64,000 nucleotides of DNA from Phytoseiulus persimilis (taxonomy: Eukaryota > Arthropoda > Arachnida > Mesostigmata > Phytoseiidae). A program made the position numbers and the translations under genes. Below the pieces are notes generated by a model. That model did not search any database. It saw nothing but the letters and a program-made list of their open reading frames with translations, and was not told the origin of the DNA. Location: the NCBI GenBank assembly GCA_037576195.1, contig JAQZDE010000039.1, forward strand, positions 62,001 through 126,000, written 5' to 3'. Every line of letters starts with the position of its first letter. Within the stretch, counting starts at the first letter, position 1. Shown piece after piece: positions 1 through 64,000 of this stretch.

Positions 1-1
1 A

Positions 2-466
2 CAGCCGACAAAGAGTCACTTCGGAGAGATAAACAGTCGCGGAGGAGGACAAACCAACTCCGGAAATCAGAGTACGGCTGATACGGATACGGTCGAACGC
101 GGAAAAAGCGCTAACAGCTCACGATTCAACGGAAAACTGAGGGAGTTCCTCGAATCGCAAAATGCAGCATTTGAAACAGCTAAGCAAACCCTTCATGGGC
201 GGAGGGAAACAGAAAGACAAGTAAGTCCCCGTAGTTCTGGAGGATACGGAATGCTCGTCGACATGTTAGTGAGAGCGGCGAGCACGAGAATGAACGCAGC
301 TTCAGAGTCTGATCGGTTCCGCGGAGGCGGCGACGAATCCTTCACAGACGACAGCTTGGTGAGCTTCGGGGACACGTTGATATTACGGCCACCGTACAAG
401 CCGTTTGTCGGAGGGAGCAACGTGCCGACGATAATCAAGGTCGTTCTTCAATTTATTAGAGACTAG
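2..466 (+). other. Open reading frame entering from the window edge, possible partial exon
   Basis: Frame 2 is open from the first base to a stop at 464-466 (about 154 codons). A good splice donor (CAA|GTAAGT) sits at 220/221 in phase 0, so an exon could end at 220 with the rest being intron. The predicted peptide is rich in Gly, Ser, Asn and charged residues and matches no family I know. Its phase does not fit directly onto the first PET exon of Limpet (5375), which needs two bases from upstream, so a direct link is not supported. The complementary strand (193-438) is also open, so coding sense is unproven. Confidence 0.25.
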
Positions 467-3400
467 ACCGAGAGACAGTAAGCCGTCACAAGGCAGTTAG
501 CGAGAGGGGTGAGCTGAGGGCGAGTGGCGCCGGGCCCGATGGATTGCTCCGGCAACGGTACACTACGCCAAGACTCCAGTGCCTCCGAGCAAATAACAAC
601 TTCCCATCAGAGGGGCTTTACTCCTAGCACCTGTCACCTCCTCCTTCTCCGAAAGGATGTCGCTGTAATATTTAATGAAGGCTGCGGCCTCTACTCTCGG
701 ATGACGGCGTCACGGTTCGCGCGCTTCTCCCCCGAATCGAAACAAATACCGAATCAGCAGGAAGAGTCCGATATAATTCTGCGGCAGGGTCAGGCGGGAT
801 CCATTCCAGGAAGGTTGTGACGCGCCTCGAATCTGTCTCTCTCTCCGCGCGCTCATCTTGTTGCCGTTGTCCGATTAGTTATCGCGCATGTGCGTGTATC
901 ATTCGTATCGATCGCTGTGTGGCTTCTCCCGAAAGCCAAGTGGCGAAACGGTCGGCGGAAAGTCGGCGACTTCAAACGCTTCGCCGAAAGGTGCTGATCG
1001 ATGAATTCACGCGGCGGTTCTGGAATAGCAGTAGGTTGACTCGGAAACGCTTCCCTCGATCTCCATGTAGTTAGCGGATGCGGTCGCTTTGCTCTGGTTC
1101 GCGAGCCCGGTGGTGAGAGGGCCATGTCGGCCTTAAGTGAACGCTCTCGATGTCAAATCCTCGAAGCTGGCTAGCAGCCGGCAAACGATTCTCCGTCCGA
1201 GAGCGTTTGCATCGACGACTCTGAAGAAATCCGCCTCTGATGAGCAAGCTGACGGTTCTGCAGAAGAGACTAACCACCATCGGAGTAACTCGGCTCAGAA
1301 CCACCCGCAGCGAATAATTGCAGCCAACTATATTTTATCTCCGGTCGGCCATCTTCAAGAGCTGCGGACTTTTATCGCAGAGGGTGGCGCGTCGTCTATT
1401 TAAATATCGCTCAGCTCTACGATAAGAGCCTCGCGAGACTCGAGTGGGTCGTGAGGAGCACTTTCAGCCCGTTCGAATCCGGGCTCAACGCAACCCACGA
1501 TCGTCGCCGACGGCGGAGCTCAACGAAGTGTCGTCGCCTGGAATTAGTATATCGTCAGCCGTGTTTGTTGGAAGCCTTCCGTACCGGATGCCGCTCCGTG
1601 ATAGAATGTCAAGCTTCTGGCCGGGAATCTCGCGGCTGGGCCCCCCTGGTTAAAGGTTGAACGTTGCACCACGGGCTCAGGAGGAGGCCGGTTGACCACC
1701 GGGCCGGTCGTTCGACACCCGGCAACAAGGAGCAATGTGTGATGTGAGACGGCAAGTGCCTTCTCGTGCGATCCACGGTGGAGACCGACGTTTCGGTGGG
1801 CCATTTTTAGAAGCGGGTTCGTCTTGCGTGTGCCGCCTAGGCGTGGTCGTCCGGTTTGTGCTTCATGTCCCCCCTGGCTGACTGAGTTGGTTCTCCCGGA
1901 CCGGTCCGTCGTGGCCTCTATCCGACGCCGAAGGACAGACCGAGGGTAGGACAGGTTTGGGGGGTCAGGTAGCGAGGGTTCTGACGCGAGTTCCGCCCAG
2001 AGCATGTGGCGACGGTGGCCTAACACAACGGCCTTATTGTGTTAACACTAGAAGGGCAGGAGCTTCGACCTCATCAGATTAGGAGCTCCATGTCAAGGCT
2101 TGGGATGGTTCCTTCGCCGCCCAGGTCGACGGCGTCATTGCTACCGCTGCAACATTGATGGTTATGGCGCGAAAAACTCGAAGGAACAACCCGGCGAAGC
2201 CACAGAAGACATCGTTGGGTGCCGCTGGGCGATGGATGAGCGCTTACTCTGCCCTGCGGCGTGCCAACGTTGAGAGAATTCTCGAGGCAGTTCCGCATCG
2301 ACCTTCCTCAAAAATCGGTGCCAGAGAGCCAATCGAAGATCCGAGCCGAGTCGAGCTGGTTAGCTGTTTCTGGTTTCGGTTCCGTACATTTCCGTTTAGT
2401 TGTGCTCCTCGAGGGAGCCGAGTTGATTAGATCGCCTCTCCCATGTGGTTATCCTCGCCGATTTTTTAGTGAAACAATAAAGCACCCATGGGCGACACCT
2501 TCGTGAGCGCAGTCTCCGCGGCCGGAGGAGAGCCTTGTGTCGTGCGGGAACGAGCTGTTGCTCGGTCGGTTTGTCGCACGACTCGTGGGCTGGTTTCTGG
2601 GTTGGTTCGTAGTTTAGCTCGAGGTGTTCCTCTGACAACCTCGTAGATCGTATTCGAGCTCCACCTCAAAATGTCGACCTGCCACATAGATCAACACCCG
2701 GAAGACTTGTTTCATCTGCGAACAAAGCTCGCGTCGTGCTAATAACCCTAGTTCAAGGATGCGGGAGTCGAAAGTTTGGTGTTCATGCCCGAAACCCGAT
2801 CAGAGAAATACGCTCGGGGACAGGTCGCATGAATTTGACGCCGCACGGCAATCCCGATCCCCATCTGAGTCAGTTGATTTCCCCGCGTCTTCTCTCCCGC
2901 AAGAGATTCCTCTGAGCTTCGTTGCCCTCATCAGGGATCGTAGATTCTACATCTGCGTTCGCTCAGACGGACTACACATCACGAAAGTCACATTCTGAAC
3001 GAGGTCGTCAGTGGTAGAAGGAAAGCCCAACGCTGGAGCTATGAGCTCCCGCAAGCGACAACGCAGACTTAGTTCCGACACTACGTGCCGATCCGTCAGT
3101 ACTCTGGCCCGATACACGCCGCCGTTTCCCTTTCCTTGTCCCAATCGGCAGTGTACGGGGTTCTGGAAGAGGACAAGACCCTGAAGTTGTCTCTTCGTGA
3201 TCGGTCTCGACGCTCTCAGTGGGGTACCAGCGAGGAATTGAGTGGTTCAATTTTGTTTCGATATTCGATTTCTCGGATTGTTCCTGGGTATTTCTGCAGG
3301 CCCATCTGGAAGATGGGAAGAATAATCAACGGACACCATGCCGCGTAGTCATGGTAATCCGGTGACGGCAAGAAGCGTCGCGAACGCCTCATCAGCAGGT

Positions 3401-5374
3401 TTCCGTTTTTCGGAGTTCGCTCCGTGCCCGTGCAGAGCACGGACTCTCGATGGCAGCCCAAGGGTGTCATACTATTTCGTAAAGCCTTCCGTGACCTCGC
3501 CATCGCATATGCACATGTCTCGTCTCTGATCACCTGTGGATGCCGAGGCATCGTCCCGACAGTCTCTTGAGAGGCCCAGCGAACGTCATCTTGAAGTAAA
3601 TATGATCTCTCGTTATCGAGATGAGCTTTTTGCGTCTGCCGACTGTCAAGCCAAATAAAACAAACATCTACGTATTTCGCCAGGGACCCGTTCACGCCGT
3701 TGAGTGGGTATTTCGCGGCGGTCGACTCCGGACGGAAAGAGCTACCGACGCCGGGTCGCATAGCGATAGACGGATAGATAGAGGCACACGAAGTACAACG
3801 GTCACGAGCATCGAAACGGCCTTGGGATGACCTCAGGCTTCTGGAGGGTTACGCCTCGTCGTTTAAGCGATGAGCTCGATACGGTAATCGCGCAAGTTTC
3901 TTGGCTTCATCATGGCGCCCAGATCGAGATAGATCCGTCTCGCCATTACCTGCGAAACGGATGGATGGGGAATCGCCCTCCTCGCCCCACCCAATCGTCT
4001 CGCTTTCCTCGTGTGGCTCAAACTCTCTTGAGCAAACGAAGTCGGAATCCCAGCGAGACTCCCGGTCCAGACTTTTAATGTGAGCGCTGTCCGCTGCCCT
4101 GGTTTGTTTTACTGCGATGACCTCTAGAGGACACAATCCAGTCGAATAGCGCGACACGCGGCGAGCCAAGCAGTTGTTAGCATCGGCGACGACGACGGCG
4201 GCCGCAACAACAGGGCGGGTCGGGCAGGGCTGGAATCAGTCGGGCTCTGCATCATATAAACGCTTTTGGGGACGCAAGTCAGGAGCACGCCTTCTCAAAG
4301 AGCTCTTTTTAAGACAGCTGTTTTTCTGAGCAACAAGCGTTTCCGAGCCGGCCTCATCGTAGCCTTGGTCCGGTCTCGGCATTCGTGACTTCATTTGGGA
4401 AACGGGCGGCGGCTGCGAAAACGAATCCACAAAAATAGTCATTCCGCAAAGTTCACACTCGGGGCTGTTGGAAGGGAGGCTTCCGGCTACGGTCAGTCCA
4501 GCCGTGGGCCTCAGACTTCTCCCCACGGGGAGGGAGGGGGGAAAAGGCGTTCCCCCCTTGCGACGAGCAGTGTCGTCCGAGCGTAGGAATCGTTTTCTGG
4601 CTGAACACCTGATAGGTGTTCGCCTCGAAGGCTCAGCTCAATAACTCAAATGACGAAAAGATAATGGAAACGACTCCGAAACCTGAGAGACTCTGCCTTC
4701 GGTAATTCGCGTACGTCGCTGCCGCCAGAACGACAAAGTGAGGCGGTGTTTCAGAAAGTGCTTTCTCAGCTAAATGGGGAGTCGTGATGTTTAATTTGAG
4801 GAGTTGCGGACTTGAGCAGCTGCTGCTGTGGCTGCGTGTGACATTTCATTCAGCTTAGCTCAGAACGCTTTCGGCTCGAGAGCCGCTCGCTTCTCTGTTG
4901 ATTGAGCCCACGTTTTTAAGTTCTCGCCGCAGCAGAAATCCAACGAGAAGGAACAGAGAAGGAGGCATAATCAGTGAAGCTCATGCTGGATATTCCAGCG
5001 CCAAGGCTTTCGAGTAGTCGCTCCGTTGGCAGGAGTGCATGGAACGAATTCAGATCTGCCGACTCGGTCCGAAAGGACCAGCGAAAAACATGGAGGGAGA
5101 CAGATCATGATCGAATCTTACACTTGAAGGCTTCCTCTATGTTCCACCATTCATATTTGTTTCTGCTCCATGCACTGGTTTCTCACATCCAAGGTGCTGC
5201 ATCCACAAATCCCGGATCGATTATGGTTTGGAAGTGCTCGAGTGACTCGAGTGCTCCAGCCATTTCCGGGACCCGAACCCGTTGAGCCAATCGCGCTCTC
5301 GACTCGAAAAGCAGCGTGTTTCACCCCATAGGCTCCGCGAACATCACGCTCTCATCTCTCTCATTCTTTTCTAG
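467..5374. other. No gene recognised; may hold upstream Limpet exons
   Basis: Both strands carry only short overlapping open frames, the longest 160 codons on the minus strand at 1544-2026, and none resembles a known family. The first PET exon of Limpet starts at 5375 with an incoming phase of 2, so at least one coding exon that starts the PET isoform must lie here or left of the window. I could not choose it with confidence. Confidence 0.4.
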
Positions 5375-5959
5375 GAAATCCTGTTCCAACTGCAAGTGCC
5401 CTCGAGAAAATCACGACATCTACAACGAAGAGAATGTGAGCTCGAAAGAGCGCCTCGGAATCAAACCGGCCGATAAGAAGTGCGACCCTCAGGATTCGAG
5501 ACCTGGGAAACCCGATGGGTACTCTTGGGTTCCTCCGGGACTTCCTGTCGAAAAGGTGAGACATTCTCTTGGGTTTTGTCATCGGGTCGAGTGTCGTCGA
5601 CGTATGGAGCTCGATATCCGCATAGGTTGTAACTTGACTGGAAAGAAGTACCGAACCCATGTATTTGGACTCCGGGCCCTCGTTGCCTTGCTCAGACCTC
5701 AGATCACATTCGATGTAACTCACAGATCGACAAGTACTTCCGCGAGCTGCCAAATCACAAGGTCCCGAAGATCGGGACGCCGGGAGAGAAGTACCGAGAC
5801 AAGCAGCTCATCCTCCAGCTACCAAAGCAAGACCTTGCGTTACCGTACTGCAAATTCTTGGAAAAAGAGCACCACAAGGCATTTGACGAATTCGTGAATA
5901 CCCGCAATGAGGCCGCACTGGATATCGGGTTTGTTAACCAGGCGCTCGACAGGCCATTG
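5375..5959 (+). CDS. Lmpt: Limpet PET-domain exons
   Basis: Two exons, 5375-5555 and 5726-5959, are joined across a 170-base intron with GTGAGA and CACAG borders. The first contains the PET hallmarks: CSNCKC near its start, the run KERLG, and GYSWVPPGL. The second continues with KVPKIGTPGEKYR and a helical C-terminal half. Incoming phase is 2, the internal junction is phase 0 and outgoing phase is 0, matching the LIM1 exon. PET domains occur in Prickle, Testin and Limpet/LIM-9; six downstream LIMs make it Limpet. Confidence 0.92.
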
Positions 5960-8900
5960 GTGAGTGAATCCTCGATAAGCATTCGATGCATACATCCTCT
6001 CCTACCTCAACTCTTGCTAGATCATCAGATGGGGACAGAGATGCGTGCGATCGCCTGCATTCACGACTGTCGGTGTCCAATTTTGTCGCAATCCGCATCG
6101 TTCGATGCCTAGCAGGGAGCAAAAGGGCATCTGACTTCGTATCATACGACTGCTACAATGGCTATGCATGGAGTGCTGACTGTACATCTCCGCAGTGTTG
6201 TGAGCACAATAGTTGCCTGAAATCAGGCCTTTGTCAGTCGAGAAGGGCGTGGAGCTTCACCTGCAGACGTGATCGAATGTGTTCCGCAAAGGAAGAACTC
6301 CCCCGCTGATCAAATACCGAATCTAACTCCCTCTGTTTGACCGTCTGTCTTGCTTTGGGTTTGTCTAGCTGCCGTATGTCAAATGCCGAATTTACGATGC
6401 GGTCATAAATAACGACGACTTTGGCCGCTGGATAACTACTACCTATTCGACGTCTCCAGCCAGTTCCAAATATTTGCAACGTTTTCAATGAGTCAAGTTC
6501 TGAGCACCCGATTCCCGATACCTCGTCTCTCGGAGGTAGGCAATCGCTCCTGAGTCCTCTCGAATCCCCCCAAACCTCCAGTGATTGGCTCCTGTGACAG
6601 CTGTGATGTACTCCTGTGTTACCTCTGATTGCGGGCCACCGTCTCTGCACGATGTCTCACGACTGACACCGAGCGACCCGAATTATTCAAGGATATTGTT
6701 CGGGGGATGGAAGTGATCGTCGCACGCAAAATGGAGAACAAGTCGGCGATTCCCGCGAGAGTCCGTCCGCAGACAATGTTTCCCTAACGTGGCTGAGTTT
6801 TCCAGGACTGTCGGAGATGTGGAGGAGTTCTTCCAGAGGGACAGCTTGGAGTTATTGCGCCGAAATTCGGCGAGCAGGTGGCTTGGCACTGCGCCTGCTT
6901 CATATGCGACACTTGCCATGAACTACTTGTCGATCTCACCTATTGTGTCAAGGACGGTCATATCTTCTGCGAGCGACATTACGCAGAACAAATCAAGCCC
7001 CGATGTGCGGCTTGCGACGAGGTGAGTCATGTGGACAGGATATTACGTGGACGAAGTAGGGGATTCTCTACTTTGAACGGTAGCCCGCGGAGCATGAGTA
7101 GAGCATGCCGGAACGCCCTGCGGTCCGTGACATGTATGACGTGCGCCGAACATCTCGGCAACGAGAAAAGAACATTAACAGACCACAGCCCTGACCTGTA
7201 CACTTTCTGGTTCCTGTTTCCTTCCCTGCTTACAGGATCGAGGCAGGGCACACTTTGTTGCTTAACGAGTTTGTTTTTGGAAGAATCTGCGGGGCTTTCG
7301 TAGGGCGACCTGGATTCAGATCTCATCGGAAGTTTTCTCGAGTCTGGCACAGCGACGTTTGGATCACTTCGCGGCACGCGCTCCCAAGAAACGTTGTATC
7401 AACTCAGCCCTATTATGTAACGGGGCTCCGAGTGATTTTTTTCTCTCGAAGAACTCTGCCTGCGCTTCCAAAGCTCATCTCAAGTGCGTCGAAGATCCGC
7501 TCTCAAATTCAGACAAGATTTGAACAGACTCCCGGCAACTATGATCTCCCGAGAGCCCAATACCGAGACTTCTGAGAGATAGAACCATTTGCAGTCGCAC
7601 GACTCGAATGGAGACGACTCATCATGAATGTAAACATGATGACAACCGCGCGCGAACGTGAGTCCGGACGAGGGAACCCGTGAGAATCTCGAGGAGTTCT
7701 AAAAAAAGAGGGAGGCGAGGAACGTATGAAAATATCTTGTAGCCTCAGGCAACAAGGCTCGGGCGAGTCACCCACCTACAACCTTCCCAGTGTTCCTCGT
7801 GTGTCTGTCTTCCATGTCTGTTAGTGAGGCTCAATTAAGTATGGGTGGAGTTCAGACAATGGAGGTGGCAGAGCCTCCGCAACACGACTTTGACTAGCTC
7901 ACATTCGGGGTCCTTCTGAGGCTCAAGTACACCAACAAGAAGTCCTTCCCCACAATTGGCTTTATGGAAATCTGATCCTAATTGGACGTCAATTTGCAGA
8001 TTTTTCTTCCTAAACGTCAGTTTTTTTTTCATTGAAAACCCCGCGCGACGTCGGTTTGGCGGAGAACATACGGGACTTCCGAATTTTTCATTCGATTCGA
8101 TGCATTTACCATGTATGCACGAGCTCGATTATGGCCATGCCTCAGAATCGCCTGTTTGCCGGAGAGTTCTCGAAGCCTTACACCCTCTATTGAAGAAGGC
8201 ATGCACGGATGCTGTAGTCGTTGATACGAGTGAAGCCCACCAGAGAGAATCGCCGGTCGCAAATGCTAAAGATCGGAATCAAAAGGATTTCTGAGCACAT
8301 GAAAGTGCGCGAGTCGCGGCGAGTTCAAGGTCGAAGAAGGAAGAACAAGTTCGGAAGTATTTGAAGGAGGCTGAGCTGGGACAGCGGGACACGTATCTGT
8401 GTATCTCGTCCGAATGAGAGGGAACGAGTCGTTCGCTTCGAAGAGACGAAACACGAACGATCCGGTCCTAATTGTATCAATGCGGAGATCAATTTGATTA
8501 CGCAGCGAATTCTTCTTCCATAATCGGCCGCCTCCTTGCTGCATTTATCCGTACCCGAGTGAATTATTCTACTCCGAACTCAGAAGTGGAATGCGGGATG
8601 AGTTTCGACAATCGGTTGAAATATTCATGCGGTGGCATTCGTCTCGAGCACACTCAGCTAGATCTCCGTTACAGATCGGTTCCAGGAGGGCAAAAACCTC
8701 CTTCGCGTTTCTATAAATGAATCGACCTTAGGGACTTACTTTTCGAACTAGAAAAACTTGGACGGAACACTCGAGAAAACTGGATCGTTTGCGCTGGCAC
8801 TCATACATGAAGTTGCACAGCTTATGTGAGGTTTGAACCTTTCGTTGGGATTCCAAAATGTTTTCGTCCATCCGTTATCCCGTTCCATCGGCGAAAGAAA

Positions 8901-11900
8901 CTCAAGGAAGCCTAATTTCAGGAGCGCGCGTTCAGCAGATGGGAAGTGCACGTTGGTGAGCTCACTGACCATGGTCGATGCTATCCACGAGGTCGCTTCA
9001 TCGAAATTTGAGTCGAGGCTCAGACAGGTCTGAATGATTCCGATAGGATTTGAAGGCCTTGTCTACGGCTATGTGCACGCTATGTCAAGGAGCGGCGATA
9101 GTGGCGGACTGTGATGAACGGGTTGTATATTGTTCGACCTGGTCATTCGTCCGACCTGGCGCGCGAATTCCCCGCTTTTGGTCCGATCAATAGCAACACG
9201 GCGAGGATGCTGCCGAACGGTTACCTCTTGATATGAACGTTCCTGTCGTGCAGCGTCCCCTGTACCACGGCCACCGGCTGAAGACGGTGCGACGATTTCT
9301 GATCAAATCGCCCCACGGTCTCTCAAGCAGTCGAAATTCACAAAGAAATTTTTCAGAGCCCATTGCTTAGCCGAGGATGGGGAGACTCAGCCCTTCGAGT
9401 CTGTGATTTGACTTCGGATCGGCTTCGTTTCACTTCTCGGTTTTCTTTTAGAAAAACAAGTAAAATAGGGAGCATGGTGAAGGTCACGAAGAAACGCCGA
9501 GCAGAAGGGACTCGGAGCCATCGGTTTCCGTTCTTTGGCCAGGATGATTGGAAAATGGTGGAAAGCAGTTCTCCGAGGTCCGGGAACATCATGACTGATG
9601 TGACCGACCCGGTTTATCACCATGCACGAATCTGATGCTCCAGGAATCCGAATGAATGAACTCGCCGGATACGGGGGACATGGTTCCAGAGCGTCGTCTT
9701 GCGACCTCTCGCAACTCGTGCATTCTCGCCGCCTGCGCAGACCGTGCCTGTTTTTTCTTGAGCTGGCACAGCCGGGGTTACTTATGACTGCCTAACGAGT
9801 AAGAATAAACGACACAGCGATTGGTACGCAGCTGTTCGGATGTCCGATGGATCCGTTATTCGATCAAATCGAGTTGAACATATCCCCTGCTCTCGAGACT
9901 GCGACGACATGATTTGATGAGGGAACGTCGCGTTAGGAGAGCCCGCTCGAAGTATACGTCAAAATTCATGTGATCGGCGAAATTGGAGCCCAATCGGAAC
10001 AACCAGGAGTGGAATTAAGGCAGTTCCACTGTGGAATATGCTCGAGCTTACGAAGCAGCATTGCACGTAAGATGAGTGCCATGGGCAGCTGATCCATTTC
10101 AGACTCAGTTATCTCTAGATTCATTGATCATCAATGGTATCTTGCCCTTGCCAGCCGTTGTCGGTGTTCCACAATGAATGGATCCGTTCAACATTTTCTG
10201 AGGTTATGCACATGTTCGCTGCTCATGATGTAGCCCTCGTGGCGGATTCGACGAACTTGAATCCAGACTGAGGAACTCTCAAGGAGCTCGGATGGATGCT
10301 TTATTGGAGACTCTCGATTCTCCGGCTCGAGAGTGGCCCGGAAGGAGAGTTCGGAGGCATGCAGCTATCCGTAGGAAATGACGCGGGCCTCAGACTGACT
10401 CTCTTAGAGCTCTTATTGCTTTCTCTCCATCCTCCGCCGATCAGTCGGGCAGCCAGCTCATGTCTCTCCCGTCAAGATTGTCCAGGGGAAGTTTCGGATC
10501 AATTTCTATCTCCAAAGGAGAGAAGTTGGGTCATTCGTGCAGGGGGTTCTCTCGTGGTGCTACTCGTGTACAGGAACCCGGGAATTATCGGGCCGTATTC
10601 TTAGACGGCCCGATTCTTTCGGTAGATTCTTTCGAAATATCCACTCAGTATTCGAATGTGCTTTGGACCTCTATCCAATAACGGCGTGATCCTCGTGAGA
10701 GGTTTGTGCCGTTCCGTGAGGGGTGCGAGGGAATGAGAGGGACCCAGTGTACGCTCCCGATTGGGCTGAAAACTCTCGAGGGCGGACATCCATTTAGCGA
10801 CTCCTCATCGCCCAATCCCGTGAGGGTCGAGCGAGCGCATTCTCTAACCTTTCCTCGTCAGAAACTGTCCCGTTGCAAGTTTCTGCATTCTGAGAGCCGC
10901 GCCCTTGACTTTTCGCCTTGTTCAAAACACCGCCTGCATTGCGCCTAGCGAACTGTTTTGCTTGTTTTGAGAAACGCCTCCGTACGACGGGCGACAAGGA
11001 GCCCCTGTCTACCAATCGGAGCTTGGCAATGATCTCCATCTATCCTTACCCGAAGCGATGCCATCTGACAATAGAGTTCACGCTTCGAGCTCAAGACTGT
11101 CAAACATCTTTGAAGTGAAACGGTGGTGATACTGAATGACAAGCGGCTGAACGGAACTTGGTGGCATTTTCCAAAGCAGAGGAATACGATGCACCGTTCG
11201 GAGAACGGTTTCAACCATTTTTAGAGCTATCCATGCTTCAAGAGCGGCTCACAGGCGCTGGAAGTAGGGAGTGTTCTTTCTCGGACAGCTCCGCAGCGTT
11301 GACAACATCGTGAGGTACCAGGTATTGCTTCAAAGTGGTTTTCTGGCTCGTAAAATGTCGGGAACTAAAATCGAGCTTCCTCTGCCTGCCAGGCTGCGTT
11401 GCATCAGAACCAGAGCCGCATCGCCGCTGAGCTTCCCCGATGCTTCTCGGTTTGTCCCCTATGCAGGCCGCGGAAGGCAGATTCTGCTCTGGGATACGCG
11501 GTCGTTTCTACTTTATGGAATGATCAGAGATATTCGAAGCTCCCGGGATGAATCGTTCTGGAAAAAACATAATTGCATTTGAAACCCGGCGCCGCGTGCT
11601 CGCGAGTTGCAAGCGATAATTGAATGTCGGGTGCCTCTGAAACATCTTGTTGAGTGCCCGTTCGAGAACAGTCTGACTTGAGGCCTCGACCATCTCCTAT
11701 GCGCTCTTAAATAGATGTGGGTGAATATTCGGCGAGAGACTCGTCCATGTCTCTTAATTTGTACCCGTGGCGTAGATTGGAGATCGTTTCGTGATAGTGA
11801 ATATGGGCTAGGTTCACACGGGTCTCACTTCGGAGTCATCAGCTTCGTGGTTGAGAAGGCGAAGGTGAGGTCCAGCCAAACGACCCGTTACCTCACACTT

Positions 11901-14900
11901 GCCAGCCAACCTGATCGGAGTTAAAAACATTGTTGTTTCTCTTGTTGCTCGTTAGTCCGTGAAATGGACCAATCACTCTGTTGCGAGAAATATAGGTTTC
12001 AGAGTTCGAAGTCCTCTTCAACTGCCATCCAAAACGGGCAGAGGCACAACACTGAGCTCGCCCGTCCGCCTACTCACCTACGACAGACCCCGACAAATAG
12101 AAGCATCGTCGCGAGCACACGGTGGGAAAACCAGGATTGGAATGTCTCTGGAACTGGTTGCGAGCTGACGGGGAACGACGGACGAGTGGGGGGCGCGGGC
12201 ACGATACGCGTCGAAACACGCAGAGCCCAAAAGATGAAGAATTATTCCGCGAGTCAGGCTGTAGGTTATGAGTAAGTGTCCGGCACAGGTCGTCTGAAGA
12301 CCTTGCAAACCCTGTTCTTCTTGCCTATCGGCGAGGGCCTAGCCTCGGTCAGGTTGCTGGAATCACCTCAACCCGAGTGCGACTATGAGCATTCCACTTA
12401 TATCTGTGCTACGAGGAAGCTGTCGTGGTGAGGTGCCGACTCTCCATCGACTTCTCCGTTGTGGAGTATCTTGACTTTGGTGAGTTAAGCATGAACTCGA
12501 TACTTGCTCGAGAACTCGACCGAAAGGAATGCAGTGCTCAGTGGGTCACTCAGCGATCTCGGCAGCAGCGGCGTCGGCACCACCGCCACCAAGAACTGTA
12601 GGCTGCGGCCAACGTTTCTGTTGGCCTGCCGCTCAGCTGCCAGTCAACGGAGAGATGCTGCGCAGGCGACAGCCTCCCTCTTGAAGTGGGTCTTTAGCGA
12701 TCGGTCCAGCCTCAGCTAAATGAAATCAGATCAAATCTCATGAGAGTTCGTTCGTGATGACTCACGAAACCAGTACCTGTCTCTAAGAATGCGCCCGACT
12801 CGGCAAAAGGGACGGCGGGTGCGTTTCCCCTTAGGGGGGCTCTGGAAACCTCAACAGAACCCCCAGCCTACCAATATGGTTTTGCAACGAGCCTCGAGAC
12901 AGCATGAATGCGAGAGGAATCTGGACCATCTCGCTAGCGGCTTGAGAGGGGTCAGAGATCGAATCAGTGGAGGATCCGAGACAGATATTCCAATCAGGGA
13001 TGAAGTCAGACGGAAAAAATCGGAACAAACAGAAAGCTTGAGCGTCTTATGACTTTACAGTTAGAACCTGTCTCACACGGTCGTGAGTGGCCGAGTCCAT
13101 CCCTTGAATGAGCTCACAGAACACAAATGTGTTTAGTGACGTCATCTTGCGTAGAAAGTGCTCTTTTTCCGGTGTATCTAAATAGCGCTCGCCGGGCTAT
13201 ACGCAGCGCGGACCATGAGCCGGTGGAGAACAGACCTTGAAGGCTGCTGAAGACACTCTGAAACGAGGCGCGGAAATCTACGTTCACGCACCTACAAGTG
13301 GGAAGACCATTTCTAGCGGAATCTCTTTCGACCAACACGCCGCGGCGTGGCCCAGACCTGGCTCAATAGGACACGGACGAAGACAAATTTCTTCCGTTCA
13401 ATTGTTTTCGGAACTCGTTGCCTGCCAGTGACGTCCTCTGCTTGGCACGCCTCGACTTCGTCTCGATATGGAGAAGAGTGTGGAAGCGGAATGAGGAGCT
13501 GATAACTGTGCAACATTCATGCCTCAATACTCATGAACATGAGTAGCGACACGATACGTTTATTTTGAAAGCCGCATCTTTCCGCATTTGTTGAGGCTGT
13601 TTCAATGTACTTCGTGAATCGGTGGGCCTCAATGAGCTCACGTTTCCATTCTCGGAGTTCGCCAAGGACGACTGCGGCTGAGACCTCGCCCGCCTCCTAG
13701 TTTAAATTGGGCGCCCAGCGAACGAAGTCGATTGCTCTCGAGGACGGTCACGTTATGTCAAGCTGCTTTCCTAGAAGGGGCGGAACACCCGCGAATAATC
13801 TATTGAGCAAATTTTGGTATTTGCTCGGTCGATGAGTTTTCCCAGCTCACTGAGAGGAAAGAGCAGATCCTGAAAACAGGATCCAGGGAGCTCAAGCACC
13901 TACGAGCCTCGGGAGAACTTTTCGAGCTCTGATGATTCCATCCAGATGATGGTTGATTTTTCGTTGGATGAGCCGGTGGTGTCAAGATGTCCGAGTGCTT
14001 GATTGGCTCGTTGAACGTTGGCAGGCGACTCAGGCGGATCACGCCCGATCCTGTACTGATTGCCGATTTTCCTGTTGCCCTAATACATCGTCCTCGTCTC
14101 GGGTGGAAGAATGGACCGCTGTCATGGTACATGAATTAGGCTACGTATAGCAGAGGTCACCGAGATTCTCGTTCATTGAGGGAGGAAGTTCCCGGTCGCA
14201 CCTTTTCCGGGGATTCTACTCGGATACAGTACCCTGGAATCTACGAACTTCAGTCACGTAGCCGGGTAATTGACGCTGCTTCTCGGACATGTAAATCCGC
14301 ACATTGGTTGCACCTGACTTTGCGCAAGACTTTTGGACGAGCTGCAAATTCGTGTTTCTGTCTCTTCTATTTGATGGCTGAAAGATTGAGATCGTGCTCC
14401 GACAAGGCGTCCAGGACATCCCAATCGAGGAAAGGAAACACGTGAGTTCAACGCCTTGGTTTAACAGGCCACAAGCGGTGTTGTGGGCAGGCCTGCATTC
14501 TACAGTTGAGGGTGAGGCAGACTTGTTTAGCCGGAGGCAAGCCCAAACCAACTCTGAACTGGGGACACTCACGCCACCCTAGTTTAGAGTCTGTCCGAGA
14601 GAAAGAAGCCAGACGACTTCTTTCCGGTGCATCTTCCATCCTTACCTGTCTATTCCACGGCTCGAAAGCTTCTCATTCTTCGGGAAGACTTCGACAGCAA
14701 TAACAGAGGTGGGGATTTAGTTTTGCTACGATTTGCGACCGTTCCGTGACAGGTGACGAGGACGTTTCTCCGGAGGCGTTCTCGCTTGTTCATCTTGAGA
14801 ACGTTGAGGATACGTGAGGATTGCTGCACGTTTTGTGATACGTGAGGTCTCGACCCGGGACGAAGCTTTGGCACAACTCCAATCTCAATGAGCTCTCGTG

Positions 14901-17900
14901 AACTACCGGCGTAGCAAGGCTCGTGAACTAAGCCTCACGGTGGACTGAGGTATCGTTCTGAGCCCCGAGAAGGAGAATCGAACCTGGCTTGATTCTAGGG
15001 AGCGGTCCTCCACTTCGGAACGCGACTGGATTCTTCTCCCGGAAGGAGGAGAAGCTTTGAGTGATCAATGGAGTGTCGACGGTGTGCCAAAGCTTCGGAA
15101 CTCCCGACCCTCGGATGACTCTCGCACACGTTCCTAACCGAGTAAGATTTGTATCTTCCCGCAGTGGCAAAATGAGTGCTCTTAGCCGCCGATTCGTCAA
15201 GACGACCACGACGACGACGGTCACGAAAACCGAAAACGACGGCGCTGTCGACAGCGGGGAATCCAAAACGGTGACCGTGACTAAAAAGAAGAAAAGTATC
15301 GACGGGACCGAGCGCAAGGATAGTAAACAAGAGGAGGTCAGTTCTCACCGACGTCATCGAGTTTACCAGAGCCCGGAGGTTGGGCGATTCAGTGATCCCC
15401 AGTTGTTCCCTCTCACCTCAAACTTGGCGCCTTTTCCGATGGAGTTGGGACCGAGCATCCTGAGCTCCTACTGAGCTGCCAAAACTCTGATCTGTTAAAA
15501 ATTTGTCCGAGGAAGGAGACACGAGGCCGAAGGCAACAACCTCGAGTTCGAAGCGTGCGTTTCGAACACAGCTCTGCTTGCAACATTCCCAGGCTGTGAC
15601 TCGTCGGCCAAGTTTTCGCCGTCACCAGCCTCCCAACTACATTCCATTCGATCTTGAAACAGATCATTCCACAAATACACAAGAATAGATGAGTAGTGCT
15701 CGTGTTTCAGTGATTCGGCAAGCTATCCGAACTCACGATTATCGGTTCGAGTTTCTCATCGATCATTGCGATCCTGAGACCGGAAATCAAGGTTTGAAGC
15801 TGTCGAAAAATCGGCCACAACCGCGAGTTTAGACTCGATGAATACTTTCCGGGCGTTCGTCCTCTCGATTGGGCTTTTCAACGCTCTGTCGCCGTGGTGC
15901 GGGTTCAGGTGCTCTTCAAAATTCGGGGAGAGCAACAGTTCGTCTGTTGCACACAGAGGATCCATTCTTGGCTTCTCGAGCGTAATCAGCGGGTTTTGGC
16001 TCGATCTCGGTCATGAGGCCTTAGTCATCATAGGACGCATACCACGGAGACGAGCCATGAAGAGTTCACTGCGAGCGAGGCTCAAAGTTGACACGAGACA
16101 GCGAGAACAGCGATCGAGGCAGACGAAGTTACTGCACGGTCGATTATGCTCATCGGTGTCAGAACCGCTCGCCGTTCTCAAGAGCCAATAGAAGAACCGT
16201 GGAGTTCCCACGAGTTCTCTTTCCGAAAGCAGAGCAAAGAAGGAGCGCGAAAACGAAAACCAAGCAATTTATTATCTGCGGTCACATTTTGTCGAGCAAC
16301 TAGGTGCGCTCGGAGCTGACAAGAAGACTGCGGTCTGGAAATTTCTTTCAGATGGTTTTGCTCAGTTTCCATCTCTCCGCTGTCGTGTGTATTGACCGTC
16401 CTTCCGGGTGGCATTCCTTCCATAGAGCTGTAGCAGGCAGGCAGGCAGGCAGGAAGGCAGGCGGGCAAGCGACTAGCCAGACGAGCCGACAGATAGGCAG
16501 TCGGGCGGGCACAGACAAGTACCATAGAGAAGCACAGATTCTGACCGGGTCTTGCGGGGCGACCATCGCTAGCCGCGACCAGGGCCGCGACTGGGTGCGA
16601 CCTAAAAGCGCGGTGGCAAGAGTGGCTTCTCAACTAGAGGACCACGCCGAACTAACGCCACCGGTGTGCTCTGAGCTAGCTATAGTGAGCATTCTGCCAA
16701 TTTGTGCGTGAGGTTCAGAAGCTGTGCGAGAAGCGAAGCGACTACTTATCAGTGAGTTGGAGTTTTGATCTCGTATGCTAGCCCCGTCCATTCAACCTCT
16801 CATTCATCTATTCATACATCTATCCAACGATTCCGCCCTCGAGTCCGCCTTGGCGCCCAGCGTCGCGCCACTCAAGTAATCTATCATCCATCCAAACGAG
16901 CTTCATTGTTTTGGTAAGCCATGGGCGACCGTTTCGTGTGGGAGGACTTTTCGTGGGCGACCTCCACCGCTGGCCAAGTCGTAAACCGACTTTGAACTCG
17001 GTGGAGGACTGCATAGAATTTATTGAGTCACTTGTTCTCGGGACTGCTTCTCCTGTTTTGGTAATGTGATCTCTTCTCGAATTCCATGCGACGCTCTATC
17101 TGCATTCTTGCCACCAGTGACTTCTTCAATGCCGTCTCGTGGCGAGAGCGATACGTCTTCCCGAGTTGGGGTTGTGCTCGACCGCGGGTTCAAGAAGAAC
17201 AAGACCGGGGTTCCCGGGCTCTCGATCCGAATCCGATGTGTGACATCATCCGTTCTCTCTTGAGCTGTCTCTCGTCCGTAAGTCAGCGGTATCGACTGAC
17301 TCCGGCTCGGTCGCAGACGTATTCAAACCCCTGTTCACGGATGCTGACAACGGGCCTCTCAGAATATGTAGGACGTCAATTACCGGCCCAGGATCCAACC
17401 AAACGGCGTGACTGTGGCTGTAGTGGAATAACAGCCGACATTCAGCAGAACGACGGGCCATTGTTGTGTGAAATGGCGACTGACTGACTGGAGGGCCGAC
17501 AGGTACACCGAATGAGTGACGATCGAACGAACTGACTTCACGATGAGAGGTCGAGTCAATGTCTGCACCAGCACGTGGAGCGGCCGCTCTCCTGAACTCC
17601 AAACGGAACTTTTGGCCTTGGAAGTACCCTCTCTCATTCCGTGTTCCGGCTTGTTCGATCCAGAACAAGCGGTCACCGCATGGTGGCTTCCTCCGTCATT
17701 TTTTACATCGTAAAGCTTGCTCGAGCAGGTCGCCATTCAGGGGACTTATCGGCGGAAAAACTGAAGGATATCGGTCAAATCGGCTCTCGACGTTTTGATC
17801 GCAACGCCAGAATTGACGTCGCGCCAGTGTTCGATGCTGGCCCGAACTTCTGCCGGTGGAAAGGGCGACGGCGTAAAAGACGTGGGCTGGCATGTGTCTG

Positions 17901-20900
17901 TGTGTAACCGAACGGCAACGGCTAAAAGCTCAGAATAGCCGACAGTGAAGCCTGAGCGAACGGGGCTGCCGGTGAAGATGTAGTCGTTTGAAGTTTCGGA
18001 CGATTTCGACTTGAGTGCCATTGGAATAAAGTGCCATATTTTCCACGACATACGTCGAATGAGCTCCCTGCATTTCTGGGCTCGTGTTCATGCAAGGTGC
18101 GAATGATGGCAGATCAGACGAGCGCCGAGCTCGAGTTGGACAAACTCGTGGAAGACATGCGCGAGGATATCAAGAAAAAGGTGAACCCCAGATACCGGAT
18201 CGTCAGGCATCCTTGTCATCGAACTACTGAACCGACCAAGAGATGTGATGAGATTCGTCACCGCAGAATAGAGCCGAGTGAGATGTGAAATCCTAGAAGG
18301 AAGCATCGAGCGGATTTTGTCGGAGAGCTAGCGGAAGACGCAAATATTTCCGGGAATGCGATGCGATAACGATACCAGTCGCAGTATTCCTCCGGTGTAT
18401 GTACTTGAACCCATTCGAGGGCACAATCGGAGTTCATGGTGGAAGTCCGCCGACACCATTCGCAAGCAACGGATGTCATGGATTGTTTCGCTAAAAATTC
18501 GTGCTTCCCATCGGGCTGCCAGGCTGGCTCTATTGTTCATGATTCTCTGAAGACCTCATCTCGTGATTCTGTTTCGAATGTCTTCTCGACGATCATCATT
18601 AGAGCGGGCTGCCCCGTATTCGGGAATAATACGCTGCCCGATGATGTCATCAGTCGATTCCGTCAGTACCACTCCGAGAGTATTCCGACTGCGCTCTTGG
18701 TTTTGCTCAGCGGCAGCTCTCAGCGGCCACCAGGTTTCTAACAGTTCGCAGTGAAACCTTCCACGAATAGATCGTCCGCGCCGATCCTTAGCGAGGAAAA
18801 TTGGACGAAAGGTTGTTCCGACCTGAATTTCTCGGCAGCTGGCCGGCTCAAGTATTTGGGATTTGGAGACAGCAAAGAGGGAGATATAAAGAGAAGCGAG
18901 GCAGAGCGACGAGCTGAAGCAGGGAGATTATGGCAGAACGGAATTCATTAGAGTTGCGCGGTCTCTGAATTACATCGTTCATCTCCTTCCTGAGAATTTC
19001 GAGTATAACTCCGGAATTAAATCACTCATCCAGAGCCTTGGGGTACTCCCCCACACGGGGAGAGGACCAAGGCCATTCGGCTCGTGCAGTCCATTGAGAA
19101 ATGAGTCCGAAAATCAAACTGATTCATGCGAGCGCTGCTCGCGATGAAAGCGCAGCGGTCAGCGCCGCTCGGGACGACTCGGATCAGCACCAGGAACCGA
19201 AGCGCGAGAACAAACTCGGAGGTGGCGAACGTGTTCCGCTGCGTCGCTCGGCGCCGGTTTCAATCTTCAGCTGTTCGTTGAAAATCCCAGAAAACCACCC
19301 ACAGTCTCTTCATCGTGGTCGCTGTGCATCAGTGAGCGCGGCCTCAATCGCTCACCGCTCAGTGGACGGAAACGCTTACATTGGATAACGCTTCGGGACC
19401 GGCAACCGGCCAACAAGCGAGGCGATCCTATACCGATGCTCTGCATCGAATGATGGAACTGTCAGATTTCGAGCCGAGCAAGGATCTGATTACCGAAACC
19501 ACCGATCAGAATTTACGAAACAAATACGCCCGAGCAGAGGTCATCGAGGGCGAGCCGGGAAGGCTTCCGGGACAACGACGGCTGCGGAGACAACTTACTT
19601 AACGAGGTCTCATCGACTGAGTGAGTGAGACCCTCCGCCCACCCTAAAGTGTAGAATTCGGGAGATGTCGATATCTGCAGACGTCGGCGGGTCGAACTCG
19701 GGTGAGTTTTGCAGCAGCAGATTCAACAGACTCCCCGCCCGGTTCCTTCTGGTGTTTGTGGTCGACCTATTGCTTGCCTGCCCGCCTGGTTGGTTGGCTC
19801 TGGCTGACCGGTAAAAGAAGCGTCATCTCCACCCTCGGCTTTCCGCTCTCCAGAACAAGCGGTCGTCAGAGGTCCTCCGGTTGGTTGGCTGGTCGGTCTC
19901 TCGGTTCGCTGTACTGGTCAGTGACGGCCCTCGGAAGAAGAGCTGTTCCTCCCGCGTGGATGCCATGGCCGACGAAGTGGTGCGAGTGAAGAAAGTCAAG
20001 AAAGTCAAGAAGATTACCACTTTCGAGACCAATGATGAAGCAGCTTCGGAGACCGGCTCCAACTATGACGCCGCGTCGAGGAACGCATCTCAAGGAGAAG
20101 TAGGTCCACCTAGTTATCGTTGCTTCAGAACGTGATAAACCTTTGGTTATCACGGAGTCGGTTGGTACTTGAGGACTGAGCTGTCGCCGGTCTCTCTCGT
20201 CTGTCCCTCGCTCGATCGTGGTTGTTCATCAGAAGAGCTCCTTTGCCCCCATGCTTCCCAGAAAGTGGTCGAACATGGATGCAAACCAGATCCGATGAAC
20301 CCTAGCTGATTTGGAGCTTCGAGACCCGAAGGGAGTCGAGTTTTCCTGTCAGCCAGGGGTGGACCCCGCTCGCCACTTCGAGATGCGAATTCGTATCCCC
20401 TTCTGCGTCTGACCAAACCACGCAGCTTGACAACTCGCAGAACGTCAAGCCATACACGTAGGATGGGGTTCGTTCGGTGGGCAACTGCTCGGTTGCAGAA
20501 TTAGACACGCATCAATGTGTCTGTTTCTGTCTAGGTGCGCTGGATATCAGGTGCGAATATTTATCGCCATCGTTCTAGCAGCGAAGACTGGCTGGCTACC
20601 TTGGCAGCTGAAGGCACTCCCTTTATCGGTAGCATCCTCGCACGCGCGCGCTTACGATTCACAACTGAGCCTCACAGACAGCCGCTCGGCATCTGTGGAG
20701 GCCGATCACTGGTGAGCCTCGTTGGTTGCCCGTTCGGAGTTACATCTGGGTCGGTTTGTATGCATTCATACATACCTCATTCATTTGCCCTCCCAGACCT
20801 CGAGGTAAACCATGAAGCTCGTGGATTGCAGCGTGGTTCGCAGAGCCAGCTCGCGATGCCGTCATGAGACCCACTGTGTCCGGCAGCGCACTCATTGTAA

Positions 20901-23900
20901 ACATTTGCTTTACGATGAAAACCATCGTGGACGCTATTGGCTTTTACGACAATTTATCCGATGTGGAATTTCCCTCAGTCCTCTCGGGCTCGTTGGCCGG
21001 CGAGCGTGCGAGCTCATAATCTCGGGTCTCCTTTCACGGCTTCAGATCGGAGGAAAAACTTACAAAATGGTTTCCCGTTGAATATCCCCGATCCGCTCAT
21101 CAGCTAGTTTGCTGTCACCTACATCGCCTGAAATCGAATCTCCCAAAAAAGCAAACAAGCCAGTCATGAGACTAACAGATTCAGACACATCAAAAGACAA
21201 GCAGCAAACGAGCAGCGCCGCTGCTGATCATGTTTAGTAGGTTAGTAAGGCAAGGCCCTGTTCAGGCACTCGCTTTGGACCTAGTAGCGCGCGTGAGACT
21301 CGCTTCCGCTTCATGAGAATCTCGTGTGCTTTTTGCATGGGTGTGTCTCGAATGCCTAGGCTCAAAGCTCGCCTCCAACAGCTTGTTCGAAACGGGGGAC
21401 GTTTTAGAGATCTGCGACAGTTGTCAGAGCAGTTAAAATTCCTGTTTATGGTGAAGCCAAATGTATTCGGTCTCTGAGCTGAGCCCGCTGCAGCATTCGA
21501 AGCGATTTCCCATAGCGAGGAATCTGGGAATCCATCCCTGCCGTACATAAAACAGGACCAAGGAGTTCGGCGAGAGCTGATGAGACGACAACTCGGAACG
21601 AGACAGAAGATGGCCGATCCGACTTTCCTGAGTCTTGGTTCCGTGTATCGTCCTTGCCGCTACTGCCGGAAGAGACATCAATCTTCTGCACGATTCTCTA
21701 GCCACCAGCGCATTTCGAAGATTCCTCTCAGCTCGATTTCACTGGAGCGCCCCATTTCATTTGCCCGAATAATTTCATTGCAGTTGATCTTCAGCGGCGA
21801 ATACACCAAAGCCATGAATAAGGACTGGCACTCCGGACATTTCTGTTGTTGGCAGTGCGACGACTCTTTGACCGGCCAGCGCTACGTGCTCCGCGACGAA
21901 CACCCTTATTGCGTGCGCTGCTACGAGCAAGTTTTCGCCAACACCTGCGACGAATGCTCGAAACCCATCGGCATCGACTCCAAGGTAAGCTGTGCACACG
22001 ACGATGTTTTCCCGCGTTTTTCCGCAGCCAAACTCGAGGTCATCGGCCTGATTCGAGTTGGATCGAGCCGTCCGATCAAACAAGGATTTTACGACGTAGT
22101 CATACTCTGTACAACCGATTGGAGTCCCCTTCCTCTCACCCGATCGGGAGGTCGTTGTATCTGAGAGAACATCGGTATCTCTTCCATCCGACCCGGGGAT
22201 TCTCTCGTCTTCTGATTCACCACGTTTCTCGTCTGCTGAGTCGTGTCCGGTGACATTCAACTTTGACAAAACAAACGGGGAGGAGCAATTGGATAATCTG
22301 GCACGCAACCGCCTTGAAGGCATACTTGATTATCGATGAACGTGGCCTACTGTCGCTCCGTGCATCGATATCTCCGTGGAAACCGCGCAACAAAACACCT
22401 CGCCCAACCAGGAAGTTGTTTCTGTGGAGGAAATCTGTCGCTCCAATCCTCCTCAGCCTGCCTCGCCACGATCCAAATTCTCAATTCGGCCTCCCGCCGA
22501 ACGAAATTGGAGTTGCCTGAAAACGAGGAAGAACTAAGTTAGACGAGAGCGGGGTTTCCGCCTCTGCCGGTCCCGGCAGTTCCCTTTCCCAGAGTAGAGC
22601 TGGATCGCTCTAGGCGGAGGCAATCGGCGACTCCCTTCGAGAACTCTTCTCCCTTAATATGCGCTCTACGTAAGCTTGATCTCTCTTGAGAGGAAGGACG
22701 ATCGGGTGGTTGTGTCGAGAATGTCATGTTACGCCGACGAGGCCGCCGCGACTTATAATGTCGAGTTCTCCTGAGGCTCGTTCGAGTCGATGAATACGAC
22801 GAAAGCCTCGGGAGCTGAACCCGGCGGGGATCGCACGTAAAAACGATGCAGCAGCCCATTACGGTTTGTTCGATTGCTCACGACACGGATGCGATCAAAT
22901 AGCGGGATGATCCAAGCCGTCGGGGATTCTAGGTCAGAAAACTTCATGATGAGTCGTTTGGCTTCTCGATAAGGCCGGTTCCGTGGGCATATCTCGCTGC
23001 GTGTTGAGTATCGTCGTGAACCATCACCAGGAAAAAATGGCTCTGGGTCCAAGGGGTGCAACAGCTGTAATGAGTTTGAGGGCTGCCGAGAGAAAGCTCT
23101 GATCAAGTATTTGGGAGAAACTTGCGTCGTTCGCATCAACAATGTTTACTTCAAGCTTCGATGGTCATCGAGGATTTCCTGAAGCGGTTTTGTGGGTCAA
23201 ACATTTCAACCATTCTCTAGCACGTTGCTAAACTGCCCTGTTTACAGCGAGCTCTCGAGTCCAAGATCAGTTATCGTCACCTTCGGAGCCATTCTCGCTC
23301 GTCGAACGCGCGATTTATATTTAGATAATATACGAGCGAGTGGAAACTTCCTCTGAGTGATTGAGAACGCGGAAAGCGTGTCTGTCGCAAGTTCGCTCCG
23401 CTGTCAGGGTGTCCATCATGGAGCGAAGCACCGAAGAGACAGCGAGGGAGAGCCGAATTAACCGTTTCCTAATCGCTCGTTCCAGGATCTTTCGTACAAG
23501 GAAAAACATTGGCATGAACAATGTTTCCTCTGCGCAAAATGCCGTGTGTCTCTGGTTGATAAGCCCTTCGGATCCAAAGCTGAAAAGGTCTATTGCGCTG
23601 GATGCTACGATGCTGCCTTTGCATCTCGTTGCGACGGATGCAGCGAGGTCTTCCGCGCCGGTGAGTACAATCGAAGGAGATGAAGGGAAAATTCCTGGCT
23701 TTTCCTTTCGACAGCCATGCTCGATGTGCGAAGCATCATGTCACGGGAAGGGCCCGATAGCTCCCACCATTCAAACGCGAACGATCGTTCATTTGCCAAT
23801 GCGCTCGTAGATGTCAAACGTACCTTGAGATTTCGGGGGAGCACTTCTTCTCCTCTGTCAAAACAGCAGCTTCCCCTTGATCCCGGATTTGTTTCGAACG

Positions 23901-26900
23901 CCCGCTGGGCTGCTCCGGGCTGTTCTTCCGTGAATCAATCAGAAAGCAACGATCTTGCTAAGCTGAACCTCCTGGTGACCCCGGTAGCCCCGCTCCATCT
24001 GATGGGATACTCGGTTGGAACAGAGTTCCTCTCCGGAGTGGAATGCCTTCTTCGAATCGAAGCTGTCTCCGATTGTGAGAATGTTGCCTGTGCCGATGTC
24101 TTTCAGGACTGTTGGCAACTGTCCAAACGTCAGCGAGATCTCAGTCAACGGGAGCCGTCGACCCTGTTCGCACCAAGGGTATTTTTTTCGAGACCCGCCC
24201 AGCGTTCTTCCTTCCTATTCGTTCGCTGGGGTCGTGAGCATGCTCGACGGAGCTCCCCGAGAGGAAAGTTCAAACACTTCTCTCGAGCACTGGAAATGAC
24301 GAAGAGCTCGCATCTTATTCATCCACGGGCGCCGACTCACGCACCTCCTCTCCCAGGTCGTTATAAAGAGATTACTGTCGATGGCTTTGGCTTGAGAGGG
24401 AATTACTTAAGGAGCCTCATATTCGGAAGTTCCGAGTATACGGTCGCATTCAAACCGGACGTCTGAAGGAACGAAGGCGCGAAATCCTCTGAATCACGCC
24501 ATTCTCTAAGCTGACGACTCTTTTCATCACGGACCCAGCAACACTCCCTTGGGAGCAGACCTGCCGCGGTTCGTCAGTTAAGCAGAAAATTCCTTGAGCA
24601 ACACTGATTCTCATTAAACACACTGTTCGATTAATGCATGTCGTTCTCACGAGTGAAATAGGCTGAACTTGAGATGAGGTAGCGTGAGAGCTCAGCGCAG
24701 CGACACTCGAGCCTCGGTAGGATTCTCTTCGGATATTGAGGACTCTCGACGGTTGATGGGTTCGCTGTTTGTTATCGCCCGTATTGGTCGTGAAAACGCG
24801 TTCCCAATGGTCTCCGGAGTCCACACGGCACTCATATCAAGCGGGAACCATAAACTGAATCTTTTGCTCCGAGTCTCGAACCGTAACTGGAGATTCCCAA
24901 CGAGCCGACCCGATGAACTTTGAGCTGTCGGTGTACTTTCGACCCTCACAAGCTGGAAGTGGGTATCATATTCACAGTAGCTGATCGAGTCTTGGATGAA
25001 CGGGGGAACGGGCTCTCCCTTTTCGTACTTCAAACGAGGGTTCCCCGCTCCTCAGGCTTGGGCCCTCACGTGGGACCCTTTCCATAACGGGCCACTCTCC
25101 CATTGGCTCGGCAAACTGTTGGGCCCTCGAGCAAGCGCCACTTGCGGTCGTTCCACAGGAGTGGAGCTAGTGTTTCGAAGCGGTGGAATCGCGCTTTAAA
25201 ATGTGTCCGCGTTGACAGTACGAACACTATTCGTTTCGCGTGTACATAAACCTCATGTTGCTGCCCAGTGTCCGGAGGAAACTGTGATATTTAATAGGAT
25301 TAAAAATTCCAATAATAAGTGAGAGGAGATCAACCCACAATGCGATTCTGGAGCGATTATCTGCCCGCCCTCTGGCAAGAGGAAGGTAAGCTCATCGATG
25401 AAATTCAGCGAGATGCATTCCCAGAGGCTGAAATAACTGCTGGGGACCAATCTATTCGAACGCCTCGATTTCCGATTTCCGCCGAAACAGTGAATCTCTG
25501 ATCCAGCGACGGCTTTTTTGTTATTCGGTGCTGTCGAGGTTGGTCTCCAGCCCCAAGAGCTCGTGAGCCCTTCGTGCAGACCCGCCCGCCCGCTCGCGCA
25601 CGCCAGAGATTGCCGTGCTACCTGGGCGTGCTCCCGGAGCAGCCCCAGGAGCGATGATCCCACCGAACGATGACCCGCTCCGTGAGAATCAGTGCGTGAA
25701 GAGCCCCCACAAAACGTGAGACATAACCTCGTTCAGCAGAAAGCGTCATAAGCTCTGAACTTCGACAGTGCATCCACTTTTAACACTGCGGACTCCGCGC
25801 ACAGCCACATATTCAAGATGACGAGAAAACTATGCATTGTCGAGTAAGTTTCATTCAGTGGTTCGAAGAGAGTCTCGTTGATTTGTGTCATCTGGTATGG
25901 ACGGTCATTCTCACAGAAAAAAAAAGTTCAACCTGATGACCCAAAAATCTCGGAACCCGGAAGCCATTTCCGTGTGGAGCCGAGTAGCTCAGATATTCCA
26001 AAGCACGAAGTTCCTGTCACTAGCTGCGGCCGTTGGGGAATCACCATCACGATCCCGAACGCGAACTTCAATTGCGATCTTCCACGCTCGCCAAGTTCTC
26101 AGCTAAGTTGCGTCAAGTTTGCATGGGCGATGCGCGCTTACGGCAGTGTAGGGGAATACATGCTCCGCGAGTTTAATTCGAGCAAAAAGAGTGATGTAGA
26201 CATTAATTGACAGGAGTGGCGAACGGAGCCGTTTTCGAACCTTTTCGGGACTCAGGCGGAGCTCCTCTTGGTGTAACCAAATTGGAGGGAACAAGCGACA
26301 TACTAACATGAACGAGAGCTTCCGGAACAGAGAGAGAGGAAGAATATCCCCCTGGACCTGTGGTGACCTGACGCCCTTTAGACTGGGGCCATTGACTTTT
26401 AATGGAGGAAAACCTGTCACGGGCCAGACAGGCCTCGAACACGGGTCCAGAACAACGAGGCCGAGCGGCAGATATAATCGGGCAAAGCCGATCGAGATCA
26501 GCTCTTCCGTTTCTGGCTTTCGCTTCCGGTTTCAGGTTCTGTCTCGAGCTCGACCGGAGACGTTGCAGAACTCTCCTGATAGATCTCAAGACGGCCAGGA
26601 GAAACCAAGCGTACTCTCTCATACTCGTGGACAGAGTCCTCTGTTCAATTTCGTGGAACGTTCCTGATCTGGACGTGGATCTTTCGCTGCTCCGTCCGAT
26701 GTCGCGAGATTTTCTCAGTTGAACGTCGCACGGTCATTCCGCTCTTGTCCATTCCCGAAGATTCGCGCTGTCACTGGCGGCCGGTGCTCCGCTTGAACGC
26801 GTTTTGGAGAGCTGGTAAAGCCTTTTTACGAATTGTCGCACACGACGGTCCTGACTTATTTCGCATTTCACTTTCGCGAAGCCTCTGTGCTCCACTGACC

Positions 26901-29590
26901 TGCCGGCGGCTACGGAAGTGTTCACTTTCGGAACTTGGGCGGTGAACACTCGCTATTTCAACGCGACTGCGTGAAAACAGGGAAAGCTTGGTTTATCGCT
27001 TCTCGAGCGGGTCATAAACGGGCGAGGATACATCAGTGTCCTCATCGTTTACCTGAGGGATCGTCATGCTTTGCTGGGAGATATTAGCAGAACGGGTTCA
27101 AGGCCTCTCGGAGGTCGTTTACAGCACCCTGGTGGCCCTGCCACCAAACCTTGAGCTTTCGACTCAAGGACCCTCCGAAATGTGACTTCCTCCATCTGCG
27201 GTGAGCGTCTAGTCAATTTCATACCATCGTTCCCAGTAACGGAGAATCGGTTCAGCCATCGCCTTCCTTATCACCTCCATTGAACAAGGGTCGATGGCCG
27301 GTCGGAAGGAGTACGCTCCACGGCCTGCTCCAGGCTTGAAGACCATCTTAAAAATGGACTCAATACGCCCTCCGCTCACAGCCAAGGAGTGGGTGTGTTA
27401 CATCACGGGATCATTTCAATATGAATTCTTAGCAAGCGCCCCGCCAACATCTAGAACGGCTGAGTCGGAAGGGAGTATTGACTGCCCTACATACTCAAGA
27501 TGACAACGGGGTTAATGTGCGACTGCTTCCCAACGGCCATCGTCAGTCGTTTGAGTGCCGAACGGCTTGTGGACACTCTTCAGTGACGGTGGCACGGAAC
27601 GATCCGAAAGGCTCGTCGAACGGCGCTCCAGCTGGAACCTGAAGTTTCCCCGTTTCTTCCTCGCTCCTGTGTCGGATGAGAGAGACGCGATGCGAGCAGC
27701 CATCATTACCGTCGAATCGGGTCCACGAAGAAATGTTTCGGAGCTCCGCTGTTCTGGCCCATTCAATGGATTCCGCCTTCCGTTCGGGCTTCGCTGGTAG
27801 GCTGAGCAGAGCCGAGCAGGTGAAAGGTGTGGAAGAGTGGACCGGAAGTGGTTCAGATGTCGCGATATTCAGGATACATTCGGATCTCCTCACTTGGTTA
27901 TCGGGGATCGAGAGGAGTCGATCCAAACGTTCTCCTATGCGGACCACCTTGCGGGAAATCCTGACGCTCACGATGAACTGTCATGTAGAGACTCATACGC
28001 ATCCTACATTTCAAGTGAAAATTCCCAATCAGCGAGCTGGAGAATAAGCCCGAACCCCCTGCGCTCTCTGGCTTTTTCAGTTATTTGACACGAGACTTAA
28101 CGCGAGCTACAACATTTGTCTGAGATCATCTGTCATGCGTCCCTTTAGGACTCGGCCGCCCCGTGTTCTGCTATGCATATTAAGTGTGTTCGTGTGCAAA
28201 GGCCGCCTTGTGCCTTTTTGACAAACGTCTGCGACCTCGTTTCGTGTTCGCCATGAGAGCAATTGCATTCGACGCGAAAGGCGGAAGCGATATGCGGAGG
28301 CGCTCTCGTGGTGGGGTGAACGAGCGCTCGAAGTTTTTCACGTTAGTTGTGACACCAAGTCCGCTCGGGTCGTCGTTATCGTCGTAGTTGCGCTTGTTGG
28401 CTGTTGGCTGCCAGGCGTGCCGATACACACATGCATTCCCAAATGGAGCTGGTATTAAAAGCGACCCGACGGCTTTATGAGGTTTCTCGTCCTGCTGGGC
28501 CGCGGGCTTAATTTACGAACTCCGCGCTTCACGCGGCGGGCAGCACGCGTTGCTACCTCTCTCCTCCCTCACCCCGTAGGACATAGACGAGACCGCCCGC
28601 CCGCCCGCCCGTCCGTTTGTCTAGCCACCCGTCAGACAGCTCTACAGGACCAATAGGCGGCTGGAGGAGAACGCTAATGAAAGCGTGTTATCCCGGAACC
28701 AGTGAATGACAGTTACGTGAGCCGAAGCTCAGCTCGGGTCCTCGGTGCCCAAACTCAACGGAACTTGTTACTCAGGTCCTAAGCTCGAGGAGTTCTGCTC
28801 CCAGGCCCCCTTGAACCTCCTTCGGAGCCTACACCCCTGATATTGGAAACCCCGGAGCTCGGACGACTGACTTGTCGAAATGCTCAACATTCGCGACCCT
28901 AATAGATTTGCGCACTTTCCAGGCACCAAGAAAATGGAATACAAGGGTCACCAGTGGCATGAAAAGTGCTTCTGCTGTTGCGTTTGCAAGAACCCCATCG
29001 GGACTAGATCGTTCATTCCGCGCGACAACGACATCTACTGTACACAATGCTACGAGGAAAAGTTCGCTACCAGGTTCGCTGAGTTTTCTTCTAGAAAGAT
29101 AAGAAAAGCGAGGAGCGTGCTCCTCATCAAATCTGAGGAGACTTTAGGATGCACTAAAAGCGAAGAGTGGAAATCTGCTCGGAGCCGATTGTCTAACGGC
29201 GGGTTTCCCGTTATTCTCGTTTTCAGATGCGTCAAGTGTAACCAGATCATACAGTCGGGCGGCGTGACATACCGCAACGAGCCGTGGCATCGTGAATGCT
29301 TCTGTTGTACCAACTGCAACACTTGTCTCGCGGGCCAGAGGTTCACATCGCGTGATGAGAAGCCCTACTGCGCCGATTGCTTCGGCGAGCTGTTCGCTAA
29401 GAGATGCACCTCGTGCACTAAGCCCATCACTGGAATCGGAGGCACCCGTTTCATTTCATTCGAAGATCGCAACTGGCATAACGAGTGCTTCATTTGCGCT
29501 ATGTGCCGTTGCTCTCTCGTAGGCAAAGGCTTCATCACCGACGAGAACGACATCCTGTGCCCCGACTGTGCTAAGCAGAAGCTCATGTAA
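5375..29590 (+). CDS. Lmpt: Limpet / LIM-9: PET and six-LIM-domain protein (gene span)
   Basis: Family knowledge: Limpet of insects and LIM-9 of C. elegans are FHL-related LIM-only scaffold proteins, prominent in muscle, with long forms carrying a PET domain. Coding exons that splice in phase: 5375-5555 and 5726-5959 (PET), 6806-7021 (LIM1 and the first Cys pair of LIM2), 21784-21984 (rest of LIM2), 23486-23660 (LIM3), 28923-29073 (LIM4), 29227-29590 (LIM5, LIM6, stop). Each LIM shows the paired CxxC / HxxC zinc-ligand pattern. In LIM2 the second pair reads HSGH, a His replacement that LIM domains tolerate. The start of the PET isoform is not located. The 14.8 kb intron at 7022-21783 holds alternative first exons (listed separately) that splice in phase to LIM2. 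Other enigma, FHL or testin genes are less likely because PET plus six LIMs is specific to this family. Confidence 0.93.
6806..7021 (+). CDS. Lmpt: Limpet LIM1 exon
   Basis: A 216-base exon in phase 0 at both ends, with acceptor TTTTCCAG and donor GTGAGT. It encodes a full LIM domain: CRRC, then WHCACFICDTC, then CERH. The terminal CAAC is the first zinc pair of LIM2, completed 14.8 kb away. Because both borders are phase 0, this exon can be skipped without a frame change, as the alternative first exons imply. Confidence 0.93.
10587..10614. repeat. 10-bp perfect hairpin in the Limpet intron
   Basis: ATCGGGCCGT at 10587-10596 is followed after 8 bases by its exact complement ACGGCCCGAT at 10605-10614. 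It is a GC-rich stem-loop of unknown role. Confidence 0.6.
15165..15336 (+). CDS. Lmpt: Limpet alternative start exon A
   Basis: A branch-like CCTAAC, a pyrimidine tract and CAG at 15162-15164 form a clear splice acceptor, followed eight bases into the exon by ATG at 15172. The 55-codon coding part begins MSALSRRFVKT, runs through a Thr and Lys-rich stretch, and ends in phase 0 at 15336 before GTCAGT. It can join the LIM2 exon at 21784 in frame, giving an isoform without PET and LIM1. The acceptor implies a 5' untranslated exon upstream. Expression of this exon is inference. Confidence 0.62.
16433..16468. repeat. GCAG microsatellite
   Basis: Five perfect GCAG units followed by imperfect ones (GGAAG, GCGG, GCAA). 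It lies in the long Limpet intron and creates spurious Cys/Leu/Pro-rich open frames. Confidence 0.9.
18103..18180 (+). CDS. Lmpt: Limpet alternative start exon B
   Basis: ATG ATG at 18103 opens a 26-codon segment (MADQTSAELELDKLVEDM and on), predicted helical and acidic, ending AAG|GTGAAC in phase 0 at 18180. It is open, starts with Met and ends in the phase required to join 21784, like start exons A and C. The donor is weaker than theirs. I judge it a probable third start exon. Confidence 0.5.
19363..19539 (+). CDS. Lmpt: Candidate Limpet cassette exon
   Basis: A 59-codon open block lies between an acceptor (CTCAG at 19358-19362) and a possible donor (GAG|GTCATC at 19539/19540), phase 0 on both sides. 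Its peptide (for example YTDALHRMMELSDFEPSKDL) has a globular, helical character unlike the surrounding noise. It could be included after start exon A or B without changing frame. The donor is poor (GTCATC), so this stays a candidate. Confidence 0.33.
19965..20099 (+). CDS. Lmpt: Limpet alternative start exon C
   Basis: ATG at 19965 in a favourable context (GCCATGG) begins a 45-codon exon: MADEVVRVKKVKKVKK, then an acidic, Ser-rich tail, ending GAA|GTAGGT in phase 0 at 20099. It lies 1.7 kb upstream of the LIM2 exon and can splice to it in frame. No acceptor is evident just upstream, so this may be a true first exon with its own promoter. Confidence 0.62.
20131..20154. repeat. Near-perfect hairpin just after start exon C
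   Basis: CGTGATAAACC, a three-base loop, then GGTTATCACG: a 10-bp stem with one bulged A, 31 bases downstream of the exon C donor. It may be chance or a splicing-related structure. Confidence 0.5.
21784..21984 (+). CDS. Lmpt: Limpet LIM2 exon (common acceptor for alternative starts)
   Basis: A 201-base exon, phase 0 to phase 0, with acceptor TTTCATTGCAG and donor GTAAGC. It encodes the core of LIM2 (WHSGHFCCWQC ... CVRC) and opens LIM3 with CDEC. Start exons A, B and C and LIM1 all end in phase 0, so this exon is the shared entry point. Confidence 0.93.
23486..23660 (+). CDS. Lmpt: Limpet LIM3 exon
   Basis: A 175-base exon with acceptor GTTCCAG and donor GTGAGT, incoming phase 0, outgoing phase 1. 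It encodes WHEQCFLCAKC ... CAGC and the first pair of LIM4, CDGC. Open frames in another phase over the same bases are shadows. Confidence 0.92.
23661..28922 (+). other. Lmpt: 5.3 kb Limpet intron, nothing else recognised
   Basis: This intron lies between the LIM3 and LIM4 exons. I found no LIM-like or otherwise recognisable exon in it. A CCCG microsatellite sits near 28593-28613. Open frames of 120-250 codons (for example 23717-24466 plus and 27543-27971 minus) overlap others on the opposite strand and look like chance. Confidence 0.55.
28923..29073 (+). CDS. Lmpt: Limpet LIM4 exon
   Basis: A 151-base exon with acceptor CACTTTCCAG, incoming phase 1, outgoing phase 2. It encodes WHEKCFCCCVC ... 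CTQC. The donor reads CAG|GTTCGC, which departs from GTRAGT at positions 3 and 4. The following 153-base intron has no in-frame stop. An in-frame ATG at 28880 lies upstream of the acceptor, so a truncated LIM4-6 start there cannot be excluded. Confidence 0.9.
29227..29590 (+). CDS. Lmpt: Limpet terminal exon, LIM5 and LIM6
   Basis: Acceptor TCGTTTTCAG; the first base completes an Arg codon. The exon encodes LIM5 (CVKC ... WHRECFCC ... CADC) and LIM6 (CTSC ... WHNECFICAMC ... CPDC), ending KQKLM and TAA at 29588-29590. The protein ends straight after the last LIM domain, as in FHL proteins. Confidence 0.95.
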
Positions 29591-29983
29591 TCCTTCATGG
29601 GGCCCGACCGACAACCACCGCAGCGGCGACCCGGCCGCTTGTTGCAAGACCAAACGAGAAGTAGTCAAAGTCAATCGATAATTTTTTGTCCACCTAGCAG
29701 AGTCGAGAAGGAACACGGTATCGACACGCGAAGCAACGAACCAACAACAGCGATTTCAACAACTGCAGCAGCAAAAACAACAACGAAAAAAAACCCATCC
29801 ATCCAGCGAAGACAAGGCAGGACTCCGCGTTCTAAAACCTCGGCAACATTCCCGTCGTCAGCGTCAACGCTCTTGTGCGTCACCGTCGGATAACCCGGAT
29901 TGAGGGTGCTCGCCTTTGTCGACTCAGAAAACATTGACCGTCGTTGTGTCCGCAGATTCCCCTATCGAGTCAGCGGAGCCACA

Positions 29984-30002
29984 CAGTCAGTCAGTCAGTC
30001 CG
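29984..30002. repeat. CAGT microsatellite in the Limpet 3' region
   Basis: About four and a half tandem CAGT units, inside the presumed 3' untranslated region of Limpet. Confidence 0.8.
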
Positions 30003-30397
30003 TCGTTCGGTTAGAAGGAGAAGAGGAGCGAATTCTTACAGAAGTATGCGAGTTTCCTAACGAAGGGGAACCACAACCGTGCAAAGTCGTTATTGATGCA
30101 ATGCCGTGCAGAAGCTTTTGCAAACACGTTTTGTTTTCGCTGTTTTTCTCGATAACCGAGTTGAGAGAATGGTACTTCAGAGATGTTTATGAATCGTTAC
30201 CCGAAAATGTGCAAAAAAATCGGTGGTTACCCCTCACGAAACACGGCACTGTTTCGCGCCTGTCCACGGCCGCTGGCTGTAATAAGAGCAGAATTATCAG
30301 GCGCTTGAGTTGATCGAGCTGGCGTTGACAACGATCACAGTGAGGTTGACGATGGGAATGCTGCGGAAACCAAGGACGAATGTGAGGGAATAATCCC

Positions 30398-30403
30398 AAT
30401 AAA
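30398..30403 (+). terminator. Polyadenylation signal candidate for Limpet
   Basis: AATAAA lies 808 bases after the Limpet stop codon. Another AT-rich stretch near 30,690 (TATAAATAAACA) could serve as a distal alternative. Neither is proven. Confidence 0.4.
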
Positions 30404-30996
30404 TTAGTAGGATCTTCGCTAGTCAACGAGAGAAGGGTCACAGGGAAGTGTCGTGCGTTCAGATTCTTTCTGCATTTCGCAAGATCGCAAGATTCGGACG
30501 TTGGGAGGAGGCATCCGTTTCATCTGAAGATGACACAGGCGTTTTATTGTTCTCTTTTTGAGTTGATTTTTCCTGAACGATTGTTGCTATTACGAGAGAA
30601 GATGACAGAAAAGAAAAAAAAAACTTAATTTATGGTCATTGATTCAATGTAATTCTACGATAACTACGTCATATTTATGAGCGATAATATAAATAAACAA
30701 ACTCTCTGAGACCTCTGAAACGAAAGTTCGTAACCTGGTGCTTCAATTCGATGCGTGTGTCGCGAACGCTCTCCTTCAATCAGAACGGTTCCTGTTTCTG
30801 AGGGCAATCTCAGCTCTGCGATCTCCGTTTTCGAAATCATCGCAGACGTCAACTGATGTATCCAGAGTGCCGTTTTCTTGGAGTTGTAAGCAGCGCTCAC
30901 CGCCTGAACAACCTCATCAGAGCGGGAGAGGATGATCTCGAACCGCTCTGGAAGCGACGAGAGGATCGTTTTTTCCTGACCGTAATGGGTCATTGG

Positions 30997-31692
30997 TAGA
31001 GCTCCCATATGACCGGACATTTTTTTGCGAAAAGCGGACATTTGTCCGGCGGACATTTTGCCTGAAACCGGTCAAGGAGGCGGACATGCAAATTTCGGAC
31101 TTTCTCTAGCTAAATTGAGCATTTGAGAGTATTGAATGAGGACCCCTTTCATCGGACTAGCTTAGGTACCGTCACAGGCTTTTTATTCGTCGAAAAGTAG
31201 GTCCGCATAAACTGTCTCGATAAGGGCCTATTTGTGTTCGATCGTGACAAGCTATGTCTTCTGTCCGAAAAAAGGTTCTTGTAAATGGAAAAGAACTGTG
31301 AGGATCTTCGAGACGAACAATTTGATTTCCTCAAAATTTTCATGAGGGTGGAATGCGTAGCTCAGAAATGTACCCCAGCGTGTAACCACTGGCTCAGGGG
31401 GTTTCATATCGACGAGGCCGCCAGAGGGCATTACCTCCATTGCTCCGCAGATAAAGAGCGAGGATCGATATTCCGGCTGCTGGAAAACCGCTCTTCACTC
31501 ATCCCCTTACATTCCCGGAATCATTTCGCGCTCTGTTGCCCGAAACCCATCGATTTTTTTGATGGGGAAATTCATTCAAAGTCAAAGTTGGCCACTCGAT
31601 CTGTGAGCCTGAAAACCGGACATTTCCTCGGTTGCTCAAGAAAACCGGACTAACGGACGGAAAGGAACATGTCCGGTCATATGGGAGCTTTA
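30997..31692. mobile_element. Non-autonomous hAT-type element (MITE)
   Basis: Both ends carry a 24-base terminal inverted repeat differing at one base: TAG (left) or TAA (right, read inward) followed by AGCTCCCATATGACCGGACA and T. The element is flanked by an exact 8-bp direct repeat, GTCATTGG, at 30989-30996 and 31693-31700. The 8-bp duplication and the YARNG start of the repeats are hAT family traits. Several subterminal copies of CGGACA or CCGGAC near both ends look like transposase-binding repeats. The 696-bp interior has no transposase-like open frame, so it would need a transposase from elsewhere. The near-identical ends and exact duplication suggest fairly recent insertion. Confidence 0.85.
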
Positions 31693-31700
31693 GTCATTGG

Positions 31701-34700
31701 GGAAGTTCGCACGCAGAAGAAGCTGTGCAGCGGAGGATCCCTTGGCGGCGAATTCGCGAGGCAACTCTTGACAGCATCTCAGATCATATCCTTGGGTGTG
31801 GTCCCAGCGACGCAAGCAGCTGCAGCAGCCGAGCATTTGGTTGAAAAAACAAACTTCATGGCATTTCGATTACCGATGTGAGAACGATTTGGGAAGCGGA
31901 GGCGGGGCCTAAGGTCTTGTGCGCATGAAAGGTTCGAGAGCTCGCCGAAACGATAGCTCCGAACACGAGTCTCCTAGAAGTGTTTCGGATTTTCTACGAT
32001 TTTTCGGGTTGCACCGTTCGCAGGAAACGTTTCCGGAAGCTCTCCAGCTCCTCCTCTTTTCAGTTTATGCGAGCAGAATCACACTTAACTGACCTACGAA
32101 CGTTGGAAATGTGGAAGTATATCAAAGTTCGCATTCCCAAGAGATGTCGGCGTGGTTGAGCGCGACCTCGCACCATGCACGAATGCGATTCGGAGCATAA
32201 TAGTGTCCGGAAGTGCCCTCTTTCTCACCTGCTGAGTGGAACTCTATCAAAAACTATAGCGACGCGAGGGCAGACTCCTGTATAGAGAAATATCCTCACG
32301 CCTCATTACATCAACGTTCGAGCTTCGAGATGAAATTCATGACCGACAACGATGAGCGGTACATTCTGGCGTGGTGGCCTCAAGGCATTCCCTCAGACCC
32401 CGGAACGGAGAGCTACGTCTCAAGAGTGGATCTACGTTAGCGTCAGAACGAACGGGTGAGCATCGGAGCGCTTGGTCACACGTGAACGCTAAATAAAATA
32501 TTCCAGAATCATCCACAGCGCAGAAGCTTTCGGAGGCTCGAGAGGAGGGAATTTCCTGTGTGTTCCCGTCAGTCATCGGAAGACTCCGCCGATTGAGATG
32601 AAACCAGCCTGATGTCAGGTCCACTATACTATTTTCTACAATAGAAATCTAGACGCCTTCCCTGAAGAGATGAGAAATGTCCGAAGCGTATGGGATGACA
32701 TCTCGGAAGACCCACGGAGCGACCAAGGCGGGGTTGATTGGAACCTTTGCCCGACGTTGAAGGAGCTCTGAACAGGATGGGGGATCTCGCCTGTTTCCCA
32801 CTCATGGTCGAAAGAGCTGATGGGGGCTTCTCTGCAAGCAGTCGACGTATTCCGCGGTCATACACTTCTCCAAACCGACCAAGAAGGCTCTCTAGGTCTG
32901 GTCCAGGCAGATGGGGTACAGCTGATTTCAGAGGAGCACCAACGCTTATAGAACGCAACGTTCGCAAATAAGCATCACTGCGTTTCTGACAGCTTATCTT
33001 GGAGTGGTGGTCGTGTCTTCTAGGCTGGACTACAGTGAAACTATACTCGGGGACTCCTATGCTGCCATGAGCACAACACGGTCGTAAGTTGCTTCCACTC
33101 CTTATTATATCATCGAAGAGGTTGTGCTCATGATCGTGCATAAAGATCGCTATGACCTGACTATCAGAGTCTAGGCACCTCAAGACTACCCTAAAATACC
33201 GCGTCCATATAACGGACGTCTCAGATAATGTACCCTCGGGTAACGGACTCCTCAGTTAGCTCTCTTCCGGGGGTCTGCGGGATAATTCAGTGATCGACAT
33301 GACCATACTCATGGGATTAAATGTAGGCGATCCCAGGATAGGACAGGCCATACATTTGGAGGTCTTTTTTTCATAGAGTTCGGAGTGAAATTCCTTCGTA
33401 TACTCCAGGTTTTGCTTTTGGTTATTAGTGATTCCTCTGAAACACTCACATCTCTTCAACGTACCGGCCGCAGACTTGGTGTTCAGGGCTTCCGAGCCGG
33501 CACGTGCTGCTATTTTTCCTCTCTTCTCTTTTCTCTGCCTATTCTCTTCTCGTTTTTCGCTCGCTTTTAGGTCGACCTGCGCATCCGTCGAGAAAATCTC
33601 TCCCCCCCCCTCGACGGCTCCCATGGGGCCACAGCTTTTGGGGGTCTATGGAGGCGATCCCGTGGTCGATCTGACAATACCTTCGGCAGTATATCAAAGT
33701 GATTCCGGGATCAATCTGACCCCACTTTTTGGGGGTCTATGACCGATATTCCACGGCTCCTTGGTTCCTCAAACTCGACGCGTTCAGTTTCATGTCATAG
33801 TATGCAGGCCTGCAGCTGCGATCCCATCATCTGAAGAGACCGTTATGCGAAGGTTTCCAGGGTATTGTGGACAAGGGTAGCAGCTTCCATAGACCCCAAG
33901 ATTCACCTCCCACCTCCAGAAATATGGTCAAGTCCACCTCGGGATCAATTCGACGGACTTCGAAGGGTACGGTTAGATCAACCCGAAAACAACTCGACGG
34001 ACCGCCAGGAATGGGAATCCTGGGGAATATGCTCAGATCGGCCTCGCGGATGTTCGCGGCTCCCTGTTCCCTCCAACGATACTCGAACGAATCTCGGTTC
34101 TATCGATCTTTATTATACCAACCTCCATTATATTAATTTTCGTTGACCACCGTTATATCAACCGTCGACTTGATAAATTTCAGACTGTAACAACCTCGAT
34201 CGTATCAGCCTAAAGCTCAACCTCAATGAGATCTGGCTCGCTGAAAGTCGCCTTTCTTGAAGAAGTCAGCTCCCATGATGCTTTGGGATGGTCTTGACGA
34301 AAGTTCAAGCCGGCTACACTGCGGATGCACGGAACTGCACTGTTTGCAAAATTTCATTCGAGTAACGATCGAACTCGCGGAATGACTTGATACAGTTATT
34401 GGGGGACTCCTCGGGATCTTGTCGACTCAAGTTCGATATGCCTTCACATTCCTGGAAGTTCCTGAAGCCATCTGAGAGCTCTCGTTTGAAGCCCTCTCAA
34501 AAGAGTTGTGAGCAAGACGAAGTCGTTTTTAAGGAACCTGAACACCCGCCAGATCTGTTCCCCAGAATATTTCTGGAAGGATTCGACGGACTTTCGACCC
34601 GGAAAACGGCCCCAAGAATCCTATATCGTCTGGAACATGCCGGGTCTTGAAACGTAGAATTTGTCAACTTCGAATAAATAAACCTCGATAAAATCAACGA

Positions 34701-36000
34701 TTTCTCAATCAACGAGCGGGCGGCATGCCCTCCCCTCCATGCGTACACCACTGTAACCGCTGCCGTTTTTTTTTGATGTGGTCCGGGGATGGCATTTGGA
34801 GACTTGAAGCAATAGGATTTCTCAAGAATGTCCACCGAACGAAGTGTTATTTTTCGAAGCGTGTCCGAGATGCGGATCGTTCATGAGATTGGAGCAAAAA
34901 CTAGATTCTCAGCATTTGTCATGTTCGTTTCAGGGTAGGAGATTCACAGTCAATGTTTTCGGAGAAGCTCAATGCAGTTTTCTCGCGCGAGTCTCGGGGA
35001 GGCTCTGGAATGGTTCAAGCTCTTCAAACGAAAATCGAGGCTCTTGCTGCGTGGTGATTAGCCGATCGGGCAGTGCGCAATGACCTTCGCGCGTCACGAA
35101 ATCGCCGATTAAGAAAATGGTTCCCCGACCGATAATGATTCCTCCTAGCCAGGGGAGCAGGACGAGGCGGATGGCCATTCGCCTCATTGAGAGCACTCCA
35201 GTTATTGGATACCGCCGCCGAAAAATAATATCGCTTAGTACGATGACGGCATCTCTCAGCCGGCATTGACACCGGGAACGGTGAGAACAGAAAATACCGC
35301 TCGAAAATTCGGACGGCTGCCTATTCGTGTCGGCCTTATCGATGCTTCTGTGATATTCACCGACTTTCCTGAAGTCGATGTCCGACAACGAGACAGCCCG
35401 CGCCCGGTTGCGATGCTCGGCTCCCGACCACGCGGCAGGGGTGAGCCTGAGTTTCGTCATTTCCCAAGAGAGAGAGGGTACTTCGAGCTTCCGAGGAAAA
35501 AAAAGGTACGCGAGGTTCCCGAGCAGAAAAGTGTAGAATGTGGGGAAGCCCATGTCATTCCAAACGTTCACCTAAAATCATGTCGCAATCTCGCTCACGA
35601 GAATCCAGCACACAAATACGCACTTCTGAGAGTTTTATGCCATGATCAGGAGGACCATCAACGAACTTCTCGAGTTGCTTGAGTTCGGGCAGGCATCCTT
35701 ACAAGAAACCTGGAGGTTGACAAATTAGGATGGGACGATTCTTTGAGCTCAGAAGTCTGTTTTCTTTTTTCCTCGTCAGCAGCTCTATAATCTGGATGAA
35801 TAATTTTTGAATGGCCTCGACTTTTACGGTGGTGGGGGTGCGCAGATGACCTGCGATTTCTTCTGATGTCACAGGTCGAATCGTAGAGGATATCACTCAT
35901 ATTACGAGGAAGCCCGAGCTGCCACGACTCTCCGCTCACGGCGCCCCCAGCCATGGAAGTAATGGACAAGGTTGATGATAATGTAGGGCTCAATAGAGCA
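31701..36000. other. Repeat-scarred intergenic region
   Basis: No gene recognised. Several short repeats suggest old element debris. TTTGGGGGTCTATG occurs at about 33638 and 33725, and an inverted relative (TCCATAGACCCCAAGA) at about 33888. CGACGGAC recurs near 33952, 33995 and 34579. AT-rich ACCnnCnnTATA-type motifs cluster at 34118-34200 and recur near 34682, reminiscent of pogo/Tigger ends but too degraded to call. The minus-strand open frame 34969-35571 (200 codons) has hydrophobic stretches but matches nothing I know. Confidence 0.4.
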
Positions 36001-36003
36001 CAG

Positions 36004-36009
36004 TTTATT
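36004..36009 (-). terminator. Polyadenylation signal candidate for mitochondrial Hsp70
   Basis: AATAAA on the minus strand, 164 bases downstream of the Hsp70 stop codon. Confidence 0.55.
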
Positions 36010-36172
36010 GAGTCGTGTTTCTTGTCTTCCGCGAAATGTCACTAAATCCGAAAATTCATATACACATCTGAAACGAATCGACTGAGCGACGGACTGCCTA
36101 ACATTCTTGAATAGATCGATTCATTGTTTAGTTCACTGACGACATATGCATAATAAAATCTAGGCGAGGGAA

Positions 36173-39049
36173 CTAATTCTTCTCTTCCTCCTTCTTGCTA
36201 CTACTATCGTCGCCAGCGCCACTGCTTGACGACCCAGACGTGGATCTTTCGGCGGCCATCTTCTTGTAGGCTGCCTCAAACAACTTCAACGACTGTTGCT
36301 GCAACTCCTGGGTCGCTTCGGTGATGGCCTCGCCGCTAACTTCGTCCTTCTTTGCGAGCATTTCGCGAACCACGCCAATCTTCTCCTTCAGCTGCTGGCA
36401 CTCGTCAGCCGGGAGCTGATCTTTGAATTCCTCCATCTTTGCTTCTGTTTCATGGACAATGCCTTCGGCCTTGTTGACGGCCTCGACAACCTCTTTCTTC
36501 TTCTTGTCTTCCTCGGCGAAGCGTTCGGCATTCTTGATCATGTTCTCGATTTCGTCTTTCGATAGACCTCCGCTTGACTGGATTACGATCTGCTGTTCTT
36601 TACCAGTTCCCTTGTCGCGCGCAGACACGTGAACGATTCCGTTCGCATCGATGTCGAAGGTGACTTCGATCTGAGGCACCCCCCGAGGTGCAGGTGGGAT
36701 TCCAACCAACGAGAATTCGCCGAGAACTTTATTGTGCTCCGCCATCTCTCGCTCTCCTTGACAAACCTTGATTTGAACCTGGGTCTGACCATCGGCCGCG
36801 GTGGAGAAGACTTGGCTCTTTTTGGTTGGGATAGTGGTGTTCCGCTGGATCAGCTTGGTCATCACACCTCCAAGGGTCTCGATACCCAACGAGAGTGGTG
36901 TCACGTCCAGGAGAAGAACGTCGGTGACGTCACCGGCGAGGACACCTCCTTGAATAGCTGCACCCACTGCTACGGCTTCGTCGGGGTTGACGGCCTTAGA
37001 GGGCTGTTTCCCGAAAATCTCCTGAACGGTCTCCTGAACCTTCGGCATCCTGCTCATGCCTCCCACGAGGATGACATCTCCAACATCAGATTTCTTCACT
37101 TCGGCATCCTGCATCGCCTTGTTGCACGGACCGACAGTTCGCTTGATCAGGTCACCAACAAGAGTCTCGAATTTGGACCGACTCAATTTCAAGTTCATGT
37201 GCTTTGGTCCAGAAGAATCCATGGTGAGGTACGGGAGGTTGATATCAGTCTGCACAGCGGACGAAAGCTCAATTTTAGCTTTCTCCGCAGCCTCCTTCAA
37301 CCGCTGCATGGCCATGGGGTCTTTGGTGACATCGACTCCTTGATCGCGTTTGAACTCCGTCGCCAAGAATGTCACGAGAGTGTTGTCGAAATCTTCGCCG
37401 CCAAGGAACGTGTCACCGTTGGTGGACTTCACTTCGAAAACTCCTTTCTGAATTTCAAGAATGGAAATATCGAAGGTACCGCCTCCCAGATCGTAAACGG
37501 CGATGACCTTATCATCCGTCTTGTCCATGCCATACGCGAGAGCTGCCGCTGTGGGCTCGTTGATAACACGAAGGACGTTCAAGCCCGAAATCTGACCGGC
37601 ATCCTGTCGAGAGGAATGATTCAAAGGTTAGCGTCAAAATTGAACAATCGGTCCGCCGATTTTGCGATCGGAGTTCGCGAGAAGACCTCCCTTGGATACG
37701 GAATCAAGTGCCGTATACTAGCCTTGGTAGCTTGTCGCTGGGAATCGTTGAAGTAGGCCGGCACGGTAACGACGGCGTTCTTCACGGGAGTGCCCATATA
37801 ACTTTCAGCAGTCTCTTTCATTTTCATGAGAACGAAGGCTCCGATTTGCGAAGGCGAGTACATTTTCCCCTGGGCCTCGACCCATGCATCACCGTTGCTG
37901 GCCTGCACGATCTTGTAGGACGATGTTTTCATATCCTTCTTGACTTCGGCATCACTGAACTTACGTCCGATGAGACGTTTGGTAGCTGACAGTGTGTTTT
38001 GGGCGTTTGTGACTGCTTGACGTTTGGCTGGCATGCCGACCAAACGCTCCCCGTCGCGGGTGAAGGCGACGACCGATGGGGTTGTTCGAGAACCTTCAGC
38101 GTTCTCAATGACCTTCAAAGGATGAATAAACCCACTGTTAGATCCATCATTCCGAATTCCTCCTTCCTGAAGAAGATATCACATTCATTTTGACTGACAT
38201 AGTATCCATTCCAATAAGGGATCGACGCATTACTTTTGGTTGTTTGCCTTCCATGATGGCGACGCAAGAGTTGGTTGTCCCCAAATCGATTCCTATGACT
38301 GCTCCCTTGACCTGGGAATCAGATTTGAATCTCATCCCGCTACCGGCCATGCGGTAGGCTGCAGGTAGTCCTTGGAGTCCCATTCCTGAAAATCCGAATC
38401 GATCTCAGCATCGGGACGAAAATTCAGGATTTAGCCGGTGAATTCTCAAGTTTGCGAGATCAGCTTTCTTCAATCCATGGAACGTTCACGCGGTTGTAAG
38501 TGACATTCGAATAATGGTCTCCGTAGCTCTCGCGGGTCCCTGAGGAGCACGTGTGCTTTCATTGGATGCACCCGGAGAGGCCCATGGAATATACGAGAAT
38601 TTCGAGCTCAATCATGAAAGTTCTCCATACAGATCCTTCGGACTGGCACTGATAGCGATTCCACACTGGAGAACAACCACCGAGCTGTGCCGACGTTCAT
38701 GTCGTACCAAATCGTACTAATTCGACGATTTCGACTGTCGGCGTCTCCGCGCGATCTTCAGCGTGTGGATCGAACAGCCGCGGAACAATGCAATAACTCG
38801 ACAGCACGAGCGAATATGTCGATCATCGCGGGACCGTTTTCCCAGCTTGAGGAATCCTGATCCTCGATCAATGAAGCCACTTTTGTGCCCGCTCTCCGGG
38901 TTAGAGGTTGTATGACGCAACTCCGCGCACCGGTCATTCGAGAACCTACGATCGTCAAAGAGAGCTGACGCATAATTCTTACCTTTGCTACCGATTGAGT
39001 GCCCGGCAGTGGAACCGAGATGGCTCAGAATACTTCCAGCGCGCAACAT
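36173..39049 (-). CDS. Hsc70-5: Mitochondrial Hsp70 (mortalin / Hsc70-5 / HSPA9)
   Basis: Role known for the family: matrix Hsp70 that drives protein import and folding with Tim44 and a GrpE partner. Coding exons: 39049-38983, 38385-38234, 38112-37723, 37603-36173, all in phase, 679 aa. The first exon encodes a basic, Ser-rich mitochondrial presequence ([12 protein letters not shown]); RFKS before the ATPase domain looks like the cleavage region. The nucleotide-binding domain has [10 protein letters not shown] (about 54-63), [18 protein letters not shown] and DLGGGTFD. The substrate domain has [17 protein letters not shown], and the C-terminus is a helical lid with a Ser-rich acidic tail. The third intron begins with GC, not GT (AAG|GCTAGT ... 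CAG), because the conserved ATK-DAG junction allows no other cut. The start is the first Met of the presequence exon. Confidence 0.97.
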
Positions 39050-39179
39050 TTTGGAGTCCAAGTATCGGTTTGCAGAACTGTACGAGACGAGCCGTTAACG
39101 AATAGCGCACACCACACGTGCCGTGCGATCTGTAATGATCCCGATGCTGCTTCAATGGCGGAAGATCGAGTCTCGGCAT

Positions 39180-39189
39180 AGAAGCTTCT
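39180..39189 (-). promoter_or_regulatory. Heat-shock-element-like dimer upstream of Hsc70-5
   Basis: AGAAGCTTCT fits nGAAnnTTCn, the core of an HSF site, about 135 bases upstream of the Hsc70-5 start codon. Only two pentamers are present, so binding is doubtful. Confidence 0.25.
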
Positions 39190-42100
39190 CTGAGCCGCAA
39201 CTGGCAGTCATGAAGCGAAACTCACGGTCGGTTACAAGTCAGCTCCACATGTTCCACCGCATCACAGGAACGCTGTGCTTACCTTTCTTCAATTTTTTCC
39301 CAAACCGAGGTTCCGGGGTCCAGATTGAATCGATCTCGGTTACTAACATTCAGGAAAGAAAAGACAATGCGTCTAGCGCTGTAAAGATTGGGTTCCGCGT
39401 CATATAGCTGAGTTTGAGGCGTTCGAGCGCTTCTCTCGACTTCTCCCAGTGATGTTCAAGGATGCTCTGCCCGATTTCGTTCCATCTGCCAACTGAAGTC
39501 CTAGTCATCACGGTTCGAATCCAAGTCTGGTCAAACTGCACCGCCTTTCCCCCTGTGGGTTCTACTTGAGCAAGTCGTATGTCGATCTCTCGGGCGGACT
39601 CGGGATGTCAGCACATCCCGAACAGCTCTTGAGCGCAGGGTGCCAGCTCAAGCAGTTCTCGAACACCGGCGACGTTGGGTCCGCCGTCAGGATGCCTATA
39701 ACCAAGGAGGAGGGAATAGCATGCGCCACGGTGACAACCCTCCGCTGGCGAAGCTTCGGTGGAGGGTGAACACTCAGCATGCGTCTGGTGAGAGCTGCAC
39801 AATGAGATTCTGCTTGCTCGCGAGTCAGTTCGAAGATAACGCTCAATGACGACGTAGTCTCGGTGGGCCAATATCCCGCTGGAGATCAGATGCTTCTGAC
39901 TCGCTCCGACACGCCTTGGGTTCTGGTAGGCCTCCAGAGACCGAAAATCTTCCCCCTCCCGAGTCATTAGAATGCTGAGCTGAAACTTGGTCAAGTTGGA
40001 GAGCTATCATAGCATATGCGGTCGAGGAACTAGTGGCCCGCTTTGACGGAGTGCGAAAGAACGGTTATCAAGCTCAAGTGCTGAGGGAGATCAGGCTTCT
40101 CTTGAGCGAATAACGAACTCCACTGCATTACCGAGATGATGACGGACCTCGACTTTCGCCAGTAGCGATGTCAGCCGCGATCCGGCTCACCGCCGGTCAT
40201 CGATGAGAAGTGCTCAGATTCGAACACAGTTAACTGAGCACCCATTATGAGGCCGGCGAGACTTCAGCCCCCACCGGAAAGATAATATCGGTGCTGACGG
40301 AAATGGGGTCACAGAACGGAGGCTCGGTGTTGTGAAAGTTCCATGAGAGTTCTCTATGAGGGAAGACTTCCAGTCCCTCCTAGAAAACCTATTTCTTCCC
40401 TAGAATATCTCATAAGAACCTATTTCCGTTTTCGAGTCCTGGTTAAGCCCCTGGTTTGGAAATAGGGTTGTGCGGGTGAAACCTCTCTCTACCCCCCCCC
40501 CCCCATATCGGAAAGTTCCTGTTCAATCATATGGATTCTCAGGCTAGCAGGAGAGGTTATTTCAGCATTTTCCGATCATCTAGGGTAGCTGGTTGGACCT
40601 TGGATCTACGTGCAGTCCGTCACGTTGACGTTACGAGTGACAGAGTGCTGCCCAATCATTTCCTACGAGCAGTAGTAGGAGGTCCGGTGGGACCCCCGAT
40701 CGCCCCCCCTCTTACAGGCCACTGAATGATAAGGTTTCCGATTCCTACAGGGCACCTATTGAATCATACTTCCAGGATGTTTGACAAGTCTCTGTAACCG
40801 TCGAAAAAGGATTTCCATGCTTTCCCTTCCTTATATGGTGAAAAAAAAACCATTAAATATAGTTTCTCTAGTGTAATAAGTAAGGCGTGGGAAGCTCTGA
40901 ACGCAATGCACAATTTATTAACCTCCGAGCTCACGGGTGTTGGATCACTCAGTCCGCTAAACGGATGTCGCGACGTCTTCCCGAGGCCACGCGCGAACGT
41001 TTCCAGATCGAAATTCCCGTGATCGCTCTCGGTTGGGATTTATCATCGATCATCCGGGGCCAGATATTCCTTGGGGATACTTGATAGGGATGCGCGCTAC
41101 TGACACGGACACGGCTGTCGCACGGAACCGATGCCGTTCTCGAGAAACCTGTCTAAGACTAAACATTCTGACTCAGTCAGGGGCGTGAACTTCCGATTGG
41201 TTGTGCGGATTCGATTCATATCTGGTACCGATTCGGAGCCAACGTCTAGGGGACAGTCCTGGATCAAATGTCTTGAATCCTCCATCCATCCAATGTGGTA
41301 TATCTGAATGGACCTGATGGCTGACCTCGCTGAACCGAACACAAGAGATGAATGAGGTCATGCAGTGAGGATTGTGCGTATCGATCAGTTGTGCGCGAAG
41401 TTCGATCCCCGTCATCCATCAATGGTTTCCCCCATGGGCTCTGATGCTTCCTTCTGTTCCAATGAACGGCCTCGCTGAAGCTCCGAAAAATCAAGAAACA
41501 GCTGATGCCTTTCTCCGATCCTATCCCGCCTAGAACAAAGATCAGAGTCATCATTCGATTCACTTCCCCATGGATCGATCTGATTTCCGAGACTCCATTT
41601 CGCCCGTAGTTAATCAGCGGGTCTTCATTGAACTGTGTACATTCTCTCCTCCCCTCCAAACCGGATCGAAACAATACTTTCGCTATTCGAGAAGAACGCC
41701 GTCCCTTACGTTGCAATCAAGTTCATGCTTGGAGAAATCGTGTCAAGCTTCTATGTTTTCATGACCTCAGCATTGACCGTGAGGGCCGCATAGCGTCAAC
41801 AACTCCTCTAGCGAGGAAAAGTCAACCCATACTTGCAATATAGAGCCTTCCGCTGATTATTATCGATCTTTAGGGGCACCAGTGCATTTAAGATTGAGGA
41901 GGATAAAGTTGGACCTCACGATGCGCTTTTCTTGTGATCCTCGGCAATGAGCAACGAATTCGAAATTGGCGCCATTACGAAACAAACAGAAACCACCACC
42001 GCCGAGAGCTTCGACCAACCGGACCCTAACTTGTATATTGGGAGTCCGAGTGAAACAAACTCTTACATTATGAATATGAACGTGTATACTTATCGCTCAC

Positions 42101-43051
42101 CATTATTGCACCGCTATACCCAATAGAGCCTCAGCTCGTGGTGCCGCCGTGGCTTGTTCGGGAGTGTGAAGACCGATGGGCTCTAGTTCCAGCCGACCTC
42201 AGTCAAGATGCTCCTCTTGCAGCATCACTGAAAGCCTAGGTGACCAGTGATTCTTTTTGAATTATCTCATCAGGAGTTCAGCTCCGGGACTTCCGTAAGT
42301 TCTCTCCGAAGAGCGTTTCATAATATAACGTCGAGTTTGCTTGTCCAGAGTCTCGGCCTACAACTCTGGGGTTAGTGACCCTACTGTCAAACGTGTGTGA
42401 CTGCTGCGGAAAAATCTCCGAAACTGGGAATTTCTGAAGCGAGATAGAAGAGAAACACTCGCTCCTGTATCAGGCTCCGACAGCCGAGCGTTCGAAAGTA
42501 GAATCTCTTGACTTGCACATGTTGCTCCTCCATGGAAGCTGTTAACGGTGGATATCTCAGTGTGGATGCCGGGCGAACGGAAGTTACGCCGTAGGGATCC
42601 TAGTTCTTCGTCGTCGTTCAGGTCGGAGGGAGCGCCGATATGATCGTGATTCCGGAACCTGTCCTGCATTCTGACTGGTGTTTGACCACGCGGAATGATC
42701 TGCTGAATATGTCATATATATGGGGAGAATCACAAACTGCCCAATTCTGGCATCGAGGCGCGTTGTGGTCCACGCGAGCATGCCGACTGGGTTTCTGGCG
42801 CAAATGTCCTGCCGACCGGTACCGAGCTATCAACAGCCTGACGCAGATCTAAAGCTATAGAAAGCTTCTGTCAGAAGCGCTTTCTAAGAACCGTCCCGAG
42901 GGTAAATCACGGTCCAAAGAAGAACGAGCTGTCTTCTAGTCGAGACCGACGGATGGTGGTGCTAACAGGCGTTGATGCATAGTTACTCTTGCTCTCTCTG
43001 GGTTCCGTTTACGCACTGTTTTCTGTGTGTCTGAGCGTGTTTTCGTCGCAG
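39190..43051. other. Intergenic region, no gene recognised
   Basis: Contains a run of 13 C at 40492-40504, a short direct repeat AACCTATTTC near 40388 and 40419, and an imperfect hairpin at about 42858-42887 (AGAAAGC paired with GCTTTCT). Open frames such as 39608-39994 minus and 41264-41716 minus match no family. An acceptor-like TTTTCGTCGCAG at 43040-43051 suggests that a 5' untranslated exon of the next gene lies here. Confidence 0.45.
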
Positions 43052-43079
43052 GTTCTCCGTGTTCTTCGAGTGTATCGAC

Positions 43080-46000
43080 ATGGATGAGTCCCCGCGAGCT
43101 GAATCGGTGGACGATATTTATTTCGGTTTGGAGAAAAACAGTGTTCCAAGCCAAGACACTTCATCTCTAGAGAATAATTCCTCTTCCCATCAGAACAGTC
43201 AGGAATCGGAGAATGAAGACGATGACGCGCTTGTGATCGACGCCCAGGTGAGTTCTAGACTAACGTTGGAAGCTGATTCGAAAGAGTGTTATGGAGCCGC
43301 TCCCCTCCCTGGACCCGTTCTCCCCCTGACATCAACTTTCTCGTTTTGTGTTTCGATTTTGATCAACAATTCGTCATCTATTTATGTGACGCGAACGAAG
43401 CTGGTGTGTCCTCTCTCCGGCGTCGTATGTATCCACACATGGAGTGGGACCTATCCATGCGTGATTTCGCTACTCAGCCAGGCTATCTTCGACCATGACC
43501 TCTGGTACGTTTCAGGATGATGCCACCGAAGTCCCGTTTGCGGAACCGAAGACGCAAGACACTCCTGTGAAGTCCTCCCAGGACGATGCGTTCGACGCGT
43601 TCGAAACGGGCGAGTGGCGTCTTCCGGCCTCTGCGTCAACTGGAGCCCTGAGTGAATCTCTCGATCGTATCAGAGATTTGGCCACTGCGGTCGTGAAGGG
43701 AAATCAGGAAGCTAAGGGTAAGGTCCGATGAATTTCCGACAGTGTCTGTCGGTTGGATCAGGTCTGGATTGGAGCACACAGAGAATCGTCGATGGTCACC
43801 TTCAATTCCACGTTCTCCAGCTCAGGGATAATCCTCTCCTGTTTCCACCCCCTTCTTCCTAGTTCCTATGTCTGATGAGAAAGTTCGTCATTTTCCAGAA
43901 GCCAGATCGGAACTAGAGGCTCGGGAAGTCGAAGACAAAAGTCAGCACTCGCTGGACGAGCCGACTGACAATGAGAAGTCGAACGACAAAACGCTCGACC
44001 AGGAAGATCAATCGGAAGATTCGTCACTGGCGGTAGTTGTCGAAGGGGACAGCGAAGGCGACGATGATCTCAATCAGCAACTACTTGAAGAGCAGCTCGT
44101 CAAGGAGAAATCTCCTCCGAAAGAGCCCGAGAAACCTTTCAAGAGGGAAGAAGAGGCTCTGAACGCTCTGAACAATGTTCTCGATACATTGTGCAAGAGC
44201 AAGATGAAATCCAAGGACGAAGACCGCGACGACGGAAGCAACACAGATCAAGGAAGAGCGGAGGACGACAACCGAAAATCTAGCAAGGATCTCTATGACA
44301 ACCTCGAGGACTTTTCCAGTGGCGAAAGCTCTCTGCCAAACGAAGATGAATCTGACAGTGATGCTTTGGAGGGAATCCTCGAAGCCGCCTCGGAGGTCAG
44401 CTCGAGCGAGGACGAAATGCTCAAGCGGACGGAAACAGCCGGAACCGCCGGCAACGATGAGGTTGGTAGTTAAACTCTCGCATTCAACGCGCTACCTATT
44501 CAGAATCTGTTCCGGGATCCATTTGAAGGGAACTCCACGGTCTGTGTGAGAAGCGCGCTTGAGTCCACCTAACTGGTGATTGATCTAATGCTTTACTCAT
44601 CCAACACAGAATGCCACGAAAGAAGGGAAAGCGGATGATCAACGAAATCCGGAGCACAACAAGAGTAAGGAACCGGCTGTCAAAAGTGCGCCTGACGGTG
44701 TGAAAACCAACGGCGCCACTTCCTTCAAACTCAAACGGAAAACTGGTTTGGAAGAGGGCGAGCTCTCCGAGAGCAACTCAAACGGTTCCCATGTCTCCCG
44801 GAGGCTCCGAGATCTGAAACGGCGGAAGCGGCGGACGAGAAGTCAGCGGAACCCGTTGGCCCCTCTGCGTTCGAGGTCTGTCAGTCCATTGTCAGTGAGA
44901 TTCAGCGGGGACTCTTCGAGTGATGACAGCCCGATGAAAGCTCCTCTCGTACTGGACAGAACAGCGGTTCGGAAGGTTGTTCTCAGTCCGTCACCATTGA
45001 GGGATGAGGCTAATAACGCTACCAACAACGCGTCGACTTGGAAGAAACTGAACTCGAGTACGAAGAACAGAAACTACAGACAAGCGGGCAACGAGATCAC
45101 GGCGACAAACCACCTACAAACCACGCTGACGGTTGTGGCGACTGCGAACAAGAAGGTAAAGGTGTGTGTTGCTCTTCATCTCTCCATGACGTTAATACGA
45201 TCCTCTCTCGGTCTTGCAAAACTAATCGAAAGAACTCCACAGACGCGGCGCCCCGACAGGGAAGTGTATCAAGTGAGGAAGCGACGGAGTCGGTCTCCAC
45301 GTGGGAGGAGCCGATCCCCAGTCACACGATCGCCTGTTCGGCGGAGTCGAACGCCCAGAAGAAGTTTGTCTTCGCGGAGTAAGTCTCCAAAGCGGAGCCG
45401 ATCGCCGAATGGCCGGAGTCGTTCCATCGGGCAGGCTCGACCCAAAGGTCGGAGTCGTTCCCCCAAAAGAGGAGCTCGTCTCTCTCCAGGACGTAGCCAT
45501 TCCCCAGTGTCAAAGACCAAGCGACGATCCACCTCGAAGTCGAAACGCCGGAAGCGTTCGATCAGCCCGACGCCGCGGAGTCCTAAACGACGCGCGCGGT
45601 CGCGATCGCCACGGTCTCCCTTGGAGAAACGCAAGAAGTCCAAACAGAGGAAACAGAGGACGGCCGAAAAGCGTTCCAAGAAGAAGAAGAAATCCAAGAG
45701 TCACAAAAAGACGAAAGCCGTCGAAAGGAGCCGTAGCCGCTCCTCGTCACGGAGCCCGAGGGATCCGAAGAAGGTGTCAGAGAAGAAACGGAAGTCCAAC
45801 AGTGGAAGTTGGTCAAGATCCAGATCCAGAAGTATTCACATCTCAGATGGAGAATCGGTCGTCGCGTCACCCAGAGACAACCTTAAACACGCGCCTCCTC
45901 CACCGCCGCCGAAGCGACGCAAGAAGAAGACCCAGCACAAGAAGGCTGCGAAAGATCAAGGAGAACGTGTCGTTATCGATCTCAGTCAGGATACGAGTCC

Positions 46001-47711
46001 TGAGCGCGAGATTTCTTCGGACCTCAAACAGGACCCGAAGCAGAACAACAAAGAGGGTGAGTCCCAGCATTGGTTACGTGGAGCAACCATCCTTCAAGCT
46101 CGTGTAATCGAAACTAACTCCGCCTTTCTGTCTCGACAGATTCTTCGAATGTTGGGAAAATGTTCAAGACTAGCAAGTCAATTTCGGAGAAGGGCGACAA
46201 CCTGGTGATCAGTGTCAATTATAAGAAGAAAGCTCTCCAAAACATATTCGGGGACGAAACGTCGGATGAGGAGGTGGACCCTCTGCAACAGAAGAAAGAC
46301 GTTCGGAACGATAAGCCTCCCGAGAAACCTGACAGAACAAGCCCGGTCAAGAAGAGCCCTGCTCCGAAAGGGCCTCAGACACCGCCCGATAGCAGGAACC
46401 AAGACGAATACGACCCCTGTGAGCCGCTTGGAGATTCTCCATCAAGCACGCCAACGAATGACGAGCCTGATCAGGTCAGAATATCAAATTCACCCGAAAA
46501 AGATTCTCCGGTCGCGGTGACATCATCTCAGGGTAAACCCACGGTCGCCGTTCTCCCCATCGTCGATAACAAATCGCCAAAAATCCGAGACAAACGGAAA
46601 GTCTCACCGAAGGCTCCACCAGCTCCTCCCCTACCGCCTCCACCGAGCAAAGAGAAGCCGCCCTCCCCGCCACCCAAACTAGCACCTCCTCCCGTGCCAT
46701 CGTTCTTGTTCAATCAACCTCCGACGGTCCAGCCGCAATACATCGTCATGAATCCATTCTTGGTCAATCCGTACATGATGCCGATGCAAGCCGCGGCTGC
46801 CCCGCTCGTGACCTCGTCAGCGGCTTCAATGTCGCAAGTGTCTCTATCGTCGACAATAACGACGACGGCTCCGATGACGACGACGGCAACGGTCTCTTCT
46901 CGAGAATCTCATGCGACCGGCCCTGTAGAAGGGAGCCCGTATTCTCCTGGCGATAGTCCGCTGTTCAACGATCCAATAACGCCACCTACGCCGCTTAGCG
47001 CTGAGGACAACGGCGAAGGGTCCTCAAAGCCAGGAGGCGTATTTGACCAAATCGCCGCCGGCGTCGTCAAACCAACCAAGAAGAGACAAAAGAAAAAACA
47101 GAAGGTGAATCTCGGACGTGTACGGTTCGGATCGACACAAGTTTCCCCGCCTCGCCCAGTTTCTGATCCGTTTCTGTCCTTCCAGGTCGTGGTCAAAACC
47201 GCTGGTCAGCTCGTTGCAGAGTCGAAGGACGGTGATGAGAGCAATAAGGAGCGCTATGTGAAAATGGACGAAGCCCAGATGAAAATCCTTGATGAACTGC
47301 CTTCATCAGCCGTTGAGATGCAGGTCAAGGAGAAGTATCTTCAGAAACTCCATCGTCAGGAGCGAGTTGTGGAGGAAGTGAAACTGGCATTGAAACCATT
47401 CTACAACAAGAAGCAGGTCAGCAAGGATGACTACAAGCTGATCATGAAGAAATGTGTGCCCAAGGTAAGGTCCCGATATATTTTGGTGACTTTTCCTTCG
47501 ACTTGATCCATGCTTCGATCGATCTTAACTCTCACACGTTTCTCTCACGAGCTCTCATTGCATACTTACTCCACAGATTTGTCATAACAAGAACGGTGAA
47601 ATTAATCCAGCCAAAATCAAGGCTCTCGTCGAGGGCTATGTCAAGCGATACCGACATCTGGGTAAGAAACACAAAGCCCAAACAACGGCGAGTGCGGCAT
47701 CTACTAGTTGA
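43080..47711 (+). CDS. SR-rich CTD-associated factor, SCAF1/PHRF1-type
   Basis: Family knowledge: SCAF1, SCAF11 and PHRF1 share an RS-rich body and a C-terminal domain that binds the phosphorylated tail of RNA polymerase II, linking transcription to RNA processing. In-phase exons: 43080-43247, 43516-43717, 43863-44461, 44610-45155, 45243-46056, 46140-47464, 47577-47711, about 1262 aa. The N-terminus is acidic and Ser-rich, followed by [16 protein letters not shown], a dense RS/KR-rich block (exon 5), [15 protein letters not shown], a polyproline stretch (about 930-965) and the C-terminal domain ([12 protein letters not shown] ... [20 protein letters not shown]). No RING or PHD finger is visible, which favours SCAF1 over PHRF1. 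The donor after exon 3 is weak (GTTGGT). Bases 47105-47185 look like a further 81-base intron read through by the open frame. Confidence 0.88.
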
Positions 47712-49653
47712 ACGAGAAAAAAAGATGACGGAAGCGAAAGCCGCAAAACTCCCCTTGGATGAATCTGTACATATGGATCGTAAAGTATCTTCGATCGAAC
47801 GGCACAAGTGTTGAAATATCCCTTTCGGTGCGAAGCGAGAGATAGAATCTCAACTTTTGTGACAACCGATCGTTTCATTCATCTGCTGTACAGACCGAAC
47901 CTTCTCTCGGAGGTTCATTTTCAAGCGATAACCTCTCAAAAACGTCTGCCGAGTAATAACTTCAGTGAATCCATTCGATGGTGATCGGTTGAAGCGAGAT
48001 ATGCTCTCCCAAGCTCACCAATGGTTCAGATTTTTCCTTCAAGCCATGAGGTGTATCATCGCCTAACGCTGAAGCGTGGAAGCCGGGCAGGGGGAAGGAA
48101 AGGATTATTCTGCTTTCTGGGAGATTCGCGATTCGCTCCATGGGTTCCGTCACTGATGTGAATCGATCAAATTAGTACAACAAGAACGCCGCGCGGCTCA
48201 GGAGAGGAACGGCCCTAGAATACCAATTCTCTTTCGGCCCGTGCGAAGACCAGACAGTGTTTGCTTCGGAGTAGGGTCTCTGAAATTCATTTGACAAGTG
48301 TTGCTTGGAAACTGTATATAGCGTGTACAAAATCAGGGGAAGCTGGAGAGAAGATTTGAAACTAGGAATTTTATCCTCCTGGCTTCTGGAATGAAAGGAG
48401 AGTCAGATAACGGGTGGTAGAGAATCCAGTAATATAAAGTAGTTCTCAATTTTATTTCCGACTGCAAGGAGATTCGATGCCAGACGAGTATCGTGGTCTG
48501 CAGCTGTGCATATAGACGCGACGCAGATGTTTTCAACAGTTCGTGTGGATTGTGTAGATGGGAGGTACATTCTTTCACAGGATTCGTCAAGTACACACAT
48601 CTGAGTGCGAAATCATTCTCTCCGCGCAGGCATGTCTTATAAGCAGATGCTGTGTGAGTAAATACGTCAGTTTCTATAGGAGTGGGAACGCTGTTGAATA
48701 TTTCCCGGTTTCTCACTCAAACGAAGACGAACATAAACATGAGCATCCCGCCCGCCGTAATTTGTAAACTGAAAATGATTGATCCAATAAATACAGAAAT
48801 CATGAACGTAATTCAGGATAACTCTCACTACCGGTCATTGCACGACCGACGGGTTGGTATTTCTGAGATTATTTCCGGATGTGGACGGACTAAGCCCTGC
48901 ATGTCCGATCGACTCCGTAGTTCCCGAAGTAGCGAAAAGGCTCATTTTTTTCACCGGTGATTCCGGCGCGGAATACCAATTATATCCTTGGCATAGTCTT
49001 GACCTGAATGAGAGAACAATAGGAGACATAGCCTGGGTGATGCACGAAATTTATTCAATCCCGTTCTCCTCCTCCGACTTGCGTTTGAGATTTTTCATTC
49101 AAAAAACACTTGGAAACAGCTGAGGTTGGTTTTCCGTTTTGTCGGAGGGTATTATTGTTACGTCAAAGTTCCTTATGAAGATTGCTTCCGTTTTTACAAA
49201 ATGAATGTCCTTTTCAAGCAGAGATAAGTAATAATGTACAACGTTTAAATATTATCATCTTTCATGTCGTGAACGCTCGAACGCATTCGAGGGAAATGCG
49301 TTCGAGTTTTCGAAAATCTATACAACACTTCGTCACTTAAAGAAAAAAACTCTCGACCGTTCGGGCTTCCCCGGGTTCACTTGAGAGGATTCCTTGTTAC
49401 AGTCTGTCATGTCGGCCTTTGAAAACGGCAGTTTCGCCACTCCGGCCTCTAGTGTTGGCGCTAGCGAACGAAACTACATCGGCTGAAAGATCGGTTCATG
49501 ACAGACTCGTTCAACGCTGCTCACTCGCACCTGGTTTGCGAGAGCCCTTGCGGTCAAGTTCATGGCTATCCGGCGACAAGAGTCCGTCGAAGTTGCGACA
49601 GGCTCTATCAATGATGATGATGATGACACATCGGAGACTGTCCCTTCTCGCGT
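47712..49653. other. Intergenic and 3' untranslated region
   Basis: Between the SCAF1-type gene and the 3' end of the minus-strand transposase-derived gene. An AATAAA at 48786-48791 is a possible distal polyadenylation site for the former. Open frames at 48333-48716 (minus) and 48854-49123 (plus) are protein-like in composition but unrecognised. A 12-bp perfect hairpin is listed separately. Confidence 0.4.
49276..49306. repeat. 12-bp perfect hairpin
   Basis: CTCGAACGCATT, a 7-base loop, then AATGCGTTCGAG, with no mismatches. It lies between two convergent genes, about 350 bases beyond the stop codon of the minus-strand gene and 1.6 kb beyond that of the plus-strand gene. Confidence 0.75.
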
Positions 49654-50177
49654 CTACTTGTCGGGCTCGTCCATGTTTATATCGCCTCCGATTATGGAGT
49701 CCAGAAGCTTGTAGTTCTCAACGTTGTCCCACTTCAGCCCTTTAGTTCCGTCACAATCGTCCTTCGAATCTTCTTCATCCTTGATCGATAATAACACAGG
49801 ACTGTTCTCACGTCCGCCAGCTGAAAAATTCATGCGTGCCCGGGGCAAGCGATTAATAGAATAGCTCTTCTCATTCTCCGGGGGGAAACTAGACTATTGC
49901 GCTCTCAGCCATTGATCAGAGAGAAGGCTGAGGAGGAGCTCTTCGAGCATGCACTACTGACCAGGGAGATCTTCGAATAAGTTCATGGTGCCGGTGCTTT
50001 CCACAGGACCTCCCGAAGGAGCCGTGAAACAGTTGAGGTCGCCGTACTCTTCGAGATGCTCTTCTCCCCCCAGGTGGCTGCCTGCAAATCCGAACACAGT
50101 ATCATCCGGCGGAAGTTTCATCGTCACTGCGCTTGCAGAACTCGCCGACACCTTGACGCCCACTGATGACGTTGAAT
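49654..50177 (-). CDS. Alternative 3' ends of the SWIM/MULE gene
   Basis: Exon 13 (50177 downward) can end at the donor CCTG|GTCAGT (49962) and join exon 14 (49820-49654), replacing GQ-stop by a 55-residue acidic tail. If unspliced it stops at 49954 after only two more codons. The exon 14 acceptor (ATTTTTCAG) is strong and the phase matches, so I favour the longer form, with the shorter one as an intron-retention product. Confidence 0.55.
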
Positions 50178-53100
50178 CTGCAGAGACAAAGAACACTGAG
50201 AAAGATATCCGGGGAAAGATGCGAGGATTCGCAATGTGCATTTGGCATTGCGTAGACACATACTCAGGCTAGGATCGTCGTTGAGATGTTTTGTGGCGCC
50301 GTTTGTTATATCCATGTCTTCTTCATCTTCCAACGCTCCGACGGGAACCGCGGTTTTCGTAGCTGCAGGAGATGTTATGTTCACTTGTACTCTGTGGCCT
50401 GCGTTTCTCGTCCACGCTGTGTAAATCTGATTGATTACGGTGAACATGTTATTGAAGTCCGTCTGATTGCTAACTGCCGCCAGGGTTGCCAACCCATTGG
50501 TGATCTCTCGCATTTTCGCCAACTGGAAAGTGACATTCACGAATGAAAATCTCTCGGGATGAATCCTAGGTCGTAGAGAGTCAGATAGAGGAGGCAGGAT
50601 CCGACTCGGTCACCTTGTCGCTGTATTTCATTTCCGAGCCAGGGCCTTCACTGAGATCGCTCATGATATCGACAGGGAAAGGTTCAGTTCGACGCCACTT
50701 GTCCGGGATGAGGCAATCCTGCATGGGTATTGAATGAGCCATCGCGACTACAAACGCGTGACTGCAGGGGAGATGATAACTCTGGTGGAATGCGCAATTG
50801 CACGAGAAGTTCTTCCCGGGTTGAACTGTCCCCTTGCCCGCGACTGAGGATACAAGGTAGGTGGATTCGTTGACGGTTTGGGTCACGGAAAACTTATAAG
50901 TCCTGGAATGAATCATATATCATTACTGACCCGTTATGGAGTCTGCGTTCCGGCGTTTCCCGGCTGTGACCTGGCAGTGGAGGAAGCGGTTCGACAGGAT
51001 TACCCGGGCTTGCAACGGGCGGCATACGTCCTTGCGACATATTTCTTCCCACCGGGCAATGCAGAGCGGTAATAAGCGATCGGACACTGCATAGTTCTCG
51101 TGGCGAATAGCGCGCTTAGCGGAGAATACATCTAAAGACCTCCCAACGCCGGCATACCCGACAGCCTCACACGTGTGCGTGTGTGGTGATCCGAGCGGCA
51201 CCGGGAAAACATTGTGTGAAAACATAAAGAAGACACTCTTCGAGTGTTCTTCACGGAATATCACCGCGTTCGGATGTATGCCGACGTTGGATGAAGCATA
51301 AATCTGCGTGAATTCCTCTTTGTGCCAACTTTGACTCAGAACTGTCGAGTTTAGTCACCGAGGTAAACATTTCCCGTAAAATGTCTCTGAGGCCGTCCGA
51401 AACCATGTGATGCATTTCTGTCGAATTCGGCTCCCCGGAGACTCCAAGCTCGTGCTCACCATAGTGTTCCATTCTCGCAGGGTGAGCTTCCAGCTGAACA
51501 ACACAATGGCAGCGACTGAGGCTGCACAGAAGCCACGGATCCCCGAGGAACAACTCCGACAAATTGGCCGAGTGTTGAAGGACCCAGGAAGGCCTCTGAA
51601 GGAGCGCTTTCGAGCTCTATTCACATTGAAAAATCTTGGTAAGCTACGCAGTCGACGAGCGGCGAGCCAGTGTCCGGAGTGTGTCTATTCAAGAGGATTG
51701 AATCCCGAACTTCCTCATTTTGTCACAGAGGGCGGCGTTCCATACATCAGCCAAGCTTTCAACGATAAGTCAGCTCTACTCCTTCACGAATTGGCTTACT
51801 GCCTGGGACAAACTCAAGACCCGGAGGCGATTCCGATTCTCGTCAAAGTTCTCGCCGACTCGCAAATGGAAGCGATCGCTCGACATGAAGCGGGAGAAGC
51901 GCTAGGAGCCATAGGAGTACTCCACCAGAAGGCTAGATCGGTTCTCGAGAGCCACAAGAACGACTCGAATCCAGTCATCGCTGAAACTTGCCAATTGGCC
52001 TTGCGGCGGATAGAATTCATCCACAGTGCGGGGTACAAGGAGGCCAATGTGAAATGCTCAGGTTACGGTTCTATAGACCCAACACCGCCGTTTGAGGAAC
52101 ACAGCAAGAGTGTCGAAGAATTGCGAGAGATCCTGATAGACCCGAAGAAGCCACTGTGGGAGAGGTAAGACGATAATTTCCGTTCGGGTTCTGGAAACGA
52201 GCTCCGATCCAAGAAGGTTCAACGTCTATGCGTTTAATGCCATCAACGTCTGATGTTGTCGTTTCCAGATATCGAGCCATGTTCTCTCTGAGGAACCTCG
52301 GTTCACCCGAAGCCATCAAAATACTCGGTGAAGCCTTATTTTGTCCATCGTCGGCCCTGTTTCGCCACGAAGTCGCGTTCGTTTTCGGTCAACTCCAGTC
52401 GGAGGAGTCGATTCCATATCTGACGAAGTGTCTTGAGAACACTCAAGAATTGGGCATGGTACGGCACGAATGCGCAGAAGCGCTTGGCAGCATCGCGACT
52501 GATGACTGCAAGAAGCTGTTGAGAAAGTACCTGGATGATCCCGAGAATGTCGTTCGAGAGAGTTGCGAAGTTGCATTGGACATGTGCGAGTACGAGAACT
52601 CGGCCGAGTTCCAATATGCTGACACTTTGTCAAAAGTGCGCCTGGTTCACAATAAGTGTCGCGACGGTGTGTATCCGGGTACGCGAGTCAATCGCGCAGC
52701 AGTGCCTCTGGAGAAAGTTCCTTGGGATGTGGATTTCACTGAATATCAGCCCACTGAATACGAGGACTCGAAAGTTTTGGAAGATAAGCCCTGGGCGGAT
52801 GCCAAAATCACCGGAAGCGGCTCGGGGCTGAAGTTCAACGGAGTCGATGGCGGAGTGAACCGAATATCCTATGAAGGAGAATACAAGGTTGTGAACGGTC
52901 GTCCCCTGAATCCCCAGGGACGAACGGGGATCACTGGAAGAGGTCGACTTGGGCGTTACGGGCCGAACCATGCGGCGGATCCAATCGTGACTCGTTGGCA
53001 ACGAGACGCCCAAGGGAAGCAAGTATTCAACGAAATCACCCTGATGCCAGTCCTGGAATTTGTGGCGATTCAACGCCGGGATAACGGCCAATGGGCGATT

Positions 53101-56100
53101 CCTGGGGGGATGGTCGACCCAGGCGAGAACGTTAACTCGACTCTCAAGAGAGAATTCCTGGAGGAAGCGATGAACTCTGACAGCGGAGTATCGGAAGCTC
53201 AGAGGAAACTCGTGGAGTCATTCTTTGGAGGAGGTCAGCCCATTCACAAGGGCTACGTCGACGACCCCCGGAATACGGACAATGCGTGGATGGAAACAGT
53301 AGCAGTGAACTATCACGACGAGAAAGGTGATATCGTGGGAGGTATGGAGTTGTCGGCTGGGTCAGATGCAGGTAAAGTCTGCTGGATGCCAATGACCCAA
53401 GAACTGGACCTCTACGCGAATCACGCATCATTCCTCGAAAAAGTCGCTGAGAAGCTCGGGGCTCATTGGTGAAGTCATCAGTCGGACATTTCTCTGTTTG
53501 TGTCTTCCTTTAACTCCATCAATGAGGGAAATAAAGTTCGCTCTCAAGGGGAATAACGTTTGCATTTCTAGTGACGACTTCTGATGCAGATGAAGAAGGC
53601 ACCTCGGTGCGAAGAAATGAAGCTCCGAGAAATGAAGCTGTCTAGAACGGTAAGCTGGAAGTGAGCCACATGTTTAAGAGTGGTCTGACAGGCACTCACC
53701 GCGAAATCCGAACTTGGGTCAGAACGTGCAAAGCGGCGTAATCGCAGCATAGAGAGATGAGCCTGGCTTCGTGTTCGACCATTTTCATGTGGTACTCCCG
53801 GATGTCACACAATAACCGATCTGTGTTCGTTTGTTCGATTATACCTGGAGAGTAAACGTCAAATGTCATAAGGAAGATACGGGAGCTGCATCGCCCATTG
53901 ATGGGTTGATCGCACGGGAGATTCCGGTTAATAGTGGTCACGCCCTCAATGAAACGTAATGAACTCACCAGTTACGGCGTAAACCAGATTACATAGAGCG
54001 TCAGACAAAGTCTGCGATCTCTCACAGACGAGTGACATGAACTGCGAGAGGACCTCGACGCGGTCATTCATTCCATTCGCGAACGGTACAACGCCTTCTC
54101 TCTGGAATACAGGGCATCGTTTCGGTTGTTGTGTCTTGAGCGCTCAAATCCCTCACACTGTCGCTGAGCTCAAGATCTTGGTATATTCATCAACTCACTC
54201 TGAATCCAGCCCACATTTCTCTCGCGGGATGCCATTGGGTGTTGAAGTATTTGGCGAAGCGCGTTTCGATACCGTCGAGTTTCTTCAGGTGTTCGTTGTA
54301 GTTTTTTTCTTGCAAGCCTGAGAACATGCCTCGCAGCGTCTTGCAGATTCTCTCTTGAATCGGTAACGAGAGATCGATTCTGGTCATTTCTTTGAGCATA
54401 GATCGAACCACATGGAAATGACAGTAGAGTACACAACGGGCTCCTTCGAACAATGAAGCGAGTTGATTCTTAAGACGACGATGTTGTTCCCGATCTAGGA
54501 GTATGCAGCGCACGTTTCGCGCAGCCGGTTGATTGTGTTGGATGAAGACGTTCAGCAGCAGACCTTGATGAGGATGAAAGCGTTCGGCAAAAGATCAGTT
54601 TAGACGAAGTGTTAGTAATTCGCTGAACTACTACTATCGAGAAGGCAGAATGGCAGTACGAGGGATCTGCGAAAATCTTACCAGCCATCAGGCGGATCGG
54701 CTTCATAAGGATGGCGAACGCGAAAGGCCCTCCGAGGCCTTGGGCGTCATGCCCCGAGAAGGAAACGAGGGAATACTCAGGATTCATGGCGAAGTGGTAC
54801 CCCGCGTCGAACAACAGGATTTCGGGATATAGAGCAAACTTTCTCTTCATGTGTCCTGTTTGGAAAAACACTGCAACCAGTTCCGACTGGTTGTTCACAA
54901 TTATTGAGGAACGACTCTCGAGGTCGCATTCCTCCAGCTTCTGGAGCTCCTGGAAAAGCATAAGGAGATGGATCCGTATTATTTCTGAAGAAGACACCAT
55001 ACTCCACAACTAAAGTGTTCATCCTTCAGGGCTCGTGTAACGAACTCTTTAGGTCTGTCAACGACCAACATCCGGAACGGGAAGTTACCTGAAGAAGGAC
55101 TTCAACAGGGGCAGCGTCCCCCAATAGAGTCAGCTTTTCAGGAAGATCGACTATTCCTTTCAAAGTCAGCGCTCGATACTCCTCTTGAGGACCGATGTCT
55201 TCCTCTGCATCGGGTTCCTCGTCCCCGATACCCATTCCAAGGCCCATGCCCGGCACTGGCGAAGGGTGTGCGCCTGACTCATCGAGATCTTCAGCGTCAA
55301 GTAAATTGACTCCAATCGTCTCGGTTTCCACAACGTCTGGGACTCCGCTGCAAATTAGTCATGGACTTCAGACTCATCCGATTCGGTTCACAGAGAGGGG
55401 GTGGACGATGAGGTTAGTTACGGAATCGCGGATAGTAGCCGGCAGTATCACGTTCATGCGTCGAATTTCCAAACTCACTCGAGAGAGTCTTCGACGACTT
55501 CATCCTGTATGACGCTGGCAGGAGCGATAGGAGTGCTCGGTTGCTGAATGTCGGGTGTTCGTTCTGTGTGATCATGTACGGGATCGAGTTTGAGCACAAT
55601 AATGCAGTCAACTTTTCTTTCGTATTTAACAACAACTGTAGCTTTACAGTTACGAATATTCTTCCTGAAACGGTGAGACCTCAGGTTTTGAGAAAACGAA
55701 CACTGGAACGACCATCAGGGCTCTGAGGTTGACATTCTGTTGCGATGCGCGTAATTGGACATCCGAATAAATGTAAACTTACGGTGGTGTCTTCGGATTC
55801 GGTGTGTGGCCGCTCTTCGCTCGGTTGTTGTGAACACAGAGATATCGTACGTACACAAATTGCCATTTTTCTTCCACCTTCGGAGCCAGCTCAGGCTGTG
55901 ATTTTCCAAGAGCCGTGCTTTTGCTCTGGTCACGTTTTTGCGTAGCCACGTCTCTCCCTTTGTTATAGGCGGCAACAGTTCTGGAAGATGTACAGAAACA
56001 TTTCTAACGTAACAGCCGTTATCACATTGGTTCATTCAATGAACGTCATGCACGCCAGTATATCAGTGATCTATAGTTTCACTGACCGAGTCCGAATTGT

Positions 56101-56556
56101 GTGGCTATGAATCTTCATCGGTATTGCATAAGTCGACAGATAAGATATAGTGCGGTTGGGTAGTTTCATTCCCCCAATGAGATTCTAGCACGTTTTCGTG
56201 GTCGAAAGAACTCGATAACTCTTGTTTGACCGAACTGATTCCGTCAAATGCTGGCGGCACATCAACTTTCAATCGACCGTACTGTGAGCCGCTCGTCGTC
56301 GAGTTTCGGCGACTGTATAGAGTTACCCTCCAGGTGGAATAAGATAAGTTCTAGATCGGCACAAGCCCGGGGCATTGTGGAACCGGGGCGGAACTTGGCA
56401 CAAAGTTGGAGCTTGTTCCTCGAATGCTCGAGAGACCTACCTTGACGTGTTGACTTTATATTGTTGTCCGGTCGCTTGACACCACTCTTCGAAGCGGCTT
56501 TTCCACTCTTCCCACGAGTGGAATTCGTCGTTCTCTTTCAGTAAGGCCGAATCCAT
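49654..56556 (-). CDS. SWIM zinc-finger protein derived from a MULE transposase (ZSWIM1/3-like)
   Basis: Fourteen in-phase exons: 56556-56441, 55980-55783, 55664-55479, 55347-55089, 54949-54682, 54563-54199, 54101-53969, 53844-53700, 51493-51359, 51139-50927, 50902-50614, 50522-50264, 50177-49962, 49820-49654, giving 982 aa. Domains in order: a FAR1-like DNA-binding region ([13 protein letters not shown]111 ... H135xH137), an acidic linker, a MULE transposase core (LLFDAGYHF with D301, [18 protein letters not shown] with D366, CHFHV), a SWIM finger (C707xC709 ... C719xH721), and an acidic C-terminus ([13 protein letters not shown]). Two core aspartates remain; the third catalytic acid was not placed. 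No terminal repeats were seen and the gene has 13 introns, which suggests a domesticated host gene rather than a live transposon (inference). The junction 51359/51139 uses the weakest sites (GTGACT; GGGAG). Intron 8 contains the DOHH-NUDT9 gene on the other strand. Confidence 0.85.
51506..53472 (+). CDS. DOHH-NUDT9: Deoxyhypusine hydroxylase fused to NUDT9-type ADP-ribose pyrophosphatase
   Basis: Exons 51506-51638, 51729-52164 and 52269-53472, in phase, 590 aa. Residues 1-311 are DOHH, the diiron HEAT-repeat enzyme that completes hypusine on eIF5A. All four His-Glu metal motifs are present (64-65, 97-98, 223-224, 256-257), and its usual end ([11 protein letters not shown]) is followed at once, without stop or intron, by the NUDT9 domain (about 312-590). 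NUDT9 hydrolyses ADP-ribose to AMP and ribose-5-phosphate. Its marks are [20 protein letters not shown]-like [12 protein letters not shown], a Nudix box GGMVDPGEN ... REFLEE with catalytic acids intact, and [16 protein letters not shown]. The mitochondrial presequence of stand-alone NUDT9 is absent. The start is the Met matching DOHH; an in-frame ATG at 51410 would add 32 residues. The first intron (90 bases) is stop-free and in frame. The gene is nested in an intron of the minus-strand SWIM gene. Confidence 0.92.
53530..53535 (+). terminator. Polyadenylation signal for DOHH-NUDT9
   Basis: AATAAA 58 bases after the stop codon. It lies within intron 8 of the opposite-strand gene, so the nested gene can end before reaching exon 8 (53700-53844). 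Confidence 0.6.
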
Positions 56557-58001
56557 TGTTGTCCAACTGGGCCGACTGCGCCTCTTCAGACAACTCTGGA
56601 ATGCCGCCGACGCTTCTTCCCCACTACACGATTCCGAGCCCGAGTTTCTTTATAAGCTTTGGTTATGTTCACTTCAGTAGCGATCGGCTTGTTTGTAAAC
56701 AGGGGTTACCTCTGTCGTCTGCTACTGCTCGCGCCACCGCCATCGCTGCCGTTGAATCAAACTGTCATCCGACCGCGCCATTCGCACGCGCACGCTTACA
56801 ACGATTCGGCGAGATCAACTTCGGATGTTAGAACCACCCGAAAGAGCATCGTTGTAATCTTCATACGTGGATCGAGCATCGGGCGGCGGAAATCTTGCGC
56901 TCCACAAATCGAAAAACGTATCCTTCTCTTTATACATTCAATGTCGTCGAATCCCAGTTTTCTCTCCAATACAGATTAACATGCATGCAGTTCCAGCTCG
57001 AGAGCTCAATCCATCTCCTCTTTTCCACGCCTCGATTTCTGCACTTTTGAATCGAGTTGAAAAGATTCTGGCTCCCAGTTTGAGAACGTTACATCTCCAT
57101 TGGCCGATATTGTGTTTGACCGTTTTCCCGCAGATATTCCGATGGCTCTCCACAGGAATCGATAGCGCTCTACGGCTGTGTTACCTTGACTGAGTATCGA
57201 GAGAATTTCATTAAATGTATAAGAGACCACAGTTTTTCGTTGTTGTCTCGAAAACCGGAAAACGTATCTTCCTCCAGATCTGAGATCACGTGACTCCACA
57301 TCACGAACTTCGCGCGTTTTGAATCTCGTTCTTTGTGTTCAACTCTGTCAGACTTTCCACTGTATGAAGGCGTGAAACTAATCGCATTCAGTGTCACTTG
57401 ACGCAAATACGCTCTCAGTGGGATCTCGGTAGGCTCGCGGTGCCGCTCGAGTAACTGATCCTTCACCCTCACGGGACATCGGAAAACTTTCCGGTTATAC
57501 TCGATGAAAAGATTCATATCGCGAATGCTCCGTAAGGCTCGACTCAATGTCAATGAGACTTTTCCTTGGCGATAATTCCTCCACCGTTCCAATCTCTGTG
57601 TATTGGACGCGCTAAAATGAACCACATGCCGCAAACTCTAACCGCGAAAGTGCGAGAATCATGAGCGATGACTTAAGTTTGATAGATGAAGCCTCTACCC
57701 CTATTGGTTCTTCGTTCCTGGATGCGTTTACGATTTTACGCGAGATATGTGCAACTGACGATACCTTATCTCTTGCTTCTCGCGGCACTTCCGAATGAAA
57801 CAACTTTAGAGAAAACGCTCCGAGTATGACTCCATTTCCTCTACTTGAGTTTATTGTTCCGCTAACGATTGTTCGAAGTCGCATATTAAATTAGGCTTCG
57901 ATCAAAGGAGAACTCAGCTGGAAAATGATTCTAGTGCAAGTCGGGACGAGCTGGGTATCAGGGAGGCTCGATCTCGCCGTATTTACAACCCAGATGCACG
58001 T
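56557..58001. other. Region between SWIM gene start and cuticle gene end
   Basis: It holds the presumed promoter of the minus-strand SWIM gene and the 3' region of the cuticle gene, with AATAAA on the minus strand at 57855-57850, about 150 bases past the cuticle stop. Two overlapping minus-strand frames, 57612-57884 (90 codons) and 57170-57634 (154 codons), differ in phase and could be one broken reading frame. Neither matches a family I know. Confidence 0.4.
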
Positions 58002-59968
58002 CTATGAATGTAGTGGCACCAGGACGGCGCGGAAACCGTCGGGAACCCGCACGTAGCGCATCCGAAGGTCTGGGAAGAGACTGCCGCCTGGGAATCTGTA
58101 TCGACTTTCCAAATCGCCGGCCGTCGGATAGCGAAGAGGATTCAGGGGACGTGCTACGTCCGAGGGACTCAACGGAAGTCCAGTCGGAGTAATTGCTAAC
58201 GGGCTCGGTACACCGTGGGCCAAACCACCCGTAGGTGTGTGCACAGGAATCGACGACGGCTGAAGGCTCGATGGAGGTACTCCGGGCCCGGACGAACGCT
58301 CGGGATAGGGTAGAGCCGCCGAAGAGCGGAAAATTGCACCCGCGGTATTCTGGTTGTCGGTTCCGGGCTCGTTGGTGAGCACTTCTGCGCGGAAACCGTT
58401 GTGATCGGCGATATAGTTAACACGTCGAACATGACCATCTGGTTGACGGATTGTGTAGTAACCAACACGACGTCCCGAGGCGTCAGCAACTTCAGAACGA
58501 GAATGCGCACCACCGGCCTCAGTTGGCGAAACATAGGCGAAGCTGAAGGGACGCGGGACTCTGTGTTCTTCATCGCGAGGCACAGGCGGCAGAAGCGTGT
58601 GAAGTCGAGTGGCAAAAGATACGTCTATGGGGAGGAGTCCAGAGCGATCTCGGAAACCTGAGTATCCATGTCGGTAGAGCAGATGGGCGTTACGGTCGTC
58701 GACATAACCGGAAGATTTCACCTCGTCTGTGCGCCTGCTAATCTCATCTGGCGGGAGCCTACCACGGGTATCCTGGATTGGGGACTCCTTTGCGATTCCC
58801 AGAGAGAGAGCGGGCGGAGTAGTCATCGGTTGCGAGAATGGTGAGGTCGTTGTCGAATCAACATCTCCACCAAGTGAGGCGGATTGAGCCGAGGTTGGCG
58901 TCGCGTCAGTGAACGTTGTTGAAGATTGCACCGAAGACAAGCCCGGATCGAAGTCGGAGATGGAAGGTCCTCCGAAAAGGGACGACGAAGAGGACCCTGA
59001 TGATTTATCCAAGGGTGAGGAGCTCGATTCAGTCCTTCGACCTGGAAATTTCCAAACGCATTATTGTTCATCCTTGGAGCGCCTTCGCAGGGCATGCTCC
59101 GAAACGTGACTCGAGCCGTAGGCAGCTGACTGCTAGGTAGTCGCAGACTCACGCAGCGGTTTTTCTCCGAATTCTTGCTGGATCAAGCTCAGGGGACTGT
59201 CGTCCTTTTCATCGTCCTCAAGGTCGTTTTGAGCATAGGCATAAGCCGCTACGAGAAGCAGCGGGAGGATCCTGGAAGTTAAAGTCGAACTGAGCCGTCT
59301 TGCTAGAACCACTCACGCCCACAGTCTCCGGTGTCAACTTCGGGACAGACACGGATCGGTTAGCGCACTGAACGGTTCAGGGGAATGGGAAAAAGCTCGC
59401 ATTCACGAGCTCATCAGCTTAGTTCTCTCGTCTCAACATACTGGTGAAATGACTGCATCAGAGAGACTGCGAAGCAAACGCTCGTCACGGCGGTCGAGGC
59501 TGAAATGAGCGCTCAATTCCGAGAGGTTTCTCTTTCTGAACCTCAGAGAATAGATTCTCTCGACTGGAACGCGTACCTATTACCGCAGCTGCCGCTGCAG
59601 CGGTAGTAGTGACGCCGGGCGAAATCTCCGCTTGGACTTCCCCATCGCATCTTCGCAGAATGAATGTCGTTCCACGGAAAACTCACTAACGTGCGCCACT
59701 ATAATCAGCCGGCCGTTCCCCACATAATTGCTCCGTAACTGCGCGCCCGATTGTGCGTGAAAGTGTTAGGCTTGACCAATCATACCGAATCGAAGGGAAA
59801 ATTCGAAGCGTGTCGAACCACTTGGTTTTCGATTGGGGACGGGTGAAATCTTGCTCACGACTAAAAACCGGGACCGAGCCATAGGCGACTAGCGACGACT
59901 GGGAGTGTATCCAGGAGGGTACCGCACGGTTGCAACTGTCACTCAGAGAGCACTTACAAGAACTTCAT
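58002..59968 (-). CDS. Cuticle protein with Rebers-Riddiford chitin-binding domain
   Basis: Exons 59968-59958 (11 bases), 59271-59153 and 59041-58002, in phase, 389 aa. The first intron interrupts the signal peptide after MKF-L; exon 2 completes it (ILPLLLVAAYAYA) and adds an acidic segment. A Ser/Thr/Pro-rich stretch follows, then the chitin-binding RR domain at about 208-268 (FSFAYVSP ... GYYTIRQPDGHVRRVNY, ADHNGFRAEV, TNEPGT), then a Pro-rich tail ending FRAVLVPLHS. The protein is secreted and binds chitin in the exoskeleton. It is longer than a minimal RR protein because of both flanks. The ending TNEPGT resembles arachnid cuticle proteins (inference). A TATA box lies upstream. Confidence 0.93.
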
Positions 59969-60041
59969 GAGCACTGTGCGGGACGCGGCGTATTCCACTC
60001 GACGAATCCAACTTTGTGATGAGGGATGCTTGCCGAGAGCC

Positions 60042-60049
60042 AATTTATA
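60042..60049 (-). promoter_or_regulatory. TATA box of the cuticle gene
   Basis: TATAAATT on the minus strand, 81 bases upstream of the start codon, placing a start site near 60020. TATA-driven promoters are common for cuticle genes. Confidence 0.55.
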
Positions 60050-63000
60050 CTTACAGCTCTCGCACTAAAGCTCCCCAAGGCAAGGCATACTTTTGTTCAG
60101 GAGGATCTTTTCAAGAATACCAAGCCACCCACCCACCCGCACACACACAACCACAACTTCTGATATAACTTCTGGAATAAACACACACAGCCACCAACAC
60201 ACCTACAAGCGCGTACTTCAAGTCGTAACAACCGCGGCCCTGTATTGGTGTGTTGGCCAGCAACGGTACCTCTGTTCTCTTAGTTAAGCGCCTTCTACTG
60301 TGGTGCAAAAGATCCGACAATATTTCAATCCTTGACCGAAGTTTTTCGTACCTTCGGATGATACATATTCCGATGTTGCTACCCTCCCATGTCGCCCAGG
60401 GAGTCCTTCTCCTGCTCCAAGGTTGGCTCCCTACGTTCAGCTCCGCCTGTTGCCTAGAGCGTGTGGAGGTGAACGAGGACTCCGAATCCATTCCACAGAA
60501 AGTTGAGTTTGCGGCGAGCTCCAAACTTTCCCTCCTTCCGCGGCTCCAACAGCCTCTTTCGAGCTCTAAGCGATGCATTTGGGACCCCCCGGGGTTGATG
60601 AACGGCGACAACTCCGAGGTGATTGCTGTCTCCAGGTGATTCGCAGGTTTCACTTGACATCACTTTTCACCTGGGTCGGATCTCAGAAGAAGGACACTAA
60701 CTACTGTCCTCTGCCATTTGTCAATCAATGCGATCCGGAAAGCAAACAGACACAAGTCACTGAATCACAGTCGCATAACTAGTTTCCTCCAGCTCATAAA
60801 CATTGTTTCTCTTCTGAGGGCGACACTCTGTTGTTCTGGGAGCGGTCAATTGAAGACTCGCCCCTCTTGCTCGTAACGATGTCGCCGGAAGAAGATTTCC
60901 ATCGGCAAACAATGCGCGGCTCACCTTCCGTCGGCTGTGACAACTTGTCACCGACTGCTAGCGGCGACTGTGCGCTCTTTGAACGGAGGACCCTTCAGGA
61001 GCTCCCCGACTTCAATCGTGAAGATCACTTCACTGTCAAGAACAGAATCAGGACAGAAGAGAAGAAGGGGTCGAATGAGACGATTCGGTGGCATTCTACG
61101 GTAGGCAGCCGTACATTGTTGTGCCGACTGCGGAGACATCACAGCGGAAACGATCTCTGGGAAATTCGCGTCCCAAAGTCACAACTTGAAAGCTGGTCAT
61201 ATCTAAGCAGTGTTTCTAAGTACCGTTCCTTCGCATTTGATGCTTGACAGCTAGCCCGTTTGTCGACGGAATGTTCTCAGCAATCGCAATGAATACAATG
61301 ATGCCTTCTTCCTCGTTCATGTAGGGGAGCCACAAGCCTCGTGGAACAAAGGGGGCTCGCATTCGATGTATACGAAAACGTCACAATTGAAGTTGCTCTT
61401 ACGCTTCTTCTGCGAGCCGACAGTGTTCCAGCTGAGGCGCCCATGTCGGCATAAGGACGGCATCATGGCTGCGGCCTCAACAACGCGGCGGCGAAAAATC
61501 ACGAGCGATCCAACTCGATTCAGATTCGATATCGAGGAATGATTCGATAACGCCCGATTCGAAACACTCGCGTACGCCGGATTTGAGCCGGAACTGTTGT
61601 TCGACGACCGATCTCAGAGCCTTCCAGTCTCTCCGGCAGACTGCTCCGCCGACCAGAGACGGTGATCTGCCGGAGATGAATCAGATTTCTTGCCGAATTC
61701 GTTGATAGATAATCAACGACTTCGATGAGCGAATCGATTGCTGGATCATGGTGCTGTGGTTGCGCTGAGCTGATGACTGACCGACGAGTCGACCTGCCTG
61801 GTGTCGTTTTTGGAGCTGGATTCCACGGCAGCCATGGGTTGATATTCAACCTGATGCGGGGTTCCGTACGGGCCAGTGTTCGTGATTCCCACAACGGCTG
61901 TTTCAAACAGAGACGATCATTCCAAGAAATTCGAGTCAGACGGCCCGTCCAGGTTGACACCTATCAATCTTGTATCATTCCCGTTCGAGCTACGTCAATG
62001 TTGCACCACTTTTCCGCCGGACGAGGAAGAAACGGCCGACTCAGCTCTTGAAGATTCACTTAAATGGAGGGAGTCTTTCTCTACCTTGTAATTGCGGTTT
62101 TGTCGTGTTGTTTCCTCTGTTCAACGAACCGTGAACCACGAGTCGTAACAAATAGGGACCTAAGCAGTTCCTGGGAAGAAAGGGGCGTTTGCTATAGAGC
62201 TGAGCGTAACACTCGTGTTGCATCGTATTATGGTCATGGAATGGGTCAGGAATTTTAGTTTCAACCGGGTGGCGCTTCCCCGGCCCGAAATGCAAGATGG
62301 CAAGTCCGGAAAAACACACAAAGTGATGAACTTAACACCTAGAAGTACTTTACGAAGGTTGCCGTCAGCAACGTAAGAACCGAATGCAACGGACTATGAC
62401 CCTGGATACATTTTGTAGTGCTGAGGAAGGAATGTTCTGACATCCCCGATCGAGTTCCGAGTGCAGAGATTACGAGCAGCGAGAGCAAATCCATTGCTCA
62501 ACCATGGGTTTGGCGGAGTTCAACGTGATTCCATCGCGCCAGCGGATTCTAGTTGCAGCATTATCGCTCTCTCGAACAGGGAGTCACGTGAGTCAATAAG
62601 CAGCTTCGATTCCGGGAGCGGTCTCTTCAGTGCTTTACATTCTGCCCGGGAGTATGCGGAAGTTGAGCATGGCCATGGGTCGTCAGCGCCCTCAGGGAGC
62701 GAACGGATGTTTCACCGAACCCCAGCGCTTCATCGATGGCATCGAAATGTGACAAGGTTCTAGACTTTCCGACACCATGTTCGAGAGGGCCACCGAAGAT
62801 GTCACGATTATGATTACTCTAGGGTTAACTGGAATCAAACTTCTCTCGGGCCCTGGGATATCCGCTCTGGGCCAGAGCCTCTGGCTTGTCGAGTGCACGA
62901 TCGGCCGATCAACACCGGACAACAACGCGAGCCGCGTCCGCTTTTTTCTCTGCAGGAAAGCCTGGAAATCTCATCGCGATGAGCTAATGGATCTGATTTG

Positions 63001-64000
63001 GAAGGCAAGGGGCAAAGAGCGAAGAGAGCTCTCCATTCCCTGCAGAATCACGGGGGCACCTCACTGCACTTGCGGTCAAGCATTTACGTGGTGCTCACCG
63101 AAATATGAGCACCAGGTCCAGCAAAAGAGATTCGAGGATGCATCGACGTTCACTGTGCGGGGAACCTCAACCAGCCTTAGCCCATGCAGACAGGGGGTTT
63201 CCACAAGGAAGATGGTGCTGCGCAGCGACAGACTGCTAGAATCGCTGCTGAAGCTGTCGAAATCCGGTCTAGTTGGAGGTACTCGCATTCAAAGGCCGCG
63301 TTATCGCTGCTATTCATTTGCGAGCGACAGTATGGCCTGTAGCATCCTGATAGCGAGCGTCTCGATCGTGTGCCAAAGCGTGGCCCAGTATTCAAACGAA
63401 TTTCCATGGGCACACGCATCCACCGACCGTTCATGAACAGAATTCAGTGAAGAGAACTAACGCTGGGTTCGACTCCGTTCCCCAGCGATTCGATCTGATT
63501 GTGAGAATGATTGGACTGCGGTTAAAACTCGAGCGTCGAGCGTCTTTCGTGTGCGTGATTCGTTGGCAGGGTGTGTCGAGCTCCGTGAGCACGAACAATG
63601 CGCGTTGATTAGATTTCTCTTCCGTGCGGTTCCTCGACGAGCTCTGGGGCCAACAGACCGACATCGAGAACGCACAGGATGGACTTCGCAGCGACAGCAT
63701 CAGAAGTTCTTGTGCGAGTTCTGCGTTGGGCACGAAGCTATCGCAGTTTTTACCGGAAGCGATAGGAGTCCAAACCGGTGTTGATGTGATACAGTAGCCA
63801 CGAACACTCGATCGGTGTGCTGGATAGAATCCGATTCCAATAACACAGATCAAGTCTACAGCTGTCATTCAGGACTTTCGGCCTGGCGCATCACGAATGG
63901 TTTGACGCCTGGCTCGAGCCCGGGAAGTCAGACCACAGGAATGATTCCTCCTCTAGTTGTGAAGGAAACATTAATTGTGGAAAAACGTGGGTTCATGTGC
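60050..64000. other. No gene recognised
   Basis: It begins with CA/CCCA-rich microsatellite sequence at about 60122-60205. Several protein-like frames overlap on both strands: plus 60879-61107 ending at a possible GTAGGC donor, plus 61876-62091 (71 codons, acidic end), minus 61520-61960, and plus 62777-63436 (219 codons). None has family resemblance or a coherent exon chain, so I assign no gene. Upstream regulatory DNA of the cuticle gene is expected near 60.05 kb. Confidence 0.4.

Follow-up and report, generated by a model that had tools for sequence, protein, structure and literature searches.

In the 64,000-nt stretch of the Phytoseiulus persimilis genome analysed here (the window), positions 51506-53472 of the plus strand, after removal of two short introns, translate as a single protein of 590 residues and 65.7 kDa, in which a deoxyhypusine hydroxylase (DOHH) continues into a NUDT9-type ADP-ribose pyrophosphatase. 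We read this as a real bifunctional fusion, undescribed so far. Judging from the sequence, we assign a probability of roughly 0.78 to a genuine fusion gene that would give a single transcript and one protein of about 66 kDa with two working enzymes. A previous sequence-only reading had proposed that DOHH runs into NUDT9 with neither stop nor intron between them, and coordinates, frame and domains agree on this point. The join, AAA|GTG at 52635/52636, lies within exon 3, which by itself is one open frame of 431 codons covering the final third of DOHH and the entire NUDT9 half. Since two long homologies, each with an E value below 1e-85, share one frame, chance is not a serious alternative. Both introns fall within the DOHH part, the NUDT9 half is intronless, and GC3 is similar across the halves (0.571 and 0.577). 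Intron 1 is stop-free and its 90 nt are a multiple of three, so its retention would keep the frame. The features are listed in Table 1.

Table 1. Features of the DOHH-NUDT9 locus in window coordinates; ranks are those of the regional splice scan.
Feature	Position	Strand	Evidence or remark
Proposed intron of ZSWIM1/3-like gene, enclosing the whole fusion gene	50903..53699	-	Donor G 53699, acceptor last G 50903
Strong acceptor-like site, 25 nt before start codon	51461..51480	+	Rank 2/202 acceptors
Exon 1, coding part	51506..51638	+	Translation; 4d4z homology from query residue 12
Intron 1, 90 nt	51639..51728	+	Donor rank 6/163, acceptor rank 1/202
Exon 2, DOHH HEAT repeats and His-Glu pairs 1 and 2	51729..52164	+	Translation, Pfam, homology
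Intron 2, 104 nt	52165..52268	+	Donor rank 1/163, acceptor rank 3/202
Exon 3, last third of DOHH with the third and fourth His-Glu pairs and the C-terminal tail	52269..52635	+	
Exon 3, NUDT9 part with Nudix box, ending EKLGAHW and stop	52636..53472	+	1q33 match, Pfam NUDIX
AATAAA poly(A) signal	53530..53535	+	Starts 58 nt past the end of the NUDT9 stop

DOHH is a di-iron HEAT-repeat enzyme that carries out the final step of eIF5A hypusination, and its product, hypusine, is to our knowledge carried by one cellular protein. Residues 1-312 of the fusion correspond to a full-length DOHH. In a phmmer search against the PDB, query residues 12-305 of this part aligned with deoxyhypusine hydroxylase 4d4z at E 6.4e-90. 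Pfam HEAT_PBS and HEAT_2 scored above their cut-offs, with HEAT/PBS-lyase-like repeats in two halves over the full length. All four active-site His-Glu pairs were located, at residues 64, 97, 223 and 256, which together with the full-length 4d4z match bears out the earlier description of a complete enzyme with all four motifs. Their counterparts are H56-E57, H89-E90, H207-E208 and H240-E241, and the four pairs are stated to be critical in DOHH (passages of PMC9117371). Twelve NCBIfam families matched weakly, none at its own cut-off.

A NUDT9-type enzyme converts ADP-ribose to AMP and ribose 5-phosphate, and the usual NUDT9 is mitochondrial. A phmmer search of the PDB aligned exon 3 with 274 residues of the ADP-ribose pyrophosphatase 1q33 (E 1.2e-97), and this alignment takes in the NUDT9-specific Cap region as well as the Core. 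Pfam NUDIX reached 39.3 bits against a cut-off of 21.1. Both Nudix box glutamates are kept (KREFLEEA here, KREFGEEA in 1q33), and with REFxEE preserved in a match of this length, NUDT9 is complete with an intact REFLEE Nudix box, as had been claimed. In PMC4974056, the two regions are named Cap and Core, and 1qvj, which has the same sequence as 1q33, is termed mitochondrial NUDT9. Relative to the solved structures, NUDT9 homology starts 11 residues after DOHH homology ends, in keeping with the earlier remark that NUDT9's own presequence is missing. An alignment-free AlphaFold2 model of exon 3 had a mean pLDDT of 40.7.

We also looked for other copies in the 181-Mb genome (127 contigs), searching exon by exon and scoring the best candidates alone. 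Among these, neither a second DOHH nor a stand-alone NUDT9 was found, in a search of a kind that might miss a second copy broken into many short exons. The sole other NUDT9 match, at 37.547 Mb of contig C1, is a separate sequence with a degenerate Nudix box, and by its sequence it looks like a TRPM2-type C-terminus. The lack of a second DOHH or stand-alone NUDT9 in these searches strengthens the case for a fusion of two complete enzymes. The genome further encodes eIF5A (in two places) and deoxyhypusine synthase, so DOHH should be needed. In worm and fly, ablating DOHH blocked development of the embryo, and the mouse knockout is embryonic lethal (passages of PMC9117371). As DOHH is thus essential in the animals tested, the fusion locus is probably functional. 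Single scans of a prokaryote and a virus contig collection found no relative, as expected of such collections.

If a single protein is made, physical coupling of the two enzymes follows. The N-terminal half would act as a deoxyhypusine hydroxylase on eIF5A, and the C-terminal half as a NUDT9-type ADP-ribose pyrophosphatase. We propose that the fusion replaced the last residues and stop codon of DOHH and, on the NUDT9 side, the promoter, the start and the presequence. It could be tolerated since neither end would be needed: the DOHH C-tail extends past the point where the matched crystal chain stops, and the presequence of NUDT9 is no part of its catalytic domain. The two activities would probably be carried together without direct chemical coupling, having expression and location in common; hypusination and ADP-ribose clearance could conceivably also be coupled in function.

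The product would most likely be cytosolic, and NUDT9 activity may have been relocated to the cytosol. According to a hydrophobic-moment script (not a trained predictor), the first 28 residues from the normal start are amphipathic, 0.2% of shuffles reaching the moment. They have a net charge of +1 with several acidic residues, and overlap the DOHH-matching stretch that begins at residue 12. This amphipathic start does not favour the cytosolic reading. An upstream open frame from the in-frame ATG at 51410 would add 32 residues of net charge +4, which by the same script show no amphipathic character (the observed moment is reached by 63% of 2000 shuffles). This extension may be intron, given the strong acceptor-like site at 51480, a possible end of a 5' UTR intron. 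A stronger version holds that the relocation was selected: mitochondrial NUDT9 would have been given up for a cytosolic ADP-ribose hydrolase linked in a one-to-one ratio to the eIF5A hydroxylase, with clearance set by and co-located with hypusination. We consider this unlikely. As context, we saw no NUDT5-like enzyme, the cytosolic kind of ADP-ribose hydrolase, in the genome. Among the 12 PF00293 matches with an E value of 0.01 or less, one of them the fusion's own, we take none to be NUDT5-like and one to be NUDT14-like; the sole match to TIGR00052, searched for NUDT5, was the same place on C1 as the NUDT14-like one and fell under the cut-off, and a NUDT5 gene broken by introns might escape these searches.

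We wondered whether the locus might instead give two proteins. An internal transcript or translation start at Met 52582 would then make NUDT9 alone, besides or instead of the fusion, which would be a passenger of overlapping genes. The sequence-only reading had found no Met ahead of the NUDT9 domain. This stands for the NUDT9 half itself, whose first Met is at 53044; it fails upstream, where in-frame Mets exist, the nearest being 52582, inside DOHH and 18 codons before the join. This ATG has a G at -3, and a product from it would keep the whole NUDT9 domain. However, four of the first ~20 residues of the leader from 52582 would be acidic, unlike a presequence, and DOHH would run on into NUDT9 all the same, barring an additional 3' end. 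On the plus strand of 51301-54300, AATAAA and ATTAAA are absent except at 53530, with none between the halves, and a scan of three rarer poly(A) variants on the same strand found one AGTAAA, at 53851, also past NUDT9.

Splicing at AAA|GTGCGC had been put forward as an outcome that would undo the fusion. At the join, splice-like signals score low, with a donor of 4.1 (rank 16/163) and an acceptor of 1.7 (rank 22/202), the latter no good acceptor for an alternative first exon, against 10.3 and 7.5 for the donors and 10.6 and 7.4 for the acceptors of the two homology-supported introns. The scores derive from position frequencies of general knowledge, without training on this genome, and were used as rankings alone. 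The scan is unspecific, as three donor-like sites within the NUDT9 half come close to or exceed the 7.5 of the intron 1 donor: 7.8 at 53372, 7.7 at 53342 and 7.0 at 52667. Taken together, we regard a two-protein locus as distinctly improbable.

An assembly or sequencing error, with a true stop or frameshift near 52635 or two loci misjoined, would also remove the fusion, and the contig is short (157 kb, compared with a 54.7-Mb contig in the same assembly). The join is nevertheless gap-free, the NUDT9 half has no start of its own before 53044, and a misjoint would need to hit the domain boundary exactly and in frame. Nor did the genome searches turn up further exons of DOHH or of a stand-alone NUDT9 that could have supplied a chimaera. 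We give such an error very little credence.

The fusion gene seems to lie, in antisense orientation, within an intron of a ZSWIM1/3-like gene. Phases agree across the minus-strand splice 53699/50903, which yields a joined peptide, and further ZSWIM1/3-like exons may exist between these positions, because other splice-like sites occur there. On the flanking opposite-strand exons, the RNaseH-like domain (upstream) scored above its cut-off and SWIM below; the pairing is reminiscent of MULE-type transposases. A search of 46000-60000 (minimum length 18, seed 11) returned a single inverted repeat of at least 18 nt, a 20-nt pair at 80%, one arm at 49325 and the other at 52412; it does not flank the gene because the latter arm sits in exon 3. 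A Pack-MULE-style origin, in which the locus would be a copy that a mobile element captured or transposed and not the functional gene, was therefore rejected as having next to no chance: the ZSWIM RNaseH-like exon and a 698-bp flank each match one genome place, no inverted repeat of at least 18 nt in 46000-60000 flanks the gene, active-site motifs are kept in both enzymes, and no further copy was found.

In the literature searched, which included work on mite genomes and both enzymes, we found no description of a DOHH-NUDT9 fusion. The main text of the russet-mite genome paper (PMC7738191) is without "hypusine" or "nudix", and "gene fusion" occurs in a reference title only. A lineage with its seemingly sole copies of DOHH and NUDT9 on one chain is a natural experiment. 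If the DOHH-NUDT9 fusion is real, both enzymes accept a bulky partner where they are joined here, and the question arises whether mitochondria can manage without NUDT9.

Compared with 4d4z/4d50, which we take to be human DOHH, the fusion has the same full-length HEAT-repeat build and four His-Glu pairs, and the match reaches the end of the crystal chain. It differs in being 2 residues shorter in the first inter-helix loop and several longer mid-chain, and in lacking a stop, so that the chain runs on into NUDT9. With 1q33/1qvj, presumably a human chain, it has the Cap, the Core and the REFxEE Nudix box in common. Unlike that enzyme, it has no presequence of NUDT9's own and carries a whole DOHH in front; it also stops 11 residues before the end of the 1q33 chain, and its NUDT9 half is intronless. 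TRPM2 (PDB 6co7, 8srh), with NUDT9-H at its C-terminus (described in PMC4974056 and PMC11479946), provides a precedent for a NUDT9 domain ending another protein. DOHH would be a second partner for this domain beside the TRPM2 channel; the partner there is an ion channel, whereas here it is a soluble enzyme, with no TRPM channel attached.

The sequence-only reading had proposed that deoxyhypusine hydroxylase (DOHH) and the ADP-ribose pyrophosphatase NUDT9 are joined in one frame of one exon. This was confirmed by matches to both enzymes and by the single open frame of exon 3. On translation, the fusion gene (51506-53472, + strand) has three exons, and the joined protein has 590 residues with a computed mass of 65.7 kDa. 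Residues 12-305 match the deoxyhypusine hydroxylase chain 4d4z (E 6.4e-90), and the NUDT9 part matches chain 1q33 over 274 residues (E 1.2e-97); we take both chains to be human. The Pfam result agrees with both assignments. Four His-Glu pairs were found in the DOHH part (residues 64, 97, 223, and 256), and such pairs are described as critical and strictly conserved in the excerpt of PMC9117371. The Nudix box reads KREFLEEA, compared with KREFGEEA in 1q33; 1qvj, which has the same sequence as 1q33 in the match listing, is named mitochondrial NUDT9 in an excerpt of PMC4974056.

Features of the fusion gene and of the opposite-strand ZSWIM1/3-like gene
Feature	Position	Strand	Remark
Intron 1	51639-51728	+	within DOHH part
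Intron 2	52165-52268	+	within DOHH part
Exon 3	52269-53472	+	DOHH end and entire NUDT9 part, single open frame
RNaseH-like domain PF21056	~54.5-55.0 kb	-	over cut-off
DUF5575_C match	~54.2-54.6 kb	-	over cut-off
SWIM-like exon	~50.6-50.9 kb	-	E 0.038, below cut-off

Intron 1 contains no stop and its 90 nt are divisible by three; its retention would therefore add 30 in-frame residues to DOHH. After splicing, the loop at this place lacks two residues relative to 4d4z.

The matched DOHH chain stops at residue 305 and the NUDT9 match starts at 317, leaving a linker of 11 residues. Because the TRPM2-like chain 6co7, presumably from a sea anemone, has LTLLHYKAR at the equivalent position, the linker is, by this comparison, DOHH tail in part and NUDT9-like in part.

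An assembly error is an unlikely source of the join (AAA|GTG, 52635/52636). Over the 60 codons shown there, one alternative frame has two stops and the other none. Separate products were also considered. The claim that NUDT9 has no start Met of its own held within its half, where none occurs before 53044, inside the domain, but not upstream, where an in-frame Met at 52582, the nearest, lies 18 codons before the join. In 50900-53700, 163 donors and 202 acceptors were ranked by a rough scan for splice sites. The introns supported by homology took ranks 1 and 6 among the donors and 1 and 3 among the acceptors; at the feared splice AAA|GTGCGC, the donor ranked 16th and the acceptor at the same spot 22nd. 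On the other side of the argument stand donor-like sites in the NUDT9 half that score close to or higher than the intron 1 donor (53372, 7.8; 53342, 7.7; 52667, 7.0; intron 1 donor, 7.5); they are without evident use, and one may be used, the scan being rough. The sole AATAAA on the + strand of 51301-54300 is at 53530, 58 nt past the NUDT9 stop, and a scan for four other poly(A) signals gave only one AGTAAA, at 53851. GC3 is alike in the halves (0.571 and 0.577), and G+C is about 52% in the measured stretches of the 181-Mb genome, a size and composition that would fit a phytoseiid mite. The poly(A), splice, and GC3 results favour a single transcription unit over both halves, short of proof. 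Chance can be dismissed as the origin, as both halves show long, strong homology within the same frame of a single exon.

The ZSWIM1/3-like gene adjoins the fusion gene on both sides. Its donor at 53699 and acceptor at 50903 match in phase and join into one reading, and the fusion gene, antisense to this gene (50584-55009, - strand), appears to lie wholly inside one of its introns, 2.8 kb long. Since other minus-strand splice-like sites lie within 50903-53699, some of them stronger (acceptor 52869 scores 10.5), the interval may hold further exons. A repeated mobile element at the locus was ruled out, because the RNaseH-like exon and the 698 bp that follow the fusion gene each match a single place in the genome.

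The window sits on a 157-kb contig of the 181-Mb assembly, and all 127 contigs were searched, with scoring confined to the candidates that ranked highest in an initial screen. Among these, the DOHH part matched its own three exons only (E up to 1), with no second DOHH. Exon 3 matched itself, the exon 2 DOHH repeat (38% identity), and a locus at C1:37547452; the NUDT9 half alone matched itself and that locus, including a weak extra piece (E 0.21). At this locus (L003, G000:C1:37545952-37549197), a stretch resembling a coiled coil precedes NUDT9-like sequence whose Nudix box is degenerate. Judging the sequence by eye, we take it to be a TRPM2-type C-terminus with a NUDT9-H domain; given its degenerate box, this is perhaps a non-hydrolysing, vertebrate-like ADP-ribose sensor.

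The other parts of the hypusine pathway are encoded: deoxyhypusine synthase exons were found at C2:9.32 Mb, and eIF5A at two places. One (L029, G000:C86) has a 177-residue open frame including GKHGHAK, presumably the hypusine loop; the other (L030, G000:C1:11.48 Mb) is open over 77 residues, the C-terminal end only. Worm and fly do not develop when DOHH is ablated, and the mouse knockout is embryonic lethal (PMC9117371, excerpt); the sole DOHH found is therefore expected to work, and its transcript to be made.

In the simplest reading, the DOHH and NUDT9 genes would have come to stand head to tail, and a deletion would then have taken the DOHH stop together with the NUDT9 start, presequence, and promoter. 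The ends of both enzymes would suit passive fusion: the matched crystal chain does not extend to the DOHH tail past 305, and the catalytic part of NUDT9 does not include its presequence. Lacking a presequence, the product would probably be cytosolic. In a crude amphipathicity test, the open frame that precedes the start codon was not amphipathic; the normal N-terminus was, with a net charge of only +1. Naming families by eye, we take one of 12 Nudix matches in the genome to be NUDT14-like and none to be NUDT5-type, and an intron-split NUDT5 could escape this search; a cytosolic NUDT9 might thus meet a real need. Two closely alike exons 6 kb apart (G000:C2:23.045 and 23.052 Mb), presumably NUDT18-like, are probably a tandem duplication.

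Literature searches for DOHH with NUDT9, fusion and Nudix, or ADP-ribose pyrophosphatase found no paper. DOHH with mite gave one match, on a tapeworm secretome (PMC8308605), and NUDT9 with mites one review of airway TRP channels (PMC9497104). This is consistent with the earlier statement that no such fusion has been described; automatic annotations of it may exist in other species. We read DOHH-NUDT9 as a real domain architecture, 'one chain, two enzymes', that is probably functional, has not been described before and combines two well-known enzymes. For NUDT9 as a C-terminal partner, there is a precedent in TRPM2, according to excerpts of PMC4974056 and PMC11479946.
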